DNA from: Saccharothrix ecbatanensis
GTDB lineage: Bacteria; Actinomycetota; Actinomycetes; Mycobacteriales; Pseudonocardiaceae
Assembly: GCF_014205015.1 (NCBI RefSeq)
Contig: NZ_JACHMO010000001.1
Location: forward strand, 7,626,001-7,690,000
Direction: 5' to 3'
DNA length: 64,000 nucleotides
A model generated the notes under the pieces. That model had not been told where the DNA came from and did not search any database. It saw nothing but the letters and a program-made list of their open reading frames with translations. The position numbers were made by a program, and so were the translations under genes. Of this stretch, positions 1-64,000 are shown one piece after another. Numbering within the stretch: the first letter of the stretch is position 1; each line of letters begins with the position of its first letter.

Positions 1-271
1 GGAATGTGCGCATGGTCGTTGACTCCTCGCTGTATGACCGTTGCGTGGAGGCAACCAGCGCCAGAAGTCGGGCGCGGTTGCTGCCCTGGAAGGAAGACAA
101 CGCTGGTCAGCGATCTTCGCTTGGTGATCTCCGGCGTTGGTGCCTGAGACAAGGGTGGGCGTTAGACCGTTTGGGCGGAGTCGCCCGGAAAGGGGGCCAT
201 ATGGCGAGGAGTGGCCAGAAACAGGGGCCACAATGGTGGCTTCCCGCCTACTCGCCCGTCAGGATGATCCT

Positions 272-1573
272 ATGCACGAGCCGATGAGCATCGGGGAGCT
301 GCTGCGCCGGCTCCGCGCTGACGCTGGGCGCTCGCAGAGCGAGCAAGCCGATGCGCTGTCCGAACGTGCCGGTCGTGCGGTCACTCGCAATGAAGTGTCG
401 CGCTGGGAGACTGAAAAGCGGATGCTGACGCCGTACTGGCAGCAGCATCATGCCGACAGCTTCGGTATTCCCGTGGCCATTGTGAAGCGAGCGGTTGCAA
501 CTGCCAAGGCCAAGCGTCGGCTTGAGCGGCAGGTCGCATCGCCAGAAGGGGGAAGTGTGGAGCGACGTGAGTTTATTGGCGCAATAGCAGGGCTGGCCGT
601 CTCTCTACCTGGTATCGGCCTCGATCTGCCCTCTCTGGACGGTCCTGGTCGTGGCGCTGTAGACCCGCAGGTCATCGATCACTTCATCAGGTTGCGGGAT
701 GCACTGGTGTCCGCCGACAGCTTGCTCGGGCCGGGAAATCTGGTGCGGTCAGCGCGCGAGCAGGTCGGCAATATTGCCAAGCTATACGAGCGGATTGAAT
801 CCAGCTCGCGGGGACGACTGTTCGAGGTCGGCGCTCTGTTCGCGGAGTTCAGCGGTTGGCTTGCTGATGACCTCGGGAACTTCGAGGCTGGCAGGGCATG
901 GTCGAGCAAGGCGCTGGAGTGGTCGCACTCGTCAGGTAACCCGGACATCGCAGCCTTCATCCTGATGCGCATGAGCCAGCAAGCCCAGTTCCTTGGCGAG
1001 CGCGCACCGGCCGTCACGCTGGCGCAGGCTTCGGTGCGCTACGACGGGCAGGTAGTCAGCTCACATGTTCGGGCAGCCATCCACCAACAGGCCGCCCACG
1101 CCAGTGCGCTCGACGGTCAAGAGCGCGCGGCTCTCGACTACATGGACCGGGCCCAAGCTTTGGCGGATGCAGCCCAACCGACTGACGACCCTTACATGCT
1201 GGGTAGCTACTGCACATCGAGCTACGTGGCTGTGCAGCGAGCGGCGATGTTCAGCACGCTGGGCAACGACCGGCGAGCGTTGGACGAGTACGACCACGTC
1301 ATGCAGCAGTGGCCTCGGTCGTTCCACCGCGAGCGCGGCTTGCACCTAGCGCGCCGCACCATGGCCGCGGCACGAGCTGGTCTTCCGGAAGCTGCGCTGG
1401 AGAGCGGCACCGAGGCCCTGAAGATCGCCCGCGAGACCCAGTCACACCGGACGGTTCGAGAGTTGACGACCAGCACCAGGCTTATGCTCCGATGGCAGGC
1501 GCTCCCAGGCGTCGTTGAGTTCATCCGTGCGGTGACAAGCGAAGGGGACTCGGGTGGCAGCGCTCAGCGTTGA
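272..1573 (+). CDS. XRE-family HTH regulator with TPR-like C-terminal region
   Basis: A probable DNA-binding regulator of 433 residues. The N-terminal 60 residues read as a helix-turn-helix of the Cro/C1 type (GELLRRLRADAGRSQ, then EVSRWETEKR). About residue 100 comes a twin-arginine-like RREFIGAIAGLAV segment, which is common in actinomycete regulators of this build. The remaining 300 residues are Ala/Leu-rich helical pairs typical of TPR repeats. The ATG at 272 is chosen because AGGATGA lies just upstream; the frame is open back to 137 without a better signal. Its last 20 bases overlap the RibD-like gene downstream, so the two are probably one operon. The ligand is not visible. Confidence 0.8.
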   Translation: MHEPMSIGELLRRLRADAGRSQSEQADALSERAGRAVTRNEVSRWETEKRMLTPYWQQHHADSFGIPVAIVKRAVATAKAKRRLERQVASPEGGSVERREFIGAIAGLAVSLPGIGLDLPSLDGPGRGAVDPQVIDHFIRLRDALVSADSLLGPGNLVRSAREQVGNIAKLYERIESSSRGRLFEVGALFAEFSGWLADDLGNFEAGRAWSSKALEWSHSSGNPDIAAFILMRMSQQAQFLGERAPAVTLAQASVRYDGQVVSSHVRAAIHQQAAHASALDGQERAALDYMDRAQALADAAQPTDDPYMLGSYCTSSYVAVQRAAMFSTLGNDRRALDEYDHVMQQWPRSFHRERGLHLARRTMAAARAGLPEAALESGTEALKIARETQSHRTVRELTTSTRLMLRWQALPGVVEFIRAVTSEGDSGGSAQR

Positions 1574-2291
1574 CGAGCTGGTAGGCCGGGACGAGTGGGA
1601 CCAAGTCATCGAGACGCAGCGGCGCCCCTTTCTGGTCTACAAGTTCGCCGCCACCCTCGACGGCCGGATCGCCGCCGAGGACGGCACCAGCCAGTGGATC
1701 ACCAGCGCCGAGAGCCGGGCCGAAGTCCACTTGCTGCGCGCGGGCTGTGATGCCACGGTCGTCGGTTCCGGCACCCAGCAGGCAGACAACCCCAACCTCG
1801 CCGTGCGCGGCAACGACGATCCGCGGCTCGACCTGTCGATCGTGAACAACCCGGAGCGGCAGCCGCTGCGAGTGGTGATCGACAGCAACGCCAAGACACC
1901 GCGCGACGCCAACGTCTGCAACGATGCCGCACCAACGCTCATCGTGGTGGCCGAAGACGTCGACGCTTCACACCTCGACGGCGTGGTCGAAGTGCTACGA
2001 GTCAAGCGAGCTGGCCGCGGGCTCGACCTTCACGCTGTCTTGGCCGGCCTCCTAGAGCGTGGTGTGCGAGCCGTCTTCCTTGAGGGTGGGCCAACCTTGG
2101 CCGGCAGCTTCATCGCTCAGGGCTTGGTGGACCGAGTGGTGAACTACGTGGCACCTGCGCTGCTGGGGTCAGGCAAGAGCGGCTTGGAGGATGCGGGCAT
2201 CCGCAGCATGTCCGGCATCCTGCGCTTGGAGTTGGTCGACGTGGCTCGGTCGGGGAGCGACGTGCGGTTGGTGTCGCGACCGGTGCGGTAG
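1554..2291 (+). CDS. RibD C-terminal (dihydrofolate reductase-like) family protein
   Basis: A stand-alone reductase-fold protein of 245 residues that resembles the C-terminal half of RibD, the riboflavin pyrimidine reductase. Family signatures are KFAATLDGRIAAEDGTSQWI near residue 30, VVGSGTQQADNP near residue 70 and the substrate/NADPH segment FLEGGPTLAGSF near residue 175. It has no deaminase domain, so a role in riboflavin synthesis is not assured; NAD(P)H-dependent reduction of a pyrimidine- or pterin-like substrate is the family expectation. The GTG start at 1554 follows GAAGGGGA and lies inside the upstream regulator gene, which suggests translational coupling and control by that regulator. 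Confidence 0.82.
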   Translation: MAALSVDELVGRDEWDQVIETQRRPFLVYKFAATLDGRIAAEDGTSQWITSAESRAEVHLLRAGCDATVVGSGTQQADNPNLAVRGNDDPRLDLSIVNNPERQPLRVVIDSNAKTPRDANVCNDAAPTLIVVAEDVDASHLDGVVEVLRVKRAGRGLDLHAVLAGLLERGVRAVFLEGGPTLAGSFIAQGLVDRVVNYVAPALLGSGKSGLEDAGIRSMSGILRLELVDVARSGSDVRLVSRPVR

Positions 2292-2337
2292 GTCAGTCGC
2301 TCCTACGCATTCTCAACGACGAATCTCGCTGACACCC

Positions 2338-2363
2338 GTTGCTACACAGAGGGGGTGTAACCA
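2338..2363. repeat. Left copy of element right-end arm sequence
   Basis: CGTTGCTACAC followed by AGAGGGGGTGT and ACCA recurs, with small changes, at 7921-7948. In both places it lies just outside a tRNA-Ser 3' half. The core GTTGCTACAC occurs a third time near 2523. The arrangement suggests that two tandem elements share the same right-end (arm-site) sequence. Confidence 0.6.
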
Positions 2364-2380
2364 TCCGGCGAAGGACGAAA

Positions 2381-2430
2381 GCGGAGGGATCTGAACCCCC
2401 CGGACGGTTGCCCGTCTCCCGCTTTCAAGG
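2381..2430 (-). repeat. Partial tRNA-Ser(UGA) 3' half, att site
   Basis: On the minus strand this reads as the tRNA-Ser(UGA) sequence from the anticodon loop to the 3' acceptor. It matches 7987-8035 with one extra C and one substitution. The 5' half is absent and the flank is unrelated, so it is not a tRNA gene. It is the duplicated attachment site left when an element recombined into the tRNA 3' half. It marks the left end of element 1 and the right end of whatever lies to its left. Confidence 0.85.
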
Positions 2431-2790
2431 CTGCATCCGGCTGTCCAGGCTTGTTCGGGCTAGTCCCCAGTTGTCGGTGTTGCCTGGTCAGGAGTGCTGT
2501 CCCGTCCCAACCCGTCCCGGACCGTTGCTACACCCGTAGCTACACCTCGTCCTAGTGGCTGGCCTTATGGCTGTCCCGTCCCGCTGGTCCTAGGTGGGGC
2601 GGCTTTGGCATGTCCGGTGGCCGTCGGCGCGGAGCGGAGCGGGAGCCCGGCGTGCCGGGATGGACGGGGAGCCGGTGCCAACGCGACAGGCCCCGTGCGC
2701 CGCCGACGGCGGCGCGCCTTGATCCCGTAGAGCCAAGTTCGGCAGCAAAGTGTGTTCAGGTGACGTCCGAACCTAGCGATACTGATCAGC
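2431..2790. other. Non-coding left end of element 1
   Basis: No convincing gene is seen here. The stretch holds repeated GTCCCGTCCC-like and GTTGCTACAC/GTAGCTACACC words near 2500-2545, which could be integrase arm sites. It ends with a GATACT hexamer at 2778-2783, seven bases before the next GTG start, compatible with a leaderless promoter. Confidence 0.4.
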
Positions 2791-3324
2791 GTGTTGAGTC
2801 AAGCGCAGTCTGCCGCTCAGTTGCCAGCTGTGATTGCAGCTGCCGGTGCGGTGGTGGTGGCACTGGTCACGGCCAGCGCTGCCTTCTTCGCGTCGAAACG
2901 GGATCGCAGACGCCAACTATACGGTGAGGCCTATAAAGCCGCGTTGGCCTGGAAAGAGATGCTCTACCGAGTTAGGCGACGTCAAGCAGACAAAACATCG
3001 GATTTGATGGAAAGGTCCCACGATCTTCAAGAGGAGATCTACTACTACACAGGCTGGATCGGTAGTGAATCGAAAATCCTACAAAAATCATATGTAAGGT
3101 TTGTGCAGAAGATAAAGGAGGAGACAAGGGCGTCGCTCAAAGCTGCCTGGGAGTCTGATCCGCCAAGTTCTGTTCAATGGAAAAGCCTGGAAGCGGAGAC
3201 GCATCCAGACATCGATTCAGCTGCAGAAGAGTTCCTGCGAGATGTTCGCGGTCATCTGTCGATGTGGCAAGTGCCGCGAATTCTCCTGCTGTGGCGAAAT
3301 CGGTCCCGACGTAGGCGAGTTTGA
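2791..3324 (+). CDS. Single-pass membrane protein of unknown function, CBASS-linked
   Basis: A 177-residue protein I do not recognise. Residues 12-35 form one hydrophobic segment (LPAVIAAAGAVVVALV), followed by a basic stop-transfer stretch (KRDRRRQ). The rest is a charged, mostly helical cytosolic region that ends in RNRSRRRRV. The GTG start at 2791 has a GATACT -10-like hexamer seven bases upstream and no ribosome site, suggesting a leaderless message. It ends 38 bases before Cap5 on the same strand, so the two are probably cotranscribed. It lacks the zinc-binding histidines expected of a JAB/Cap3 protease. An accessory role in the defence island is only inferred from position. Confidence 0.6.
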   Translation: MLSQAQSAAQLPAVIAAAGAVVVALVTASAAFFASKRDRRRQLYGEAYKAALAWKEMLYRVRRRQADKTSDLMERSHDLQEEIYYYTGWIGSESKILQKSYVRFVQKIKEETRASLKAAWESDPPSSVQWKSLEAETHPDIDSAAEEFLRDVRGHLSMWQVPRILLLWRNRSRRRRV

Positions 3325-3362
3325 ACACTAATGTGCCTGTGCAACTTGACGGGAGATGTTTG

Positions 3363-4547
3363 ATGGCAGAAGAAGCTAGGAAGACGCATGTAACCAGGAA
3401 TTCAGTTGCTGAGAAGGTGAGGCTTGCGTTGTGGGCGCGCACCGCTGGACGTTGCACAATCTGTAATATCAGATTGCTTGGTGACGGAAAGACGTACTTT
3501 CACTCCGTAATGTCTGCTGAGCTGGCTCACAATGTTGGTGCTACCGATGGGGAAACGTCTCCACGTAGCGAATCTGCTACCCCTGAACTTGACAGGGAAA
3601 GCGAGGAGAACTTGTTGTTGGTTTGCCACGATTGCCATCGTGTCATCGACGACAAAGACCACATCAAGTTTTTTCCTGAGGAAAAGTTGCGTGACTTGAA
3701 AAAAACGCACGAGCGACGAATTGAAATGGCAACCGCTAGCGGAGGGTTGACGCGAACCGCAGTTGTCCGAGTAGGTGCAAATATTCGCGGAAACTACTCG
3801 ATAGCTTCCCGGAAAGAAGTTGCAGAGACGCTCTTTGCGCTCAACTATCTAGGCCTAGTGGAAAGCCAGTGGAGCGGTGACTTCACGTGCCAGATCCAGG
3901 GTCATGTCGGCGGTAAGGGATATTGGGACTCTGCCGAACAGCGAATCGACGACACCCTAGGACGGGTTAGACAAGCCGTAGAACAAGGCGATGTCGAGCA
4001 CATCTCCGTGTTTCCGTTTGCCCCGATCCCGTTGCTTGTCTATCTCGGCTCCGAGCTGGACGATAAGACCACGACGAAGATCTTTCAAAAACATCGTGGG
4101 CCGGACGCTGGCTGGTCGTGGAACGCCACTAGCTCCCCGGTGGATTTCCAGAGCGAGGTTCTTTTCGAGGACAGGGAGGCCAAGGAGGTCGTTCTTGTAT
4201 GTGAGTTGAGTAGCCCGGTTGAGCCGGGCAATATCCCCTCTGAAATTTCGCGACTCCCTCGTCACGTATTGCGGCCGGTAGGTGAAACGCCGTCGCCAGT
4301 ACTTATGGCGAGCGAGCAAACTTTCAACAACTTCGCCATACGGTGGAGAACCCTCTTGGCGGAGACGGAGAAGAAGCATCCCTTGGCTGAGCGGTGGCAC
4401 CTTATATCTTCTGCGCCGCTCTCTGCTGCCGTCGAGATTGGCCGTTCTTTCATGCGAAATTCTCAGCCGCCGGTTGCAGTCTATGAGCGTATGGACACAG
4501 GCTATGAACTTGCTCTTGAAGTCAATCGCCGGGGAGCGCGCAAATAA
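3363..4547 (+). CDS. cap5: CBASS effector Cap5, HNH-SAVED nuclease
   Basis: A 394-residue cyclic-nucleotide-activated DNA endonuclease. The N-terminal HNH domain shows C31xxC34, H56, N83 and C88xxC91-H92 (LLLVCHDCHRVI). From about residue 140 the protein is a SAVED sensor, recognisable by ISVFPFAPIPLLVYLGSEL and the FQKHRG...WSWN segment. In the known family, SAVED binds the product of the CD-NTase and the HNH domains then degrade DNA, killing the infected cell. The ATG at 3363 is preferred over an upstream TTG because GGGAG lies seven bases before it. It converges on cap2, with two bases between the stop codons, so it needs its own promoter. Confidence 0.92.
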   Translation: MAEEARKTHVTRNSVAEKVRLALWARTAGRCTICNIRLLGDGKTYFHSVMSAELAHNVGATDGETSPRSESATPELDRESEENLLLVCHDCHRVIDDKDHIKFFPEEKLRDLKKTHERRIEMATASGGLTRTAVVRVGANIRGNYSIASRKEVAETLFALNYLGLVESQWSGDFTCQIQGHVGGKGYWDSAEQRIDDTLGRVRQAVEQGDVEHISVFPFAPIPLLVYLGSELDDKTTTKIFQKHRGPDAGWSWNATSSPVDFQSEVLFEDREAKEVVLVCELSSPVEPGNIPSEISRLPRHVLRPVGETPSPVLMASEQTFNNFAIRWRTLLAETEKKHPLAERWHLISSAPLSAAVEIGRSFMRNSQPPVAVYERMDTGYELALEVNRRGARK

Positions 4548-4549
4548 GA

Positions 4550-6289
4550 TTAGCTGAATGGTATGAAGTTATGTATAGGTCCAGTCGGCGAATGCGGAAG
4601 AGAAATTAGATGCGTTCCCGAGATGGGTTTATCTGCTTCGATGTGGCTACCGAGCAGACTCGTGAGTGATGCTGCTAGCGCGGCCATATCGGCCGCAGAA
4701 CCGTGAAAGGTCGGTAGAGAGCAGCCGCGTGTGGGGATGAGTTCGTCCTGCTCCTGCACATCCGACCAGAAAGTGTGAAAAGGTTCAAGTCGACCTTCTT
4801 TCAACACGACTCTTCCCGTTTGTCGGTCGACCTCGTTCGCGCCGGCCGGTACTCCTGGTGCACTGATGCTGATGATACCAAGAGTTCCGGTCTTGACATC
4901 TGTGGCGACTTGCGCCACTAGAGGTCTACCTTCGACTGATGCCAGCCGGTCTAGTATTTGTCCAATCATCTGAGAGATCGTTGCATCGATCACCACGTCA
5001 ACCTCGCTGAAATCGTTTATACCTAGTGGAACGTTGCCGCTGTGGGCCTCAACGTCAATGTCGTCACGAATTGATTTGATCCGCTCTTGAAGCGCCTGCG
5101 TTTTTCCACGTCCAACGTCCAACTCCTCGAAGTTCTGGCGAACAAGAAGTCCGCCTGTGATTACGCCAGGATCGCACAGAACCATTCGTCTTACTCCGGC
5201 CCGCGCGACAAACTCTGCAATCCAGGACCCAAGTCCACCGCAGCCCCAGACATGAACATTCTTTCCGTAAAACGCGTTAATTGGTCTTGTTGAATCGCGA
5301 CGTATTGTAACACTGGCTCTTTCGTCGGACACAAGGCACCACTCCACGGGCGTGCTAGGTTCGAAAGTTTCTACCGTGACGCCGATTAGGTTGGTGTCAC
5401 GTTCTCGAACTTGTTTCCGCAACATATCTGCTATGTCTGCACCAAGTATTCCAGCTAGAAGGTGTGGTGGGCCGCCTGCTGGATGAGGGACCGTAAGAAC
5501 AAATAGTTGCGGGCTCCCGTCCTGCATCTTGCTCGCCACCGCGGCTAGCGCAGTGAGAAAAGCAGGTGTCTGCGGGTTAGTCCTAACTGATTTTCCGAGC
5601 CATGATTGCTCAAGGGGATCATTCAGGCGAGCAAGAACTTCTATAAAGGTGTCGCCAATGCCCAGAGGGAGTGGTGTTGAAAGCGCCAGTACGGGCACCT
5701 GTATTTGCTCGTATTCTGTGCGTTTGAACTGAAGATCCCAGCGACGACCGGATCGGAACGTGCAGAAGCCGGATTGGACGAAATTTCGCGGCGGATAGGC
5801 GTCTCGCACGACGATCATCGGCAGGCTGCTGGAACCGTAATTCAGGCTTCCTCCGACTGCGTGATACAGGGACGATTCAGGGTTGAATTTGTTCGCTGAA
5901 GCGTCTCTCAGCCAGTCGTGAAGCCGATCTACGGCTTGGCCGATCCCGAGGTTTGGATTCCATTCCCGAGCGACGTCCAGATAGATGCAAAGTATGCGGC
6001 CATTCATCACATGCGGGAATCCGACAAAGCGATTGTGTTCCACTTCGACAAACGGAGGCGAAGGGAATCTTCCGATCCATAGTATGAAGTCCTCTTCCGC
6101 GTTTAAGAGCAGCCCGCCGGCCTCGTGCGGAAGATGTCCTGTTTTGAGTCGCACTGGAACGCGCAGATATCCGGACTCGTGCAAGTTCGGACGCTGTCGG
6201 AGGGTGAACTCGCCATGAAAGGAGAAGGCGATTCTAAGAAGTTCTTCCTCGGCAGCGCGCTGCCAAGTCGTCCGTTTGTTTCTGCTCAA
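4550..6289 (-). CDS. cap2: CBASS Cap2, E2-E1 ubiquitin-like conjugating enzyme
   Basis: A 579-residue fusion of an E2-like domain (about 1-160) with a ThiF/E1-like adenylation domain (about 335-579). The probable E2 cysteine is C101 in GRILCIYLD. The nucleotide-binding motif is GCGGLGS at 349-355. The probable E1 cysteine is C523 in RGCSLPTFHG. In type II CBASS this enzyme joins the CD-NTase C-terminus to target proteins, which primes the cyclase. The gene starts inside the end of the CD-NTase gene with a four-base ATGA overlap, so the two are translationally coupled. A partner Cap3 (JAB) protease is missing from the island. Confidence 0.92.
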   Translation of the reverse strand: MSRNKRTTWQRAAEEELLRIAFSFHGEFTLRQRPNLHESGYLRVPVRLKTGHLPHEAGGLLLNAEEDFILWIGRFPSPPFVEVEHNRFVGFPHVMNGRILCIYLDVAREWNPNLGIGQAVDRLHDWLRDASANKFNPESSLYHAVGGSLNYGSSSLPMIVVRDAYPPRNFVQSGFCTFRSGRRWDLQFKRTEYEQIQVPVLALSTPLPLGIGDTFIEVLARLNDPLEQSWLGKSVRTNPQTPAFLTALAAVASKMQDGSPQLFVLTVPHPAGGPPHLLAGILGADIADMLRKQVRERDTNLIGVTVETFEPSTPVEWCLVSDERASVTIRRDSTRPINAFYGKNVHVWGCGGLGSWIAEFVARAGVRRMVLCDPGVITGGLLVRQNFEELDVGRGKTQALQERIKSIRDDIDVEAHSGNVPLGINDFSEVDVVIDATISQMIGQILDRLASVEGRPLVAQVATDVKTGTLGIISISAPGVPAGANEVDRQTGRVVLKEGRLEPFHTFWSDVQEQDELIPTRGCSLPTFHGSAADMAALAASLTSLLGSHIEADKPISGTHLISLPHSPTGPIHNFIPFS

Positions 6290-7302
6290 CCTGCACGACC
6301 TGAACGACTCGATGACCAGGTTCCGTCATCGGAGTCGGCGCCGACCGCACCAGCAGCACCATATTTGCTGCTACTCGATGAAGTGGCTGGCGCTTGGAAC
6401 TTGTCGCCGAACAGGCTTTGCCACTTCGCCACGCTCGTTTCGGCGTCCGTTTCGTTGTACGCGTCCTTGATTTCGGCAGCGTGGACATGGATACGGTCAC
6501 GAAAATACCCGTAGGTCTCCGGGCTCCATCGATGATCGAATGTAGCGCCGGACCTTGAAGGGTCTTGAATGGAAGGCTTATACGGTTGATTTTGCAGCCA
6601 CTCATCGAGATCTGAGACGATCTGCAGGAGCGCCGTGGGAAGATCTGAATAGTAGCCAGGGGTGACTATTTTTCGCCATTCTTCGACGCGTTCGCCCAGC
6701 AGTGTGGTGATTAGGATCGATTTCGTGCCGGTGAATGAGTTCTTGTGGTCCCTTAGGAATTTCAGAAGCCGAATGACCTTGCGGAGATTTCCGCCTGTGA
6801 TCTTGTCCTTCTCCTGCATCCAGGTGGTGAATCCGCTTGGGTTCGTGGGCTCCCAGCGTTTGTTGTCCCGGTCGATGATATGTTGAGTTCCGTCTGACTT
6901 GATCACGTACGGGACAATGTCAACGTGCATGGCGTTGTTTGCGTACTGGACGTAGATGCAACGGCACTTTCGGCCGTGCTTCATGTTCTTGTAGTCCGAG
7001 TGGTTATGAAGGACGTTGTACACCGCATCGCCGTATCGTCGAAGATCACTCTGCCACTCGGGTTCCTCCTTCATTTGGAGCATGAAGTCTCCATCGAAGG
7101 CCTTACCGTTCTGGGGACTGATGATAGTCCTCTGGGGCCATGACCCTTGCGGGATCTTCTTGATGATCCGCGGTCCAAGTACAGGATCTGCCTTCAGGGC
7201 GTTATAGATCGACTCAACCCTACTCTCAAGCACATCAAGTCTAAACTGACTGAGGTTCACGACATTCTTCAGAAAGTTGTCGAAGTAGCTCGTGTGCTTC
7301 AT
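6286..7302 (-). CDS. CBASS CD-NTase, cyclic oligonucleotide synthase
   Basis: A 338-residue nucleotidyltransferase of the cGAS/DncV-like family that makes the second messenger sensed by Cap5. The family motif is QGSW at residues 52-55, followed by D70 and D72 in FDGDFMLQM and the third acidic residue D128 in HVDIVPYV. The C-terminus is a flexible Ser/Gly tail ending in RSGRAG; a free C-terminal small residue is what Cap2 conjugates in type II systems. The ATG at 7302 is chosen for the CGGGAGA ahead of it; the frame is open to 7395. It is the first gene of a two-gene minus-strand operon with cap2. Confidence 0.92.
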   Translation of the reverse strand: MKHTSYFDNFLKNVVNLSQFRLDVLESRVESIYNALKADPVLGPRIIKKIPQGSWPQRTIISPQNGKAFDGDFMLQMKEEPEWQSDLRRYGDAVYNVLHNHSDYKNMKHGRKCRCIYVQYANNAMHVDIVPYVIKSDGTQHIIDRDNKRWEPTNPSGFTTWMQEKDKITGGNLRKVIRLLKFLRDHKNSFTGTKSILITTLLGERVEEWRKIVTPGYYSDLPTALLQIVSDLDEWLQNQPYKPSIQDPSRSGATFDHRWSPETYGYFRDRIHVHAAEIKDAYNETDAETSVAKWQSLFGDKFQAPATSSSSSKYGAAGAVGADSDDGTWSSSRSGRAG

Positions 7303-7521
7303 GGATGGTCTCCCGTAGCGTCGAGTTATTCCATGTGATCGCTGGAGGTGACTGTCCGTGTTACATGCTTTGGTCAGGATGTCGTCAGCGAGCACGCCGA
7401 GTCTAGCTAGTGAAGAACCTTCAGGTAGGTACGACGCGTGCCTGCGAACTAATGCGCATAGCTAACGAAAAATGGTCTGTACCATATGTAGTCTGTCCAC
7501 TACTTGGCCAATCTGGTCAAA

Positions 7522-7845
7522 TCAGCGTATTTCCGCTGGATAAGCCTTAGTGGGCACAAGATCAGCTCCAGCGATTGCCAGTTGTCTGGACTCGCCGGCC
7601 TTGTTGGCGTACCCGACGGCAACCATGCCAGCTGCACGTACTGCAACCATGTCTGACTCAGAGTCACCGACGAAAGTGCACCTGTCGGCGGGAGTCGCGA
7701 CCAGATCAAGGGTCGTCATCACTAGATGAGCGTCAGGCTTGAGCAAGGCGGGGTCACTCGACGAGCGGCCCACGACCGCCGTGACGTGATCCATCAAACG
7801 GTGTTGGTAGAGGTAGGTTTCGACGGCTGCGGCAGGTGACGATGA
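7522..7845 (-). pseudogene. Truncated HAD-family hydrolase
   Basis: About 105 residues read as the C-terminal half of a haloacid dehalogenase-type phosphatase: AAVETYLYQHRLMDHV, then LKPDAHLV (motif III lysine) and FVGDSESDMVAV (motif IV acidic pair). The N-terminal part with the nucleophile DxD motif is absent; upstream of about 7845 the frame stays open but loses family character and has no good start. It lies at the right end of element 1, and its 5' part may have been lost in an excision or deletion. It is probably not functional. Confidence 0.65.
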
Positions 7846-7920
7846 TGATCTACGCGCCCGTCTCCCTTGAGGACAAGCGGGGAGGCTTTGAAGCGGCTCA
7901 CGGACGAGCTGGGCTGAGAT

Positions 7921-7948
7921 CGTTGCTACACCAGAGGGGGTGTGACCA
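7921..7948. repeat. Right copy of element arm sequence
   Basis: Imperfect direct repeat of 2338-2363 (CGTTGCTACAC, AGAGGGGGTGT, GACCA), placed about 35 bases from the intact tRNA-Ser 3' end. A copy of AGAGGGGG in reverse (CCCCCTCT) follows at about 7968-7975, so the region can also form a hairpin that may end tRNA transcription. Confidence 0.6.
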
Positions 7949-7981
7949 GCCTCAACGGCCGGTCACTCCCCCTCTGAACTG

Positions 7982-8066
7982 CGGAAGCGGAGGGATTTGA
8001 ACCCCCGGACGGTTGCCCGTCTCCCGCTTTCAAGGCGGGTGCATTCGGCCGCTCTGCCACGCTTCC
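7982..8066 (-). tRNA. tRNA-Ser(UGA)
   Basis: An 85-base serine tRNA with a seven-pair acceptor stem (GGAAGCG with CGCTTCC), discriminator G, an anticodon stem CCCGC/GCGGG around the loop CTTGAAA (anticodon UGA), a long variable arm, and a T-loop GGTTCAAATC. CCA is not encoded. It is the integration target of element 1; its 3' half is repeated at 2381-2430. Confidence 0.95.
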
Positions 8067-8083
8067 CGGTGTGCCGGAGCAGG

Positions 8084-8554
8084 TTACCGGTCCAGTTGGC
8101 GCAGGTGTGTGATGACCCGGGTGAACACCGTGGCCAGCACCTCCTGCTCCTCCCGCGACAACAAGTCGATCATGTGCTCGCGCACCCCCTCGACGTGAGT
8201 CGGCGCCGACGCCTCCAGCAGCGCCATCCCCTTGTCCGTCAACTCCGCGAACACCCCGCGCCCGTCCTCCGGGCACTCCAGCCGCCGCAGCAGCCCTTCC
8301 CGCTCCATCCGCGCCACCTGGTGCGACACCCGGCTCTTGGACGACGCCACCTCGTCCGCCAACTGCGACATCCGCATCCGCCGCCCCCGGCGCTCGGACA
8401 GCCGCACGAGCACCTCGTAATCAGGCAACGACACCCCGTGCCCGTCCTGTAGTTCCCGGTGCAGCCGGTCGGCGAGCATCGACGCCCCGACCACGTAGTT
8501 GCGCCAGGCGCGCATCTCCTCATCGTCCAGCCACCGCGGCTCCTGCTCAGTCAC
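8084..8554 (-). CDS. MarR-family transcriptional regulator
   Basis: A 156-residue winged-helix regulator. The recognition region is MSQLADEVASSKSRVSHQVARME (about residues 61-83), followed by the wing ECPEDGRGVFAELTDKG, which is the usual MarR DxRG pattern. Helices at both ends would form the dimer interface. The GTG start at 8554 is preceded by a G-rich run. It is divergent from the secreted phosphoesterase gene, and the 133 bases between them contain a GTTAAC palindrome near 8581 that could be part of an operator. The ligand is unknown. Confidence 0.88.
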   Translation of the reverse strand: MTEQEPRWLDDEEMRAWRNYVVGASMLADRLHRELQDGHGVSLPDYEVLVRLSERRGRRMRMSQLADEVASSKSRVSHQVARMEREGLLRRLECPEDGRGVFAELTDKGMALLEASAPTHVEGVREHMIDLLSREEQEVLATVFTRVITHLRQLDR

Positions 8555-8687
8555 CCCCCAAGGCTATGCCGCACATCTCCGTTAACTGACGATCCACGAG
8601 CATGTCTGGTGCCGGTCAGCTCCGGAAGGCAAACTCCTGCGCCGTACAGCGCCCTCCTACCGGGGCGCCGCAGGGAGGAACCACCCC

Positions 8688-10418
8688 ATGACCTCGTTCA
8701 GACGCACCGCGCAGCGCTCCGCCGCGCTCGCGGTCACCGCGGCGGCGGCGCTGGCGGTCACGCTCGTGCAGAACCCCGCGCAAGCCGACAACGACAAGCC
8801 GGCCCGCACGGTCGACGTCCGACTGATCGGCATCAACGACCTCCACGGCAACATCGAGCCCCCGAGCGGCTCCTCGGGCCGCGTCACGCTGGCCGACGGC
8901 ACCCAGGTCGAAGCGGGTGGCGCCGTCTACAACGCCACCCACATCAAGGACCTCCAGTCCCAGGTGCGCAACTCCGTGATCGTCGGCCAGGGCGACCTCA
9001 TCGGCGCCTCGCCGATCGTCTCCGCCCTGTTCCACGACGAGCCGACGATCGAGGTGCTGAACCAGGTCGGCATGGACACCACGGCGGCCGGCAACCACGA
9101 GTTCGACGAGGGCTACCAAGAGCTGCTCCGCATGCAGTACGGCGGCTGCCACCCGGTCGACGGCTGCCAGTTCCGCGACACCTACGAGGGCGCGGAGTTC
9201 CCGATCCTCGGCGCCAACGTCACCCTGGCGAAGAACGACCGCCCCGCGCTGCCGCCGTTCTGGGTGGAGTTCCGCGACGGCGTCCCGATCGGCTTCATCG
9301 GCATGCCGCTGAAGGACGTGCCGATCCTGGTCGACCCGAACGGCATCAAGGAGCTCGAGTTCGGCGACGAGATCACCGCCGCGAACCGGTACGCGGACCT
9401 GCTGAACCGGCTCGGCGTGAAGTCGATCGTGCTGCTGATCCACCAGGGCGACAACACCGCGGGCGGCGGGCCGGACGAGTGCCGCACGGTCGCCGGCGGT
9501 CCCGGCCGCAAGATCGCCGAGCAGGTCAGCCCGAAGATCGACGCGGTGTTCTCCGGCCACAGCCACCAGCACTACAACTGCACGGTCACCGACCCGGCGG
9601 GCAACCCGCGCCCGTTCATCGAGGGCCTGGCGTTCGGCCGTGAGCTGTCCGTGGTCGACCTCAAGATCGACAAGCGCACCCGCGAGGTCATCCGGACCGC
9701 GACGGTCGCCCGCAACCACGTGGTGACCCGGAACGTCACCCCGGACCCGCAGATCCAGGCGATCATCGACCTGGCCAAGTCGAAGTCCGGCCCGATCGCG
9801 AACCGCCCGGTCGGCACCATCGCGCAGGACATCCTGCGGGCGCAGAACGCGGCCGGCGAGTCCCCGCTCGGCAACCTGATCGCCGACTCGCAGCTCGCCA
9901 CCACCACCGACAACGGCGCGGTCCTCGCGCTGATGAACCCCGGCGGTGTGCGCTCCGACCTCACCTACGCCTCCTCGCCCGCGGGTGAGGGCGACGGTGT
10001 GGTGACGTACGGCGAGGCGTTCACCGTGCAGCCGTTCGGCAACATCCTCCAGACGGTGACGCTGACCGGCACGCAGATCAAGGCGGCGCTGGAGCAGCAG
10101 TGGCAGATCGTCAACGGCGCGCAGCGGCAGATCATCCTCCAGCCGTCGAAGGGCCTGACCTACACGTGGTCGGCGTCCGCGCCCATCGGCTCGAAGGTGT
10201 CGGCGATCGCGCTGAACGGGGTGCCGTTGGACCCGGCCGCGAACTACCGGGTCACGATCAACAGCTTCCTCCAGGGCGGCGGTGACGGGTTCAGCACGTT
10301 CACCGGCGGCACCGACATCACCGGTGGCGGCATCGACCTGGACGGGTTCAGCGCCTACCTGACGGCGAACCCGAACACCGCCCCGCCGGCGCTCGACCGC
10401 ATCACCACGACGCCGTGA
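8688..10418 (+). CDS. Secreted bifunctional metallophosphatase/5'-nucleotidase
   Basis: A 576-residue exported enzyme of the UshA/YfkN type, expected to remove phosphate from extracellular nucleotides. A signal peptide spans about 1-33 (SAALAVTAAAALAVTLV, cleavage near AQA). The calcineurin-like metal sites are visible: D51LHGN, GNHE at 135-138 and the GHSHQHYN motif around residue 290. The C-terminal 5'-nucleotidase domain begins near 360 (PLGNLIADSQL) and includes NPGGVRSD and the FQ-type substrate region. AGGGAGGA precedes the ATG. The upstream MarR gene may control it. A strong hairpin follows the stop codon. Confidence 0.93.
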   Translation: MTSFRRTAQRSAALAVTAAAALAVTLVQNPAQADNDKPARTVDVRLIGINDLHGNIEPPSGSSGRVTLADGTQVEAGGAVYNATHIKDLQSQVRNSVIVGQGDLIGASPIVSALFHDEPTIEVLNQVGMDTTAAGNHEFDEGYQELLRMQYGGCHPVDGCQFRDTYEGAEFPILGANVTLAKNDRPALPPFWVEFRDGVPIGFIGMPLKDVPILVDPNGIKELEFGDEITAANRYADLLNRLGVKSIVLLIHQGDNTAGGGPDECRTVAGGPGRKIAEQVSPKIDAVFSGHSHQHYNCTVTDPAGNPRPFIEGLAFGRELSVVDLKIDKRTREVIRTATVARNHVVTRNVTPDPQIQAIIDLAKSKSGPIANRPVGTIAQDILRAQNAAGESPLGNLIADSQLATTTDNGAVLALMNPGGVRSDLTYASSPAGEGDGVVTYGEAFTVQPFGNILQTVTLTGTQIKAALEQQWQIVNGAQRQIILQPSKGLTYTWSASAPIGSKVSAIALNGVPLDPAANYRVTINSFLQGGGDGFSTFTGGTDITGGGIDLDGFSAYLTANPNTAPPALDRITTTP

Positions 10419-10421
10419 GCA

Positions 10422-10465
10422 CCGCGCGGTGGGCGGGCGTCGAGGCGTCCGCCCACTGCGCGCGG
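10422..10465 (+). terminator. Hairpin after the phosphoesterase gene
   Basis: Arms GTGGGCGGGCG (10429-10439) and CGTCCGCCCAC (10446-10456) pair with a six-base loop. Outer arms CCGCGCG and CGCGCGG extend the stem. There is no U-tract, as is common in actinobacteria. Confidence 0.6.
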
Positions 10466-10971
10466 TGACCGTCCGAATCGACCTGGTTAATTGCGTTTCA
10501 CCAGTTCAGGGGACGTGTCCTCCGGTTGTGCATCGGGCCGATCAAGCGCATGCTCGACGTAGGACCTGCCACCGGCGGAACCCGAGCTGAACCCGCCGGC
10601 GGCACGCCCGGAAGGGGTAGGTGGTGCGGTGCAGGTAAGTCCTCGCGATGACGATTCGCGTTCGGACCGCGACCCCGCGGGCGGAGCGGTCATGAGACCG
10701 GCCCGGTCGCGAACGTGAGCGGTTGGACGAGGTTTTCGAGCGCACGGCGCCACCGGCGCCATCGCCGCGCTTGACGATGTTGACCCCGGAAGTCTGAGGG
10801 CGCCGTCTCCACCGTCGGCGCCGACCGCGGTCCACGCCGACCTCGCCACGAATGGTTTCGTCATCTCCACATGGAAATAACCCCCGGGTGCGGTGCCCCG
10901 ACGTCGGGTCCCGCATCCGGGGCTTATCTTTGTCCGGTTTCTGTGTGGGCCCTGAGGTTGGAGGACGCGCG
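10466..10971. other. Intergenic stretch without a recognisable gene
   Basis: About 500 bases of lower coding character. Open frames exist on the minus strand but have no family resemblance and unnatural composition. No tRNA, repeat or attachment site is seen. It probably holds the promoter of the metallopeptidase gene. Confidence 0.5.
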
Positions 10972-11874
10972 GTGCAGTTCAACGAGAACGCCGAACTCGA
11001 CACGTCACAGGTCACCGACCAACGGGGTGTCGGCGGTCGGGTCGCCATGGGTGGTGGTGGGCTCGGCATCGTCGGCCTCATCCTCTACTTCGTGTTGTCG
11101 CAGATCGGCGGCGGTGCGCAGCTGCCGTCCGGCTCAGGGTTCGGCGACGTCGGCCAGGACCGGCAGGTGGGCTCCGAGTCCATCGAGGCGAAGTGCCGGA
11201 CCGGCGCGGACGCGAACCGCGAGGCCGACTGCCGCGCGGTGGCGTTCATCAACTCGATCCAGGCCTACTGGACCGACCAGTTCGCCCGATCGGGCCGCAC
11301 CTACCAGCCCGCGCAGACGAACTTCTTCTCCGGCGGCGTGCAGACCAGGTGCGGCAACGCGTCGTCCGCGGTGGGGCCGTTCTACTGCCCGGCGGACGCG
11401 CAGGTGTACATCGACCTCGGGTTCTTCCGGGAGATGCAGCAGAAGTTCGGCGCCACCGGCGGGCCGTTCGTGGAGGCGTACATCCTGGCGCACGAGTACG
11501 GGCACCACATCCAGAACCAGCTGGGCACGTCCGACCGGGTGAGCTCGCGGTCCGGGCCCAAGTCCGACTCGGTGCGGCTGGAGTTGCAGGCGGACTGCTA
11601 CGCGGGCGCCTGGGCCAACCACGCGCAGACCGTGCCGACGGCGTCCGGGCAGCCCTTGATCACCGGCGTGACGCAGGACGACGTGAACGCGGCGCTGGAC
11701 GCGGCGGCCCGGATCGGCGACGACTTCATCCAGGGCGAACTCGGCGGCGGTCGGATCGACACGACCCAGTTCACCCACGGCAGCTCGGCGCAGCGGCAGA
11801 AGTGGTATACGACCGGCCTCGAGACCGGCGACCCGGCGCGCTGCAACACGTTCGACACCAACGACCTGGGCTGA
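10972..11874 (+). CDS. Neutral zinc metallopeptidase, YpfJ family
   Basis: A 300-residue membrane-anchored protease. Residues 27-45 form one transmembrane helix (GGGGLGIVGLILYFVLS). The catalytic zinc motif HEYGH is at 174-178, and a downstream acidic ligand is likely in the LELQADCYAG segment, which is typical of the family. Pairs of cysteines (CRTGADANREADC and CGNASSAVGPFYC) may form disulphides in the extracytoplasmic domain. The GTG at 10972 is preceded by TTGGAGGA. The physiological substrate of this family is not known to me. The gene converges on a MarR regulator across a long perfect hairpin. Confidence 0.9.
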   Translation: MQFNENAELDTSQVTDQRGVGGRVAMGGGGLGIVGLILYFVLSQIGGGAQLPSGSGFGDVGQDRQVGSESIEAKCRTGADANREADCRAVAFINSIQAYWTDQFARSGRTYQPAQTNFFSGGVQTRCGNASSAVGPFYCPADAQVYIDLGFFREMQQKFGATGGPFVEAYILAHEYGHHIQNQLGTSDRVSSRSGPKSDSVRLELQADCYAGAWANHAQTVPTASGQPLITGVTQDDVNAALDAAARIGDDFIQGELGGGRIDTTQFTHGSSAQRQKWYTTGLETGDPARCNTFDTNDLG

Positions 11875-11889
11875 ACACCGCTAGACGCC

Positions 11890-11935
11890 ACTGACGCCCC
11901 TCACCGGCACATCGAGGCCGGTGAGGGGCGTCAGT
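11890..11935. terminator. Bidirectional terminator hairpin
   Basis: Two perfectly complementary 18-base arms, 11890-11907 and 11918-11935, with a ten-base loop lie between convergent genes. The right arm includes the stop codon of the minus-strand MarR gene. Confidence 0.85.
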
Positions 11936-12365
11936 GCTGTTCGGTCAGCACCTTCGAACACCTCGCCAGCAAGGCCCGGAGGGTCTCCCGCTCCGCCGCG
12001 CTGAACTCGTCCGCCAGCCGTCGTTCCACCGCGGACGCCCGCGCGTCGGCCACCTCGAACGCCGCGCGCCCCGCCTCGGTCAGCCGCGTCTCCAGCACGT
12101 TCCGGTGCACCTCGTGCGGCACTCGGGCGATCAGGTCGGCCGCTTCCAGGTTGCGCAGGATCGTGGTCATCGTCTGCGGCGTCACCCGGCAGCGGCGCGC
12201 GAGTTCGGCGGCCGACACACCGGGGTGCTCGTCCAGCACCAGCAGCGCCGCGTACTGCGGCACCGTCAGCCCCGCCGGCCGCACGGCCTGCTGCTTCACC
12301 AGCATCAACTCGTGCTCGACGCGCTTGATGTCGCCACCAAGGCGCTCCTCGACCGGCATGCCCAT
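11931..12365 (-). CDS. MarR-family transcriptional regulator
   Basis: A 144-residue winged-helix repressor or activator. The DNA-binding core is AAELARRCRVTPQTMTTILRN (about residues 50-70), followed by a wing with ETRLTEAGRAAF. The ATG at 12365 begins MGMPVEERLG; the open frame runs further upstream but crosses the divergent promoter region. It is transcribed away from a secreted SMP-30-like protein, and a perfect palindrome at 12392-12407 sits 27 bases upstream of this start. Autoregulation and control of the neighbour are therefore likely. Confidence 0.88.
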   Translation of the reverse strand: MGMPVEERLGGDIKRVEHELMLVKQQAVRPAGLTVPQYAALLVLDEHPGVSAAELARRCRVTPQTMTTILRNLEAADLIARVPHEVHRNVLETRLTEAGRAAFEVADARASAVERRLADEFSAAERETLRALLARCSKVLTEQH

Positions 12366-12391
12366 GGTCAGATCGTAAACTCGTTGACGAC

Positions 12392-12407
12392 TATCAGAAC
12401 TCTGATA
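12392..12407. promoter_or_regulatory. Probable MarR operator
   Basis: Perfect inverted repeat with arms TATCAGA and TCTGATA and the two-base spacer AC. It is AT-rich against a GC-rich background and is placed between divergent regulator and target genes, which is the usual site of a MarR operator. Confidence 0.75.
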
Positions 12408-12446
12408 TAGCTTCGTGCACGTACTGAACGACGTGAACGGAGCACC

Positions 12447-13403
12447 ATGCGTGTCCTGATGATTTTCGTGTTGCTGATCCTCACCGCCGCCCCGGCGTCG
12501 GCCCACACCCCACCGGAGACGATCACCGGCAGATCCACCGCGCTGCACCCCGAGGGCATCACCTGGGACCCGCTGCGGCGCACCTTCCTGCTCACCTCGA
12601 TCCGCCACGGCACCGTGGAGGTCGTCCGACCGGGCGGCGCCACCAAGACCCTGATCAGCGATCCCCGGATGGTGTCCACGTTCGGCGTCCACGTGATCCG
12701 CGACCGCGTCTACGTCGCGTACGGCGACATGGGCGTGGGCAGCCGGTCCACCGCGGACACCACCTACAAGGCCTCCGGGCTCGGCGTCTTCGACCTCGCC
12801 ACCGGACGTCCGCTGCACGTGGTCGACCTCGCGATCGGCCCCGGCCGGCACTCCGCGAACGACGTCGCGGTCGACCACGCCGGCAACGCGTACGTCACCG
12901 ACCCGGCCACCGACGCGCTCTACCGGGTCGACCGCCGCGGCCACGCCACCGTGCTCGCCCGTGACCCCCGGCTCGGCAGCACCACCATCGGTCTGAACGG
13001 GATCGTCTGGCACCCCAACGGTTTCGTGCTCGCGGTCCGCTACGACACGGGCGCGCTGTTCAAGGTCACCCGTGGCGGACGGGTCTCCGAGATCACCCTC
13101 GACCGCCCGCTGGTCGGCGGCGACGGCATGGACCTGCGCCCGGACGGCTCGCTCGCCGTCGTCACCAATTCCCTTGGCGCACCAGGGGAAGCGGCCGTCA
13201 GCGTGCTGCGCTCGAACGACGACTGGCGCACCGCCCGCACCACCCACCGCGCCGCGCCGTGGGCCGACGACGAACCGACCACCATCGCCCGCTCACCGCA
13301 CGGCAGCTACGTCGTGGACGGCAACCTCGGCCCGCTGGTCACCGGCGCGGGCATGTCCGATGTGTACACAGTGCGACGGTTCTCCGAGACCTCTGCGCAC
13401 TGA
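12447..13403 (+). CDS. Secreted SMP-30/NHL-like beta-propeller protein
   Basis: A 318-residue exported protein. The signal peptide is the first 20 residues (MIFVLLILTAAPASA, cleavage after ASA). The mature part shows propeller blades of the SMP-30/gluconolactonase type: HPEGITWDPLRRTFLL, NDVAVDHAGNAYVTD and LNGIVWHPNGFVL. These proteins bind a divalent metal and include lactonases, but no substrate can be named here. The gene is divergent from a MarR regulator with a clear operator between them, so it is probably inducible. Confidence 0.8.
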   Translation: MRVLMIFVLLILTAAPASAHTPPETITGRSTALHPEGITWDPLRRTFLLTSIRHGTVEVVRPGGATKTLISDPRMVSTFGVHVIRDRVYVAYGDMGVGSRSTADTTYKASGLGVFDLATGRPLHVVDLAIGPGRHSANDVAVDHAGNAYVTDPATDALYRVDRRGHATVLARDPRLGSTTIGLNGIVWHPNGFVLAVRYDTGALFKVTRGGRVSEITLDRPLVGGDGMDLRPDGSLAVVTNSLGAPGEAAVSVLRSNDDWRTARTTHRAAPWADDEPTTIARSPHGSYVVDGNLGPLVTGAGMSDVYTVRRFSETSAH

Positions 13404-13427
13404 GCTGCGGATCCCGCGTGCGACGGG

Positions 13428-13455
13428 GCGCGGTGTCGTGGGAACCACACCGCGC
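13428..13455 (+). terminator. Hairpin after the SMP-30-like gene
   Basis: Arms GCGCGGTGT (13428-13436) and ACACCGCGC (13447-13455) pair perfectly around a ten-base loop. Confidence 0.6.
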
Positions 13456-13512
13456 TCCGCCTGACGCAGTGTTAGCGTCGCTAACCAACTGCGAGAACCG
13501 GGGAGAGTGGCC

Positions 13513-14262
13513 GTGACGACGCTGGAGGCGATCGTCGTCGTCCTGGCCGGTGTGTTCGCCGGTGGGATCAACACGGTGGTCGGCTCCGGCACGCTGGTGA
13601 CGTTCCCGGTGCTGCTGGCCGTCGGCTACCCGCCGGTGGTGGCGAACGTGTCCAACAGCCTCGGCCTGGTGCCGGGCTCGCTCAGCGGCGCGTGGGGCTA
13701 CCGGCGTGAGCTGACCGGCCAGGCGAGCCGGGTGAAGCGGCTGCTGCCCGCGTCGGTGCTCGGCGCGGTGGTCGGGGCGATCCTGCTCGTGGTGCTGCCG
13801 GAGGACGCGTTCTCGGCGATCGTCCCCGTGCTGATCGCCATCGCGCTGGTGCTGGTGATCGCCCAGCCGTGGCTCAACCGCAAGCTCGCCGAACGGGAAC
13901 GGCAGGAGCACGGCGGGCTCGCGCTGTGGGTCGGGGTGTTCCTCGCGGGCATCTACGGCGGCTACTTCGGCGCGGCGCAGGGCGTGCTGGTGATGGGGCT
14001 CATGGGCGTGCTGATGAGCGAGCACATCCAGCGGATGAACGCCCTGAAGAACGTGCTGACGGCGTTCGTGAACCTGGTCGCGGGCGTGCTGTTCATCTTC
14101 ATCGCGGACGTGGCGTGGCTCGCAGTGCTGCTGCTGGCGGTCGGCTCGGTCGTCGGCGGTCAGCTGGGCGCGAAGGTCGGCCGCCGACTCCCACCCGCCG
14201 TGTTGCGCGCGGTGATCGTGCTGGTGGGAGTCGTGGCCATCACGCAGATGCTGACCCGGTGA
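13513..14262 (+). CDS. TauE/SafE (TSUP) family membrane exporter
   Basis: A 249-residue integral membrane protein with about eight hydrophobic helices arranged as two related halves. The N-terminal signature GGINTVVGSGTLVTFPVLL and the later YGGYFGAAQGVLVMGLMG are typical of the TSUP family, which moves small sulfur-containing or organic anions (sulfite, sulfoacetate, taurine products). The cargo cannot be deduced. The GTG at 13513 is preferred over the GTG at 13507 because GGGGAGA then lies at normal distance. It stands alone and converges on the aminotransferase. Confidence 0.87.
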   Translation: MTTLEAIVVVLAGVFAGGINTVVGSGTLVTFPVLLAVGYPPVVANVSNSLGLVPGSLSGAWGYRRELTGQASRVKRLLPASVLGAVVGAILLVVLPEDAFSAIVPVLIAIALVLVIAQPWLNRKLAERERQEHGGLALWVGVFLAGIYGGYFGAAQGVLVMGLMGVLMSEHIQRMNALKNVLTAFVNLVAGVLFIFIADVAWLAVLLLAVGSVVGGQLGAKVGRRLPPAVLRAVIVLVGVVAITQMLTR

Positions 14263-14298
14263 ACGCCTGGCCGGTGTGGCTCGGCAGGCTCAGCCGGC

Positions 14299-15366
14299 TC
14301 AGCCGGTGAACGAGGTCGCGGCGGCGAGGAACGCGTCGTTCTCCTCCGGATCGCCGATCGTCACGCGCGCGCCGTCACCGACGAACGCCCGCACGATCAC
14401 CTTGTGCTCCAGGCAGTGCTCGTTGAACGCCGCAGTCCGCTCGCCCAGCGGCAGCCACACGAAGTTCGCCTGCGACTCCGGCACCTCGAAACCGGCGGCC
14501 AGCAGCGCGTCGCGCACCCGCGTCCGCTCGGCCACGATCGCCCGGCACCGCGCCATCAGCTCGTCCTCGGCGTCCAAGGACGCCAGCGCGGCCACCTGGG
14601 CCAGCGCGTTCACGCCGAACGGCACGTAGACCTTGCGCAGCGTCTCGGCCACGGCGGGCGACGCCACCGCGTACCCGACGCGCAGCCCGGCCAGCCCGTA
14701 CGCCTTGGAGAACGTGCGCAGCACGGCCACGTTGTCCCGGCCCGCCGCCCACTGCGCCTTCGCCAGCTCGACGCCGTCCGGCACCTCCGGGTCGGCCACG
14801 AACTCCTTGTACGCCTCGTCGATCACCACGAGCACGTCCGACGGCACCCGGTCGATGAACCGCTCGATCTCCGCCGTCCGCAACGCCGTCCCGGTCGGGT
14901 TGTTCGGGTTGCACACGAACACCAGCCGGGTCCGCGGCGTGATCGCGGCGGCCATCGCGTCCAGGTCGTGCTCGTGACCCGCGGTCAGCGGCACCCTGGT
15001 CTGCCGCGCGCCGACCACGGCGGTGACGATCGGGTACGCCTCGAACGAGCGCCACGCGAACAGCACCTCGTCCTCGGCGGTGCAGGTCGACTGGACCAGC
15101 TGCTGGCACAGCGTCACCGAGCCGCAGCCGACGGCCAGCTGCTCGACGGGCACGCCCAGCTTGTCGCCCAGCCGCGCCACGAGCTCGGTGGCGGCGGTGT
15201 CCGGGTAGCGGTTCACCGCGGTCGCCGCTTCCGCGATCGCGCGCACCACGCTGGGCAGCGGTCCGGCCGACACCTCGTTGCTGGCCAGCTTGATCGCGCC
15301 GGGGATGGTTTTGCCGGGCACGTAAGCGGGCAGAGCTACCAGATCGGCGCGGGTTCGCACGGTCAT
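14299..15366 (-). CDS. hisC: HisC-like histidinol-phosphate/aromatic aminotransferase
   Basis: A 355-residue PLP-dependent class II aminotransferase. Features are NPNNPTGT at 153-160, DEAYKEF at 183-189 and the Schiff-base lysine K221 in [10 protein letters not shown]. The family includes HisC (histidine synthesis) and the aromatic aminotransferase Pat. The gene is not next to other his genes, so it may be the second, Pat-like copy common in actinobacteria; tyrA lies elsewhere in this window. The GTG start at 15366 lies upstream of a short divergent promoter region shared with the DLH-like gene. Confidence 0.87.
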
Positions 15367-15487
15367 CCAAGGACTCCCTTCGGGGTTCTGAGCTGGACGT
15401 TAGCCCGTGAAAGACCCGGATGGGGCATACCTGCCGTACCGATGCTCACGTTGACTGCCGTTTACCCCTACGTGGAAGGGTTGCCCC

Positions 15488-16165
15488 ATGACTGCTACCC
15501 GCACCGAGACGCTCTCCCTCACCGACGGCCGTGAGCTGCGGCTGACGGTCGCCGAGCCGGAGAACGCCGTCCGCGGCGGCCTGGTCGTGCTCCACGAGGC
15601 ACGCGGCGTGACCGACACCGTTCGCGGCCTGGTCAGCTCGCTCGCCGCCGAGGGGTGGCTGGCGGTGGCGCCGCACCTCTACGACGAGGTGTCCGGAGCC
15701 GAGGCGCCGGCCATGGTGAGCGCGCTGTCCGGTGAGGCCGTGCTGGAGGACACCGACGTCGCGTTCGTGTGGCTCGGGCAACAGGGCGTCAGCCAGGACC
15801 GGATGGGCGTCATGGGCTTCGACCTCGGCGGATCGGTCGCGATGGTGGTCGCGGGAAGCCGAACCATCGGCGCCGCGGTCACGGTCGGTGGCGGCGGCAT
15901 CCTGGAGCCGCTGGCCGAAGGGCTGCCGTCGCTGGTGGAGGTGGCGGAGGAGCTGACGTGCCCGTGGCTCGGGCTGTACGGGGACGACGACGCCGAGATC
16001 CCGTTCAGCGACGTGGAGAAGCTGCGTGAAGCGGCGGCGGCTGCCCCGGTGGCGACCGACGTGGTCCGGTTCGCCGACACCAGCCACCGGTTCGACACGA
16101 CGCCGGGCGCCAGCGCCGAGGCGTGGCAGCGCGCGTTGAACTGGTTCGACTCCCACCTTCGCTAG
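15488..16165 (+). CDS. Dienelactone hydrolase-like protein lacking the Cys nucleophile
   Basis: A 225-residue alpha/beta-hydrolase of the dienelactone hydrolase family by overall pattern: VVLHEARGVTD early, the nucleophile elbow near residue 110, and the late YGDDDAEIPFSD and DTSHRFD segments that supply acid and histidine. In this protein the elbow reads GFDLGG, so position 112 is Asp where the family has Cys (GFCxGG). The protein may therefore not be a conventional hydrolase. The start has a short purine-rich GGAAGGG upstream. It is divergent from the aminotransferase and followed by the ESX locus. Confidence 0.8.
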   Translation: MTATRTETLSLTDGRELRLTVAEPENAVRGGLVVLHEARGVTDTVRGLVSSLAAEGWLAVAPHLYDEVSGAEAPAMVSALSGEAVLEDTDVAFVWLGQQGVSQDRMGVMGFDLGGSVAMVVAGSRTIGAAVTVGGGGILEPLAEGLPSLVEVAEELTCPWLGLYGDDDAEIPFSDVEKLREAAAAAPVATDVVRFADTSHRFDTTPGASAEAWQRALNWFDSHLR

Positions 16166-16347
16166 GCGACTCGTTCGCCGGGCAACCCGCCAAGCGACCA
16201 GTCAAGCGACCAGTCAAGCAACTGGTCGGCGGCTTGGAACCGAACGTGGTTACCGGTACATCTAAGGAAGGCGTCCGGAAGCGTGATTCGGTCGACGTCG
16301 GCTAACGCGCGGTGGGCCTGCGGCGAAGCGCAGTGCAGGGGGTAGTG

Positions 16348-17358
16348 ATGAGCGACGGGAACACGGTCTCATTCACGGCGGGTGCACCCACGGTGCAGAT
16401 ACCGCCGGGCTTCACGCCGTCCGCGGTGGGGCAGCCGGCTTTCTCGGCCCAGGCGCCGGTGGCCGATCCGCCGGTGGCCGACGTGCCGGTAGTCGACGTG
16501 CCGGTGGCCGACGCGCCGGTAGTCGACGTGCCGGTAGGTGATGTGTCAGCAGGCGGCGCGCCTTTCGCCGGAGTGCCGGTGGCCGACGCGCCTTATGCCG
16601 GGGTGCCGGTAGGTGACGCGCCGTTCGCCGGGGTGCCGGTCGCCAACGTGCCGGCAGGTGACCTGCCGTTCGCCGGTGTGCCGGTTGGCGCCACGCCGAT
16701 GGCCGATCCGAGCCCCACGGTCACCATCCCGGCCGGGTTCACCGCCCAGCCGATGACCAGCCAGCCGATGGCCGGCCAGCCGGTGGCAGCCGAACCAGTG
16801 GTTGTGGCACCAGTGGCTGCCGCACCGCCTGCCGCTGCGCCGCCTGCCGCCGCACCGCCTGCCGCCGCACCGGCTGCCGCGGAGCCGGTCGCCGCCGTGC
16901 CGGTCGTTGCCGCACCGGCGGCTGCCGAGCCGGACGTGGCGTCACCCATCCGGGACAGCTTCGCGACGGCCGCGAAGACCGACCTGGCCAAGGCGACCAC
17001 GGCGCTGGACGCGGTGGACAAGCAGTCCGTCCGGCTCGACCTGGACAAGCAGGGCGTCGCGGACCTGCTCAAGCTGGTCTCCCAGGCCCGGAGCCTGGTC
17101 GACAACGTGCACGGCCGGGCGGTCAACAACCTCGACGTCGAGCTGAAGTTCGGCAACAACTGGGTGAGCGACGCGATCAGCCGCCGGCTGCGCGAGGTCG
17201 CGGTGGGCAACGAGGAATCCGCGGTCAAGGTGATCGGCGACTTCATGAAGGTGCTCTTCGAGGTCGAGGAGACCATCCGCGAAGCGGCGCGGAACCTGGA
17301 GCTCGCCGACGACGAAGCGGCGGACGCGTTCGGGGCGGCTGGGGAGGCCAAGGGCTGA
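16348..17358 (+). CDS. ESX-locus protein with Val/Pro/Ala repeats
   Basis: A 336-residue protein in two parts. Residues 1-200 are low-complexity: tandem units built on the words FAGVPVG and VADAP, then Pro/Ala runs, bracketed by the similar phrases VQIPPGFTPS and VTIPAGFTAQ. Residues 200-336 are predicted helical (IRDSFATAAKTDLAKATTALD onward) and resemble a small WXG/ESX-type helical hairpin. The ATG at 16348 follows CAGGGGG. The stop overlaps the ATG of the PPE-like gene. By position it is a probable type VII secretion substrate; the exact role is unknown. Confidence 0.7.
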   Translation: MSDGNTVSFTAGAPTVQIPPGFTPSAVGQPAFSAQAPVADPPVADVPVVDVPVADAPVVDVPVGDVSAGGAPFAGVPVADAPYAGVPVGDAPFAGVPVANVPAGDLPFAGVPVGATPMADPSPTVTIPAGFTAQPMTSQPMAGQPVAAEPVVVAPVAAAPPAAAPPAAAPPAAAPAAAEPVAAVPVVAAPAAAEPDVASPIRDSFATAAKTDLAKATTALDAVDKQSVRLDLDKQGVADLLKLVSQARSLVDNVHGRAVNNLDVELKFGNNWVSDAISRRLREVAVGNEESAVKVIGDFMKVLFEVEETIREAARNLELADDEAADAFGAAGEAKG

Positions 17359-18737
17359 TGGGCGACAACAAGCACGGCAACCAGGGCGGTCAAGGCAGCC
17401 AAGGTGGCCAGGGTCACGGCGGCAACGGCGGCCAGGGCAACGGTGGCCAGGGTCACGGCCACCAAGGCGGCGGTCAAGGTCACGGCCACGGTGGTGGTCA
17501 GGGCGGCGGTCAGGGCCACGAGAAGCACACCGACCTCGGCCAGAAGGTCGACTGGATGACCTACAGCCACCAGCAGCTGTGGGAGATGGTCAACACCGGC
17601 GTCGACCTCAAGGCCGCGGGCAGCGCCCAGACCGACTGGGCGACCGTCGGCAAGGCGCTCGGCGAGGTGCAGGAGCTGCTGGCCAAGGCGATCAGCCGGT
17701 CCACCCAGGCGTGGGAGGGCGAGTCGGCCCAACGCGCCCGCGAGGCGCTGGAGTCGGTCGAGAAGTGGGCGCTGCACACCAGCGAGCACGCCGACAACGT
17801 GGCCAAGTGCATCGCCACCGAGATCGACCACGTCCAGACCGCACGCGAGATGATGCCGCCGCCCGCACCCGCGCCGCCGGTCGTCACGCCCGTCGCCGAC
17901 GTGCCGTCGACGCCGACCCCGATCGCCACGCCCAGGTCGCCGCTGATCGCGCGCCGGACGGAGGACTTCGGCTACCGGACGCTGTCCCCGATCGCCGAGG
18001 AGAGCCTGATCGCGAGCACGCGGCTGCCGCGGACGACGCCCGGCGCGTTCACCGGCATCGACACCGTCGCCGCGCCCGCGGTCGACTCGGTGCTGGCCGC
18101 CGACGCGACGCACCGCCAGGCCGCCGAGGTCATGGCGATGTTCCAGCTGAACTCGTACGAGGTCGACCGGACCGTGCCGTCGTTCAGCCCGCCGACCAAC
18201 CCGGTCGCGCCGACCCCTCCGCCGCAGCCGCCCGTGCTGCCGACGACCCCGACCGTGCCCGACGGCAGCGGTGGCGGCGCCGGCAACCCGGTCGTGGCGA
18301 ACCCCGGCGGCCAGAACCCCGGCCAGCGTCCCGGCGGCACGTCCCCGCAGTCGGGTCGCCCCGGCTCCGGCGGCGGTCGCAGCGGCTTCACCGGTTTCGG
18401 CGGCGGCGGTCGCGGAGCCGTGTCCATGCCCACGCCCGTCGGCTCGGCCGGTGGTGGTGGTGCTTCCGGTCCGCTGGCTGGTCCAGGCTCGGCCACGGGT
18501 GCCCTCGGCGACCGCGGCGGCTCGGCCAACCCGGGCAGCGTGACCAGCTCGTTCCAGGCGCCGAAGTCGGTGACGCCGCAGGCGGGCATGATCGGCGCCG
18601 CGCCGATGGCCGCCCCGCCTCCCGTCGCCGGCAGCGGCAGCGAAGACCGGGACCGCAGCCGTCCCAACTACCTGGAGGACGACGACAACGTCTTCGGCGT
18701 CGACCGCAAGGCCGCACCCCCGGTGATCGGCCTGTGA
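17358..18737 (+). CDS. PPE-like type VII secretion substrate
   Basis: A 459-residue protein. It begins with about 50 residues of Gly/Gln/His repeats (GGQG, GHGG units). Residues 60-160 form a helical region with the WXG/PPE character QLWEMVNTGVDLKAAG and STQAWEGESAQRAREALES. The remainder is Pro/Gly-rich and ends with NYLEDDDNVFGVD. It starts within the stop codon of the preceding gene and shares GTGA with EspG downstream. PPE proteins pair with small partners and are exported by ESX systems with an EspG chaperone; this locus supplies exactly that set but no secretion machine. Confidence 0.78.
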   Translation: MGDNKHGNQGGQGSQGGQGHGGNGGQGNGGQGHGHQGGGQGHGHGGGQGGGQGHEKHTDLGQKVDWMTYSHQQLWEMVNTGVDLKAAGSAQTDWATVGKALGEVQELLAKAISRSTQAWEGESAQRAREALESVEKWALHTSEHADNVAKCIATEIDHVQTAREMMPPPAPAPPVVTPVADVPSTPTPIATPRSPLIARRTEDFGYRTLSPIAEESLIASTRLPRTTPGAFTGIDTVAAPAVDSVLAADATHRQAAEVMAMFQLNSYEVDRTVPSFSPPTNPVAPTPPPQPPVLPTTPTVPDGSGGGAGNPVVANPGGQNPGQRPGGTSPQSGRPGSGGGRSGFTGFGGGGRGAVSMPTPVGSAGGGGASGPLAGPGSATGALGDRGGSANPGSVTSSFQAPKSVTPQAGMIGAAPMAAPPPVAGSGSEDRDRSRPNYLEDDDNVFGVDRKAAPPVIGL

Positions 18738-19498
18738 CCGAGCGCGTCTTCCGGCTCTCCGAAGTGGAGTTCTTCCTGCTGTGGCAGGCCGTCCACCGCG
18801 ACGCCCACCCGGTGCCGCTCGGCACCAGGCACTTCGGTCACACCCAGCAGGAACGGGCCAGGCTGGTCGAGACCGCGTCCCGCGACCTGGCGGCACGCGG
18901 TCTCGGCACGGTCGAGCGGCCGGACGAGGAGCTGTACGGGCTGCTGCGCGGCCTGGCCGAGTTCGAGATCGGCCTGGAGGTGTTCTTCACGCTGCGCGGT
19001 GAACAGGCACGCGGCCTGGCCACCGCCGCCTGGCACGGCGCGTTCGCGGGCCGGCTCGGCGGCCAGGTGCAGGTCACCGGCTTCCGGCCGACCGCGCTGG
19101 CCGCCACCACGGTCAACACCCTGCCGCCCGCGCGACCCGGCGGCGGCCGTTCGGTGAACGTGCGCTGGGACGACTACCTGGCGGCGGGGAAGGCGGGGGA
19201 GAACGAGGGCAGCGAGGGCTTCCTCGACGTGCTGCGCGGCGTCGGCCTGCGCGAGCCGGAGGCCAACACCCTGATGCGTGCCGTGACGACCCGCAGCGGC
19301 GGCGGCCAGGTCGGCGTGATCGCCCGCAACCGGGCGGGGTACCTGCACCCGACTGGCACCGTGGTGTCGTGGCTGGACACCGCCGAGGGCCGCTACCTGG
19401 TCCGGCGGGACGACGGGTGGCTCGTGATGGCGCCCGCGGACGCGCAGCGGTTGATCTCTGCGGTCGAGGGACTGGTGGCAGCCGCCGGTCGGAACTGA
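18734..19498 (+). CDS. espG: ESX secretion-associated chaperone EspG
   Basis: A 254-residue cytosolic protein of the EspG family, which binds PE/PPE-type substrates and delivers them to the type VII secretion system. The start VTERVFRLSEVEFFLLWQAV and the late GTVVSWLDTAEGRYLV match the family pattern (an N-terminal strand-helix and a C-terminal antiparallel sheet). The GTG start overlaps the stop of the PPE-like gene by four bases, so chaperone and client are made together. No EccC, EccD or MycP gene is nearby. Confidence 0.85.
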   Translation: MTERVFRLSEVEFFLLWQAVHRDAHPVPLGTRHFGHTQQERARLVETASRDLAARGLGTVERPDEELYGLLRGLAEFEIGLEVFFTLRGEQARGLATAAWHGAFAGRLGGQVQVTGFRPTALAATTVNTLPPARPGGGRSVNVRWDDYLAAGKAGENEGSEGFLDVLRGVGLREPEANTLMRAVTTRSGGGQVGVIARNRAGYLHPTGTVVSWLDTAEGRYLVRRDDGWLVMAPADAQRLISAVEGLVAAAGRN

Positions 19499-19556
19499 TC
19501 CGGTGTGTGGATGACTGCTGTGGTTCCGGGCCGTCCGATCGGCTAGGAACTCAGGT

Positions 19557-21554
19557 ATGACCGAGATGCGTGCCGGCGCCGCCGCCGGCGAGGCGGAAGT
19601 CCTGTGGCGTCCGGACCCCGATCGGGTCCAGGACAGCCGGATGACCGCGTTCCGCTCCTGGCTGGCCACCGCCAAGGGGCTGGACTTCCCCGACTACGAG
19701 TCGCTGTGGGACTGGTCCACGTCCGACCTGGAGGCGTTCTGGGGGGCGATCGCGGAGTTCTTCGAGGTGGTGTTCCACAGCCCGCCCACGCGCGTGCTGG
19801 AGGCTCCGGTGATGCCGGGGGCGTCCTGGTTCCCGGGTGCCACGCTGAACTACGCCGAGCACGCTCTGAGGGGCGCGGACGGTGACTTGGCGGTGGTCTT
19901 CCACCGTGAGGACGGCTTGTCGTCGCAGTTGACGTACGGCTCGTTGCGTAGCCGTGTGGCCGCGGTGCGCGCCGGGTTCGTGGAGATCGGCGTGCGCCCG
20001 GGCGACCGGGTGGTGGCGCTGGTGCCGAACTCGCCGGAGGCGCTGATCGCGTTCCTGGCGGCGGCGTCGCTCGGCGCGACCTGGTCGTCGTGCTCGCCGG
20101 ACTTCGGCGCGCGGGCGATCGCGGACCGGTTCACCCAGATCTCGCCGACGGTGCTGGTGACGGTGGACGGGTACCGGTACAACGGGCGGGCGTTCGACGT
20201 GCGGCCGACGGTGGAGAAGCTGCGGTCGGAGATCCCGTCCCTGCGCGCCACCGTGATGATCGACTACGTCGGCGGCACCCCGCTTCCCGGCGTGGTCACG
20301 TGGGACTCCCTGCTGGCGGCGCACGACGGCGCCGAGTTGGCGTTCGAGCCCGTGCCGTTCGACCACCCGTTGTGGGTCCTGTACTCGTCCGGGACCACGG
20401 GGCTGCCCAAGGGGATCGTTCAGGGGCACGGCGGCATCGTCGTGGAACACCTGAAGATGCTGGCGCTGCACAGTGATCTCGGTCCGGGGGACAGGTTCTT
20501 CTGGTTCACCACCACCGGCTGGATGATGTGGAACTTCCTCGTCTCCGGGCTGCTGGTCGGGTCGACGATCGTGCTGTACGACGGCAGTCCGGCCCACCCC
20601 GACCTGAACGTCCTCTGGCACCTCGCGGAACAGCACCGCGTGACGTACTTCGGCACGTCCGCGCCGTACATCCAGTCGTGCCTGAAGGAAGACCTCCACC
20701 CGGCGTCCCGCTACGACCTCACCGCGCTGCGCGTCGTCGGCTCCACAGGTGCGCCCCTGACCCCCGAAGGCTTCCGCTGGATCGCGTCGGCCGTCGGGTC
20801 TGACGTCCAGATCGCCTCGGTGTCCGGCGGAACAGACCTCTGCACCGCTTTCGTGGCGGCGGCTCCCGATCTGCCGGTCTGGCTGGGCGAACTCTCCTGC
20901 CGGGCGCTGGGGGCGGCGGTCGAGTCCTACGACGAGTCCGGCAAGCCCGCGATCGAGGAGGTGGGCGAGCTGGTGATCACCAAGCCCATGCCGTCGATGC
21001 CGGTGTTCTTCTGGGGTGACGAGGACGGCTCGAAACTCCACGACGCGTACTTCGCCACGTTCGAGGGCGTCTGGCGGCACGGAGACTGGATCCGCATCAC
21101 CCGAAGGGGTTCGGCGATCATCTACGGCCGCAGCGATTCCACCCTGAACCGGGGTGGGGTCCGGATGGGCACGAGCGAGTTCTACCGAGTGGTCGAAGGA
21201 TTGCCCGGCGTGGCCGACTCACTGGTGATCGACACGTCCGGCGCGGGCCAGACCGACGGCGAACTCCTGTGCTTCCTGGTGTTGGAGCCGGACGTGACGC
21301 TGGACACCCTGGAGCCGAGGTTGCGAGCGGAACTACGAACCAACCTGTCCCCGCGGCACGTGCCGGACAGGTTCGTGGCCGTGGAGGAGATCCCGAGGAC
21401 CCTCAACGGCAAGAAGTGCGAGGTGCCCGTGAAGAAGATCCTCGCCGGCACCCCGCCGGAGCGCGCGGTCAGCCTCGACGCCCTCCGGAACCCGGCCGCC
21501 CTGCGCCCATTCCTCGATCTGGCGCGAGACCTACCTCACCCCACCACCCCCTGA
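19557..21554 (+). CDS. aacS: Acetoacetyl-CoA synthetase
   Basis: A 665-residue acyl-adenylate-forming enzyme that converts acetoacetate, ATP and CoA to acetoacetyl-CoA. It has the acetate-CoA-ligase-type N-terminal cap (VLWRPDPDRVQDSRMTAF), the P-loop-like YSSGTTGLPKGIVQGHGG near residue 280, the adenylation signature GDWIRITRRGSAIIYGRSD, and the C-terminal catalytic lysine region RTLNGKKCEVPVKK. The length fits AacS. It stands alone between the ESX locus and the tRNA pair and ends before a strong hairpin. Confidence 0.93.
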   Translation: MTEMRAGAAAGEAEVLWRPDPDRVQDSRMTAFRSWLATAKGLDFPDYESLWDWSTSDLEAFWGAIAEFFEVVFHSPPTRVLEAPVMPGASWFPGATLNYAEHALRGADGDLAVVFHREDGLSSQLTYGSLRSRVAAVRAGFVEIGVRPGDRVVALVPNSPEALIAFLAAASLGATWSSCSPDFGARAIADRFTQISPTVLVTVDGYRYNGRAFDVRPTVEKLRSEIPSLRATVMIDYVGGTPLPGVVTWDSLLAAHDGAELAFEPVPFDHPLWVLYSSGTTGLPKGIVQGHGGIVVEHLKMLALHSDLGPGDRFFWFTTTGWMMWNFLVSGLLVGSTIVLYDGSPAHPDLNVLWHLAEQHRVTYFGTSAPYIQSCLKEDLHPASRYDLTALRVVGSTGAPLTPEGFRWIASAVGSDVQIASVSGGTDLCTAFVAAAPDLPVWLGELSCRALGAAVESYDESGKPAIEEVGELVITKPMPSMPVFFWGDEDGSKLHDAYFATFEGVWRHGDWIRITRRGSAIIYGRSDSTLNRGGVRMGTSEFYRVVEGLPGVADSLVIDTSGAGQTDGELLCFLVLEPDVTLDTLEPRLRAELRTNLSPRHVPDRFVAVEEIPRTLNGKKCEVPVKKILAGTPPERAVSLDALRNPAALRPFLDLARDLPHPTTP

Positions 21555-21567
21555 CCACCCCTCCCAG

Positions 21568-21607
21568 CCTTGCCGCATGCGTCCTGACCAGGGCGGATGC
21601 GGCAAGG
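21568..21607 (+). terminator. Terminator after aacS
   Basis: Arms CCTTGCCGCAT (21568-21578) and ATGCGGCAAGG (21597-21607) are perfectly complementary, just after the aacS stop and before the tRNA promoter. Confidence 0.8.
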
Positions 21608-21618
21608 AGGGGGGCGTT

Positions 21619-21648
21619 TTGCCAGTGCGGCGGGGTCATGTGTAATCT
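21619..21648 (+). promoter_or_regulatory. Promoter for the tRNA-Ser/tRNA-Arg pair
   Basis: TTGCCA (21619-21624) and TAATCT (21643-21648) are separated by 18 bases, close to the housekeeping sigma consensus. The expected start lies about 15 bases before the tRNA-Ser. Confidence 0.65.
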
Positions 21649-21671
21649 ATGCGTCGTAGCCGAGGGCTCCG

Positions 21672-21761
21672 GGAGGCTTCGCCTAGTCTGGTCTATGGCG
21701 CCGCACTGCTAATGCGGTTTGGGTTTATCGCCCATCCCGGGTTCAAATCCCGGAGCCTCCG
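21672..21761 (+). tRNA. tRNA-Ser(GCU)
   Basis: A 90-base serine tRNA: acceptor GGAGGCT pairs with AGCCTCC, the anticodon loop CTGCTAA carries GCU inside a CCGCA/TGCGG stem, there is a long variable arm, and the T-loop is GGTTCAAATC. CCA is not encoded. It lies upstream of tRNA-Arg under what looks like a single promoter. Confidence 0.95.
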
Positions 21762-21799
21762 CAACACCCGTCTTCGGCCGGGTGACAACTGAATACGAT

Positions 21800-21875
21800 G
21801 CGCTCGTAGCTCAACGGATAGAGCATCTGACTACGGATCAGAAGGTTGCAGGTTCGAATCCTGCCGAGCGCACCA
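21800..21875 (+). tRNA. tRNA-Arg(ACG), site of element 2
   Basis: An arginine tRNA with acceptor GCGCTCG/CGAGCGC and anticodon loop CTACGGA (ACG; position 34 is normally edited to inosine by TadA, which is encoded at 53873). CCA is encoded at 21873-21875. Its last 37 bases are repeated at 31198-31234, so it is the attB target of element 2 and was regenerated intact by the integration. Confidence 0.96.
21839..21875 (+). repeat. attL of element 2 (tRNA-Arg 3' half)
   Basis: Thirty-seven bases from the anticodon stem to CCA are identical to 31198-31234. After them the two flanks diverge at once (CCTCA here, GCTCA there). Confidence 0.92.
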
Positions 21876-21879
21876 CCTC

Positions 21880-21903
21880 AAACCCGCTCTCACCAGCGGG
21901 TTT
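21880..21903. terminator. Terminator between tRNA-Arg and integrase
   Basis: Arms AAACCCGCT (21880-21888) and AGCGGGTTT (21895-21903) are perfect and followed by a T-rich tract (GTTCTTTTT). It belongs to the element and replaces the tRNA's native terminator, now at 31241-31270. It can serve both the tRNA and the convergent integrase gene. Confidence 0.82.
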
Positions 21904-21919
21904 GTTCTTTTTCCGCTGC

Positions 21920-23460
21920 TTAGTTCTTGACCGTTTCGCGGTGAGACGGCCGTTGTGTGCCCGATGTGTGCCCATCGGTTCCGGTCCGACGAGCCACTAG
22001 ACCGGCGATCGCCTCTGCGGCATTCCGAGCGACTTCGGGAAGCACCGTCGAATAGGTGTCACTCGTCACGGTGATCGAGCTGTGGCCCAGCATCTCCTGA
22101 ACCGTCTTCATCTCGACGCCAGCCGCCAGGGCGAGCGTCGCCGCTCCGTGGCGGAGGTCGTGCAGCCGGATCGGCGGGAGACCAGCCTGGGCGGTCAACC
22201 CGGCGAACCGGTCGGTGACCCACGACGGACGAAGCTGCTCGCCGTTCCGCTGCGTGAACACCCGCCCGGACTCCACCCACGCCGGACCTGCGGTGAGGCG
22301 TTCCGAGGCGCGTTGCGCGCGGTGCGCTCTCATCACCTTCACCGTGGCAGCGTCGAGGACAACGGTCCGCTTTCCAGCCTCCGTCTTCGGGTCGCTCTCC
22401 TCGACCTCGTAATCCACCTCGGTGAGCTGCTTCGCCACCTGGAGGGTGCCCGCGTCCAAGTCCTCGTCTTCGGTCCGCAGCCCACACACCTCCCCTCGGC
22501 GCAGCCCTCGGAAGGTGAGCACGTGCCACATCGCGTAGAGCCGGTGGTACTTGGCGTGGTCGAGGAACTGGTTCGTCTGCTCCGGAGTCCAGACCATCAC
22601 GGGCGACGGTCGCACTCCCGTTGCCTGCCACTGCTCGACGCGCTCGGCGGTCCACACCAGCGGCTTGGGCCGCTTGGAAGGGATCTTGAAGTGCGCGGCG
22701 GCGTTGAAGGTGATCAACTGCTGCGCGGTGGCGTCGTTCAGCGCCGCGCGCAGGGTCGCCCTGATCCGCTGACGGCTCGACGGCCCGACCATCCGCCGGT
22801 ATGGCGGCAGGCTCGCCAACTGCTCGCGCAGCTTGCGCTTCTCGCTGCGGATGCTCGTCCGCTTGATCTGCACCTCCAGTTCCTTGCGGTCGAGGTTGTT
22901 CGCCCGGATGACTTCGTTCTGGTCCTCGATCGCCTGGAACATCCTGGCGACGTGGGCGACTTGCAGGCGGTCGATCCGGACGTCGCCGATGTTGGGCTTG
23001 ATGTAGAGGCGGACGTGGCTTTCGTAGCTGACGGTCGTGGCGCGGCGGTGCTGCTCCGACGCCATCCACTGATCGAGCCATTCGCCGATCGTGATCCGGT
23101 TGACCAGGTTCTGCCCGGTACGCAGCCGACGCTTGGTCTCGTCGTAGTCCGGGATCGGCTCCTTGTTGGCCGCGACATGCACCAGCAGTGCGGCGATGGC
23201 TTCGCGACCCTCCTCGTCGTCTTTGTCCGGGATCGCCAGGAGTGCGCGCACCTTGTCGAGGTCGGCCTGTGCCGCTTCGACCGTGGCGTAGCCCATGCGG
23301 CGGAAGACACGGCGTTCGTCGTCTGCGGTTGGGGGGAGTCCTGGCGGGCGGCGAGGGTGCCGTGGCCCTTCTTCCGGGCGTTCGGGCACGCCTTGTCGTA
23401 TTGCTTGCCGGTCTCGGGATTTCGGCAGGCACAGCGTCGGGTGATGCTTCCCGCTTTCAC
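21920..23460 (-). pseudogene. int: Tyrosine integrase with one-base frameshift
   Basis: A site-specific recombinase of about 510 residues encoded in two frames. The N-terminus (VKAGSITRRCACRNPETGK, Zn-type Arm motif, from GTG 23460 with AGGAAGGA upstream) is in one frame. The rest, beginning LPPTADDERRVFRRMG, is in another. The switch falls in a run of six Cs at 23331-23336; seven would restore one frame. The C-terminal part is complete: the GLRRGEVCGLR arginine box, LHDLRHGAATLAL, and a tyrosine in SDTYSTVLPEVA. It may be a real disruption, a phase-variable tract or a sequencing error. Its start overlaps the upstream gene by four bases. Confidence 0.87.
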
Positions 23461-23717
23461 CGGTTGGTGTCCTTCCTGTCGAGTTGGTCAAGTTCGAAGT
23501 TGGTCGGTGGGGTGAGACCGGCCCTGCGCATCGCGCGGCGGACGTTGATCAGGTCGCGTTCGATGACCTGGGCGCGGTAGAGGTCTTCGGCGTCGGCTTC
23601 GATCTCGCGTGCCTTGCGGGTCTCGGGTGACTGGGCGAGTTCGGCGAAGCGGTGGGCGTGCGCGTGCGGGTCAACCTGGCGAACGCCCGGTGGATCGACC
23701 TGGCGACGTTGGAACAC
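23457..23717 (-). CDS. Small protein in the excisionase position
   Basis: A minus-strand frame whose last 60 residues look like a real helical protein (TRKAREIEADAEDLYRAQV, then RDLINVRRAMRRAGLTPP). Its TGA shares four bases with the integrase GTG, a strong sign of coupled translation. The start is uncertain: GTG at 23717 is the nearest candidate, and the frame is open to 23870. In many such elements an excisionase or accessory protein sits here, but no HTH motif is evident. It overlaps the start of a plus-strand gene, so only one of the two may extend through 23652-23717. Confidence 0.5.
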   Translation of the reverse strand: MFQRRQVDPPGVRQVDPHAHAHRFAELAQSPETRKAREIEADAEDLYRAQVIERDLINVRRAMRRAGLTPPTNFELDQLDRKDTNR

Positions 23718-23885
23718 CTCTCCCGACTGACCTGGGGGGCGGCACGTGTGCAGGTGGTCGGTGGAGTAGGTGGCGCAATAGCCGAGGTCGTGCGGTACGT
23801 GGACAGCACGCATGAGCGCTTTGCCCTCGCCGAGGTCGAGCACGTGCGTCTCATGGAGCAGTGGGGCCATGGTGGTGCCGCGTGA
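23652..23885 (+). CDS. Small STAS-like protein coupled to the RepA-like ATPase
   Basis: A 77-residue frame from GTG 23652 with the pattern RVNLANARWIDLATLEHLSR, then ARVQVVGGVGGAIAEVVRYV. This recalls the beta-alpha arrangement of STAS domains, although the resemblance is by eye only. Its TGA overlaps the GTG of the ATPase by four bases, which supports translation. No clear ribosome site precedes it. It lies opposite the small excisionase-position gene. Confidence 0.5.
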   Translation: MGVRVRVNLANARWIDLATLEHLSRLTWGAARVQVVGGVGGAIAEVVRYVDSTHERFALAEVEHVRLMEQWGHGGAA

Positions 23886-24958
23886 CGCTGGCCTACGGCA
23901 CCGATCCGCCGGGCACCGAGACGCCGCCGGGTAGGCACATCAGGCTCACCCCGGCCTCCGGTATCCGGATGCGCGCGGTGCGCTGGATCTGGCAGGACAG
24001 GGTTCCCGCGGGCTCCCTGTCGTTGGTGCCCGGTCGCGAGGGCATCGGCAAGAGCCAGCTCGCCTGCTGGCTGGCAGCACAGGTCACCAACGGCACGCTG
24101 CCGGGTGCTCTGCACGGCGAGCCGCGACCGGTCATCTACGCCGCAACCGAGGACTCCTGGGCGCACACTGTGGCGCCCAGGCTCGCCGCTGCCGGTGCCG
24201 ACCTCGACACGGTCTACCGCGCCGAGGTGGACGTGGACGGCATCGTCACGGGGCTGACGCTGCCTCGGGACTGCGAGGCGCTGGGCGAGGAGATCGAGGC
24301 GCGCGGCGTCGGCCTCCTGATCCTCGACCCGCTGCTGTCCGCCATCGGTGCGGGGATCGACACCCATCGGGACCGGGAGCTGCGCCAGGCCCTCGAACCA
24401 CTGGCGCGCATGGCCGACCGCACCGGGTGCGCGGTGGTCGGGCTGGCCCACTTCAACAAGTCGGCGAGCCCGGATCCGCTGCACCTGATCACCGGAAGCC
24501 GGGCGTTCTCCGCTGTGGCACGCGCCGTGTTGGCGGTCGCGCGGGACAAGGAGAGCGACGACGGCGCGTGTGTGATCAGTCAGGCCAAGAACAACCTTGG
24601 CCGGTTGAACCTGCCGTCGCTGGGCTACCGCATCGAGTCCGCCGCGATCGAGACGGACGATGGACCGGCCGAGGTCGGGCGGCTGGTGATGATGGGCGAG
24701 ACCGAGCGGAACGTGCGGGACATCCTCGCCGAGACCGGCGCTGATCCCGAGGCACGCTCGGAGCGCGACGAGGCCGCCGGGTGGCTGCGCGACTACCTGA
24801 TCCAGCACGGCGGCAGCGGCAAGGCAGCCGAGATCATCAAGGCCGCACGCGCGGACGGCATCGCCGAGGCCACCTTGAAACGTGCCCGCAAGCGCGCCGG
24901 AATCGCCACCACCCGGCAGGGCTTCGGACAGGGGTCGGTCTGGTCGCTCGACTTGTGA
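23882..24958 (+). CDS. RepA-like AAA ATPase (hexameric helicase type)
   Basis: A 358-residue RecA-fold ATPase of the RepA/AAA_25 group found on plasmids and integrative elements, where it drives replication initiation. Walker A is GREGIGKS at 51-58. The Walker B strand is GLLILDPLL near residue 148, and a sensor region is VVGLAHFNKS. The C-terminal 80 residues form a separate helical, HTH-like unit (GSGKAAEIIKAARADGIAEATLKRA), probably DNA-binding. The GTG start is coupled to the upstream small gene. A 16-bp inverted repeat with nearby iteron-like words follows the stop. Confidence 0.83.
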   Translation: MTLAYGTDPPGTETPPGRHIRLTPASGIRMRAVRWIWQDRVPAGSLSLVPGREGIGKSQLACWLAAQVTNGTLPGALHGEPRPVIYAATEDSWAHTVAPRLAAAGADLDTVYRAEVDVDGIVTGLTLPRDCEALGEEIEARGVGLLILDPLLSAIGAGIDTHRDRELRQALEPLARMADRTGCAVVGLAHFNKSASPDPLHLITGSRAFSAVARAVLAVARDKESDDGACVISQAKNNLGRLNLPSLGYRIESAAIETDDGPAEVGRLVMMGETERNVRDILAETGADPEARSERDEAAGWLRDYLIQHGGSGKAAEIIKAARADGIAEATLKRARKRAGIATTRQGFGQGSVWSLDL

Positions 24959-24967
24959 CCCGTCATC

Positions 24968-25035
24968 CGGATCACCATTCGGCCCGTTCAGATCACGTCA
25001 CGGGTGCTGATCCGAATGAGCCGAATGGTGATCCG
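24968..25035. repeat. Inverted repeat downstream of the ATPase gene
   Basis: Arms CGGATCACCATTCGGC (24968-24983) and GCCGAATGGTGATCCG (25020-25035) are perfect complements around a 36-base loop. The loop holds GATCACGTCACGGG and a further ATCCGAATG word. It could be a terminator or part of the element's origin. Confidence 0.6.
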
Positions 25036-25257
25036 AACGAGCACGGTCTCGACCGGTCGGCAGCCTCCCCGCGCGCACGCGAGCAGTCCTGACCAGGGGT
25101 GGGGGATGCCCCCCGGACTGCCGTCCGCCCGACCGGTACGTCATAGCAGCTCGCGCTGTGTACGAAACTCGGGTGTTCTGGGTCAACGGGGGAGTGGGTC
25201 CGTGCACTGTGCTCGGGTCTACCCTCGCTTGCTTGCGAGGCAGCGGCCACTTCATAA
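25036..25257. other. Gap between ATPase gene and low-GC cargo
   Basis: No gene or further repeat is recognised. Base composition falls towards the AT-rich cargo near 25240, marking a junction. Confidence 0.4.
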
Positions 25258-25512
25258 CTATTCTTTTGAACGGTTGGCGACTCGACGGCGGGCGATTTCG
25301 AATACCCACGCCTCGGTTGACGCCTTCTTGCGGAGGCCGAAATGTGTAGTGGTGGCACTTTCCATTACGGTATGGAACTCTTCCATCAGTTCGTCCAGTG
25401 ATGCTGCCGAGAAATCTTCTGGCTTCCAACCGTAGTGGTCAGTCGGTTCAGTTCGTACTACTGACCAGTGACTTGCGCTATTTTGTGCCGCAGAGGGGAT
25501 TCTGTGCTTCAA
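25258..25512 (-). CDS. Small protein of unknown function
   Basis: An 84-residue protein that I do not recognise. It contains WSVVRTEPTDHYGWKPEDF and an acidic helix SLDELMEEFHTVM, then a basic C-terminus (FEIARRRVANRSKE). It starts two bases after the stop of the HNH gene, so it is the second gene of a minus-strand pair. Its low GC matches that of the HNH gene and contrasts with the rest of the element, suggesting joint acquisition. Confidence 0.6.
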   Translation of the reverse strand: MKHRIPSAAQNSASHWSVVRTEPTDHYGWKPEDFSAASLDELMEEFHTVMESATTTHFGLRKKASTEAWVFEIARRRVANRSKE

Positions 25513-25514
25513 GC

Positions 25515-25988
25515 CTATTTTGCTAGAAGTTCCGGATCAACGTCGGACCATTTCTCGTGTCCGTCACGCCGGCCAGCGTAATCTACCCATGACCAGAAAG
25601 CCTCGGCGTCGGCAACGTCCGGAGCTTCCTTGTGGTGTTTGGCGCACAGTAGAGCGAAATTGCGCACGTCATTAGATCCGCCTAGCGACTTCGGTACAAC
25701 ACGAGCCCGCTCTACGGGCGATTTCCAGCAGATGATGCATATCGGGCTCATGCCAAGGTGGTCAGCAATGGCTTGCACTGATGGTCTGCTGGAGCGAGCA
25801 TCTGGAACGTGGTCGCGAGCGCGCACGTCCAAAGCCTGATGATCGTACTCGTGTTCGGAGTTTGGGTCGATGAAGTACAACTCAAAGGCGTCGTGATCGA
25901 ATGCCCCGTTGGGGTTTCGATGCCCTTGGATGTCGAGAACTAGGATTCTCGGCTTGCTTGGCTCACTTCGTGCAGCCTCTTGTATCAA
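25515..25988 (-). CDS. HNH endonuclease domain protein, start uncertain
   Basis: A 157-residue protein with a compact HNH nuclease centre in the second half: CIICWKSPVERARVVPKSLG, then NDVRNFALLCAKHHKEAPD (the CxxC and CxxHH zinc/catalytic pattern, with N of the HNH). The N-terminal 75 residues (KPRILVLDIQGHRNPNGAFD) are not recognised. TTG at 25988 is the first usable start, but the frame remains open to 26064 with natural-looking sequence and no start codon, so the gene may be 5'-truncated. It has low GC and pairs with the 84-residue protein. A nuclease in an island may be defensive or a toxin. Confidence 0.65.
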   Translation of the reverse strand: MIQEAARSEPSKPRILVLDIQGHRNPNGAFDHDAFELYFIDPNSEHEYDHQALDVRARDHVPDARSSRPSVQAIADHLGMSPICIICWKSPVERARVVPKSLGGSNDVRNFALLCAKHHKEAPDVADAEAFWSWVDYAGRRDGHEKWSDVDPELLAK

Positions 25989-26231
25989 GGAGAATATTCT
26001 TTGTGCGGCCCTCTTGAGGTTTCCTCGACGCGCATGTCGTGGTAGATCAAGATTGCTTTTTGGCTATACCGTGGACGACGGCTTTTGCGCTTCTTGTTGG
26101 GTACGGGCGTTAGCTTAGGCTACTGCGCTTGGGAAGGTGGTGCTCGCTCCGGCGATTCTGTCTAGTGGCAGCGTGGTCAGGCGGTGGCTGAATCCTGTCA
26201 GCGCGTTTCCGATCCGGTTGACGGACGGTTG

Positions 26232-27494
26232 CTACGGCTGTGGTGCGAGTTGATTGGCCAGCCGTTGGAGGGCGGCGCGGCCCTCGGCGCTGATCTCGGT
26301 GAGATCGGCGTCATCGGCTGCTCGGATCGTCCGTTGCACCTGGTGGGGCAGCCTGTGCGCCTCAGCGGCGACCAGTGCCGTTCGGAACGCCTCCGTCGCG
26401 CCGTCGAGATGCCGGGCAGCCAGCAGCACTTGCCCGGCGGTCACCCTCTCGATGATGTGCCACTGCGGCGCGACAGGTGGCCCGCTGACGTCGGTCTGCA
26501 AGGCGCGCACGGCCTCGGCGGCGCGGCCGGTCGAGATCCGGCCGCGTAGCTCGATCTCCCGGAACGTGAACCGGTTGAACAGCATCCCGCGCCCCGCTTC
26601 TGTGTCGAGCAGGTCGCGGTAACCGGTGATCGCCTGGTCGAAGAGGTCCGCGTTGCCCTGTTCGCCCGCCGCACGCGCGAGCAGGGCGAACGCCGCGCCC
26701 TGGCCTTCCCGATCACCGGATACGGCTACGGCTCGGCTCAGACGCGCGATCGCCGCGCCGACGTGGTCGGCCTTGCGCAGTTCGTTGCCGTGCATCCGGA
26801 GCGCGTGCGCGAGGAACACGGGATCGCCCAGCCGCTCGGCGACGACGAGCGCCTTGCCGGTCCAGCGCGCCGCAGCGGCCAACCGCTCCTCGGGCAGGAC
26901 GGTGCCCAGCGAGACGCCCAGCGCCGCCCGGCCTTGCCCGAGCAGGATCATCGTGTCGCGCTCGGCGCGGCCCTCGGCGGCGCGTGCCTCCAACCTGGCG
27001 ACGAGCGGCCACAGCTCGTTGACCGCGTCGACCGCGCGCCCGGACTGGCGGGCGATCTCGGCGAGTCGGATGGTCGAGTCACCGAACTGGATCATCGCGG
27101 CGAAGTCGGCATCGTCGTTGTCCGTCACGCCGAGCACGTGCATCGGCAAGCCGAGCACGCGGGCGATGTGGCGTCGGGTGGTGACGTCGCTGATGGTGCG
27201 CCGACCGGTCTCGATCATCGACACGTAGGTCTTGTCGTAGCCGAGCAGCGCGGCGAGCCGTTCCTGCTTGAGGCCGTTCACCCGTCGGTAGACGCGAAGG
27301 ATCGTCGCCAGGTCGCGAGTCCTCAGCGCCGCTGCCGCTTCGGGAGCCGACCACAGCCACACTGCCGGTGTCAGCGGGCGAACCGTCATGATCGGCGGCG
27401 CGTGACGTGCGCTCGCGTGGCACGTCGGACAGACAGGCTCGACCGCGAGCCTGCTCAACTCGGCTCCGCACGACTCACAGCGTCCGCCCGTCAT
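26232..27494 (-). CDS. XRE-family regulator with zinc ribbon and TPR-like region
   Basis: A 420-residue regulator. An N-terminal zinc ribbon (CESCGAEL, then CPTC) is followed near residue 70 by an HTH (NGLKQERLAALLGYDKTYVS, then MIETGRR). About 280 residues of TPR-type helical repeats make up the rest. It begins six bases after the NUDIX gene stop, so the two form a minus-strand operon divergent from the 2OG dioxygenase/radical SAM operon. It is the obvious candidate to control that cassette. The signal it senses is unknown. Confidence 0.82.
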   Translation of the reverse strand: MTGGRCESCGAELSRLAVEPVCPTCHASARHAPPIMTVRPLTPAVWLWSAPEAAAALRTRDLATILRVYRRVNGLKQERLAALLGYDKTYVSMIETGRRTISDVTTRRHIARVLGLPMHVLGVTDNDDADFAAMIQFGDSTIRLAEIARQSGRAVDAVNELWPLVARLEARAAEGRAERDTMILLGQGRAALGVSLGTVLPEERLAAAARWTGKALVVAERLGDPVFLAHALRMHGNELRKADHVGAAIARLSRAVAVSGDREGQGAAFALLARAAGEQGNADLFDQAITGYRDLLDTEAGRGMLFNRFTFREIELRGRISTGRAAEAVRALQTDVSGPPVAPQWHIIERVTAGQVLLAARHLDGATEAFRTALVAAEAHRLPHQVQRTIRAADDADLTEISAEGRAALQRLANQLAPQP

Positions 27495-27500
27495 GAGCGG

Positions 27501-27923
27501 CTACCGGATCAGTTCCCGGTCGGTCTCGCGCAGACGCGCGAACCAACTCGCGATCGAACGCTTGTACCCGTCCGGCATGTTCAGCCCGCGCACCTCGGAC
27601 TCGGTGAACAGCCCGATCTCCTTGTGCTCGTGGGAGAGAACGGGTTCGGCGTCGCCGTCCGGGTAGCAGCCGTAGGTCACGATGAACACGTTCTTCTCCG
27701 CCACGTTGATGTAGTACATCCACGTGTCGAGGATCGGCCCGGTGGTCACCTGCCACTGCGTTTCCTCGGCGATCTCGCGGGCCACGCATTCCTCGGGCGT
27801 CTCGCCGGGTTCGATCCGGCCGCCGGGTAGCTCCCACTCGTCGCGTTCGTTCTTCAGCAGCAACACCCTGTCGTCACGCACCACCACGCCTTTGATCGAG
27901 ACGGGGTAGACGGGCTGGCTCAT
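27501..27923 (-). CDS. NUDIX hydrolase
   Basis: A 140-residue pyrophosphohydrolase with a good Nudix box: GGRIEPGETPEECVAREIAEE (about residues 36-56; the usual form is Gx5Ex7REUxEEx). The family splits nucleoside diphosphates linked to another group. The ATG at 27923 has GGAGGT eight bases upstream. It is the first gene of the minus-strand pair with the XRE regulator. In this cassette it could clean up or process a modified nucleotide, which is only an inference from its neighbours (radical SAM, CYTH). Confidence 0.88.
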   Translation of the reverse strand: MSQPVYPVSIKGVVVRDDRVLLLKNERDEWELPGGRIEPGETPEECVAREIAEETQWQVTTGPILDTWMYYINVAEKNVFIVTYGCYPDGDAEPVLSHEHKEIGLFTESEVRGLNMPDGYKRSIASWFARLRETDRELIR

Positions 27924-28085
27924 CGGCGTTGACCTCCGGAAGGCGTGCGCGATCTGCTCATCGGCAACGTAGCACCCGGTCATCGGACACCAGGCGACGC
28001 TGTGTTGACAGCTTGTCACTGGACGTGCCGGGTCGGATCGCGCTCCCATGATCTCGCGGAACAAGCGTTTCGGGAGGTAGGGACG

Positions 28086-28838
28086 ATGGACAACCGCGTT
28101 GATGGCGGTTGGATCACTGCCGACGACGAGTCGGCAGTGGTGGGCGCGCTGAGTTGTCGCGGCCTGGTGTTGGTGGAAGGGCTCGCCGACTCGGCGGACC
28201 TGCTGCGTCTCGCTCGCTCCGTCGCCACGGTCGTCCCGCATCGGGACAGCGCGTCGGACGGCGTCACGACGCTGGTGGACCTCGGTTCCGACCAGAACGG
28301 CGCGTTCGCCGGGTTCAGCTCGTGCGCGCTCGCGCCGCACACGGATCGCTCCGGTGTCGCCAACCCGCCCGCCTTGCTGGTCCTGGGTTGTTCGCAGCCC
28401 GCGACGAGCGGCGGTCAGTGCGTGCTGATCGACGGGCAAGCCGTGTACGACACGCTCGCCGAGACCGCACCTGACGCGCTGACGGCGCTGTGCGCACGCC
28501 GATCCGTGCTGTTCGGCGGTGCGTCCGGCCACCTCGGCGCGGTCTTCACCGAGTACGACGGCGGACGCGTCACCATCAGGCTGCGCCAGGACGACCTCGT
28601 GCAGTTCTCGCCCGAGGTGAGCCGGTGGTTGCCGACGCTGCGAGCGGTGATCGACCAGCACGTGACCGAGCTGGACCTGAGCGCCGGACAGGGCTACGTC
28701 CTCGACAACCACCGATGGCTGCACGGTCGGCGAGCGTTCACCGGGCACCGCGTGGTGCACCGCGTCAACGCCAACCCGCTGCCTCACCTCGGCATCCGGA
28801 CCGGCATCCCCACCAGCGCGCGGAGCAGTGCCGTATGA
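28086..28838 (+). CDS. TauD/TfdA-type Fe(II)/2-oxoglutarate dioxygenase
   Basis: A 250-residue oxygenase. The iron-binding HxD is APHTDRSG near residue 85; the distal histidine and the 2-oxoglutarate arginine are in LHGRRAFTGHRVVHRVN near the C-terminus. The pattern GYVLDNHRWLHGR is typical of the TauD/clavaminate synthase-like group. Such enzymes hydroxylate, desaturate or cyclise small molecules. The ATG at 28086 follows GGGAGGTAGGG. It is the first gene of a plus-strand operon; the next gene overlaps it by ATGA. The substrate is unknown. Confidence 0.85.
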   Translation: MDNRVDGGWITADDESAVVGALSCRGLVLVEGLADSADLLRLARSVATVVPHRDSASDGVTTLVDLGSDQNGAFAGFSSCALAPHTDRSGVANPPALLVLGCSQPATSGGQCVLIDGQAVYDTLAETAPDALTALCARRSVLFGGASGHLGAVFTEYDGGRVTIRLRQDDLVQFSPEVSRWLPTLRAVIDQHVTELDLSAGQGYVLDNHRWLHGRRAFTGHRVVHRVNANPLPHLGIRTGIPTSARSSAV

Positions 28839-29179
28839 GCGACGAGGCGGCGGTGCGCGCGTTCCCCGCCTTGGCGGGCTTGGTCGCCATCCGTGACACG
28901 GGATGGCAGTTCGTGCACCAAAGCGTTGTTGACGGCGTTCCCGCCCAGGTGGATGGGTTCCGGCTGTACCCGGACGGCTGGCACGACGCCATCCGGGTAT
29001 GCAGCAGTACCGACGCGATGGCGCTGCGTGCGGATGGCGACGAACCGCCCGGCATCGTGTGGGAGCGCGCCGGTTCGTTGTCCGACGTGGTCGAGGGCCT
29101 GTTGAGCCTGCCTGCGCCGACCCAGCGGCACGCGCCCCGCCTGGTGGTCGCGTCGGCTCCCGTGCTGTGGGTGCCATGA
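28835..29179 (+). CDS. Small protein of unknown function in the radical SAM cassette
   Basis: A 114-residue protein with no family I can name. It has a run of hydrophobic and aromatic strand-like segments (GWQFVHQSVVDGV, GFRLYPDGWHDAIRV) and an Ala/Pro-rich end. The start overlaps the dioxygenase stop by four bases, so it is made with that enzyme and may be a partner or a binding protein. Confidence 0.65.
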   Translation: MSDEAAVRAFPALAGLVAIRDTGWQFVHQSVVDGVPAQVDGFRLYPDGWHDAIRVCSSTDAMALRADGDEPPGIVWERAGSLSDVVEGLLSLPAPTQRHAPRLVVASAPVLWVP

Positions 29180-29227
29180 CTCGACCGGACCTCGGCGACC
29201 GCCCCGCAGCGCACCCGGCGTGACCAG

Positions 29228-29500
29228 ATGTGCGTCTGCGGCTGGCAACTGATCGCCGTGACGTTGGCGTTGGTCGTGCTGGTCATCGGCTATGGCGAGA
29301 TCGAGGGCCGCCGCCGAGCCCGCGCCAATGACGCCCGTTCCGCGACAAGACCACCTGACCGCTTCGGCAGCACCGGGCGGAATCTCTCCCACGCCCGGCC
29401 GTCCGGCTGCCGAGGCACCCGACGCGGTGGGAGGGCCGTCCGTCCCGACCCGGACAGCCCTCCCGCCGCGTCCTCGGACACCACCCACCAGAAGGGCTAG
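29228..29500 (+). CDS. Small single-pass membrane protein
   Basis: A 90-residue frame with one hydrophobic segment near the N-terminus (WQLIAVTLALVVLVIGY), followed by an Arg-rich, Pro/Ser-rich tail without structure. An ATG at 29228 and a GTG at 29220 are both possible. The tail composition is what one also sees in non-coding GC-rich frames, so only the first 40 residues look convincing. It lies between the 114-residue gene and the radical SAM gene. Confidence 0.4.
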   Translation: MCVCGWQLIAVTLALVVLVIGYGEIEGRRRARANDARSATRPPDRFGSTGRNLSHARPSGCRGTRRGGRAVRPDPDSPPAASSDTTHQKG

Positions 29501-29509
29501 CAACTCCCG

Positions 29510-30592
29510 ATGATCCCCACGGACCTGCCCGTTCACGTCGAGCAAGACAAGACCGCTCGCGCGAAGGTGCTCGACGCCTGCGGTCTGACGTGCACGTTCT
29601 GCCACAACGAGGGCACACCCGTTGCGGTGGACAACCGCCGTCGTTCTGTCGGCGACTTCACGATCGCCGGTCCCAGCGGGCGCATATCGATCTACGCCGC
29701 CACCAACGGCGCGAAGTTCCTCCCTGCCCCGATGCCTGCGAACGAGCAGTTCGGGCACGCGCTGGTCGCGTTATGCGACGCGCTGCGCCTGACCGAGGTC
29801 CACCTGACCGGCGGTGAACCCACCTTGCACCCCACCATCGCGCGGCTGACGAAGATCGCCACCGGGGCGGGCTTGCGGGTCGGGATGACGTCCAACGGAG
29901 AGCACGGCGCGGAGGTGCTTCCCGACTGCGCCGCCGCTGGACTCGACCGGGTGAACTTCTCGATCTTCGGCACGACGGCCGACGAACTCGCTGAGACTCA
30001 GCACGCCCGCTACCGCAACCCCGAACGTGCGCAGCGCAAGATCGACGCCCTGAAACGCTCGATCGCCGTCTGTGAGGCGCACGGGGTCAAGGCCAGCGCG
30101 AACATCGTGGTGCTCGACTACAGCCACGCGCCACGCGTGCACCGCCTGCTCGATGAGTACTCCCCGCACCTGTCGGTCCGACTGCTCAACTCGCTGGACC
30201 ACGGCCCGGCCTCCGTCGAGGCCATCGAGCGCATCCTGGCGGAACGCGGAGCGGTCGCCGAGGCGCACTACATCACCGCAGGCGTCTCCGGGGCGCGTAC
30301 CGCCTACCGACTCCCAGACGGGCGTCGGGTGTACTTCAAGCAGATTCGGCGCGTCCGGCTGCCCGAGACATGCGCCGGATGCCGGTTCAACAACGACACC
30401 GACTGTCAAGAGGGCTTCTACGGCGTGCGGCTCTACTACGACCGCAACGGCCGATACCAAGTCGGTGTCTGCATTCAACGAATGGACCTGTCCATGACCC
30501 TTGACGACTTCCTCACCGGGCCAGTGCTGCCAGAAGTGCTGGCCCTGCGTGAGGTCGAGTACGACCGACTCACCCGCCGCCACGCGGCATAG
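29510..30592 (+). CDS. Radical SAM enzyme with MoaA-like features
   Basis: A 360-residue radical SAM protein. The SAM-cluster motif is CxxxCxxC in ACGLTCTFCHNEG near residue 24, followed by GGEPTLHPT (the SAM-binding GGE) and MTSNGEHG. A second cysteine group near the C-terminus (CAGCRFNNDTDC, later VGVC) suggests an auxiliary iron-sulfur cluster, as in MoaA-type cyclases. It is therefore more likely to act on a nucleotide-like or peptide substrate than to be a simple methylase. It starts ten bases after the membrane peptide and is followed by the CYTH gene. Confidence 0.85.
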   Translation: MIPTDLPVHVEQDKTARAKVLDACGLTCTFCHNEGTPVAVDNRRRSVGDFTIAGPSGRISIYAATNGAKFLPAPMPANEQFGHALVALCDALRLTEVHLTGGEPTLHPTIARLTKIATGAGLRVGMTSNGEHGAEVLPDCAAAGLDRVNFSIFGTTADELAETQHARYRNPERAQRKIDALKRSIAVCEAHGVKASANIVVLDYSHAPRVHRLLDEYSPHLSVRLLNSLDHGPASVEAIERILAERGAVAEAHYITAGVSGARTAYRLPDGRRVYFKQIRRVRLPETCAGCRFNNDTDCQEGFYGVRLYYDRNGRYQVGVCIQRMDLSMTLDDFLTGPVLPEVLALREVEYDRLTRRHAA

Positions 30593-30632
30593 CGTCGGAC
30601 CAGCACCGATCAACCAGGAAGGACGGCCGCGA

Positions 30633-31163
30633 GTGCCGATCGAGCACGAAGCGAAGATCCTCGACGTCGATCCCGCCGAGATGGAACAGCTCATCCTCGA
30701 CAAGGGCGGGCAGAAGGTCGGCGAGCGGTTCATGCGCCGCTACGTCTATGACATCACGCCCGGCGACCAGTCGAAGTGGATCAGGCTGCGCGACACCGGG
30801 GACGAGGTGACGCTGACCGTCAAGCAGATCACCAGCGACGCCATCGACGGCACCCACGAGACCGAAGTGACCGTGAGCGACTTCGACGCGACCAACGCCC
30901 TGCTCGGCGTGCTCGGGTTCACCGCGAAGTCGTACCAGGAGACCAAGCGCACGAGCTTCGTCCTCGACGGCGCACAGGTCGAGATCGACACGTGGCCGCG
31001 CATCCCGCCCTACGTCGAGATCGAGGCCGGGACGAAAGAGGAGGTCGTCCGGGTGGCCGCGCTGCTCGGCTACGCCGAGGAGGAGCTGACAGGGGAGAAC
31101 ACCATCAAGGTCTACGCCCTCTACGGCATCGACCTGAACACGATCCCTGAACTGCGCTTTTAG
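30633..31163 (+). CDS. CYTH-domain protein (class IV adenylate cyclase-like)
   Basis: A 176-residue triphosphate-tunnel protein. The N-terminal EHEAKIL is the CYTH ExExK-type metal motif. Alternating basic and acidic strands follow (WIRLRDTG, VTLTVKQI, HETEVTVSD, KRTSFVLDGAQVEIDTWP, YVEIEAGTKEEV). Members hydrolyse inorganic or thiamine triphosphate or cyclise ATP, so a triphosphorylated substrate is likely. The GTG at 30633 follows AGGAAGGA. It is the last gene of the cassette and ends 35 bases before attR. Confidence 0.85.
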   Translation: MPIEHEAKILDVDPAEMEQLILDKGGQKVGERFMRRYVYDITPGDQSKWIRLRDTGDEVTLTVKQITSDAIDGTHETEVTVSDFDATNALLGVLGFTAKSYQETKRTSFVLDGAQVEIDTWPRIPPYVEIEAGTKEEVVRVAALLGYAEEELTGENTIKVYALYGIDLNTIPELRF

Positions 31164-31197
31164 GCATTATCAGGTGTGTTCGAAGTGTGCCCCGACG

Positions 31198-31234
31198 CAG
31201 AAGGTTGCAGGTTCGAATCCTGCCGAGCGCACCA
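31198..31234 (+). repeat. attR of element 2 (tRNA-Arg 3' half)
   Basis: Identical for 37 bases to the end of tRNA-Arg(ACG) at 21839-21875. It has no 5' half, so it is not a functional tRNA. The host sequence resumes after it with the original tRNA terminator. Confidence 0.92.
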
Positions 31235-31240
31235 GCTCAG

Positions 31241-31270
31241 AGGCCCTGTGGAGAACTTTCCACAGGGCCT
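31241..31270 (+). terminator. Original tRNA-Arg terminator, now orphaned
   Basis: Arms AGGCCCTGTGGA (31241-31252) and TCCACAGGGCCT (31259-31270) are perfect, with a six-base loop. In an empty site this would lie six bases after the tRNA-Arg CCA. Confidence 0.82.
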
Positions 31271-31298
31271 CTGTCGTCACGTCAGGGATCATCAGGGC

Positions 31299-32162
31299 AT
31301 GCGCTCGGATGACTGGCACATGACCGAAGACGTCGACCACTTTCTCGGCCGAGCCGGAGACTTCCTGCGCTCACGTCCAACCCTGCACACCATGCCGTTG
31401 ACCGTGACCGACAAACTGCGAACCGGCGGTGTGGGCGAATACGAACCCACCGTATTCGGCTGGCTGGAGCAAGGGGACGCGGTCGGCGGGATCTTCTACC
31501 GTCGTCCGAACCATCGACTGAGCCTTGCCCTCCTCTCCCCAGGCGAGGCCGTACCCCTAGCCGCCCACTTGGCCGACCTCGGCCAACCCCTCTCCGGCGT
31601 CACCGCGGACCACGACACCGCGACAGCTTTCGCGGAGGCGTGGCAGCGGCACACGGGCACGGCGTCGGTACACAGCTTGCGGGTCCGTCTTTATCGCCTC
31701 GGCACGCTCACTTCACCGGAGCCGGTCCCGGACGGTCAGGGTCGCGTCGCGGGGCCGCAGGATCGCGAACAGGTCATCCGCTGGTGCGGTGAGTTCATCG
31801 CCGACGTCGGGGAGCCACCCGCCGACTCCTGGGCCGACTCACGCTTCGCTGACAAGCAATTCACGTTCTGGGAGACCACTGACGGCACGCCCGTCTCCAT
31901 GGCGGGCTGGACGACGATGGTTGCCGGCATGGTCCGGCTCGACCCCGTCTACACCCCTGCCCACCTCCGGGGACGTGGTTATGCGGGCGCGGTGACGGTC
32001 GAGGTGAGCCGAGCCGCGCTGGCCGCGGGGGCGACGGATGTGGTGCTGTTCGCGGATCCGGCCAACGTGACCAGCAATGCCCTCTACCAGCGCATCGGGT
32101 ACGTCCCGGTCACCGACTTCGCCGGCTACGACTTCTCCGACGACGTACCGGAAGCCGGCTAG
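31299..32162 (+). CDS. GNAT-family N-acetyltransferase
   Basis: A 287-residue protein whose C-terminal half is a GNAT acyl-CoA-binding domain: VRLDPVYTPAHLRGRGYAGA (motif A with the R/QxxGxG/A loop) and LFADPANVTSNALYQRIGYV (motif B with the terminal tyrosine). The N-terminal half is degenerate and may be a second GNAT fold. The start is either ATG 31299 or ATG 31320; neither has a strong ribosome site. It lies just outside element 2 on the host side. The substrate is unknown. Confidence 0.82.
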   Translation: MRSDDWHMTEDVDHFLGRAGDFLRSRPTLHTMPLTVTDKLRTGGVGEYEPTVFGWLEQGDAVGGIFYRRPNHRLSLALLSPGEAVPLAAHLADLGQPLSGVTADHDTATAFAEAWQRHTGTASVHSLRVRLYRLGTLTSPEPVPDGQGRVAGPQDREQVIRWCGEFIADVGEPPADSWADSRFADKQFTFWETTDGTPVSMAGWTTMVAGMVRLDPVYTPAHLRGRGYAGAVTVEVSRAALAAGATDVVLFADPANVTSNALYQRIGYVPVTDFAGYDFSDDVPEAG

Positions 32163-32197
32163 AACGCACGACCGACACACGATGCAGCCCCAGGCTC

Positions 32198-32240
32198 GAT
32201 GTCAAAGATGCTTGACATCAGGTCAAGTTGAGGTGACACT
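32198..32240 (+). promoter_or_regulatory. Promoter overlapped by a probable HTH operator
   Basis: Arms GATGTCAA (32198-32205) and TTGACATC (32212-32219) form a perfect inverted repeat with a six-base spacer. The right arm contains a consensus -35 box TTGACA; a weak -10 (GACACT) lies 17 bases on. Partial copies of the half-site (GGTCAAG, GATGTCA) follow up to 32250. Binding by the small HTH protein encoded downstream would block RNA polymerase. Confidence 0.65.
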
Positions 32241-32276
32241 AGCGATGTCAGGTTCTCTTTACATGGGGGTGGCTCA

Positions 32277-32699
32277 GTGTCGTACGAGGAGAAGGGGACT
32301 TGGGTGTACCTGGTGGTCAGCGCGCTGACCTTCCTCGGGTACGTCGGGGTCGTCCTGAGTCGGGCCGGTGGTGAAGTCCGGATCGCCGAGGTGTCGTACG
32401 TGGCACCTCTGTTGTGGTCCATCGGGATCTCCGTCGGTCTGGCCATCGTCGGTCGGATCGCGTTTGAAATGGCACGGCCCAGCGAGAGCCACAAGGCCGA
32501 CGTGCGCGACCGGGACATCAACCGGTTCGGGGAGCACGTGGCGGGCGGCGTGCTCGGCGTCGGCATGGTGCTGCCGTTCGGGCTCGCACTGGCCGAGGCC
32601 CCGCACTTCTGGATCGCCAACGCGATCTACGCCGTCTTCGCGTCGTGGGCCGTGTTCGGCGCCGCGGTCAAGTTGGTCGCCTACCGGCGGGGTTTCTAG
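32277..32699 (+). CDS. Four-helix membrane protein
   Basis: A 140-residue integral membrane protein with about four helices (VYLVVSALTFLGYVGVVL, VAPLLWSIGISVGLAIVGRIAF, EHVAGGVLGVGMVLPFGLAL and the final NAIYAVFASWAVFGAAVKL). Proteins of this shape commonly precede a tiny HTH regulator in actinobacteria. The GTG at 32277 is preceded by ATGGGGGTG. Its stop is directly followed by the ATG of the HTH gene, so the two are one operon. The function is unknown. Confidence 0.72.
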   Translation: MSYEEKGTWVYLVVSALTFLGYVGVVLSRAGGEVRIAEVSYVAPLLWSIGISVGLAIVGRIAFEMARPSESHKADVRDRDINRFGEHVAGGVLGVGMVLPFGLALAEAPHFWIANAIYAVFASWAVFGAAVKLVAYRRGF

Positions 32700-32924
32700 A
32701 TGGGCAAGCCGACCAGGATCACCAACTCGATCCGCGCCCTCCGCTTCGCGCACGGCGAGATGACGCAGGCCGAACTGGCCAAGCGCATCGACGTCACGCG
32801 CCAGACCATCATCGCCATCGAACAGGGTCGCTACTCGCCCTCACTGGAAATGGCGTTCCAGATCGCCCGGGTCTTCAAGGTCCCGCTCGGCGACGTGTTC
32901 CAGTACCCGGAGGACGACTCATGA
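32700..32924 (+). CDS. Small HTH (XRE/Cro type) regulator
   Basis: A 74-residue protein that is essentially one helix-turn-helix domain: EMTQAELAKRIDVTRQTIIA, then IEQGRYSPSLEMAFQIARVF and the ending PLGDVFQY, typical of the YozG-like short regulators. It starts immediately after the membrane protein stop and overlaps the oxidoreductase start by ATGA. It probably represses its own operon through the inverted repeat at 32198-32219. Confidence 0.88.
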   Translation: MGKPTRITNSIRALRFAHGEMTQAELAKRIDVTRQTIIAIEQGRYSPSLEMAFQIARVFKVPLGDVFQYPEDDS

Positions 32925-33883
32925 GAGCGATCACCCAGGACGCGTACGGCGTCCCCGACGAAGTGCTGCGGCTCGGCGAGATAGGGAAGCCGACGGTCGG
33001 GGACGGCGAGGTCCTCGTGCACGTCCGGGCCGCCGCCGTCACCGGGACCGACTGGCACCTGGTGCGCGGCCTGCCCTACGCGGCACGGGTGGCCGTCGGG
33101 GTGCGGCGGCCGACGAACCGGGTGCCGGGGTTGGAGGTGGCCGGCACGGTCCAGGCCGTCGGCAAGGCGGTGACGACAGTCGAGGTCGGTGACGAGGTGT
33201 TCGGGTGGTGTGCCGGGGCGTTCTGCGAGTACGTCTCCGTGCCAGAGGGCCAGGTGACGGCCAAGCCCGCCAACCTCACGCCCGAACAGGCGGCAGCGGT
33301 GCCGATCGCCGGGTTCACGGCACTCCAGGCGGTCCGGGACAAGGGACGGATCGGCGCCCACGACAAAGTGCTGATCACCGGCGCTTCGGGGTGCGTCGGC
33401 ACGTACGCGGTCCAGCTGGCGAAGCACTACGGCGCCGAGGTGACGGCGGTGTGCAGCGCGGCGAAGGCGGCGATGGTCCGGGACCTCGGCGCGGACCACG
33501 TGCTCGACTACGCCGCCGGTCCGCTGACCGCGACAGGCTTCGACGTCGTCCTCGACATCTACGGCAACTCCCCGCTGCGCACCCTCAAGCGCCTCCTCAA
33601 GCCCGGCGGCACGGTCGTGTTCGTCGGTGGCACGGGCGGCCCGTGGTTCATGGGCACCGACCGGTGGATCCGCGCGATGGTCGTCGCCCCGTTCCTCGGC
33701 ATCAAGGCGCGGCCACTCGTCCACAAGGACCGCCTTGACGACCTGGTGCTGCTCCGCGAGCTCATCGAAGCCGGCAAGGTCACCCCCGTGCTGGACCGGA
33801 CCTACCCGCTGGCCGAGGCCGCCGCCGCGATCGAGGACATCCGCCACGGCCGCGTGCGCGGTCAGGCCGTCGTCACCCCGTAG
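32921..33883 (+). CDS. NAD(P)-dependent MDR oxidoreductase (quinone oxidoreductase-like)
   Basis: A 320-residue medium-chain dehydrogenase/reductase. It has the GroES-like N-terminal half (GEVLVHVRAAAVTGTDWHL), the cofactor fold motif GASGCVGTYAVQLAKHYGAEV near residue 147, and a C-terminal AAAAIEDIRHGRVRGQAVV. The structural zinc cysteines are absent, which points to the zinc-free quinone reductase subgroup. It overlaps the HTH gene by four bases and its 3' end overlaps the convergent beta-helix gene by 11 bases. Confidence 0.86.
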   Translation: MRAITQDAYGVPDEVLRLGEIGKPTVGDGEVLVHVRAAAVTGTDWHLVRGLPYAARVAVGVRRPTNRVPGLEVAGTVQAVGKAVTTVEVGDEVFGWCAGAFCEYVSVPEGQVTAKPANLTPEQAAAVPIAGFTALQAVRDKGRIGAHDKVLITGASGCVGTYAVQLAKHYGAEVTAVCSAAKAAMVRDLGADHVLDYAAGPLTATGFDVVLDIYGNSPLRTLKRLLKPGGTVVFVGGTGGPWFMGTDRWIRAMVVAPFLGIKARPLVHKDRLDDLVLLRELIEAGKVTPVLDRTYPLAEAAAAIEDIRHGRVRGQAVVTP

Positions 33884-35888
33884 TCCACGCCGAGGGCGCC
33901 GGCGGAGGCACGACCGGCGGGCGGTCGTCGCACGTGATCGTGTTCGGCAGCAGCCACGGCGCGAGCCAGCCGTCGTTGCCGCCGAGATCGCCCACCGCGA
34001 ACTCCGACCCCGCCGGGGTGAAGTGGAACGAACCGCAGTTGTTCACCGGCACCGCGCCGACGTTGCGCGCGTCCACGTTCTCGAACGTCGCCGACCCGGC
34101 CGACCGCGCGCTCACCACCGACGTCCCGGTCCCGTCCACCCGAACGTCCTTGAAGCGCACGCCGCTGATCGAGTGGAGATCCTTCACCGACCACTCGCTG
34201 ACGAACATGATCGCGTTGTACGTGTTGTCCAGGAAGTGGTTCCCCACCACCTGCACGTCCGCGTCGATGTCCCGCTCCAACGCGTAGAACCAGATCGCGC
34301 CGAGCCCGATCCGCCAGTTCAACTCGAACGTCCCGGCCCGCACAGTCGTGTTGTCCGTGACCAGAACCCGCCCGACGAACGGCTGCGCCCCGAACCGCGA
34401 CCCGAGCTGGATACCGCTGCCCTCCCGCACCGGGTCCGCCACGAGGTTGCCCACGACCGCGTTGTCCGCGCCGCCGTACAGCGCGATCCCGTTGGCCAGC
34501 ACGGGCGACTGCACGGTGTTCCGCTCGAACCGGTTGCCCGCGTTCTGCTGGTGCTCGGACCACATGGCCAGCCCGTCGTCACCCGTGTTGCGGATGAAGT
34601 TGTTGCGCACCAAAGAGCCCGTGACGCCCGTGTGGAAGTTCAGCGCGTCGGCGATCTGGTCGACCACGATGTTGTCGGTCACCCGCACGTTCGACATCGG
34701 CCCGTCGAACCACAGCCCGACCTTGGTGTGGTGGACGTAGAGCCCGTCGATGCTGGAATCGCTCATGGCGCCGCCGATCCCGTTGACCTGATCGGTGTCG
34801 ATGCGCTCCCGCACGTCCCCTTCCAGCGCGAACCCGCGAAGGTGGACGTTGCGACTGCCGCCCTCCGTCGCCGGCCGACCGTAGAAGCCGACCCCGGTGT
34901 GCGTGGAACCGTCCGGCGCGGGCGTCGGGAGCGCGACCGAGCGGCCCTTGATCACGGTGTGCCAGCTGCCCGCGCCTTCGATGGTCACGTCGTCCACCAC
35001 GATGTGCCGGTTGACCTGGAACGTCCCCGGCGGCACGTACACCGGGAGCCGGTGCCGCTTGGCGAACGCGATGGCGCGGTCGAACGCGGCGGCCGAGTCA
35101 CGTCGGCCCGTCGGGTCCGCGCCGAACCGCAGCACGTTGGCCGCGACCGGGTTGACGTGCGGCGCTCCGACCAGTTCGGAGTCGAGCAGGTCGATCACGG
35201 TCCACTCGGCGTTCGTGCCGGCGGGAGCGGTGAGCCGGACACGGTCGCCCGCTCGGTGCGTGCGACCGAGCATGAGGCGCTGCTCGTCGTAGAAGTGGCT
35301 GGGGCGGAACGGCTTCTGGATGACCGGCACGGGCGTGGTCTGGGACGGCACGCACGCGCACTCGGTGATCCACCAGTCCGGGTGCAGCAGGTCGGCGTTC
35401 GGGTCGTTGGTGAACGGGTACTGGTTGTACAGCCACGCGTACTGCGAGGTGAGCGTCATGGTCTTGCGGTGCTTGCCGTTCACCGTCACGTCGAGCGGCG
35501 CGGTGATCCCGCCGCCGGTCGGGGCGTCCGGGATGCTGTAGCGGACGGTGATCGCGTTGGCGGCCTTCGGCAGGGTGAACTCGACGTGCTCGCCGGGCGC
35601 GAGCCGGACCGCCTTCCGCCCGGACGCCTCGGACGGCAGCGTGTAGGCGGTGCGGTCGGGGCCGATGACCGTGCCGGTGGTGGGCACGTTCTCCGCTTCC
35701 TGCTCGAGGAACGCGACGTCCGCGCCCCGGCCCGCGACCAGCCCCGGGTCCAGCGCGGCCCGCGTCACGACCGGTGCCGGCGTGGCGTGGCCGTAGCCGG
35801 TGACAACGCCCATGCCGACCGTGACCGCCGCGCAGACCGCGATCCACCGTCCGACCCACCGTCCGACCCCGCTGGAGCTCCACGACAT
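33873..35888 (-). CDS. Secreted beta-helix (pectate-lyase-like) carbohydrate-active protein
   Basis: A 671-residue exported protein. A signal peptide covers about 1-34 (WIAVCAAVTVGMGVVTGYG). Residues 50-260 form a beta-sandwich region resembling a carbohydrate-binding module (LAPGEHVEFTLPKAANAITV). From about 265 a right-handed beta-helix begins with FGADPTGRRDSAAAFDRAI, followed by coils of the type VRVTDNIVVDQIADAL and VRNNFIRNTGDDGLA. This layout is seen in polysaccharide lyases and alpha-1,3-glucanase-like enzymes; the substrate is not clear. Start ATG 35888 is chosen for the signal peptide. Confidence 0.8.
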   Translation of the reverse strand: MSWSSSGVGRWVGRWIAVCAAVTVGMGVVTGYGHATPAPVVTRAALDPGLVAGRGADVAFLEQEAENVPTTGTVIGPDRTAYTLPSEASGRKAVRLAPGEHVEFTLPKAANAITVRYSIPDAPTGGGITAPLDVTVNGKHRKTMTLTSQYAWLYNQYPFTNDPNADLLHPDWWITECACVPSQTTPVPVIQKPFRPSHFYDEQRLMLGRTHRAGDRVRLTAPAGTNAEWTVIDLLDSELVGAPHVNPVAANVLRFGADPTGRRDSAAAFDRAIAFAKRHRLPVYVPPGTFQVNRHIVVDDVTIEGAGSWHTVIKGRSVALPTPAPDGSTHTGVGFYGRPATEGGSRNVHLRGFALEGDVRERIDTDQVNGIGGAMSDSSIDGLYVHHTKVGLWFDGPMSNVRVTDNIVVDQIADALNFHTGVTGSLVRNNFIRNTGDDGLAMWSEHQQNAGNRFERNTVQSPVLANGIALYGGADNAVVGNLVADPVREGSGIQLGSRFGAQPFVGRVLVTDNTTVRAGTFELNWRIGLGAIWFYALERDIDADVQVVGNHFLDNTYNAIMFVSEWSVKDLHSISGVRFKDVRVDGTGTSVVSARSAGSATFENVDARNVGAVPVNNCGSFHFTPAGSEFAVGDLGGNDGWLAPWLLPNTITCDDRPPVVPPPAPSAWTTG

Positions 35889-36022
35889 CGCCGACTCGTT
35901 TCTCTCGCGCTGGCAAGGCGTCGTGACCCTAGGTGGGCTGTGCGCCGCATCACAAGAGTTTGGCGGTGAATTACGTGAATCTGTCAACGAGTTGCGTAAT
36001 CAAGGTAGGGACTTGCGCAGGC

Positions 36023-36847
36023 TTACCGCAAAGACGAGCCCAACTCCGCCAACACCCCGTCGGTGAAGGGCGGCCACGCCGTCACGGCCCACCTGGCGAA
36101 CGGCCGATCGGTCAACACGACGCACGCAGCGCCCGCGTCCGGATCGACCCACAAGAACGTGCCGCTCTGCCCGAAATGCCCGAACGTCCGCGGTGAACTG
36201 GTCGCCCCCGTCCAGTGCGGCGACTTGGCCGCCCGGACCTCGAACCCCAGCCCCCAGTCATTGTTGTTCTGCAACCCGTACCCCGGCAGCACCCCGCGCA
36301 GCCCCGGGTACGCCACCGACGTCGCCTCCGCCACCAGCTCGGCCGACACCAGCTTCGGCGCCTGCACCTCGGCCGCGAACCGGACCAGGTCCGACACGGT
36401 CGACCACGCGCCCGCCCCGGCGTGGCCGTCCAACTTGGACGAACTCATGCCCAGCGGCCCGAACACCGCCTCCGCCAGGTACTCCGCGAACGGGATCTCG
36501 GTCGCCGTCTCCACGAAGTCCGCCAGCACCTGGAACCCGGTGTTGGAGTAGAGCCGCCTGGTGCCCGGTGCGGCCATCACATCGGCCGAGTCGAACGCCA
36601 ACCCGGACGTGTGCGCGATCAGGTGCCGCACCGTCGACCCCTCGGGCCCGGCCGGCTGGTCCCACTCGACCGCGCCCTCCTCCACCGCCACCAGCACGGC
36701 GTAAGAGGTCAGCAGCTTCGTCACCGATGCCAGCGGGAACCGGCGTTCGACCGGCCCGTGCGTGCCCAACACCTCGCCCCGCGCGTCGACCACGGCCGTC
36801 GCCACGGTCTCGACCGGCCACGATGACACCGCCTGCAAGCTCTCCAT
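36023..36847 (-). CDS. Serine hydrolase, class C beta-lactamase family
   Basis: A 274-residue penicillin-binding-protein-like hydrolase. The nucleophile motif SxxK is SVTK near residue 41 ([12 protein letters not shown]), the second motif is YSN in [10 protein letters not shown], and the late HFGQSGTF stands in for the KTG-type strand. Members include esterases and D-aminopeptidases rather than true beta-lactamases. The ATG at 36847 is 17 bases from the divergent RNase Z gene, so the two promoters are interleaved. Confidence 0.83.
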
Positions 36848-36864
36848 GCCGCAGACTCTGCCAT

Positions 36865-37752
36865 GTGTCACCACGTGAGCTGGTCGTGCTGGGCACCTCT
36901 AGCCAGGTGCCCACCCGCACCCGGAACCACAACGGCTACCTGCTGCGCTGGGACGCCGAAGGTTTCCTGTTCGACCCCGGCGACGGCACCCAGCGGCAGA
37001 TGGTGCGTGCGGGCGTCGCGGCGCACGACGTCACCAGGCTGTTCGTCACGCACTTCCACGGCGACCACTGCCTCGGCGTCCCCGGCGTCGTGCAGCGCAT
37101 GTCCCTCGACCGCGTCCCGCACACCGTGCACGCGCACTTCCCGGCCGAGGGGGCGGAGTACTTCGGGCGGCTTCGGCACGCCACCTCGTTCCACGACGTG
37201 GCCGACATCCGCGAGCACCCCGTCACCGAGCCCGGCGTGATCGCGGAGGGCGTGTTCGGCCGGCTCGAAGCCCGGCGACTTGACCACACGCTGCCCGCGT
37301 ACGGCTACCGCCTGGTCGAACCCGACGGCCGCACGATGGTCCCCGAACTGCTGGCGGCGCGCGGCATCCACGGCCCGGCGATCCGTGAGCTGCGACCGCC
37401 GCTGTTGGACGAGGTGAGCGTGCCGCGGCGGGGCCAGCGGTTCGCGTTCGTGATGGACACCCGGCTGTGTGACGGGGTGTTCGAGCTGGCCGACGGCGCC
37501 GACATGCTGGTCATCGAGTCGACATATCTGCACGTCGACGAACCGCTCGCGGTGGAGTACGGCCACCTCACCGCGCGTCAGGCGGCGACGGTCGCGGCCG
37601 AGTGCGGTGTGCGCAAGCTCGTCCTCACCCACTTCTCGCAGCGCTACACCGATCCGCGCCTGTTCCACGACGAGGCCGCCGCGGTGTTCGACGGCGAGAT
37701 CGTGGTGGCCGCCGACCTGGACCGCGTGCCACTACCCCGCCGGCGTTCGTGA
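36865..37752 (+). CDS. rnz: Ribonuclease Z
   Basis: A 295-residue tRNA 3'-processing endonuclease of the metallo-beta-lactamase fold. The metal motif is [10 protein letters not shown] near residue 60, preceded by the N-terminal [15 protein letters not shown] characteristic of RNase Z. Later histidine and aspartate ligands are in FVMDTR and [10 protein letters not shown], which are also family signatures. It removes the extra 3' sequence of pre-tRNAs, relevant here because two of the three complete tRNA genes lack encoded CCA. The GTG at 36865 has no ribosome site, suggesting a leaderless transcript. Confidence 0.9.
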
Positions 37753-37832
37753 ACCACCGGAATTGTCGGACCCCATCGGTAGAGTTAATGCAAGGGTTCC
37801 CCTTGAAGGGGACCTGCGCGGAGCTAACGGTG

Positions 37833-38756
37833 CTAGCGGAGCTGTTCGGATCCGGTCGAGAGGTTCCGGGTCTCGGCGGCCCACTGGTCGCGGACCAGGG
37901 AGTCGAGGTCCGACGACTCCGGTCGCCAGCCCAACGCCCGCAACCGCGTCGTGTCCGCACGCTGTTCGCGCACCTCACCGGGGTGCGCCGGCCGCCGCAC
38001 GACCGGCACCGGTCGGCCGGTCACCCGCTCCACCGCCGCCAGCACCTCGGCCACGCTCGCCGGCGTCGCACCGACGTTGAGCGCCGCATACCCCTCCCCA
38101 CACCGCTCCACCGCCGTCACGAACGCCCGCGCCACGTCCCGCACGTGCACGAAGTCCCGCACCGCCGACCCGTCGCCGAACACCTCCATCGACGCCGCCC
38201 GCCCGGCCGCCACCCCGCACGCCTTGGTGATCACGCGCGTGTCGTCGCGGTCCCCACCACCGGCGACGTTGAACAACCGCAGCGCCACCGCGCCCACCCG
38301 CCCCGTCGCGGCGGCCCACGCCAGCACGTCCTCGGCGGCGGCTTTCGAGGCCGCATAAGGGTTGGCCGGCGCACGTGGGCAGTCCTCGCCGATCACCGGC
38401 ACCCCGGCCGTCCCGTACACGCCGGCAGTGGACGCCAGCACGAACCGCGGCGGCGGCGACCGGAGCAAGTTCGGCGGCCGGAGCAAGTTCGGCGACCGGA
38501 GCAGGTTCAGCGACCGGAGCAGGTTCACCGTGCCGCCCACGTTCACGTCGTAGTACCGCACCGGGTCCTCGAACGACTCACGCACGCGGGCGACGGCCGC
38601 CAGGTGCACGACCGCGTCGACATCGCCGAAGTCCCCGACCCCGTCACGCGACCGGACATCACCCGTAAAGGGGATGGAGGTGTGACCGGCGGCCTTCAGC
38701 TCGGCCATGACCACTCGTCCGATGTAACCGGTGGCTCCGGTGACCAGCACGCGCAT
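37833..38756 (-). CDS. NAD-dependent epimerase/dehydratase with an internal repeat
   Basis: A 307-residue extended short-chain dehydrogenase of the GalE-like group. It has the Rossmann motif VTGATGYIGRVV at the N-terminus, the catalytic S...YxxxK in PANPYAASKAAAEDV, and the substrate domain LFNVAGGG, DFVHVRDVA. Residues about 95-120 contain four tandem copies of a NLLRSP-type hexapeptide, where the family normally has a short helix-turn before RFVLAST. The DNA is a 72-base tandem repeat. UDP-sugar epimerisation is likely but the substrate is not evident. Confidence 0.84.
   Translation of the reverse strand: MRVLVTGATGYIGRVVMAELKAAGHTSIPFTGDVRSRDGVGDFGDVDAVVHLAAVARVRESFEDPVRYYDVNVGGTVNLLRSLNLLRSPNLLRPPNLLRSPPPRFVLASTAGVYGTAGVPVIGEDCPRAPANPYAASKAAAEDVLAWAAATGRVGAVALRLFNVAGGGDRDDTRVITKACGVAAGRAASMEVFGDGSAVRDFVHVRDVARAFVTAVERCGEGYAALNVGATPASVAEVLAAVERVTGRPVPVVRRPAHPGEVREQRADTTRLRALGWRPESSDLDSLVRDQWAAETRNLSTGSEQLR
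38461..38532. repeat. 18-bp tandem repeat inside the epimerase gene
   Basis: Four in-frame units beginning CGGAGCAAGTTCGG or CGGAGCAGGTTCA. The units differ at a few positions, and each adds six residues (NLLRSP type) to the protein. Confidence 0.88.
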
Positions 38757-38851
38757 GGCGACATCCCAACACGGGGCCACCCGATCGACGGTCATCAACT
38801 GGGTGCAAATTGCCCCTAAAGGTGTGGACCGCTGGGGCCGATACAACCCAA

Positions 38852-39085
38852 GTGAGTTACCCCCATCCAGCCATGCACACGAGCATCGAGGGCGTTCTCG
38901 CTGAGTACGCCGTGCGCGAGGCCAAGAGGCAGCGGTTCCTGGAGACCGCGGCGGCCATCGTGGCCGCCGCGCCGCCGTCGGTCGACGACACGCTCTTCGG
39001 CCTCACGCTGCCGTTCCCCAAGGCCAAGGGGCCGCGTGCTTTCCTGAGCCGGGTTGACCAGGTACTTCGAGACGCCGCTCGATGA
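38852..39085 (+). CDS. Small hypothetical protein
   Basis: A 77-residue protein, mostly helical and Ala-rich (LAEYAVREAKRQRFLETAAAIV), with a short loop SVDDTLFGLTLPFPK. I do not recognise it. GTG 38852 is chosen because GATACA at 38840-38845 lies at the distance expected for a leaderless start; ATG 38873 is the alternative. It stands between the divergent epimerase gene and the ATP-grasp gene. Confidence 0.55.
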   Translation: MSYPHPAMHTSIEGVLAEYAVREAKRQRFLETAAAIVAAAPPSVDDTLFGLTLPFPKAKGPRAFLSRVDQVLRDAAR

Positions 39086-39235
39086 TCTCGCGCGGCCGTC
39101 CCTGAACCCATCGGCAAACTTCATCCGGAAGTTGCCCGACCGTGCTAGGCCGATCCCATCGCCTGCCTCTACAGTGCGTGACACCCGGCGCTCGCCGGCT
39201 GTCTCGTCTGCTTCTCATAAAGCGAGTTCTCGGCG

Positions 39236-40666
39236 ATGGATCATGTCCTCTCCGCGCTTCAAGCGCGCCTTGGCACCCTGTTCGGCGACCGGCTGGTCGT
39301 GCTCGCGGGCGGCACCCGGCTGAGTAATCGCGCCGGTGAGCTGCACCAGCTCGGCGCCCGCCACACACTCGTGCTGTCGACGGACGACCACGCGCCGTTG
39401 CACGATTCGGAAGTGGCCCGCTGGGTGCCGCTCGGCATCGCCGGCGGGTTCGTCGCGGTCGAGCAGAACCGGCTCACCCGGCTGCTGACATCGCCCAACC
39501 GCAAGGTGCGCGAGGTCCTGGAGGACTTCGACCCGCGCGGCGAGGCCGTGGTGATCAGCACCCCGTACGTGCACACCCCGGAGTTCGCGGGCCGGCCGGT
39601 GCTCAACGCCCGCCGCCCGGAGTGGGTCGAGCTGGAGAACAAGACCACCATCGACGGGCTGTGGGACGAGCTGTCCGCCCCGCGCGCGCCGGCCATCGTG
39701 CTCGACCTCGACTTCGAGGGCCTGTGGGCGGCGACCACGCGGCTCGACCGCGGCGCGGGCGTCGTCTGGTCCGGTGACGGCCCGGCGATCAACGGCGGCG
39801 CGAACTTCGTCCGCCGGGTGCGCGACCGGCAAGAGGCGCTGGACGCGTTCGAGGTGCTCGCGCCCAAGTGCGATTTCGTCCGGGTGATGCCGTTCCTGGA
39901 GGGCATCCCGGTGAGCGTGCACGGGATCGTGTTCCCGGACGGCACGGCGGTGCTGCGGCCGATCGAGATGGTCGTGCCGCGCCGCGCCGGTCAGGCCCGG
40001 TTCCTGTACGCGGGCTGCGCGTCGTACTACGACCCGCCCACGTGGATCCGCGAGGAGATGCGGAACCTGGCCCGCCGGGTCGGCGAACGGCTGCGCGAGA
40101 CGGTCGACTACCGCGGCACGTTCACCCTCGACGGGATCGCCACCGCCGACGGCTTCCTACCCACCGAGATCAACACCCGGTACGGCGGCGCGATGGTGTG
40201 CTTCGAGGACGCCCTCCCGCAGCTGCCCTTGGCTCTGGTCCAGGTCGCCCTGGTCGCCGGGCACGACCTCGGCGTGTCGTCCATCGAGTTCGAGGAGCTG
40301 CTGGTCTCGGCGGCCGACGACTACCGGCACGGCTCGGTCGGCGCGAACGTGCGCGCGGTTCAGCCGAACGAGATCGTGGAACGTCCGATCGTGTTCACCG
40401 AATGGTCGTGCCGGTTCGCGCACCCCGAGGAGACGCCGCACGGGTCGCTGCGGCTGCGCCCGTCACCGCTCGGCGCGCGGCTCGAGCTGGACTTCTACGC
40501 CGACCAGCTGCCGTTCGGCCGCCCGGTGGTGGCGCTGACCGTGGCCGCGTTCGCCCTCGCCGACCAGGAGTGGGGCACCGCGCTGGGTCCGCTGGAGCCG
40601 GCCGTGCCCGTCGCCGACGAGCAGGCCGCCGCCGCGGCCGCGGAGCCCACCGCCGTCACCGCGTGA
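39236..40666 (+). CDS. ATP-grasp-like protein
   Basis: A 476-residue protein whose middle and end resemble the ATP-grasp fold: ALDAFEVLAPKCDFVRVMPFLE and VDYRGTFTLDGIATADGFLPTEINTRYGG, where the acidic and asparagine residues would bind Mg-ATP. The N-terminal 120 residues (RLVVLAGGTRLSNRAGELHQLG) would be the pre-ATP-grasp domain. Such enzymes ligate a carboxylate to an amine. It is alone in its operon and its product is unknown. The C-terminus is an Ala-rich tail. Confidence 0.7.
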   Translation: MDHVLSALQARLGTLFGDRLVVLAGGTRLSNRAGELHQLGARHTLVLSTDDHAPLHDSEVARWVPLGIAGGFVAVEQNRLTRLLTSPNRKVREVLEDFDPRGEAVVISTPYVHTPEFAGRPVLNARRPEWVELENKTTIDGLWDELSAPRAPAIVLDLDFEGLWAATTRLDRGAGVVWSGDGPAINGGANFVRRVRDRQEALDAFEVLAPKCDFVRVMPFLEGIPVSVHGIVFPDGTAVLRPIEMVVPRRAGQARFLYAGCASYYDPPTWIREEMRNLARRVGERLRETVDYRGTFTLDGIATADGFLPTEINTRYGGAMVCFEDALPQLPLALVQVALVAGHDLGVSSIEFEELLVSAADDYRHGSVGANVRAVQPNEIVERPIVFTEWSCRFAHPEETPHGSLRLRPSPLGARLELDFYADQLPFGRPVVALTVAAFALADQEWGTALGPLEPAVPVADEQAAAAAAEPTAVTA

Positions 40667-41444
40667 TCGTCACGCCTTCCTGGTCGTCGCCGTACGCGGC
40701 CAGGAAGGCGTACCGGTAGCCCATGATCTGCAACGTCACCTCGGGCGGCTGGTTGGGCGGGTACGCCTTGTCCCGGTAGGCGCGCAGCAGTTCCGGGTGG
40801 CACTGAGCGGTGGCGCGCAGCAGCGCGGGCGTGACCTCGTCGTCGTCCACGAGGTGCAGCAGCACCCGTGCGGCCAACGCCAGCAGCCGAGGCGAGCGGT
40901 CCGCGGACGCGAGGGCGTCCGCGACGTCCACCACGTGCCGCGGCACGACCTCGGGCACCGCGATGGCCAACGCCATCGAGCACGCCACCTTCGCGCCCGC
41001 CAACGCCTCGAAGACCTTGTGCGCGCCCTTGGCGACCTCGTACCTGGTCTGCGTGATCCAGTCCGGTGGACGGCGCGGCAGTTCGCGCCCGAGCGCGTTC
41101 CACCGGCGCCGGGTGCGCTTGCCGCCGTCGGTGAAACCCGCGCCGGCCAGCGCCATCGCGGCCAACATGAAAATCACCCGATCGCGGCTGTCCGCGGGCA
41201 CCCGGTAGCTCGCGCCCATCTCGATCAGGAACGGCACCGCCCACACGCTCGCCTCGGACACGGTGTCGTCCACCAGCAACCGGTCGGCCAGCGCCTGACA
41301 GGCGACCTCACGGGTCACGCGCTCGCCGTGCACGACCCTGCGCATCAGGTCGTCCACGCCGGCCCCGTGGGCCAGCACCGACCAGGGCATGTCCTCCAGT
41401 CCACGCAACGGGTCCGGCCGTTGCCACGCAGGTGGGAGATCCAT
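40656..41444 (-). CDS. Helical-repeat protein of unknown function
   Basis: A 262-residue soluble protein, largely alpha-helical with an Ala/Leu pattern like HEAT repeats (VPFLIEMGASYRVP, LLALAARVLLHLVDDDEV). It begins MDLPPAWQRPDPLRGLEDMP. I cannot assign a family. ATG 41444 is preferred to a TTG nine bases upstream. Its 3' end overlaps the convergent ATP-grasp gene by 11 bases. Confidence 0.62.
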   Translation of the reverse strand: MDLPPAWQRPDPLRGLEDMPWSVLAHGAGVDDLMRRVVHGERVTREVACQALADRLLVDDTVSEASVWAVPFLIEMGASYRVPADSRDRVIFMLAAMALAGAGFTDGGKRTRRRWNALGRELPRRPPDWITQTRYEVAKGAHKVFEALAGAKVACSMALAIAVPEVVPRHVVDVADALASADRSPRLLALAARVLLHLVDDDEVTPALLRATAQCHPELLRAYRDKAYPPNQPPEVTLQIMGYRYAFLAAYGDDQEGVTITR

Positions 41445-41527
41445 GGCGGGCAACGTACGCGATTCCGGCCGTCGGTACCGGTGGGATCACTCGCCGGTGG
41501 GTCGCGTGACCGCCGTACGATCACGCG

Positions 41528-42739
41528 GTGCCCGGACCCCCCTTCACAGTCGTCGACCTGTTCTCCGGCGCCGGTGGCATGAGCATGGGCTTCCAGGCGC
41601 ACCGGGACTTCACCATCGTGGGCGCGGCCGACGCGCAGATCGGCAAGCCGTCGTCCCGGCTGGGGTCGTTGCGCTGCAACGGGATCTACCGGGACAACAT
41701 CGGCGTCGACCCGTTGCAGGTGGACCTGGGCCGGCTGGACCCGGCCGTGCTGCGGCAGGTGTGGGGTCTCCAGCGGGGCGAGCTGGACGTGCTCGTGGCG
41801 TGCCCGCCGTGCTCGGGCTTCACCCGGATCGCCCCCGCCAACCACCTCCGTGACGACCCGCGCAACTCCTTGGTGGGGCGGGTGGCGGCGTACGTGGCCG
41901 AGTTCCGGCCGCGGGTGCTGGTGCTGGAGAACGCGCGCGAGCTGGTCAAGGGCAAGCAGCGGCACCACCTCGAGGGGTTGGCCGAGCAGCTGCTGGAGAT
42001 CGGGTACGAAGTGGACGCGAGCACGCACATGCTGTCGCGCTTCGGCCTGCCCCAGTTGCGTGAGCGGGCGATGGTGGTGGCGGTCGACGACGGCGTGCCG
42101 CTGCGCACGTTGGAGGACCTGTGGCAGGGCTGGGAGGTCCGGCCGGGCGCGGTGACGGTGCGGCGGGCGATCGGCAAGCTGCCGCGGGTGGCCGCGGGCG
42201 AGGCGCACGCGGACGACGAGATGCACGTGTCGCCGTCGTTCCGGCGTGATCGTTCGCTGGACCGGATGCGGGCCATCCCGGCCGACGGCGGGTCGTGGGG
42301 CGACCTGGTGGGGTCGGCGTCGGAGCTGCTGCTGAACCCGGCCCAGCGCAAGATCATCGAAGAGGGCAAGTGGGGGTCCCACCCGGACGTCTACGGCCGG
42401 ATGTGGTGGGACGAGCCGGCGCGCACGATCAAGCGGGAGTGCGGGCACGTCGGCAACGGGCGTTACGCGCACCCCGAGCAGCACCGGTTGTGCACGGTGC
42501 GGGAGATGGCGTTGCTCCAGGGGTTCCCGCGCCGGTTCCGGTTCGACGTGTCGGTGATCGGCAACGCCTACCGGCACCTGGGCGATGCGGTGCCGCCGTT
42601 GATCTCGTACCAACTCGCCTCGCTGGTGAAGTGGATGCTGACCGGTCAGCCGCCGACCGCGCGTGACCTGTGCCTGCCGGGGACGTCGTTGCGGGTGGGC
42701 GACATCAGGCCGGTCACGCCGTCCGCGCTGGTCGCCTAG
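41528..42739 (+). CDS. Solitary C5-cytosine DNA methyltransferase
   Basis: A 403-residue DNA (cytosine-5) methyltransferase. The motifs are in order: I, VVDLFSGAGGMSMGF; IV, VACPPCSGF with the catalytic cysteine; VI, LVLENARELV; VIII, LPQLRERAMVVAV; X, IGNAYRHLGDAVPP. The target-recognition region between VIII and X is about 150 residues. No restriction endonuclease or Vsr nuclease gene lies beside it, so it is probably an orphan regulator of the epigenome or an anti-restriction enzyme. The start is GTG 41528, divergent from the helical-repeat gene. Confidence 0.9.
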   Translation: MPGPPFTVVDLFSGAGGMSMGFQAHRDFTIVGAADAQIGKPSSRLGSLRCNGIYRDNIGVDPLQVDLGRLDPAVLRQVWGLQRGELDVLVACPPCSGFTRIAPANHLRDDPRNSLVGRVAAYVAEFRPRVLVLENARELVKGKQRHHLEGLAEQLLEIGYEVDASTHMLSRFGLPQLRERAMVVAVDDGVPLRTLEDLWQGWEVRPGAVTVRRAIGKLPRVAAGEAHADDEMHVSPSFRRDRSLDRMRAIPADGGSWGDLVGSASELLLNPAQRKIIEEGKWGSHPDVYGRMWWDEPARTIKRECGHVGNGRYAHPEQHRLCTVREMALLQGFPRRFRFDVSVIGNAYRHLGDAVPPLISYQLASLVKWMLTGQPPTARDLCLPGTSLRVGDIRPVTPSALVA

Positions 42740-43132
42740 ATCACCGTTTGGCAACGGTGTGGCGTCGAAAAGGGACTTGAGCTTATTACGTGTCTTTTGT
42801 GGACGTAGCCGCTGAAGTGCGGAAATCGAGTTGTCCACAGGTATGTGAAGTTCCGTTTCGTCCTAAGTCGAAACGGGTGCGGGCGGCGCTTCGCGGTCGG
42901 AATGGTCCGCTTTTCGACGTCCACAGTGGACGGTCGAGGGTAATCGCCGCTGCTCGCAGGTGGTGATACGGAAAGTACGACCCACTCACGATCCGGGGTC
43001 GCCCGATCGGATAGTGTTCCGCCGATTCTGTCGAATCGATGTCGGAACCCCACGCGGAGGCGTTCCATCGTCCGGCAGTCCGCCGCCTTGAACTACACCA
43101 AACGGGCTACCTCGCGAGCCTCAAGGAGACAC
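42740..43132. other. Long upstream region of the thioester adhesin gene
   Basis: No gene is seen. The region is AT-richer than its surroundings. It contains one DnaA-box-like TTGTCCACA at about 42831 and, near 43010, a GATAGT hexamer that may be a -10 box. It probably carries the regulated promoter of the adhesin. Confidence 0.45.
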
Positions 43133-44356
43133 ATGGCAACCCGGTTGACTCCGAAGCGCATCGGGGCTGCGATTCTCGGCGCCTCGATCATCCTGCTGAC
43201 TTCGGCGCTGCCCGCCGCCGCCGACGCCGTCGTGGTGAAGCCGCACCCCGGTGCGGACGTCAAGGGCATGGGGATCTTCCTCGAAGGCAAAGACAAAGAG
43301 ATTCACACCGAGTTGATCGGTCTGAAGATCATCGAGAACGGCAAGGACCAGACCGCCACGGCGTACTGCGTCGAACTGCCGACGGCGCTCGAGGACAACA
43401 CGCCGCTCGAAGAGGTGCCGTGGGACGAGCACCCGAACGCGGACACCGACTTCAAGGCGAACGCCAAGTTCGTCAACTGGATCCTGCACCACAGCTACCC
43501 CACCCTCGATGTCGAGGCCGCTCAGGACGCCTTCGAGCTGCCGACCATCAAGGAGAGCTCGCTGATCGCCGGCACCCAGGCCGCGATCTGGCACTACAGC
43601 GACGGCGCGAACCTCAACAAGGACAACCCCACCGTCGAGGGTGACGACGTGGACGCCGACGTGCTCGCCGTCTACAAGCACCTGACCGGTGAGAAGAACG
43701 TCGGCCTCGAGCAGGAGCCCGCGCCGACCCTGGACATCAAGCAGGAGCTGCTGGAAGGCACGGCCGGCGGCGCGCTGATCGGCCCGTTCGAGGTCGTCAC
43801 GACCTCCGACAAGGGTCTGATCCTCACCGCCGAGGTGCCCGAGGGCGTCGCCTTCACCGACAAGGACGGCAACCCGCTCCAGGTCGCCGAGGCCGGTCAG
43901 CTGAGCGCGCAGGCCGCGACCCACGTCAGCGAGGTGTTCGTCAAGGTCGACGCGGGCACCGAGCCGGGCGAGGTCGAGTTCACCGTCTCGGCCACCGCCA
44001 AGCTGCACCACGGCCGGTTGTTCGTGGCGCAGGACAAGAACAAGGTGACGCAGTCGCTGGTGATCGCGAAGCCGGCCGACGTCGACGTCAAGGACAAGGC
44101 GAAGGTCAAGTGGGTCGAGGGTGTCGTCACGACCACCACGACCACGGTGCCGACGACCACCACGACCGAGACCACGACGACCACGACCGAGGCGCCGACG
44201 ACGACCACCACCACTGAGGCTCCGGCCGCCGGTGGCGGTGACGACGACCTGGCCAACACCGGTGCGTCGATCTTCGTGCCGCTGCTGATCGGTCTCGGCC
44301 TGCTGGGCGCGGGCGCCGGGGCGCTGCTGATCCTGCGTCGCAAGCGCGCTGCCTGA
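43133..44356 (+). CDS. Sortase-anchored thioester-domain adhesin
   Basis: A 407-residue cell-wall protein. A signal peptide ends near residue 30 (LPAAADA). The thioester domain has C79 in TAYCVELPT and Q149 in GTQAAIWHYSDG, the pair that forms an internal Cys-Gln thioester able to bind host or surface amines covalently. A second beta domain (about 205-330) follows, then a Thr/Glu stalk. The sorting signal is LANTG at 373-377, then a transmembrane helix and RRKRAA; LAxTG suits an actinobacterial class E sortase. AAGGAGA precedes the ATG. A strong terminator follows. Confidence 0.9.
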   Translation: MATRLTPKRIGAAILGASIILLTSALPAAADAVVVKPHPGADVKGMGIFLEGKDKEIHTELIGLKIIENGKDQTATAYCVELPTALEDNTPLEEVPWDEHPNADTDFKANAKFVNWILHHSYPTLDVEAAQDAFELPTIKESSLIAGTQAAIWHYSDGANLNKDNPTVEGDDVDADVLAVYKHLTGEKNVGLEQEPAPTLDIKQELLEGTAGGALIGPFEVVTTSDKGLILTAEVPEGVAFTDKDGNPLQVAEAGQLSAQAATHVSEVFVKVDAGTEPGEVEFTVSATAKLHHGRLFVAQDKNKVTQSLVIAKPADVDVKDKAKVKWVEGVVTTTTTTVPTTTTTETTTTTTEAPTTTTTTEAPAAGGGDDDLANTGASIFVPLLIGLGLLGAGAGALLILRRKRAA

Positions 44357-44370
44357 TAGAACTGCTGGAC

Positions 44371-44409
44371 GGTGAACGGCCTCTCGGGACTCCCGGGGGG
44401 CCGTTCACC
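44371..44409 (+). terminator. Terminator after the adhesin gene
   Basis: Arms GGTGAACGGCC (44371-44381) and GGCCGTTCACC (44399-44409) are perfect, with a G/C-rich 17-base loop. Confidence 0.82.
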
Positions 44410-44519
44410 CTTGTGGGGGGTGTCGTTGTGGTCCGATCGCGAACGCCGCAGGTACGGTTTGCCGCTGGGGACGCGAGGTCGATTCGGGTAGCCTGCGTCA
44501 GGAGTGCGAAGGAGCACCA

Positions 44520-44693
44520 GTGAACTTCGACGAGATCAAGAACAAGGCGTCCGAGTTGCTCGAGCAGAACCACGAGAAGGTCGACGCGGGCGTCGACCAG
44601 GCCGCCGAGTTCATCGCGGGCAAGTTCGGCCACGAGGACCAGGTCAAATCGGTGGCCGAGAAGGCCAAGGACATCCTTCCGGGTGGAGAGTGA
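44520..44693 (+). CDS. MT0933/Rv0909-like antitoxin family protein
   Basis: A 57-residue protein beginning VNFDEIKNKASELLEQNHEK and continuing through AAEFIAGKFGHEDQV to DILPGGE. This is the short two-helix pattern of the MT0933 (Rv0909) group annotated as putative antitoxins. The GTG at 44520 follows GAAGGAG. Its TGA overlaps the next gene by four bases. No toxin gene is adjacent; the coupled neighbour is a glycolipid-binding-family protein, so the antitoxin label may not describe its true role. Confidence 0.75.
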   Translation: MNFDEIKNKASELLEQNHEKVDAGVDQAAEFIAGKFGHEDQVKSVAEKAKDILPGGE

Positions 44694-45313
44694 ACTCGTT
44701 CAACACGGCTGAGCGGGTCAACCCCTCCGGGGAGACCCGTTCGCCCGCCGCGCAGATGGTGACCTGGCAGGGTTACGACGTCCCCAGGCTGGAGCAGGTG
44801 CGCTTCCTGCTCTCGGAGCGCAAGCTCCGCGCCTCGGGCCGTTTGGTGACCGCCGGTCCGGCCGAGCAGTTCAGCGGGTCGTTCGAGGTGTCGGTGGGTG
44901 AGACCGGTGCGGTCACCCGCCTGCTGCTGCGGACGTCCACGGTGTCGGAGGAGCGGCAGATCTCGGTCAGCCGTTCGTCGGAGGGCATCTGGCTGGTCGA
45001 CGCCGGTCAGGGCGCCGAGCGCGCGGACTTCGACGGCGCGGTGGACGTGGACGTGCAGTTCGCCGTCCTGTTCAACGCCATCCCGATCCGCCGGCTCAAC
45101 CTCCAGCAGGAGGAAGGCGACCACGAGATCCCGGTCGTCTACGTGACCCTGCCCGACCTGTCGGTGCAACTGGTCCGCCAGCGCTACCGCACGGTGTCCC
45201 TCGGCGAGGACCGCGCGGTGGTCTCCTTCACCCACGGCGAGTTCGAACAGGACATCACCGTCGACCGCACGGGCCTGGTCGTCGACTACCCCCGCATCGC
45301 CTACCGCATCTGA
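44690..45313 (+). CDS. Putative glycolipid-binding family protein
   Basis: A 207-residue beta-rich protein of the putative glycolipid-binding family: VTWQGYDVPRLEQVRFLL near the start, SRSSEGIWLVD in the middle and VDVDVQFAVLFNAIPIRRLNL, followed by the closing DRTGLVVDYPRIAYR. Family function is poorly known. The GTG at 44690 overlaps the antitoxin-like gene stop (GTGA); an internal ATG at 44757 is a possible alternative start. It would be a cytosolic protein, as there is no signal peptide. Confidence 0.78.
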   Translation: MNSFNTAERVNPSGETRSPAAQMVTWQGYDVPRLEQVRFLLSERKLRASGRLVTAGPAEQFSGSFEVSVGETGAVTRLLLRTSTVSEERQISVSRSSEGIWLVDAGQGAERADFDGAVDVDVQFAVLFNAIPIRRLNLQQEEGDHEIPVVYVTLPDLSVQLVRQRYRTVSLGEDRAVVSFTHGEFEQDITVDRTGLVVDYPRIAYRI

Positions 45314-45393
45314 TCCCCGGCGCCTGGGACATCTGATCATCACATCGGGCGAGCAATCGCTTGCGCGTCGCGAGAGCGCGCAACGATCGTTGG

Positions 45394-46023
45394 GTGAGCG
45401 CACACGTCTTCGTCGATGAGTCACATCGATCCAGCTACTTGGTGGTGGCTGCGTACATCCCGATCCGGCAGCTTGTGCCGATCCGTGCGGTCATGCGCGG
45501 CTTGTGCCTGTCAGGCGAGCGGCGGGTGCATTTCCAGGCCGAGAGCGACAATCGACGGCGGAAGATAGTGGCTCGGCTGGTGGAACACCCGCTTCGAGTT
45601 CGTGTCTACACCGGACGCGGCCCGAAGGATGCGACGCGCGCCGTGTTGCTCCGTGAACTCGTCGCGGAAGTGCTGGACGCGGGCGCCCAGAGGCTTGTGA
45701 TCGAGTCACGCGGCCTCGCCCGCGATCGCGACGACCGCCGCGAGATCGTCGGAACGCTCCAGCGACTTCGCGCGCCCATCGATGCACTCGCATACGAGCA
45801 CTTCCAACCCCACGAGGACCCGGCGCTGTGGATTCCCGACGCCGTGGCGTGGTGCTTCGGTGCGGGAGGAGACTGGCGTCGTCGGGTCGAACCGCTGGTC
45901 GAGAAGGTGATCGACTGCGGTGATCTCCACCGCACAAGCACCCGGACAGCGCGAAACCCGGGCGCCCGTCGTCCGGCGGGATCCTGCCCGGGTTCACTTC
46001 CTCGACCTAGCGGCCTCGGCTGA
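45394..46023 (+). CDS. DUF3800-like hypothetical protein
   Basis: A 209-residue actinobacterial protein. It starts VSAHVFVDESHRSSYLVVAAY, where the early DES, the HFQAESDNRRRKI segment and the later IPDAVAWCFGAGGDWRRRVEPL recall DUF3800 proteins, a group with an RNase H-like fold of unproved function. The C-terminal 35 residues are basic and Pro-rich. The GTG at 45394 was chosen because similarity begins there; the frame is open to 45361. It stands alone. Confidence 0.62.
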   Translation: MSAHVFVDESHRSSYLVVAAYIPIRQLVPIRAVMRGLCLSGERRVHFQAESDNRRRKIVARLVEHPLRVRVYTGRGPKDATRAVLLRELVAEVLDAGAQRLVIESRGLARDRDDRREIVGTLQRLRAPIDALAYEHFQPHEDPALWIPDAVAWCFGAGGDWRRRVEPLVEKVIDCGDLHRTSTRTARNPGARRPAGSCPGSLPRPSGLG

Positions 46024-46093
46024 GTGCGAGCCTAGCAAGTCATGCCCGGCCGCGCTGTCGCTCGATCAGGCGATCCCGGCGATCCCGGCGACC

Positions 46094-47278
46094 TCAGACC
46101 CGAACGGCGATCGCCATCCCCTGACCGACCCCCACGCACGCCGCCGCCACGCCGAGACCGCCCCCACGGGCCCGCAAGTGCCGGCACAGGTCGATCACCA
46201 CCCGGGGCAGGGAAGCGCCCAGCGGGTGGCCGTACGCGATCGCCCCACCGTGCACGTTGACCTTCTCCCGGTCCACCTCGGGCAGGTGGTGCAGCACGGA
46301 CAGCGCCATCGCGGCGAACGCCTCGTTGATCTCCCACAGCGACACGTCCGCCGCGTCGATCTTCAACCTCGCCAGCAGCTTCCGGATCGCGGACACCGGG
46401 GCCAGCGTGAACCGCTGCGGCTCCTCGGCCGTCACGGCCGATCCGAGGAATTCACCCAACGGTGTGATGCCCAACGAGGACGCCATCTCCTCCGTCCCCA
46501 TCAGCACCGCCGCCGCGCCGTCGTTCAACGGCGACGAGTTGCCCGCCGTCACCGGCCCGCTCTCCGAGAACGCCGACTTCAGCTTCCCCAACCGCTCCAC
46601 CGACGTCTCCGGCCGCACGGACTCGTCCCGCCGCACCGGCGAGTCGTTCGACAGCTGCACCGGGAACGCGAACCCGTCGTGCACCCCCGCGTCCCACGCC
46701 GCCGACGCCCGCCGGTGCGACCGCAGTGCGAACACGTCCATCTGCTCCCGCGTGATCCCCAACGCCACCGCGACGTCCTCCGCCGCACGCCCCAGCGGCA
46801 CCGTCCACTCGGCCTTCATCCGCGGGTTCACCAACCGCCAGCCCAGCGCCGTCGACACCGACTCCAACCGGTCGGCGAACGGCTTGTCCGGCCGCGGCAC
46901 GACGAAGGGCGCGCGGGTCATCCCCTCGACACCACCGGCGACCAGCAGCGAAGCGTCCCCCAACGCCAACGCCCGCGCGGCCTGCACGATCGCCTCGCCA
47001 CCCGAAGCGCACAGCCGGTTGATCGCCACCCCCGGCACCGACGTCGGCAGCCCGGCCAGCAGCGCCGCCATCCGCCCGATGTTCCGGTTCTCCTCGCCGG
47101 CCCCGTTCGTGTTCCCCAGCAGCACGTCGTCGATCAGCGCCGGGTCGATCGACGGGTGCCGCCGCAGCAGCTCCACGATCGGCAACGCGGCCAGGTCGTC
47201 CACCCGCACGCCGGACAACCCGCCGCGGTAACGGCCGAACGGGGTGCGGGCGGCGTCGAGGATGAGGGGGCGCGACAT
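46094..47278 (-). CDS. Acetyl-CoA acetyltransferase (thiolase)
   Basis: A 394-residue thiolase. The nucleophilic cysteine is in INRLCASGGEA near residue 90, the active-site histidine in GGAIAYGHPLGAS near residue 355, the second cysteine in AACVGVGQGMAI at the end, and NEAFA near residue 320. It begins MSRPLILDAARTPFGRYRG. The role is either fatty-acid/aromatic beta-oxidation or acetoacetyl-CoA formation; the AacS gene in this window handles the same metabolite. Its start lies 13 bases beyond the stop of the Fn3 gene upstream on the same strand, so it may be cotranscribed with it. Confidence 0.9.
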   Translation of the reverse strand: MSRPLILDAARTPFGRYRGGLSGVRVDDLAALPIVELLRRHPSIDPALIDDVLLGNTNGAGEENRNIGRMAALLAGLPTSVPGVAINRLCASGGEAIVQAARALALGDASLLVAGGVEGMTRAPFVVPRPDKPFADRLESVSTALGWRLVNPRMKAEWTVPLGRAAEDVAVALGITREQMDVFALRSHRRASAAWDAGVHDGFAFPVQLSNDSPVRRDESVRPETSVERLGKLKSAFSESGPVTAGNSSPLNDGAAAVLMGTEEMASSLGITPLGEFLGSAVTAEEPQRFTLAPVSAIRKLLARLKIDAADVSLWEINEAFAAMALSVLHHLPEVDREKVNVHGGAIAYGHPLGASLPRVVIDLCRHLRARGGGLGVAAACVGVGQGMAIAVRV

Positions 47279-47291
47279 GCGTCCCATCTTG

Positions 47292-49094
47292 TCACCGGCC
47301 GACGAAGAACGGGATGTAAGCCGAGGTGGAACGGGTCTCACCGGACGTGCCGAACATCCGCACCTCGATCATGTGCGGCCCGAGCGACAGGTCCGAAGTG
47401 GTCAGCGCGAACCGGTACCGCCCCGCGATCCCCGGCCCACCGGACGCGGTCGGCACCATGGCCAGCCGCTCGTCGTCCACCCGCACGCTGAACCCGGCCA
47501 GCCCCGCCAACGCCTCACCCGGACGCCCCTCCAGCACGAGGTCGAACACCATCCGCCCGCGCTGCACCGCCGCACCCTCCGGCACCGTCCGCCCGCTCGC
47601 GTCGAGCACCGTGCCGCTCGCCCGCGCCAGCTCACGTTCCCGCCCGTTCAGCGGTTCCTTCTCCACCTTCGGCCGTTCACCGGAGAACGAGCCGGTCAAC
47701 TCCAGGTCCACGTGCGTCGCCTGCACCCGCAGCCCGGTCACCAGCGTCACGGGCAGCTTCCCCGACGACGTGACCCGCAACGCCTCCACGGGCAGGTCCG
47801 CCACCATCGGGTACGCCGCCACCGGCCGCCACGGCGCACCAGGCAGCGCGGTCCGCAGCGGCACCGTCACCCCGGCCACCGACACGGCGAACGACGGCGC
47901 CTCCGGTGACGCGTCGGTGTGCAGCAGCGCCATCCGCAACTGCCCGCCCGTCACCCCCGGCAACGCCTTCAGCGGCTCGGTCGCCGGGGGTTCGACCGCC
48001 ACCCCGACCTCGACCTCCGGCGCGGGCACCCACGCCGGAGCGGAAGCCGGAGCCGCGTCGAACGCGATCAGGCTGATCGCCGCACGCTGCCCGGTCGGCC
48101 CGGCGACGGACACCAGCGCCGTCGCCTCACGCCACGCCGGCACGGCCGTGCTGGTCGCCACCACGTCACCGTCGAACACGACTTGGGTGCCGTCACGCCG
48201 GAACACCAGTTCCCACCGGTGGCTGATCCCCGGCTCCATCGCGGGCAGCGCGCGCAGCACCGAGGTCGGCGTCCCGGCGGGCACGACCACCTGCGCGGAC
48301 GTCGTCCCGGCACTCGTCGCCACCCGCAGCCGCACCGCGTCCGGCGGCAGCGCGTCACCGCTGACCAGCGACACCGGTCCGGGCACGAGGTCCAATATCA
48401 GCTCGCCGTCGCCGCCCGGCGCGTCGGTCTCCACCACGAACCGGCCCAGGTCGTCCGCGTCACGCAGCACGAACGGCGTCCGCGACCGCAACGTCGCCGG
48501 AGCCGCCGCGCAGTTGCTGCTCAGCACCAACCGCCGCCCGTCGTCCTCCTGCCCGGGAGTCGCCCGCGCGCAGTTCCCCCGCGACGCCAACCGCCACCGG
48601 GTCGGATCGGGCGCGTCGGGCTGGTCGAAGAGGTCCTCCAGCGCGTACTCGCCGGAACGCACCGCTTGCGTCGTGCCGGAGCCCGTCGCGGGTGCGGACC
48701 GCTGCCCGAACGCGTCCACGGCGGACACCTCGACCTTGTACCCCCGCTCTTCCTCCAAGCCGTCGATCTGGACCACCGGGCCCGTGATCAGCTTGCTCCG
48801 GTCGAGCTGGTCGGTGCCCCACTTGACCTCGTAACCGGGCGCGTCACCGGTCCACCGCAGCTGCAACCGCCGAGGTCCGGACGCCACGGTCAGCCCGCTC
48901 GGCTGCTCGGGCGGCGGGCCGGCCGTGGGCACCAGCACGCCTTCGGCCGCGTACGGCTCCAGGGACGTCGGCGGCGGCGCGGACAGGCTCGTCGCGGCGA
49001 CCGGCTCACCGACACCGGTGGTCCGCAACACCGCGATCACCCCGGCGAACAGCACCAACCCCGCGGCGATGAGGGCGATCCGGCGACGGTCCAT
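47292..49094 (-). CDS. Membrane-anchored fibronectin type III protein
   Basis: A 600-residue extracytoplasmic protein with one N-terminal membrane helix (IALIAAGLVLFAGVIAVL). An Fn3 domain lies at about 60-145 (PSGLTVASGPRRLQLRWTG, VEVSAVDAFGQRS). Two or more beta-sandwich regions follow with no family I can name. The next gene on this strand encodes a paralogue with the same layout. Both probably sit on the outer face of the membrane; a binding or structural role is a guess. Confidence 0.72.
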   Translation of the reverse strand: MDRRRIALIAAGLVLFAGVIAVLRTTGVGEPVAATSLSAPPPTSLEPYAAEGVLVPTAGPPPEQPSGLTVASGPRRLQLRWTGDAPGYEVKWGTDQLDRSKLITGPVVQIDGLEEERGYKVEVSAVDAFGQRSAPATGSGTTQAVRSGEYALEDLFDQPDAPDPTRWRLASRGNCARATPGQEDDGRRLVLSSNCAAAPATLRSRTPFVLRDADDLGRFVVETDAPGGDGELILDLVPGPVSLVSGDALPPDAVRLRVATSAGTTSAQVVVPAGTPTSVLRALPAMEPGISHRWELVFRRDGTQVVFDGDVVATSTAVPAWREATALVSVAGPTGQRAAISLIAFDAAPASAPAWVPAPEVEVGVAVEPPATEPLKALPGVTGGQLRMALLHTDASPEAPSFAVSVAGVTVPLRTALPGAPWRPVAAYPMVADLPVEALRVTSSGKLPVTLVTGLRVQATHVDLELTGSFSGERPKVEKEPLNGRERELARASGTVLDASGRTVPEGAAVQRGRMVFDLVLEGRPGEALAGLAGFSVRVDDERLAMVPTASGGPGIAGRYRFALTTSDLSLGPHMIEVRMFGTSGETRSTSAYIPFFVGR

Positions 49095-49160
49095 GGCGTC
49101 AAGCTAGGTGGCGTGGTGATCGGCGTCACCATCTCGTTGCGGACCCGAGACCAACAAGCA

Positions 49161-50927
49161 CTACAAAGGCCGGATCTCGAAGCTCTGTTCCTGCGACCGC
49201 ACGCCCCACCGCTGCTCCACCGGGAGCACTCGCACCACCAGCTCGTGGCGGCCGGTGGACACGTCGGTCAGGTCCAGCAGGAACTCGTGCCGACCGCCGG
49301 CCGACCCGTTCGTGGGCAACATGACGACCTTCTCGCCGTCGAGGTCCATCTCCAGGCCCTTGATCGCGGCGATCTCCTGCGCCTCCGGGTCGGGCAGCTC
49401 GACCGTCACGCGGACCTTGCCCCCGCGTGGGAACGTGACGCCGCCCGCGGACTCGTGCAGGACGGACACGGTCGGCGAGGGGACCCTCGGGTCGGGACGT
49501 GCGCGGTCGGTGAGGCGGGGCAGCGGGCGGCGGGCGTCCTGCCCGTCGGCGACGACGAGGTGCGATTCGTACACCGTGACGGTGCCGTCGGACCGCAGCC
49601 GCACCTTGGGGTTCGGGTCCGGTGACGGCAGCGGGAAATCGGCGTAGACGACGGAGGCGCGGGTCGGGTGAAGCCCCCGGTCCGGCGGCATGAACACGGC
49701 CGGCGCGGACCGCGTGCCCAGCTCGACGGTGATCGGCGCGGCCCGTTCGGCGACCACGGACGCGACCACGCGCACCGACGACGCGCCCTCCAGCCGCGAG
49801 TTCGGCACGTTGCCGAGGGACGCCGCGCCGTCCTCCTGGATGCCGGGACCGAGCGGCACCACGGAGGACGGGACCGGGCCGCTCGGCGCGCCGCCGACCC
49901 CGAACATGTCCAGCCGGGTGTTCTGCGCCAGCCGGAACGCCAGACGCGGCCACGCCTCCGTCCACGGCACCACCACCGGCGCCCGCGCCACCTCGAAGCC
50001 GTCGCGGAACGCCGCCACCGCGTCGGGCAGGACGCGCAGTTCCCAGCGGTGCCGGACGCCAGGCGTCGGCGGCGGGAACGTGCCGGACAACGATGGCGGG
50101 TTGTCGGTGGACGGGACGTCGCTGACGAGGTCGAAGCGCGCGCCGAACGGCGAGACGCGCAGGACGACCGCGCCCGGCGGGAACGGTTCGGCCAGGGGGC
50201 CGAGGTCGTCGAACGGCTCGGGCAGCAGGGCGATCATCAGCTCGCTCTCACCGGGCCGGACGGCCGCCGGGCCATCGGTGCCGAGCACGACCCGGCCAAT
50301 CGCGCCGTCCGGCTGGGGCATGCCGAACCGCAGCGGCACGTTCGACTGGAGGTCGACGCGGTCGCAGCTGATCTCCAGCCGCTTGCCGTTGAGCGGGCGC
50401 AGCCCGAGGCAGTCGGTGTTGCCGCCGTCCAGGACACGCCACCGGCGCGGGTTCAACGCCTCCGGGCCGTCGAACACGTCGACCGGCATCACCAGCCCGT
50501 CCATCCACGTGTCGTCGTAGGCGAGGCGGGGCACGGCGTTCGCGGTGGCCGGTTCGGACCGGTTGCCCAGCCCGTCCAGCGCGCGGACCTCGACCTTGAC
50601 GTCGGCGTTCGCGTCGAGGTCGGTCAGCTCGGTCTCGGTGCCCTGGACCAGGCGGGTCTTGCCGCCCCAGCGCACCTCGAAGCCGCCGTAGCCGAGGCCT
50701 TCGGTGGCGGTCCAGCGCACCCGCAGGCTGGTCCGGTCCAGCGCGGTGAGGGTCAGGTCGGAGGGGCGGGCGACCCGCTGCGTGTCCGGGACGTACTCGA
50801 TGCCTTCGGCCAGGAACCGCTCGAACGCCTTGGGCGCCGGGGGAGCGGATTCGTTGCGCAGCACCACGACCGCGCCGCCGAGGAGGGCTAAGCCGCCGAC
50901 CAGCGCGATGAGTTTCCTCCGCTCCAC
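49161..50927 (-). CDS. Membrane-anchored fibronectin type III protein, paralogue
   Basis: A 588-residue protein that parallels the one at 47292-49094: membrane helix LIALVGGLALLGGAVVVL, an Fn3 region (RPSDLTLTALDRTSLRVRWT, VEVRALDGLGNRSEPA), then a region starting DVFDGPEALNPRRWRVLDGG that aligns with DLFDQPDAPDPTRWRLASRG in the first. The tandem arrangement and shared order point to an old duplication. It lies 66 bases upstream of its paralogue on the same strand and just after tyrA. Confidence 0.72.
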   Translation of the reverse strand: MERRKLIALVGGLALLGGAVVVLRNESAPPAPKAFERFLAEGIEYVPDTQRVARPSDLTLTALDRTSLRVRWTATEGLGYGGFEVRWGGKTRLVQGTETELTDLDANADVKVEVRALDGLGNRSEPATANAVPRLAYDDTWMDGLVMPVDVFDGPEALNPRRWRVLDGGNTDCLGLRPLNGKRLEISCDRVDLQSNVPLRFGMPQPDGAIGRVVLGTDGPAAVRPGESELMIALLPEPFDDLGPLAEPFPPGAVVLRVSPFGARFDLVSDVPSTDNPPSLSGTFPPPTPGVRHRWELRVLPDAVAAFRDGFEVARAPVVVPWTEAWPRLAFRLAQNTRLDMFGVGGAPSGPVPSSVVPLGPGIQEDGAASLGNVPNSRLEGASSVRVVASVVAERAAPITVELGTRSAPAVFMPPDRGLHPTRASVVYADFPLPSPDPNPKVRLRSDGTVTVYESHLVVADGQDARRPLPRLTDRARPDPRVPSPTVSVLHESAGGVTFPRGGKVRVTVELPDPEAQEIAAIKGLEMDLDGEKVVMLPTNGSAGGRHEFLLDLTDVSTGRHELVVRVLPVEQRWGVRSQEQSFEIRPL

Positions 50928-50936
50928 CGGAGCACC

Positions 50937-51896
50937 CTACGGCGTGCGAGCGCGGGCGGTTGTGCCGTTCAGCCCAACGATTCGGCCTCCTCGTGAGCCC
51001 AGTCGCCGCAAGGCCGCGTGGGCGTCGGGCGCGGTCAGGTCGATGGTCAGGTCGGTGAGCGGCGGCTGGTTCTGGAGGGCCAGGCGGGCGGTGTGACCGG
51101 CTTCGATGGTCTTGGCCAGGCCGCCGGTGGAGGCGAGGGAGCCGCGGGCCGCGCCGAGCCTGCCGAGCGCGTCGTCCACGGCGTCCAGCAGGGCGCTCCG
51201 GTTGCCCTCGCACATCGCGCGGACGAGTTCCGGGCGGCTGCCGGCGACGCGCGTTCCGTCGCCGAACGAGCCCGCGGCCAGCGACAGGGCCAGCGGTCCG
51301 CCGTCCGCGCCGACGCTGGCCAGCACGGCGGCGAGCAGGTGCGGCAGGTGGGAGATGCGGGCGACGGCGGCGTCGTGCTCGGCGGCGGTGGTGGGTACGA
51401 CGTGCGCTTTCGCGGCCAGGGCGAGTTCGACGACGTCGGTGAGGACGTCGAGGTCGGCCTCGTCCTCCGCGGTGACGACCCAGGCGGCGTCCTCGAAGAG
51501 GGTTCCGCTGCCCGCGGTCCAGCCGGAGGCGGCGGTGCCGGCCATGGGGTGGCCGCCGACGTACCGGGCGTGCGGCGCGACCCGTTCGACCAGGTCGGCG
51601 ACCGGGCCCTTGACGCTGACCACGTCGGTGAGGCGGACGCCTTCGGGCAGCGCGCGCAGCACTTCTTCCACCGCCGGCATCGGCACGGCGACGACGACCA
51701 GCGCGTCCTGCTCGTGCGCGCGTTCGAGGGCTTCGGCGAGGCCGACCACGTCGTAGCCGTCCTGCCGGGCGGCCTCGGCGTCCTTGTCGGACGCTGTCGC
51801 GCCCCAGGCCACGCGCCCAGCGGCGGCTGCCGCGCGCAACACCGAACCACCGATCAACCCGAGCCCGACCACGCAGACGCTTCGCACGTCGCCCAT
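50937..51896 (-). CDS. tyrA: Prephenate dehydrogenase
   Basis: A 319-residue tyrosine-biosynthesis enzyme that oxidises prephenate to 4-hydroxyphenylpyruvate with NAD. The dinucleotide motif is VVGLGLIGGSVLR at residues 9-21, with the family motif HPMAG (YVGGHPMAGTAASGW) near residue 125 and the helical C-terminal domain ISHLPHLLAAVLAS. No ACT domain is present. ATG 51896 is used; the frame is open to 51983. The HisC/Pat-like transaminase at 14299 could complete the tyrosine route. Confidence 0.9.
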   Translation of the reverse strand: MGDVRSVCVVGLGLIGGSVLRAAAAAGRVAWGATASDKDAEAARQDGYDVVGLAEALERAHEQDALVVVAVPMPAVEEVLRALPEGVRLTDVVSVKGPVADLVERVAPHARYVGGHPMAGTAASGWTAGSGTLFEDAAWVVTAEDEADLDVLTDVVELALAAKAHVVPTTAAEHDAAVARISHLPHLLAAVLASVGADGGPLALSLAAGSFGDGTRVAGSRPELVRAMCEGNRSALLDAVDDALGRLGAARGSLASTGGLAKTIEAGHTARLALQNQPPLTDLTIDLTAPDAHAALRRLGSRGGRIVGLNGTTARARTP

Positions 51897-52062
51897 CCTG
51901 CCGGCGCGGACCGCGGATTCCCTCCACCTGTCCACAGGCCCGGCAGTTGTCCACAGATCGGCGAACGCCCATCGCGCTCCCACCCCGACCTGGGCAAGGT
52001 CGAAGCCATGAACACCACCACAGCCCCGACCCGACCCCTCCGCGACTCCCGGACCGGCCCTC

Positions 52063-53298
52063 CTACCTCAGGGCGTCCAGCGCGAACGCGGTGTAGACGA
52101 CGACTCCGTGCTCCATCGCGGCTTCGTCGAAGAGCACCCGGCTCGAGTGGTTCGGCTCCGCCTGGGCCAGTTCGACCCCGCGCGGGCAGGCGCCCAGGAA
52201 GGCGATCGCGCCCGGCACCCGTTGCAGCACGTAGGAGAAGTCCTCCGCGCCCATCAGCGGGTCGTCCATGTGGGCTGCCCACCGCGCGCCGAGGGCCGCC
52301 GTCGTGACGTCGACGACGTGCGGGCCGACGACGTCGTCGTTCACCGTGACGGGGTAGCCGGGCACGATCTCCACCTGCGCCGTGCAGCCGTGCGCGGCGG
52401 CGACGTGCTTGGCGACCTGCTGGAGTTCGCGGTGCACCAGCGTCCGGGTGTCCTCGGACAGCGTCCGGATGGTGCCCTCGACCAGGGCGGTCTCCGGGAT
52501 GATGTTGGTGGTCGTGCCCGCGACGATCCGGGCGATGGTGACCACGGCGGGGTGGTGCACGCTGACCCGCCGGGCGACCATCGTCTGGAGCGCGCCGACC
52601 ATGGCGGCGGCGGGCGGCACGGGGTCGATCGCGTCGTGCGGCATGCCGCCGTGGCCGCCGCGGCCCTTGACGGTGATGTGGAACGTGTCCGCCGAGGCCA
52701 TCGTCGGGCCGGACCGGGAGACGACGACGCCGGACTGGAGCGTCGAGGTGATGTGCAGGGCGAACGCCTTCTCCACCGGCGTGCCCGCCGCGTCCAGCAC
52801 GCCCTCGTCGAGCATGTGCCGCGCGCCGTGCTGACCCTCTTCACCGGGTTGGAACATGAACACGACCTGGCCGGCCAGCGCGTCCCGGCGGGAGGACAGG
52901 AGGCGAGCGGAGGAGGCGAGCATCGCGACGTGCGTGTCGTGACCACAGGCGTGCATGGAGCCGTCGATCTCGGAGGCGTAGGCCAGGCCGGTCTCCTCCT
53001 GGAGCGGCAGGGCGTCCATGTCGCCGCGCAGCAGGACGGTCGGTCCGGGCTTGCCGCCGCGCAGCACCGCGGTGACCGAGCTGCTGGACGTGCCGGTGGT
53101 CACATCGAGGGGCAGGCCGGACAGCGCGTGCTGGATGGCGGCCTGGGTCGCGGGCAGGTCCAAGCCCTGCTCCGGGTGCCGGTGCACTTGCCGTCGCAAC
53201 GCCACTGTCCTGGGCTGGAGGGCTCGGGCGGCCTCCACCAGCCCGGTGAACCGGGGCTCCAGGGTGGTCATCCGTGCGTTCGGCAGAGTTGTGCTCAT
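52063..53298 (-). CDS. M20-family amidohydrolase (N-acyl amino acid hydrolase type)
   Basis: A 411-residue metal-dependent amidohydrolase. Features are LRRQVHRHPEQGLDLPAT, the metal-binding MHACGHDTHVAML near residue 108, FQPGEEGQHGARHML and MGAEDFSYVLQ, all typical of the AmhX/HipO/IAA-amino acid hydrolase group. It probably removes an acyl group from an amino acid or a related amide; the exact substrate is not shown. ATG 53298 begins MSTTLPNARM. It is divergent from the TadA-partner gene. Confidence 0.9.
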   Translation of the reverse strand: MSTTLPNARMTTLEPRFTGLVEAARALQPRTVALRRQVHRHPEQGLDLPATQAAIQHALSGLPLDVTTGTSSSSVTAVLRGGKPGPTVLLRGDMDALPLQEETGLAYASEIDGSMHACGHDTHVAMLASSARLLSSRRDALAGQVVFMFQPGEEGQHGARHMLDEGVLDAAGTPVEKAFALHITSTLQSGVVVSRSGPTMASADTFHITVKGRGGHGGMPHDAIDPVPPAAAMVGALQTMVARRVSVHHPAVVTIARIVAGTTTNIIPETALVEGTIRTLSEDTRTLVHRELQQVAKHVAAAHGCTAQVEIVPGYPVTVNDDVVGPHVVDVTTAALGARWAAHMDDPLMGAEDFSYVLQRVPGAIAFLGACPRGVELAQAEPNHSSRVLFDEAAMEHGVVVYTAFALDALR

Positions 53299-53387
53299 CC
53301 CACGATAGTGGCATCGCTCGGCCCCCCATGCCCGTGGCCGAGGCCCCCGTGCTACCGGGTACCCGGGCGTGGCCCTACGGTGTGCAC

Positions 53388-53876
53388 ATGGCACACGAGG
53401 AGCCGGTCAACGGCTTCGCTGTCGCAGTGGTTCGTGAAGACGGACGCTGGCGGTGCAGCAAGATGGACAGCTCAGCCCTGTCCGAGCTCGACGCGGCCAT
53501 CACGGAACTGCGCCAACTGAGGTCGACCGGCGCCGTCTTCGGGTTGCTGGCGGTGGACGACGAGTTCTTCATCGTCCTGCGCCCGGTGCCCGGCGGGGTG
53601 TCGCTGCTCCTGTCCGACGCGGCGGCCGCGCTCGACTACGACATCGCCGCGGACGTGCTCGACCTGCTCCGGGTGGATCCGCCCGACGAGGAGGACGACG
53701 AGCTGTGGCCGGAGGGCGACCTCGCGGTGCTCGCCGACCTGGGCATGCCGCAGCACGAGATGCAGGTGGTCGTGGACGAGGTCGACCTGTACCCGGACGA
53801 GCAGTTGCAGATGATCGCGCAGCGGTGCGGCTTCGGCGACGAGTTCACCAAGCTGCTGGACAGCATGCAGGCGTGA
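53388..53876 (+). CDS. tRNA adenosine deaminase-associated protein
   Basis: A 162-residue acidic protein of the small family always found next to TadA in actinobacteria. It begins VNGFAVAVVREDGRWRCSKM and has the acidic loop PPDEEDDELWPEGD near residue 108. No enzymatic motif is present. ATG 53388 is used. It shares four bases (GTGA) with tadA, so the two are translationally coupled. Its biochemical role is unknown. Confidence 0.9.
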   Translation: MAHEEPVNGFAVAVVREDGRWRCSKMDSSALSELDAAITELRQLRSTGAVFGLLAVDDEFFIVLRPVPGGVSLLLSDAAAALDYDIAADVLDLLRVDPPDEEDDELWPEGDLAVLADLGMPQHEMQVVVDEVDLYPDEQLQMIAQRCGFGDEFTKLLDSMQA

Positions 53877-54334
53877 CGGCTCACGTGCCGGACGAGACCC
53901 TGGTCGAAGCCGCCCTCGAAGTCGCCGCCCTGGCGCCGAGGACCGGCGACATCCCGATCGGCGCGGTCGTCTACGCACCGGACGGCGCCGAACTGGCCAG
54001 GGCCTGCAACGCCCGCGAAGCCCTGGGCGACCCGACCGCGCACGCCGAGGTCCTGGCCCTCCGTGCCGCCGCGGCGGCCTACGGCGACGGCTGGCGGCTC
54101 ACCGGCTGCACTCTCGCCGTGACGGTCGAACCGTGCACCATGTGCGCCGGCGCCCTGGTACTGGCCCGAGTGTCGCGCGTCGTCTTCGGCGCCTGGGAAC
54201 CCCGCACCGGAGCCGTCGGCTCCCTCTGGGACGTAGTCCGCGACCGCCGCCTCAACCACCGGCCCGAAGTGGTCGGCGGTGTCCTGGAGGACCGGTGCGC
54301 GGCGCTGATGGAGTCCTTCTTCGCCGACATGTGA
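53873..54334 (+). CDS. tadA: tRNA-specific adenosine deaminase
   Basis: A 153-residue zinc deaminase that converts A34 of tRNA-Arg(ACG) to inosine. The catalytic HAE motif is PTAHAEVLALR near residue 58 and the zinc cysteines are in VEPCTMCAGAL near residue 88. The substrate tRNA-Arg(ACG) is present at 21800-21875. The GTG start overlaps the upstream partner gene. It is the last host gene before element 3 and is followed by a tandem CGCACCGCCGTCAC repeat and a strong hairpin. Confidence 0.92.
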   Translation: MTAHVPDETLVEAALEVAALAPRTGDIPIGAVVYAPDGAELARACNAREALGDPTAHAEVLALRAAAAAYGDGWRLTGCTLAVTVEPCTMCAGALVLARVSRVVFGAWEPRTGAVGSLWDVVRDRRLNHRPEVVGGVLEDRCAALMESFFADM

Positions 54335-54367
54335 CCCGGCATCCGACTCTGATTCGACGCCGATCGC

Positions 54368-54432
54368 CGTCACGCCGCACCGCCGTCACGCCGCACCGCC
54401 GTCACCCCGCACCGCCGTCACCCCGCACCGAC
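54368..54432. repeat. Short tandem repeat downstream of tadA
   Basis: About five imperfect units of the 12-mer CACGCCGCACCG or CACCCCGCACCG, each preceded by CCGT, lie between tadA and the tRNA-Ser terminator. They look like simple slippage repeats; no function is inferred. Confidence 0.7.
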
Positions 54433-54438
54433 GCGAAA

Positions 54439-54470
54439 GAGCCCCGCTCACCTGGTGGTGAGCGGGGCTC
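54439..54470. terminator. Terminator beside the tRNA-Ser(CGA) remnant
   Basis: Arms GAGCCCCGCTCACC (54439-54452) and GGTGAGCGGGGCTC (54457-54470) pair perfectly with loop TGGT. It is placed just after the tRNA 3' end on the minus strand and also serves tadA on the plus strand. Confidence 0.85.
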
Positions 54471-54477
54471 TCATCTG

Positions 54478-54531
54478 CGGTGGCGGTGGGATTTGAACCC
54501 ACGGAGGCTTTCACCTCACACGCTTTCGAGG
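54478..54531 (-). repeat. Truncated tRNA-Ser(CGA) 3' half, left end of element 3
   Basis: On the minus strand this reads CTCGAAAGCG (anticodon CGA) through the variable arm to a GGTTCAAATC T-loop and the acceptor CGCCACC. The sequence upstream cannot form an anticodon stem, D-arm or acceptor partner. It is therefore an att duplication, not a tRNA. The intact copy should lie beyond the right edge of the window. Confidence 0.82.
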
Positions 54532-54716
54532 TCTGCGAACCACCGACCGGCACCGCACGTGACAACTGTTTGTGCAGGCCAGCGAGGTGCGGCGGTTGTC
54601 CACGAACACGCGCGATCGTCAGCGAACGCCACCACGAATGCAACCACGGTGAACCGCTCTGCCCGACACAACCATCCACTGTGGACAGCCTCCGGGCGCA
54701 AGGGCGGCTGTAGCCG

Positions 54717-54933
54717 GGGGGTGGCCGCTGTTGCGGCCAGTGTGTGTTCCTCAGAAGGCGTAACACCCGTAACCGCCGTAACCATGCAGGTCAGACGGTT
54801 ACGGCCCGGTCGCGCCGCCGGTCACCGGTTACGGCTTGACCGACCCGGGTGTGGCCACCACAAGGCACCCGTAACCGTCTGATCAGCGCGGTTACGGCGG
54901 TTACGGGTGTTACGGGCTATGGGAGACAGGCAG
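54717..54933. repeat. 217-bp iteron-rich direct repeat, copy 1
   Basis: Nearly identical to 55392-55608 (same length; differences at about eight positions). It carries multiple CGTAACCG/CGGTTACG words and a perfect 24-base inverted repeat, 54760-54783 with 54890-54913. These look like binding sites for a replication or transfer protein. Its end abuts the degenerate first CRISPR repeat. Confidence 0.88.
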
Positions 54934-55202
54934 CCGCCCCCACTTGAGCGGGGAAAACCGGTTGAGGTCCGCCAACGGCATGAGGACTTCCGGAACACCC
55001 CGCCTGCGCGGGGAAGACCCGCCCAGCCCTTTGGCTTCCACCGTGGGGTCCGGAACACCCCCGCTTGCGCGGGGAAGACCCGATCCGCTGCTCGGCCAGG
55101 ATCGCCACGGCGGGAACACCCCCGCTTGCGCGGGGAAGACCCGCCACCACGCCTGAAGGTCCCGCCACCGCAGCGGAACACCCCCGCTTGCGCGGGGAAG
55201 AC
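54931..55202 (-). CRISPR. Type I-E-like CRISPR mini-array, five repeats, no cas genes
   Basis: Repeats lie at 54931-54958 (degenerate), 54992-55018 (27 bases), 55052-55079, 55113-55140 and 55175-55202. The last three are identical 28-mers that begin GGAACACCCCCGC and end GCGCGGGGAAGAC. Spacers are 33, 33, 33 and 34 bases and unrelated to one another. In type I-E convention (GTCTTCCCCGCG... first) the crRNA strand is the minus strand. The degenerate repeat at the low-coordinate end is then the trailer and the leader would be to the right of 55202. No cas gene is in the window, so processing would need the host's Cas proteins. Confidence 0.93.
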
Positions 55203-55391
55203 ACTTCATACGCTGCGACTTTACCCCGCAGATGGCCGTTTACATTCGGTTCACTTCGGTCTCGCAAGTCGACGACCTTCGACAGAGCGCAACGGACACC
55301 CGGCGGTCCAGGCGCGACGAAGTCAGCCGTGATTGACAAGAGTGCTTCGTGTCCATCCCGCCGACCTGGCTCGCCCCAGCCACACGCGTCA
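55203..55391 (-). promoter_or_regulatory. Possible CRISPR leader region
   Basis: The region beyond the last perfect repeat is locally AT-richer (for example ACTTCATACG, TTTACATTCGG) and has no gene. Given the array orientation it is where a leader with promoter and integration site should lie. Confidence 0.5.
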
Positions 55392-55608
55392 GGGGGTGGC
55401 CGCTGTTGCGGCCAGTGTGTGTTCCTCAGAAGGCGTAACACCCGTAACCGCCGTAACCATGCAGGTCAGACGGTTACGGCCCGGTCGCGCCACCCGTCAC
55501 CGGTTACGGCTTGACCGACCCGGTTATGGCCACCACAAGGCACCCGTAACCGCCTGACCAGCGCGGTTACGGCGGTTACGGGTGTTACGGGCTATGGGAG
55601 ACAGGCAG
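55392..55608. repeat. 217-bp iteron-rich direct repeat, copy 2
   Basis: Second copy of the repeat at 54717-54933, with its own perfect 24-base inverted repeat (55435-55458 with 55565-55588). Together the copies bracket the CRISPR array. After this copy the sequence turns to unrelated DNA without CRISPR repeats. Confidence 0.88.
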
Positions 55609-55723
55609 TCGCCCCTTCGGCTACAGCCGTCTTCCTCGCTAAGCCACGCCAAGCGGACCTCTCGCCGCGTGTCGGCAACAAGGCACCCACCTGGCGGCTA
55701 CCCGATCCGATCGGCAAGCCGCC

Positions 55724-56656
55724 TCACCTGCGCGCAGCGTTCGACGGCACACTGCCTGCGACAAAGGACACGATCTGCTCTGCTGCCACTGCGTAGCAGA
55801 GCTGGTTAGTCCCAGGGACCGTTCGGGCTGAGTGCGGGCTGATAATTGCTCCAGTGCAAGACCAGAGAGGGTGATCGGCAGGCAGTGGTTCAGGGTCGGT
55901 TACATCTAGTGCCGCTCGTAGCCGTCCGGCCTGAAGCTCGGTTACCAACGCAGCCGTATCCACAATCTGGCCACGCCCAACGTTGACCAACAATGCGCCA
56001 TCGTCCATCGCACTGAGGAACTTCACATCGACCAAGTGGTGCGTCTCCTCAGTCAACGGTGCGGTTATCACTACGACGTTATGACCGCCAATCAGCTCAG
56101 GCAGATCATCGGTGGCGTGAACACCATCCCGCGCAGTACGTGCTACCAGAGTCGACACAGCATCGAACGCTGAAAGCCGCTTCGCCACAGCCATGCCGAT
56201 GCTACCTGCACCGACGATCAGAACGCGCTTGCCTGAAAGGGTGTCCGCCTCGAAGCGTCGGTGAGCCCAAATGCCGTTGTCCTGGAATCTCACCAGCGCT
56301 GGCCACTGGCGAAATTGCGCAAGGATGGCCGACAGGACCCACTCGGACACCGGACCGGCGTGCGCTCCACGGGCACTAGCCAGCGTCACACCGCTAGCTA
56401 CGTGGTCCGACCATTCATCCACTCCCGCCGAAAGTAGCTGAACCATTCGCAGGTTCGACAGTTGCCCCAGTAGGCGAATAGGCCGGTGGCTGCTCCGGTA
56501 CGGTGGGATCAGGACGTCTGCTGCACTTTGCACATCCGTTAGCTTCGAAGCGGTCGGGTCGTAGGCGACCACATTCAGAGTCGGAATGGCGGACAGTAGC
56601 TCCCTGCCAACCTCGTCATCCTGCTCATTACTGACTAGGACCGTTACAGCGCTCAC
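55724..56656 (-). CDS. D-isomer-specific 2-hydroxyacid dehydrogenase
   Basis: A 310-residue NAD(P)-dependent oxidoreductase. The dinucleotide motif is VLIVGAGSIGMAVAKRL near residue 140. The catalytic arginine is in LVNVGRGQIVDTAAL, the glutamate in DVTDPEPLPADHPLW and the histidine in IISPHSART. The GTG at 56656 follows AAGGAAGG; a longer frame exists to 56686. It lies 46 bases after the GntR-kinase gene on the same strand, so the two are probably one operon. The substrate, a 2-hydroxy/2-oxo acid, is not identified. Confidence 0.87.
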   Translation of the reverse strand: MSAVTVLVSNEQDDEVGRELLSAIPTLNVVAYDPTASKLTDVQSAADVLIPPYRSSHRPIRLLGQLSNLRMVQLLSAGVDEWSDHVASGVTLASARGAHAGPVSEWVLSAILAQFRQWPALVRFQDNGIWAHRRFEADTLSGKRVLIVGAGSIGMAVAKRLSAFDAVSTLVARTARDGVHATDDLPELIGGHNVVVITAPLTEETHHLVDVKFLSAMDDGALLVNVGRGQIVDTAALVTELQAGRLRAALDVTDPEPLPADHPLWSCTGAIISPHSARTVPGTNQLCYAVAAEQIVSFVAGSVPSNAARR

Positions 56657-56702
56657 GACCAACCTTCCTTTGATCAGTGCGGACACAGCAGCAGGACGCC
56701 GA

Positions 56703-57551
56703 TCACCGTTGAGTCATAACCATGCCGACCAGTTCGCGGGCCTGGCGTTGCAGGGGAGCGCCCGACGCACTGTTGTCAATAGTCGAGTGCGGCACCGGCG
56801 GACGGAAGCCGATGTCTATCGACGATACGTAGCTTGACCAGTTGTCCAGCTTGAACGAATCGCGCGCCGCACCACGATGGCGGATATAGGTGTGCATGGT
56901 TTCCGCGTCACAATGCACCCATACGATTGATAGCGTTGCACCCATGTCGATACACGACGCCTCTATCCTGTTCAGCCACGCGACGTCGTTAAACTCTTTG
57001 ATGAACGGCGCTGTAACGATCGCACTGTTTCCGCATTGTACGTTCTCTGTCATTGCGTTGATCAGTGCTTCGTATTCGCGCGGACGAATTCGTGATACGT
57101 ACTCCTCGGACTCTCGGTCGTGCGGCGACTGCCCCAGTAGTTCCAATGCGGCCTCTACGACCGGTCGAGTCAGCGTGTCCTTGTCCAACATGGACCAACC
57201 GGTTTCGCGCGCCAATACCCGACCAAGTTCCGTTTTGCCACTCCCGGCGTAACCGCCGACAAGCAGTACACGCGGCGAATCCGTCCGAACCTCGTGCCGT
57301 TCGGCCTGTTCTGGCGCATTAACGACACGCCCAGCCCGAGGCTTGCTAACGATTACGTTCTCACTCGCCAGAAGCTTCATTGCTTCGCTAATCGTGAAGA
57401 CGCTAACTCCCCACTCGCGGGCAAGGTCACGCGTCGAAGGCAACGATTGGCCATCACGGAGTACTCCCGCCGCAATCTGGTTCCGGATGTTCCGGGCTAC
57501 CTGCTGGTGCAGCGACTCCGCTCGCGCTACGCGAGGGCTCTGGCCTGACAT
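56703..57551 (-). CDS. GntR-type regulator fused to a P-loop kinase domain
   Basis: A 282-residue two-domain protein. Residues 10-80 are a GntR winged helix (GQSLPSTRDLAREWGVSVFT, ISEAMKLLASENVI). From about 95 a P-loop NTPase/kinase domain begins with VLLVGGYAGSGKTELGRVLA and continues with DKDTLTRPVVEAALELLG and WVHCDAETMHTYI, like small nucleoside or shikimate-type kinases. A regulator that binds or phosphorylates its own ligand is plausible. ATG 57551 has GGAGG five bases upstream. It precedes the 2-hydroxyacid dehydrogenase gene. Confidence 0.83.
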   Translation of the reverse strand: MSGQSPRVARAESLHQQVARNIRNQIAAGVLRDGQSLPSTRDLAREWGVSVFTISEAMKLLASENVIVSKPRAGRVVNAPEQAERHEVRTDSPRVLLVGGYAGSGKTELGRVLARETGWSMLDKDTLTRPVVEAALELLGQSPHDRESEEYVSRIRPREYEALINAMTENVQCGNSAIVTAPFIKEFNDVAWLNRIEASCIDMGATLSIVWVHCDAETMHTYIRHRGAARDSFKLDNWSSYVSSIDIGFRPPVPHSTIDNSASGAPLQRQARELVGMVMTQR

Positions 57552-57656
57552 GCCACCTCCGGTGCTCAGTCCCCGAGCCAGCAGCATACCAGTCACCTAA
57601 CAGCGTCCCTGCGGGCGTTTGTGCAGGTAGATGCCCTTCTTGTGGCCAGGTTCGAC

Positions 57657-57690
57657 CTAACAGTTGACCTGATGTCATATCAACTGTTAG
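57657..57690. promoter_or_regulatory. Operator-like inverted repeat in the divergent region
   Basis: Arms CTAACAGTTGA (57657-57667) and TCAACTGTTAG (57680-57690) are perfect complements with a 12-base spacer. TTGACC inside the left arm and TTAGCT in the right arm are 17 bases apart, resembling a promoter for the plus-strand operon. A third CCTAACAG half-site lies near 57596. The GntR-kinase protein is the likely binder. Confidence 0.65.
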
Positions 57691-57740
57691 CTTCCTCTCG
57701 TCGCTGGATGTAACGGCGACCACACGGAGAGGAAGACCCG

Positions 57741-57986
57741 ATGCAGTTCGAGGAAGACGAAGCCCGGTTCAGCCCGGACGGGTTGACCGAAGAGGTGATC
57801 GACGCCCTGATCAGCGCCGTCGATGACGAGTTGGCGGAGATGCCGTCGCCGACGTCGCGGCTGGTGGACGGCCCGGCGTGGAACAGGTGGGGCCGCCGCT
57901 ACGTGGAGCGCACCTTGTCCAGCACGGTCCGAGTCCTGGCCGTGTCAGACATGGTGTCCGCCGCTGCCGGGACGGAGGCCGCGTGA
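57741..57986 (+). CDS. Small acidic protein of the transfer operon
   Basis: An 81-residue acidic, helical protein (DEARFSPDGLTEEVIDALIS, then DDELAEMP) with a C-terminal AVSDMVSAAAGTEAA. I cannot assign a family. ATG 57741 follows GGAGAGGAAG. Its stop overlaps the next ATG, so it is the first gene of a coupled operon that runs to the FtsK-like gene. Confidence 0.7.
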   Translation: MQFEEDEARFSPDGLTEEVIDALISAVDDELAEMPSPTSRLVDGPAWNRWGRRYVERTLSSTVRVLAVSDMVSAAAGTEAA

Positions 57987-58816
57987 TGCGCACCATCACC
58001 CACTCCACTGGTCCCGTTCAGCTCGCGTTGGACGTCGCGCTCGGCCACGTCGAGGTGCACTTGGAGGAAGGCCGCGACGTCGCCGAGGTGACGCTCTCGC
58101 CGATGGAGTTCGGCGACTCGACCGCCGCGCGGTTGATCGCCGACACCGAGGTTGCCGAGACCGCTGACCGGCTCGCCGTGCGGGTGCCGCGTCCTCACGG
58201 CGTGAACGGCGGCACGACCGTCATTCAGTCCCGTGGTGCTGTGATCCAGATGTTCGGCGACGTCGTCAACGTCGTTGGCGTCACGATCGTCAACGGCCGC
58301 GTGATCAGCGGGACCGGTGCGACCGTCGTCCAGACCGGGGGCGGTGTCCGTGTGGTCGCCCGCTTGCCGCTCGGTTCGACGCTGGCCCTGGACACCCGGA
58401 CCGCGCCGGTCGTGGTCACGGGGCAGGTGCGCAGCCTGCGGTTCCGGTCGCTGGCCGGTGACCTGACCGCGAACCGCGTGGACAACCTCGACGTCGAGAC
58501 CACCTCCGGTGACGTGAGCGTCGCCCGTGTGGGGTTCGCCCAGGTGCGCAGCGTCTCCGGTGATGTCGAGGTCGGCGCGGCCCGCGACGTCACGTTGACC
58601 ACGACGTCGGGTGACGTCGACATCGCGGAGTTGGCAGGGACCGCGCAGGTGCGCGCGGTGTCCGGGGACGTGACGGTCCACGCGGTGGAGCCGTCCGGTG
58701 TGGACGCCCGGTCGGTGTCCGGTGACATCACCGTCAGCAGTGGCCCCGGTGTGCTGGTCGCCAGCAACACCCGCACGGTGTCCGGCCGCGTGCGCAACCG
58801 GACGGAGCGTGCGTGA
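57986..58816 (+). CDS. DUF4097-like beta-strand repeat protein
   Basis: A 276-residue protein whose second half is a ladder of short beta units, with SGDV or SGDI recurring (ETTSGDVSVARVGF, RSVSGDVEVGAARDV, TTSGDVDIAEL, RSVSGDITVSS). This is the DUF4097 adhesin-like beta-helix. The middle contains GDVVNVVGVTIVNGRVISG, rich in Val/Asn/Gly. There is no signal peptide. It is frequent in this type of element but of unknown role. Start and stop overlap both neighbours. Confidence 0.82.
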   Translation: MRTITHSTGPVQLALDVALGHVEVHLEEGRDVAEVTLSPMEFGDSTAARLIADTEVAETADRLAVRVPRPHGVNGGTTVIQSRGAVIQMFGDVVNVVGVTIVNGRVISGTGATVVQTGGGVRVVARLPLGSTLALDTRTAPVVVTGQVRSLRFRSLAGDLTANRVDNLDVETTSGDVSVARVGFAQVRSVSGDVEVGAARDVTLTTTSGDVDIAELAGTAQVRAVSGDVTVHAVEPSGVDARSVSGDITVSSGPGVLVASNTRTVSGRVRNRTERA

Positions 58817-59280
58817 TGGCGGGCAAGACGTTCCCGTGGGTGCTGACCGCGTCGGTGCCGTGGGCCGATGGTCCGCAGTACACGCGGGGCACGCACGACG
58901 GGTTGCCACTGCTGTCCTACGGCTGCGCCCCTCGCGCCAAGCTGGCCACTTACCGGCAGTTGCGCGCCATGGGCTTACGGCCCAACGGGCAGGACCCGGT
59001 GGCGGTGCTCTACGTGCGGCACAACGCGTCCGGGAAGACGTCGTTCGCGTCGCTGTACCTGATCGAGAAGGCCGCTCCGGTCCGGCCGATGACACCGGCC
59101 AAGTGGACCGCGTTGGCCAAGGCCAACCTCGCCCGCCGCATCTGCCGCATCTGCGGCAAGGACCCGCTGTACGTGCTGCCGACCAGCACCGGCTTGTGCT
59201 GGCCGTGCTTCGCGGCCGAGACCGCCGTGAGCGACACCGTCGACTGCGGTACGGCCGACGACTGGGCGGAGGCCGCGTGA
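58816..59280 (+). CDS. RRQRL-type zinc-binding protein
   Basis: A 154-residue cytosolic protein of the kind annotated as RRQRL motif-containing zinc-binding protein in actinomycete conjugative elements. The motif itself is changed here to TYRQLRAMGLRP near residue 47. The zinc ligands are CRICGKDP and LCWPCFAAE near residues 111-135. Its function is unknown. ATG 58816 overlaps the preceding stop; the next ATG overlaps its own stop. Confidence 0.75.
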   Translation: MAGKTFPWVLTASVPWADGPQYTRGTHDGLPLLSYGCAPRAKLATYRQLRAMGLRPNGQDPVAVLYVRHNASGKTSFASLYLIEKAAPVRPMTPAKWTALAKANLARRICRICGKDPLYVLPTSTGLCWPCFAAETAVSDTVDCGTADDWAEAA

Positions 59281-59738
59281 TGAGCCTCCGACTCGTGTTC
59301 CTGAACGCCCCAGACCGGCGGCCGACTCCGGCCAAGAAGACACCGCCGGTCCGGGTCTCCAGCACCCATCACGTGAGTCAGGAGATGACCAGCATGTCCC
59401 ACAGGACATCGCGTGACCAGACCAGTCCCCGGCGTGGTGTGCGCCGGATCGCCACCGTCGCGCTTGCCGTGACCGCCGTCTGGCTGGTCGCGGCCTGTCA
59501 CCCGGTCACGGGGCAGGGCACCGACCCCGCCACCGTCGACACCCCGGTAGACGTCACCAGGGACGTGGAGTTCAGCACGTCGTGCGACGACACCGGTTTC
59601 GCCTTCGACATCGAGCCCAACACCCCGGAGGCGCGTGAGGCCGCACAGCGCGCCTGCCGCCGGATCCACGACGCGGTCGAGTCCGCCGACTGGCCGGAGG
59701 GCTTGAAGCCCACGGGACCTGTGGTGGTGGAGCGATGA
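59280..59738 (+). CDS. Putative lipoprotein of the transfer operon
   Basis: A frame of up to 152 residues. The ATG at 59280 overlaps the previous stop, but a second ATG at 59394, nine bases after CAGGAG, would give a 114-residue protein with a proper lipoprotein signal (RRIATVALAVTAVWLVAACH, lipobox VAAC). The mature part is acidic, with FSTSCDDTGFAFDIEPN. The longer version would place 38 extra residues before the signal, so the internal start is favoured for export. It overlaps the next gene by four bases. Confidence 0.62.
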   Translation: MSLRLVFLNAPDRRPTPAKKTPPVRVSSTHHVSQEMTSMSHRTSRDQTSPRRGVRRIATVALAVTAVWLVAACHPVTGQGTDPATVDTPVDVTRDVEFSTSCDDTGFAFDIEPNTPEAREAAQRACRRIHDAVESADWPEGLKPTGPVVVER

Positions 59739-59998
59739 GCGACCTGATCACCACCTACCCGTTGCCGTTCGTGCTGCTGGCCGCTCTCACGGTCGTGGTG
59801 GCGGTGCTGTTGTGGCGCGTTGTGGTGTCGGCCGCGCTGACCGCGTGCGCGCTGTGGGCGCTGGCCGCGCACGGCGGTAGCGACGTGGTCGTGGTGATGG
59901 CGCTGTGCGCGCTGATCACCGCCGCGTTCGTGGTGTTCCAGCCCGCCCGTTCCCCGCGCCGTGTGATGCGGCTGCGTCGTCAGGAGGTGACCCGATGA
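59735..59998 (+). CDS. Small membrane protein, Spd-like
   Basis: An 87-residue protein with two hydrophobic segments (FVLLAALTVVVAVLLWRVVVS and VVVVMALCALITAAFVVF) and a basic tail (RSPRRVMRLRRQEVTR). Small membrane proteins at this position in plasmid and element operons are often spread (Spd) functions for intramycelial transfer, by position only. It overlaps both neighbours by four bases. Confidence 0.68.
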   Translation: MSDLITTYPLPFVLLAALTVVVAVLLWRVVVSAALTACALWALAAHGGSDVVVVMALCALITAAFVVFQPARSPRRVMRLRRQEVTR

Positions 59999-60909
59999 CC
60001 AGTGCGTACCCGACCCCGGTCGACACGCTCACGGAGAAGGTCAAGGCCCGCGCGATCGAGCTGGGCGAGATGCCGTCCCGCAACAGGATCAAGACCGAGT
60101 TCAAGGTGGGTGCGCCCAAGGCCACTGCGGTGCTGGCCGCGCTCACCGACGCCGGGTTCGACCCGACCCGCCCGGAGGTCGCCGACGTTGAGGTTCCGGC
60201 CCGCCGGTTGCACGCTGTCCCGTCCGAGACCACGCCCGCCACGCCGGTGACGGAAGAGCCCAGGGCGCAAGCGTCACTCCCACTCGACACCCAGCCGGTG
60301 GCGGTCGACTCCGAGGTGACCGAGGTCGCGACCCCGGTCCAGCCGGACGCCGTGTCGGCCGATACGGGGGACGAAAGCCCCGCCGCGGACACGGCCGGCG
60401 CGCGGGACGAAACTCCGCCGGCGGGGAAACGTCACCAGTCGACCACCCCTGACGCCAGGGTGAAGCCGGTGCGGTCGTGGCCGCTGCTGTTGCTGGCGGT
60501 GGGCGCGTTCGTGGCCATCTGGGGTGGCTGGGTGGGTCTGGGTGAGCTGACCGGTTTCGGCCCGATCCGGCTGCTGCCCGGCATCGCGGACGGGTTCGTC
60601 ATCAACTCTGCGATCACGTTGCCGATCGGTGTGGAGGCCTACGCGGCGTACGCGTTGCGGGTGTGGCTGTCCGGTGGCACCAGGTCGGTGAAGGCGCGCA
60701 GGTTCGCCCGTGCGTCCGCGATCGGCTCGCTGGTGTTGGGCGCGGCCGGTCAGGTGGCCTATCACCTGATGGTCGCGGCAGGGATCACCGTCGCGCCGTG
60801 GTGGATCACCACCTTCGTGTCGTGCCTGCCCGTGGTCGTTCTCGGCTGCGGCGCTGCCTTGACCCACCTGCTCCACGACCAGGACGACGACGCGGAGGTG
60901 ACCCGATGA
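59995..60909 (+). CDS. SpdB/DUF2637-like membrane protein
   Basis: A 304-residue protein. The N-terminal 60 residues hold an HTH-like unit (MPSRNRIKTEFKVGAPKATA). A long disordered acidic/Pro linker follows (about 65-160). The C-terminal part has four membrane helices (WPLLLLAVGAFVAIWGGWVG, FVINSAITLPIGVEAYAAYA, IGSLVLGAAGQVAYHLMV, ITTFVSCLPVVVLGCG), the DUF2637/SpdB arrangement. It is expected to act with the TraSA-type translocase in mycelial spread. It overlaps the translocase gene by ATGA. Confidence 0.78.
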   Translation: MTSAYPTPVDTLTEKVKARAIELGEMPSRNRIKTEFKVGAPKATAVLAALTDAGFDPTRPEVADVEVPARRLHAVPSETTPATPVTEEPRAQASLPLDTQPVAVDSEVTEVATPVQPDAVSADTGDESPAADTAGARDETPPAGKRHQSTTPDARVKPVRSWPLLLLAVGAFVAIWGGWVGLGELTGFGPIRLLPGIADGFVINSAITLPIGVEAYAAYALRVWLSGGTRSVKARRFARASAIGSLVLGAAGQVAYHLMVAAGITVAPWWITTFVSCLPVVVLGCGAALTHLLHDQDDDAEVTR

Positions 60910-63152
60910 GCGTCACGACGACGATGGTCGGCACGCCCGACCCCGACGAACGGCCCGAGATGTCGGCCGCGACCGGCAACGTCTACCCGCTGCGCCCCAC
61001 CGACTCCACCACCGCGCACACCACGGAAGAGTCGCCGGGTGCCGACGTGGAACGGGCACCGGAAGTCCTGGACGCGGAGTTGGTCGAGGACGACGCCCCC
61101 GCTGGTGAGCGGCCCGTGACGCTGGTCGACCAGCCCGGTAGCGCGAGCGATGGCGACTGGGTGGCGCGGCTGCGGGAGACCGAGCGGTTGCCGATCGTTC
61201 CCGGCTACCTGCGCACGGTGTCGGAGGCGAAGCAGACCGCAGGGTGGGTGGCGCGGCACTACGCGCACGCCACCGGCTACCACGCGGTCCGTGCGCCGCT
61301 GTACCTGCTCAAGCTCGCTGCCCGGTCCCCGCAGGGCGCGGTGCTGCTGCTGGCCGCGACCGGCCGGTGGGTCTCGGACGCGGAGGGCCGTCCACTGCGT
61401 CGGGAGATGGCGGTCCGGGGTGAGGCCGAGAAGTACCTCAAGCTCGTGCACGAGCGTGACGCGCGGGTCCGACTGCGCACGATCCTGCTGCTGGTCGGGT
61501 CCACCCTCGGGGTGCTGCTGTTCATGGTGCTCCCCGAGGTGACGCCGGGGTGGGTCACCTGGGTCTGCGGCATGGTTGCGCTGGGCATTCTCGGCAAGCT
61601 CGGCACCCCGGCGGACAAGCCCGTCGCGGGCCGTGCGGTGATCGGCGCGCAGGCCGCCAAGCTCACCTCGGACGTGGTGGTCCGGGCGTTGACCTCGCTG
61701 GGTATCGCCGGGATCAACGGGCCTGTCGCCAAGCACGGCCAGCAGGCCATCGGGTTCACCGCGCCCATCACCCGCGACGGACCCGGTTGGCGCGCGGACG
61801 TGGAACTACCCGGTGGTGTCACCGCGACCGAGGTTGTCGAGCGCCGGGAGAAGCTCGCGTCCGGCCTGGGGCGTCCGCTCGGGTGCGTGTGGCCGGAGCA
61901 CAACGCCAACGGCCACCCCGGTCAGCTCGTGCTGTGGGTGGGGGACCGTGACATGTCCAAGGCCAAGCAGCCCACGTGGCCGCTGGCCAAGGGTGCCGCG
62001 ATCGACCTGTTCAAGCCGCAGCCGTTCGGCACCGACGTACGCGGCCGGTGGGTCGAGATCGTGCTCATGTTCGTGTCCGGCGTCATCGGCGCGATCCCCC
62101 GCATGGGCAAGACCTTCACACTGCGGGAACTGCTGATCATCGCCGGGTTGGACCCGCGCAGCGAGCTGCACACCTACGACCTCAAGGGCACCGGCGACCT
62201 GTCCCCACTCGCCCTGGTGTCGCACCGCTACCGGGCCGGTGACGACCCGGAGGACATCGCGTACGCCCTGGCCGACCTGCGGGCACTGCGGGAGGAGATG
62301 CGCCGCCGCACCAAGGTGATCCGGGAACTGCCCAAGGACCTGTGCCCGGAGAACAAGGTCACGTCGGCGCTGGCGTCGAAGCAGTCCCTGCGGCTGCACC
62401 CCATCGTGATCGGCGCGGACGAGTGCCAGGTGTGGTTCGAACACCCCGACCACGGCGCGGAGTTCGAGGAAATCTGCACCGACCTGGTCAAGCGCGGCCC
62501 GGCCACCGGCATCGTGCTGCTCCTGGCCACGCAGCGGCCGGACTCGAAGTCCATCCCCACCCAGATCAGCGACAACGCCGTGTTCCGGTTCTGCCTCAAG
62601 GTGACAGGACAGACCGCCAACGACATGGTGTTGGGCACGTCGTCCTACAAGAACGGAGAGCGCGCCACGCAGTTCTCGTTCTCCGACAAGGGAATCGGTC
62701 TGCTCAAGGGCGTCACCGACGAGACCACCACGGTCAAGGGCGTCTACATCGACGGCCCGGCGGCGGAGACCATCGCGGGCAGAGCACGGGCACTGCGCAC
62801 AGCCGCAGGGCTGCTCACCGGCTACGCCGCAGGGCTGGACACCACAGTGGACGACAACGACACCGCGTCCACGCTGCTGGCCGACGTGCTCACCGCGATG
62901 GGCGCGGCGGACAAGATGTGGTCGGAGTCCATCGTGGACGGTCTCGCCGACCTCCGACCCGCCATCTACGGGCCGTGGGCCGAACAGGACGGCAAGGGCA
63001 AGGCCATGCAGCTCTCGGCCGCGCTCAAGCCCTACGGCGTCGGCACCGGCCAGGTGTGGGGCACCGACCCCGCCACCGGCAAGGGAGCCAACCGGCGCGG
63101 CGTCGAACGCGCCCACATCACAGCAGCCATCACGGAGCGCGACGGCAAGTAG
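60906..63152 (+). CDS. FtsK/SpoIIIE-type DNA translocase (TraSA-like)
   Basis: A 748-residue conjugative DNA pump. Residues 1-170 are a variable cytosolic region; two membrane helices lie near 200-250 (ILLLVGSTLGVLLFMVLP, VTWVCGMVALGILG). The motor has Walker A as GAIPRMGKTFTLRE near residue 400 and Walker B as HPIVIGADECQVWF near residue 503, followed by LLLATQRPDSKSIP. AICEs transfer double-stranded DNA between hyphae with one such protein, so this is the transfer determinant of element 3. An inverted repeat follows the stop. Confidence 0.92.
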   Translation: MSVTTTMVGTPDPDERPEMSAATGNVYPLRPTDSTTAHTTEESPGADVERAPEVLDAELVEDDAPAGERPVTLVDQPGSASDGDWVARLRETERLPIVPGYLRTVSEAKQTAGWVARHYAHATGYHAVRAPLYLLKLAARSPQGAVLLLAATGRWVSDAEGRPLRREMAVRGEAEKYLKLVHERDARVRLRTILLLVGSTLGVLLFMVLPEVTPGWVTWVCGMVALGILGKLGTPADKPVAGRAVIGAQAAKLTSDVVVRALTSLGIAGINGPVAKHGQQAIGFTAPITRDGPGWRADVELPGGVTATEVVERREKLASGLGRPLGCVWPEHNANGHPGQLVLWVGDRDMSKAKQPTWPLAKGAAIDLFKPQPFGTDVRGRWVEIVLMFVSGVIGAIPRMGKTFTLRELLIIAGLDPRSELHTYDLKGTGDLSPLALVSHRYRAGDDPEDIAYALADLRALREEMRRRTKVIRELPKDLCPENKVTSALASKQSLRLHPIVIGADECQVWFEHPDHGAEFEEICTDLVKRGPATGIVLLLATQRPDSKSIPTQISDNAVFRFCLKVTGQTANDMVLGTSSYKNGERATQFSFSDKGIGLLKGVTDETTTVKGVYIDGPAAETIAGRARALRTAAGLLTGYAAGLDTTVDDNDTASTLLADVLTAMGAADKMWSESIVDGLADLRPAIYGPWAEQDGKGKAMQLSAALKPYGVGTGQVWGTDPATGKGANRRGVERAHITAAITERDGK

Positions 63153-63177
63153 CCACCGCCGCTCCCTGCGGAACGGC

Positions 63178-63211
63178 GCTAGGTCTAGCACCACACCCCG
63201 CTAGACCTAGC
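63178..63211. terminator. Inverted repeat after the translocase gene
   Basis: Arms GCTAGGTCTAGC (63178-63189) and GCTAGACCTAGC (63200-63211) are perfect, with ten bases between. Further CTAG-containing words (CGCTAGCACC, CTAGTACCTAGCG) continue to about 63260. It is a terminator or a binding-site cluster. Confidence 0.65.
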
Positions 63212-63304
63212 GCCCCCGCTAGCACCACACAACACACCTGATCAGCGCCCTAGTACCTAGCGGCGTTGGTCTCGCGCACCCGAAAACCGACCCGGAGGCC
63301 TCCC

Positions 63305-63595
63305 GTGGACCCCCTCACGACGATCATCACAAGCCCGATCCTGCTGACACTAGTCGTCACGCTCGGTTACGCCGTGTCGTGCGCGGTCTGGCCATTCAAG
63401 CGCTGCCGCGCCTGCTCCGGCGCAGGTCACCACAAGTCGCGCGTCATCCGCGCCTACCGGCCCTGCCGCCGCTGCGGCGGCAGCGGGATGCGGCTGCGCA
63501 TCGGCCGCAAGGCGTGGAACGCCTTCACCCGCACCCGGCGCAACCGCCGCGACCACCGACGCAACCCCAACTCACAGCGCAACCAGGGGACGTGA
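63305..63595 (+). CDS. Small membrane protein with DnaJ-type zinc fingers
   Basis: A 96-residue protein with one N-terminal membrane helix (ILLTLVVTLGYAVSCAVW), then two CxxCxGxG-like fingers (CRACSGAGHH and CRRCGGSGMR) as in the DnaJ zinc region, and a very basic C-terminus. The GTG at 63305 follows GGAGG. It is typical of element operons but has no known role. The next gene starts two bases after its stop. Confidence 0.7.
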   Translation: MDPLTTIITSPILLTLVVTLGYAVSCAVWPFKRCRACSGAGHHKSRVIRAYRPCRRCGGSGMRLRIGRKAWNAFTRTRRNRRDHRRNPNSQRNQGT

Positions 63596-63596
63596 C

Positions 63597-64000
63597 ATGT
63601 GCCGTGCAGGCGGACGCCGCTGCAAGGGCGGCAAGACCAGCAGCCGCGCCACCCAGAGGACCCGTAAAGCCGTCTCCCGCGCCCGCAAGCACCTGCGGAA
63701 CGCCACCGCCACCGGAGACCAAGCCGCCATCGACACCGCCCGGCAACGACTCGCCGAGGCACGCGACGCACACGAGAAGGCCAAGAACACCATGGGCCAC
63801 AACGACATCCCAGACCAGCCGGGGGACGTGACCCCGGACGCCACCACGGGACAGTCGTCCACACAAGACACCGGCACCCAGGACCAGGGCGACGCCTTCA
63901 ACCAGGTCGGCACAGTCCACGGCAACGTCTACACCTACGGCGACGTCGTCAACATCGGCGACACCACCAGGATCAACATCCGCACCGGCACCGGCCGCGC
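63597..64000 (+). CDS. Partial protein with basic N-terminus and amyloid-like Val/Asn/Gly motif
   Basis: The frame from ATG 63597 stays open to the window edge (134 residues visible). The first 70 residues are Arg/Lys/Ala-rich helices starting MCRAGGRRCKGGKTSSRATQ, with an internal repeat of charged segments. A Gln/Thr/Asp linker follows. From about residue 104 the sequence turns to FNQVGTVHGNVYTYGDVVNI, a Q-x-G / x-H-G-N pattern like bacterial amyloid signalling motifs. The end of the gene is not in the window, so the function cannot be named. Confidence 0.65.
   Translation, partial: MCRAGGRRCKGGKTSSRATQRTRKAVSRARKHLRNATATGDQAAIDTARQRLAEARDAHEKAKNTMGHNDIPDQPGDVTPDATTGQSSTQDTGTQDQGDAFNQVGTVHGNVYTYGDVVNIGDTTRINIRTGTGR

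Follow-up and report, generated by a model that had tools for sequence, protein, structure and literature searches.

A short CRISPR array of type I-E is carried near one end of an integrated AICE in the 64,000-nt stretch of Saccharothrix DNA analyzed here (the window). The reading that we consider best, with moderate confidence and on the strength of sequence comparisons, is that this cas-less mini-array is cargo, a portable and read-only memory that would be used by the Cascade of the host against phages and rival elements. Several AICEs bear arrays with differing contents, which is the more interesting result and one that lies outside the window. The recurrence on AICEs of cas-less arrays that have kept their leaders and differ in their spacers would mean that conjugation spreads immune memory and not immune machinery, and it raises the question of whether a genome with Cascade and without Cas1 can renew its immunity through arrays on mobile elements.

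The array and the element that carries it

The array consists of five type I-E repeats and four distinct spacers on the minus strand at 54930-55202, as a preliminary description of this DNA had stated, with the leader on its right side. The repeats are 29 nt long, start at 54930, 54990, 55051, 55112 and 55174, and recur with a period of 60-62; three of the five are identical across 28 nt, the fourth is damaged by a 1-nt deletion and one change, and the leftmost, terminal repeat (54930-54958) is degenerate. Read on the minus strand, the repeat is GTCTTCCCCGCGCAAGCGGGGGTGTTCC, and the handle to be expected on crRNAs from this array is GUGUUCCG. Spacers 1 to 4, all on the minus strand, occupy 55141-55173, 55080-55111, 55019-55050 and 54959-54990, and measure 33, 32, 32 and 31 nt, respectively (the last is 32 nt once the deletion is allowed for). 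The hairpin fold of a 29-nt repeat, unique spacers of 32-33 nt, and a leader at one end with a degenerate repeat at the opposite end are all as in arrays of type I-E. The leader and its upstream sequence (55203-55391, minus strand) include a TAAAGT box 15 nt ahead of the first repeat; a comparable box occurs at the equal position in several other leaders that were compared and is absent from the leaders of the AICE arrays of genomes G002 and G012. The repeat pattern, with up to three mismatches, occurs at 66 sites in the host genome as compared to none for the same pattern read backward, and is therefore more than a product of chance. The exact repeat had no occurrences in the database of genome contigs.

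The carrier is a 15.2-kb AICE integrated in tRNA-Ser(CGA). A duplicate of at least 54 nt from the 3' end of this tRNA gene is present at window positions 54478-54531 (far att site, 54477-54531, minus strand), and the intact gene lies beyond the window at genome positions 7695679-7695764. The region between the att sites encodes a tyrosine integrase, an Xis excisionase, a DUF3631 Rep and a Prim-Pol, and further a C5-methylase-like protein, a 2-hydroxyacid dehydrogenase-like protein (55724-56686, minus strand, PF02826), a protein with GntR and AAA domains (56703-57596, minus strand, PF00392 and PF13671), and the RRQRL motif zinc-binding protein orf154 (58816-59280, plus strand, NF041638), which served as an AICE marker. 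Integration at a tRNA gene with att duplication, together with the integrase, DUF3631 Rep and Prim-Pol, places the element among AICEs of the RepAM/Prim-Pol type, the RepAM type being defined by the replication genes DUF3631 and Prim-Pol (PMC3218068). The mobile element of the preliminary description is borne out by the tRNA duplication and the gene set enclosed by it, and, as was also claimed, no cas genes were recognized among the genes of the element that were scanned. The product of 60906-63152 (plus strand) is presumably a TraB/FtsK-like translocase, a name that draws on weak matches and on the AICE context; it matches TIGR03924 at 3.9e-08, which is under the cut-off of that model, and a DNA translocase coupling protein at 5.7e-04, and it has no match in Pfam, PF01580 (FtsK/SpoIIIE-type) included. 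The stretch 54460-57700 had no match in phage records, and 40 plasmid records had matches to the array region, none of which covered more than 80% of it. A 16-bp tandem repeat, CGCCGTCACGCCGCAC, is present in about 4-5 copies at 54365-54444, in the interval that separates a deaminase-like gene from the far att site.

Flanking the array are two direct copies of a 224-nt unit, R (R1, 54717-54940; R2, 55392-55615), which are 97% identical and 675 bp apart. The two near-identical repeats reported earlier are thus real, although each is 224 nt and not 217 bp long, and the array does lie between them, although not "exactly", since R1 overlaps the last bases of the degenerate terminal repeat by about 11 nt and R2 is set off from the first repeat by 189 nt. 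The unit is palindromic and rich in GTAAC/GTTAC, with arms that are 76% complementary, and R1 has relatives in other AICEs. Two closely related elements, L212 (S. yanglingensis) and L117 (genome G024, at the same tRNA-Ser site), have a single R unit and no array, so R is a feature of AICEs that has been doubled around the array. Of the earlier proposal that the array had been inserted with a duplication or the repeats captured around it, the doubling stands, and R itself is seen to belong to array-free relatives as well. The R-array-R arrangement looks derived, and recombination at a single R probably brought in, or duplicated, an array-leader-R unit, which would have left R in two copies. An inverted repeat, CGGCTGTAGCCG/CGGCTACAGCCG, at 54705-54721 and 55613-55629 encloses R-array-R, and a similar inverted pair sits within the single R unit of L212 and of L117. 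The stretch between the leader and R2 (window 55339-55391) recurs at L225:16359-16414, L236:8182-8583 and L237:7834-8225; it is found upstream of arrays of genomes G001 and G003, and a second AICE-like locus in the host genome has an 88% similar stretch as one arm of an inverted repeat.

Host machinery and spacer targets

The 9.69-Mb genome of the host (G000) carries its type I-E interference genes in the chromosome and not on the element, with open genes for Cas3, Cse1, Cse2, Cas7, Cas5 and Cas6e at 1.073-1.081 Mb; the lack of a host I-E cas locus, which had been named beforehand as grounds for giving up the proposed function, is therefore not the case. Six chromosomal I-E arrays lie within 1.070-1.149 Mb (G000:C1:1070824-1148833, L033-L037). 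They comprise 87 repeats, in a single direction, around the Cas3-Cascade operon. Neither PF01867 nor a 327-aa Cas1 protein taken from a sister species detected Cas1 in the host; the latter query has relatives in G001, G011, G012 and G055 and none in G000, G002 and G018. With open Cascade genes and no Cas1 found, interference is possible in this host and acquisition probably is not, and the immune memory of the host looks frozen, as far as its gene content can tell. The comparison with the chromosomal arrays that had been recommended earlier shows that the repeat differs from the host consensus at 2 nt: the stem is kept, the loop reads GCAA as compared to GCGA in the host, and one base of the 5' handle is changed. 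The commonest repeat (23 of 28) of an array at 3.638 Mb in G001 shares the GTGTTCC end, so the variant is one that full arrays use.

Leader sequences were compared over the last 70 nt. The leader of the window array is 69-76% identical to those of nine of ten arrays of G001, G003, G008 and G011 and 63% identical to the tenth (a false array of G001, at 3630212, being excluded), as compared to 49-61% for the six host arrays, one of which, at 1072503, has an uncertain start. Because the leader is nearer to arrays of other genomes than to those of the host, the array probably did not come from the latter; such an origin, which the two repeat differences likewise do not favor, was set aside. Identity to the AICE arrays of G002, G012, G018 and G055 is 50-59%, no nearer than to the host arrays, so the leaders of AICE arrays do not make up a single lineage.

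The matching of spacers to mobile DNA, also called for in the preliminary description, produced targets for two of the four, in a prophage gene and in a gene of a mobile island. Spacer 4 matches at 29 of 32 positions a phage-type DNA polymerase I gene in a prophage of G032, with AAG adjoining and all three mismatches silent; tail, endolysin and primase genes lie nearby, and the target polymerase is also present on a 37-kb IMG/VR contig. In phage records it matches genes for DNA polymerase I in phages of Streptomyces and Microbacterium at 85-91%; these matches are not significant alone, but the genes are of the same kind as the prophage target. Among the 25 genomes of the genus that were searched, spacer 1 matches at 32 of 33 positions an AbiJ_NTD3-type gene of G003, which has a DUF559-like end in another frame and lies on an island that also encodes three serine recombinases as well as transposases; this target is next to GGG and not AAN. 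For the I-E system of Streptomyces avermitilis, AAG is described as the usual PAM and AAN as effective in the available parts of PMC4762764 and PMC12231136. An AAA/NACHT-type gene of G003 (L101:13497-15176) lies near the AbiJ-type gene, among the serine recombinases and transposases.

Spacers 2 and 3, with no target found, match only the array itself at up to three mismatches in 294 genomes of the family, and the reversed control gave none. At E values up to 1, no credible match to any of the four spacers turned up in plasmid records (spacer 2 reached 0.06 at best and spacer 1 reached 0.07, both in non-related plasmids, and spacer 3 had no match), the best E value in phage records was 0.3, and viral contigs searched with seed patterns gave no matches for each of the four. 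According to the accessible text of PMC12231136, 99.5% of 2,104 Streptomyces spacers are unlike any phage or plasmid. None of the four spacers matches the AICE loci, its own element included, within 7 mismatches, so the earlier suggestion that the array guards against a second copy of its own element is not supported.

Arrays on other AICEs

The orf154 marker is present in 87 of 294 genomes of the family. In Saccharothrix it has 22 matches in 12 of 25 genomes, and 21 of these were taken with their flanks; since the match at G005:C45 was left out and L224 is cut by a contig end, arrays may have been missed. Cas-less I-E arrays are present in six of the 21 loci, with 5 repeats in the window, 12 in G002, 5 each in G011 and G001, 3 in G018, and 2 plus a degenerate third in G012. 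A set of named AICE loci, the best 80 of 207 relatives among the matches listed (60 of them Streptomyces, and six of them Saccharothrix contigs already within the first set), yielded one I-E array, in Umezawaea beigongshangensis. A doubtful two-repeat site in L211 was left uncounted, and the three-copy periodic matches in L133, L137, L164, L166, L182 and L189 lack the I-E repeat. The Umezawaea element (L108/L135, NZ_JAEIOJ010000005.1), which is integrated in tRNA-Tyr, has three tandem array-leader-R modules, with 22, 15 and 12 repeats and no cas match.

All seven array-bearing AICEs have an intact tRNA gene at one boundary and 30 nt of its 3' end, exactly repeated, at the other, with six tRNA genes used altogether, and in all seven the array lies no more than about 0.2-2.4 kb away from the far att site (the nearest array, in the case of Umezawaea); in G018 it lies between two att copies. 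When six Cas proteins of the host, which did not include Cas1 or Cas2, served as tblastn queries, no cas genes were detected inside the seven elements. The AICEs of G002 and G012 sit at different tRNA genes, are 93% identical across 5,007 bp, leader included, and have no spacers in common (11 as compared to 2); judged from these sequences, either spacers have been gained and lost since the split or array bodies may have been exchanged. Cas1 is present in G012, and G002 has no match for Cas1 or Cse1; in G018, a draft of 130 contigs, Cse1 appears only as a fragment below the cut-off, and there is no Cas1. Array-free relatives, which had been regarded in advance as the sign of a dead fragment, thus exist (L212 and L117), and other relatives have arrays with different spacers. 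Genome G002 also has two AICEs (L207 and L210-L211) that are 99.8% identical over a common 7,601 bp; one carries the 12-repeat array, and the other has no comparable array.

A few spacers resemble AICE sequences. Spacer 2 of the G018 AICE, read on the opposite strand, encodes VWFEHPDHG, a motif of the TraB of the window element, and matches this traB gene at 29 of 34 positions, as well as several other AICEs; three of its 5 mismatches here are near the PAM end, so action on the window element is unlikely, the real target probably being a relative outside the sample. In G001, a chromosomal spacer has a 4-mismatch match in orf154 itself, flanked by AAG, at a level where the reversed control gave none; a second one fits AICE loci at 5 mismatches, again with AAG. 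For 287 chromosomal spacers of G000, G001, G003 and G008, matches at up to 4, 5 and 6 mismatches numbered 1, 2 and 7 forward and 0, 2 and 2 reversed, so that at 5 mismatches true and reversed spacers are equal (2 of 287 each); reversed sets of AICE-borne spacers gave none at up to 5 mismatches, and reversed chromosomal spacers gave 1 of 79. The target set included L101 and L107, which had been chosen by way of spacers 1 and 4, and the matches of those two are therefore not independent. Zero-mismatch matches of strings from G002, G055 and G012 were excluded from the counts, as they are spurious or fall on the very arrays of origin; a length filter removed at least 2 of the 84 extracted strings, and G055 yielded 54 strings as compared to 46 spacers expected from its 49 repeats.

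Likely use, alternatives and known systems

Borrowing of host I-E machinery against phages and rivals, as the preliminary description had proposed, appears to be the likeliest use of the array, and the open host gene set, the near-identical repeat and the arrays in other AICEs are all in keeping with it. The array would be transcribed leftward from its own leader, the transcript would be cut at the hairpin by the host's Cas6e, and the crRNAs would be used by Cascade-Cas3 against phages and competing elements. Spacers would be gained only in hosts with Cas1-Cas2, which would make the memory read-only in the present host. Since related elements have similar arrays with other spacers, AICEs may bring their own immune memory with them. 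A broader reading, which we advance only tentatively, is that this memory could be updated on passage through Cas1-Cas2 hosts and read by the Cascade of the next host, so that the element as well as its host would be armed against phages and against competing AICEs, with TraB as one possible target, and that conjugation could in this way spread read-only immunity to hosts that have lost adaptation.

The main rival, and a serious one even though we judge it rather unlikely, is that the array and its leader arrived by recombination and are now a dead or decaying passenger that does nothing. The degenerate terminal repeat and the damaged fourth repeat would fit such decay, as would the absence of arrays from 15 of 21 and 79 of 80 AICE loci, and orphan arrays are often regarded as remnants, according to the available text of PMC9071438. 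Three identical repeats, a leader box that has been kept, the open host Cascade and the target matches argue against it, as does the fact that arrays recur close to the same end of seven AICEs, with spacers that differ between sister AICEs. It remains a serious rival because two carrier hosts, G002 and G018, have no complete Cse1 match, and G002 bears the longest Saccharothrix AICE array. Recombination could also be the main role of R and the CRISPR repeats, through which elements and hosts would exchange DNA or amplify it, immunity being a by-product. R-array-R in the window and the tandem modules of Umezawaea suggest as much, and R-like copies occur in G170 with no array nearby; five of the seven array-bearing AICEs, however, lack the GTAAC-rich R unit in the stretch examined, and integration takes place at tRNA genes, which leaves this explanation improbable. 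More improbable still is a decoy, in which transcripts of the variant repeat would bind the host's Cas6e or Cascade and weaken host immunity. The handle and loop do differ from those of the host repeat, and single repeat units of phages are described as acting in this manner in the part of PMC11656645 available, but several repeats, normal spacers, target matches and a leader set the array apart from such solitary units. An RNA anti-CRISPR (Racr) is recognized as a solitary repeat without a spacer, and five repeats and four spacers are present here.

Viruses are already known to carry mini-arrays, and plasmids and ICEs to carry orphan arrays, and the cargo reading that we prefer has its closest counterparts among these. 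No publication on AICE-borne CRISPR arrays was found in the literature covered, outside which most subscription journals fall, and the available part of PMC3218068 names no CRISPR on AICEs. The mini-arrays of archaeal viruses, as described in the sources available in part, likewise have no cas genes, have their own leader and are proposed to use host Cas proteins; related elements carry them in the same place with different spacers, and their targets include competitors, as those of AICE arrays may. They hold one or two spacers, and mutual targeting has been shown for them, whereas AICEs are actinobacterial and conjugative and have more spacers. Orphan plasmid arrays are similarly cas-less and on transmissible elements, and use of host Cas proteins is suggested by the authors in the accessible text of PMC9071438; SCP1 of Streptomyces coelicolor A3(2) is an actinobacterial example with a short array of four spacers and no cas genes, as partly accessible in PMC12231136. 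Both replicate as plasmids, according to these sources, whereas AICEs are integrated, with arrays near one att end and spacers that differ between sisters. The Frankia element Fcci3350 is, like the AICE here, an actinobacterial integrative element with CRISPR parts, but it is of the T4SS type, has cas components and is called likely non-functional in the available part of PMC3218068. The ICEs and IMEs of ESKAPE bacteria are, like these AICEs, integrative elements with arrays, but they are of the relaxase type and belong to proteobacteria and firmicutes, and orphan and complete systems are pooled in the accessible account (PMC9841420), in which 61.3% of their spacers are reported to be directed against prophages and 37.8% against other ICEs/IMEs.
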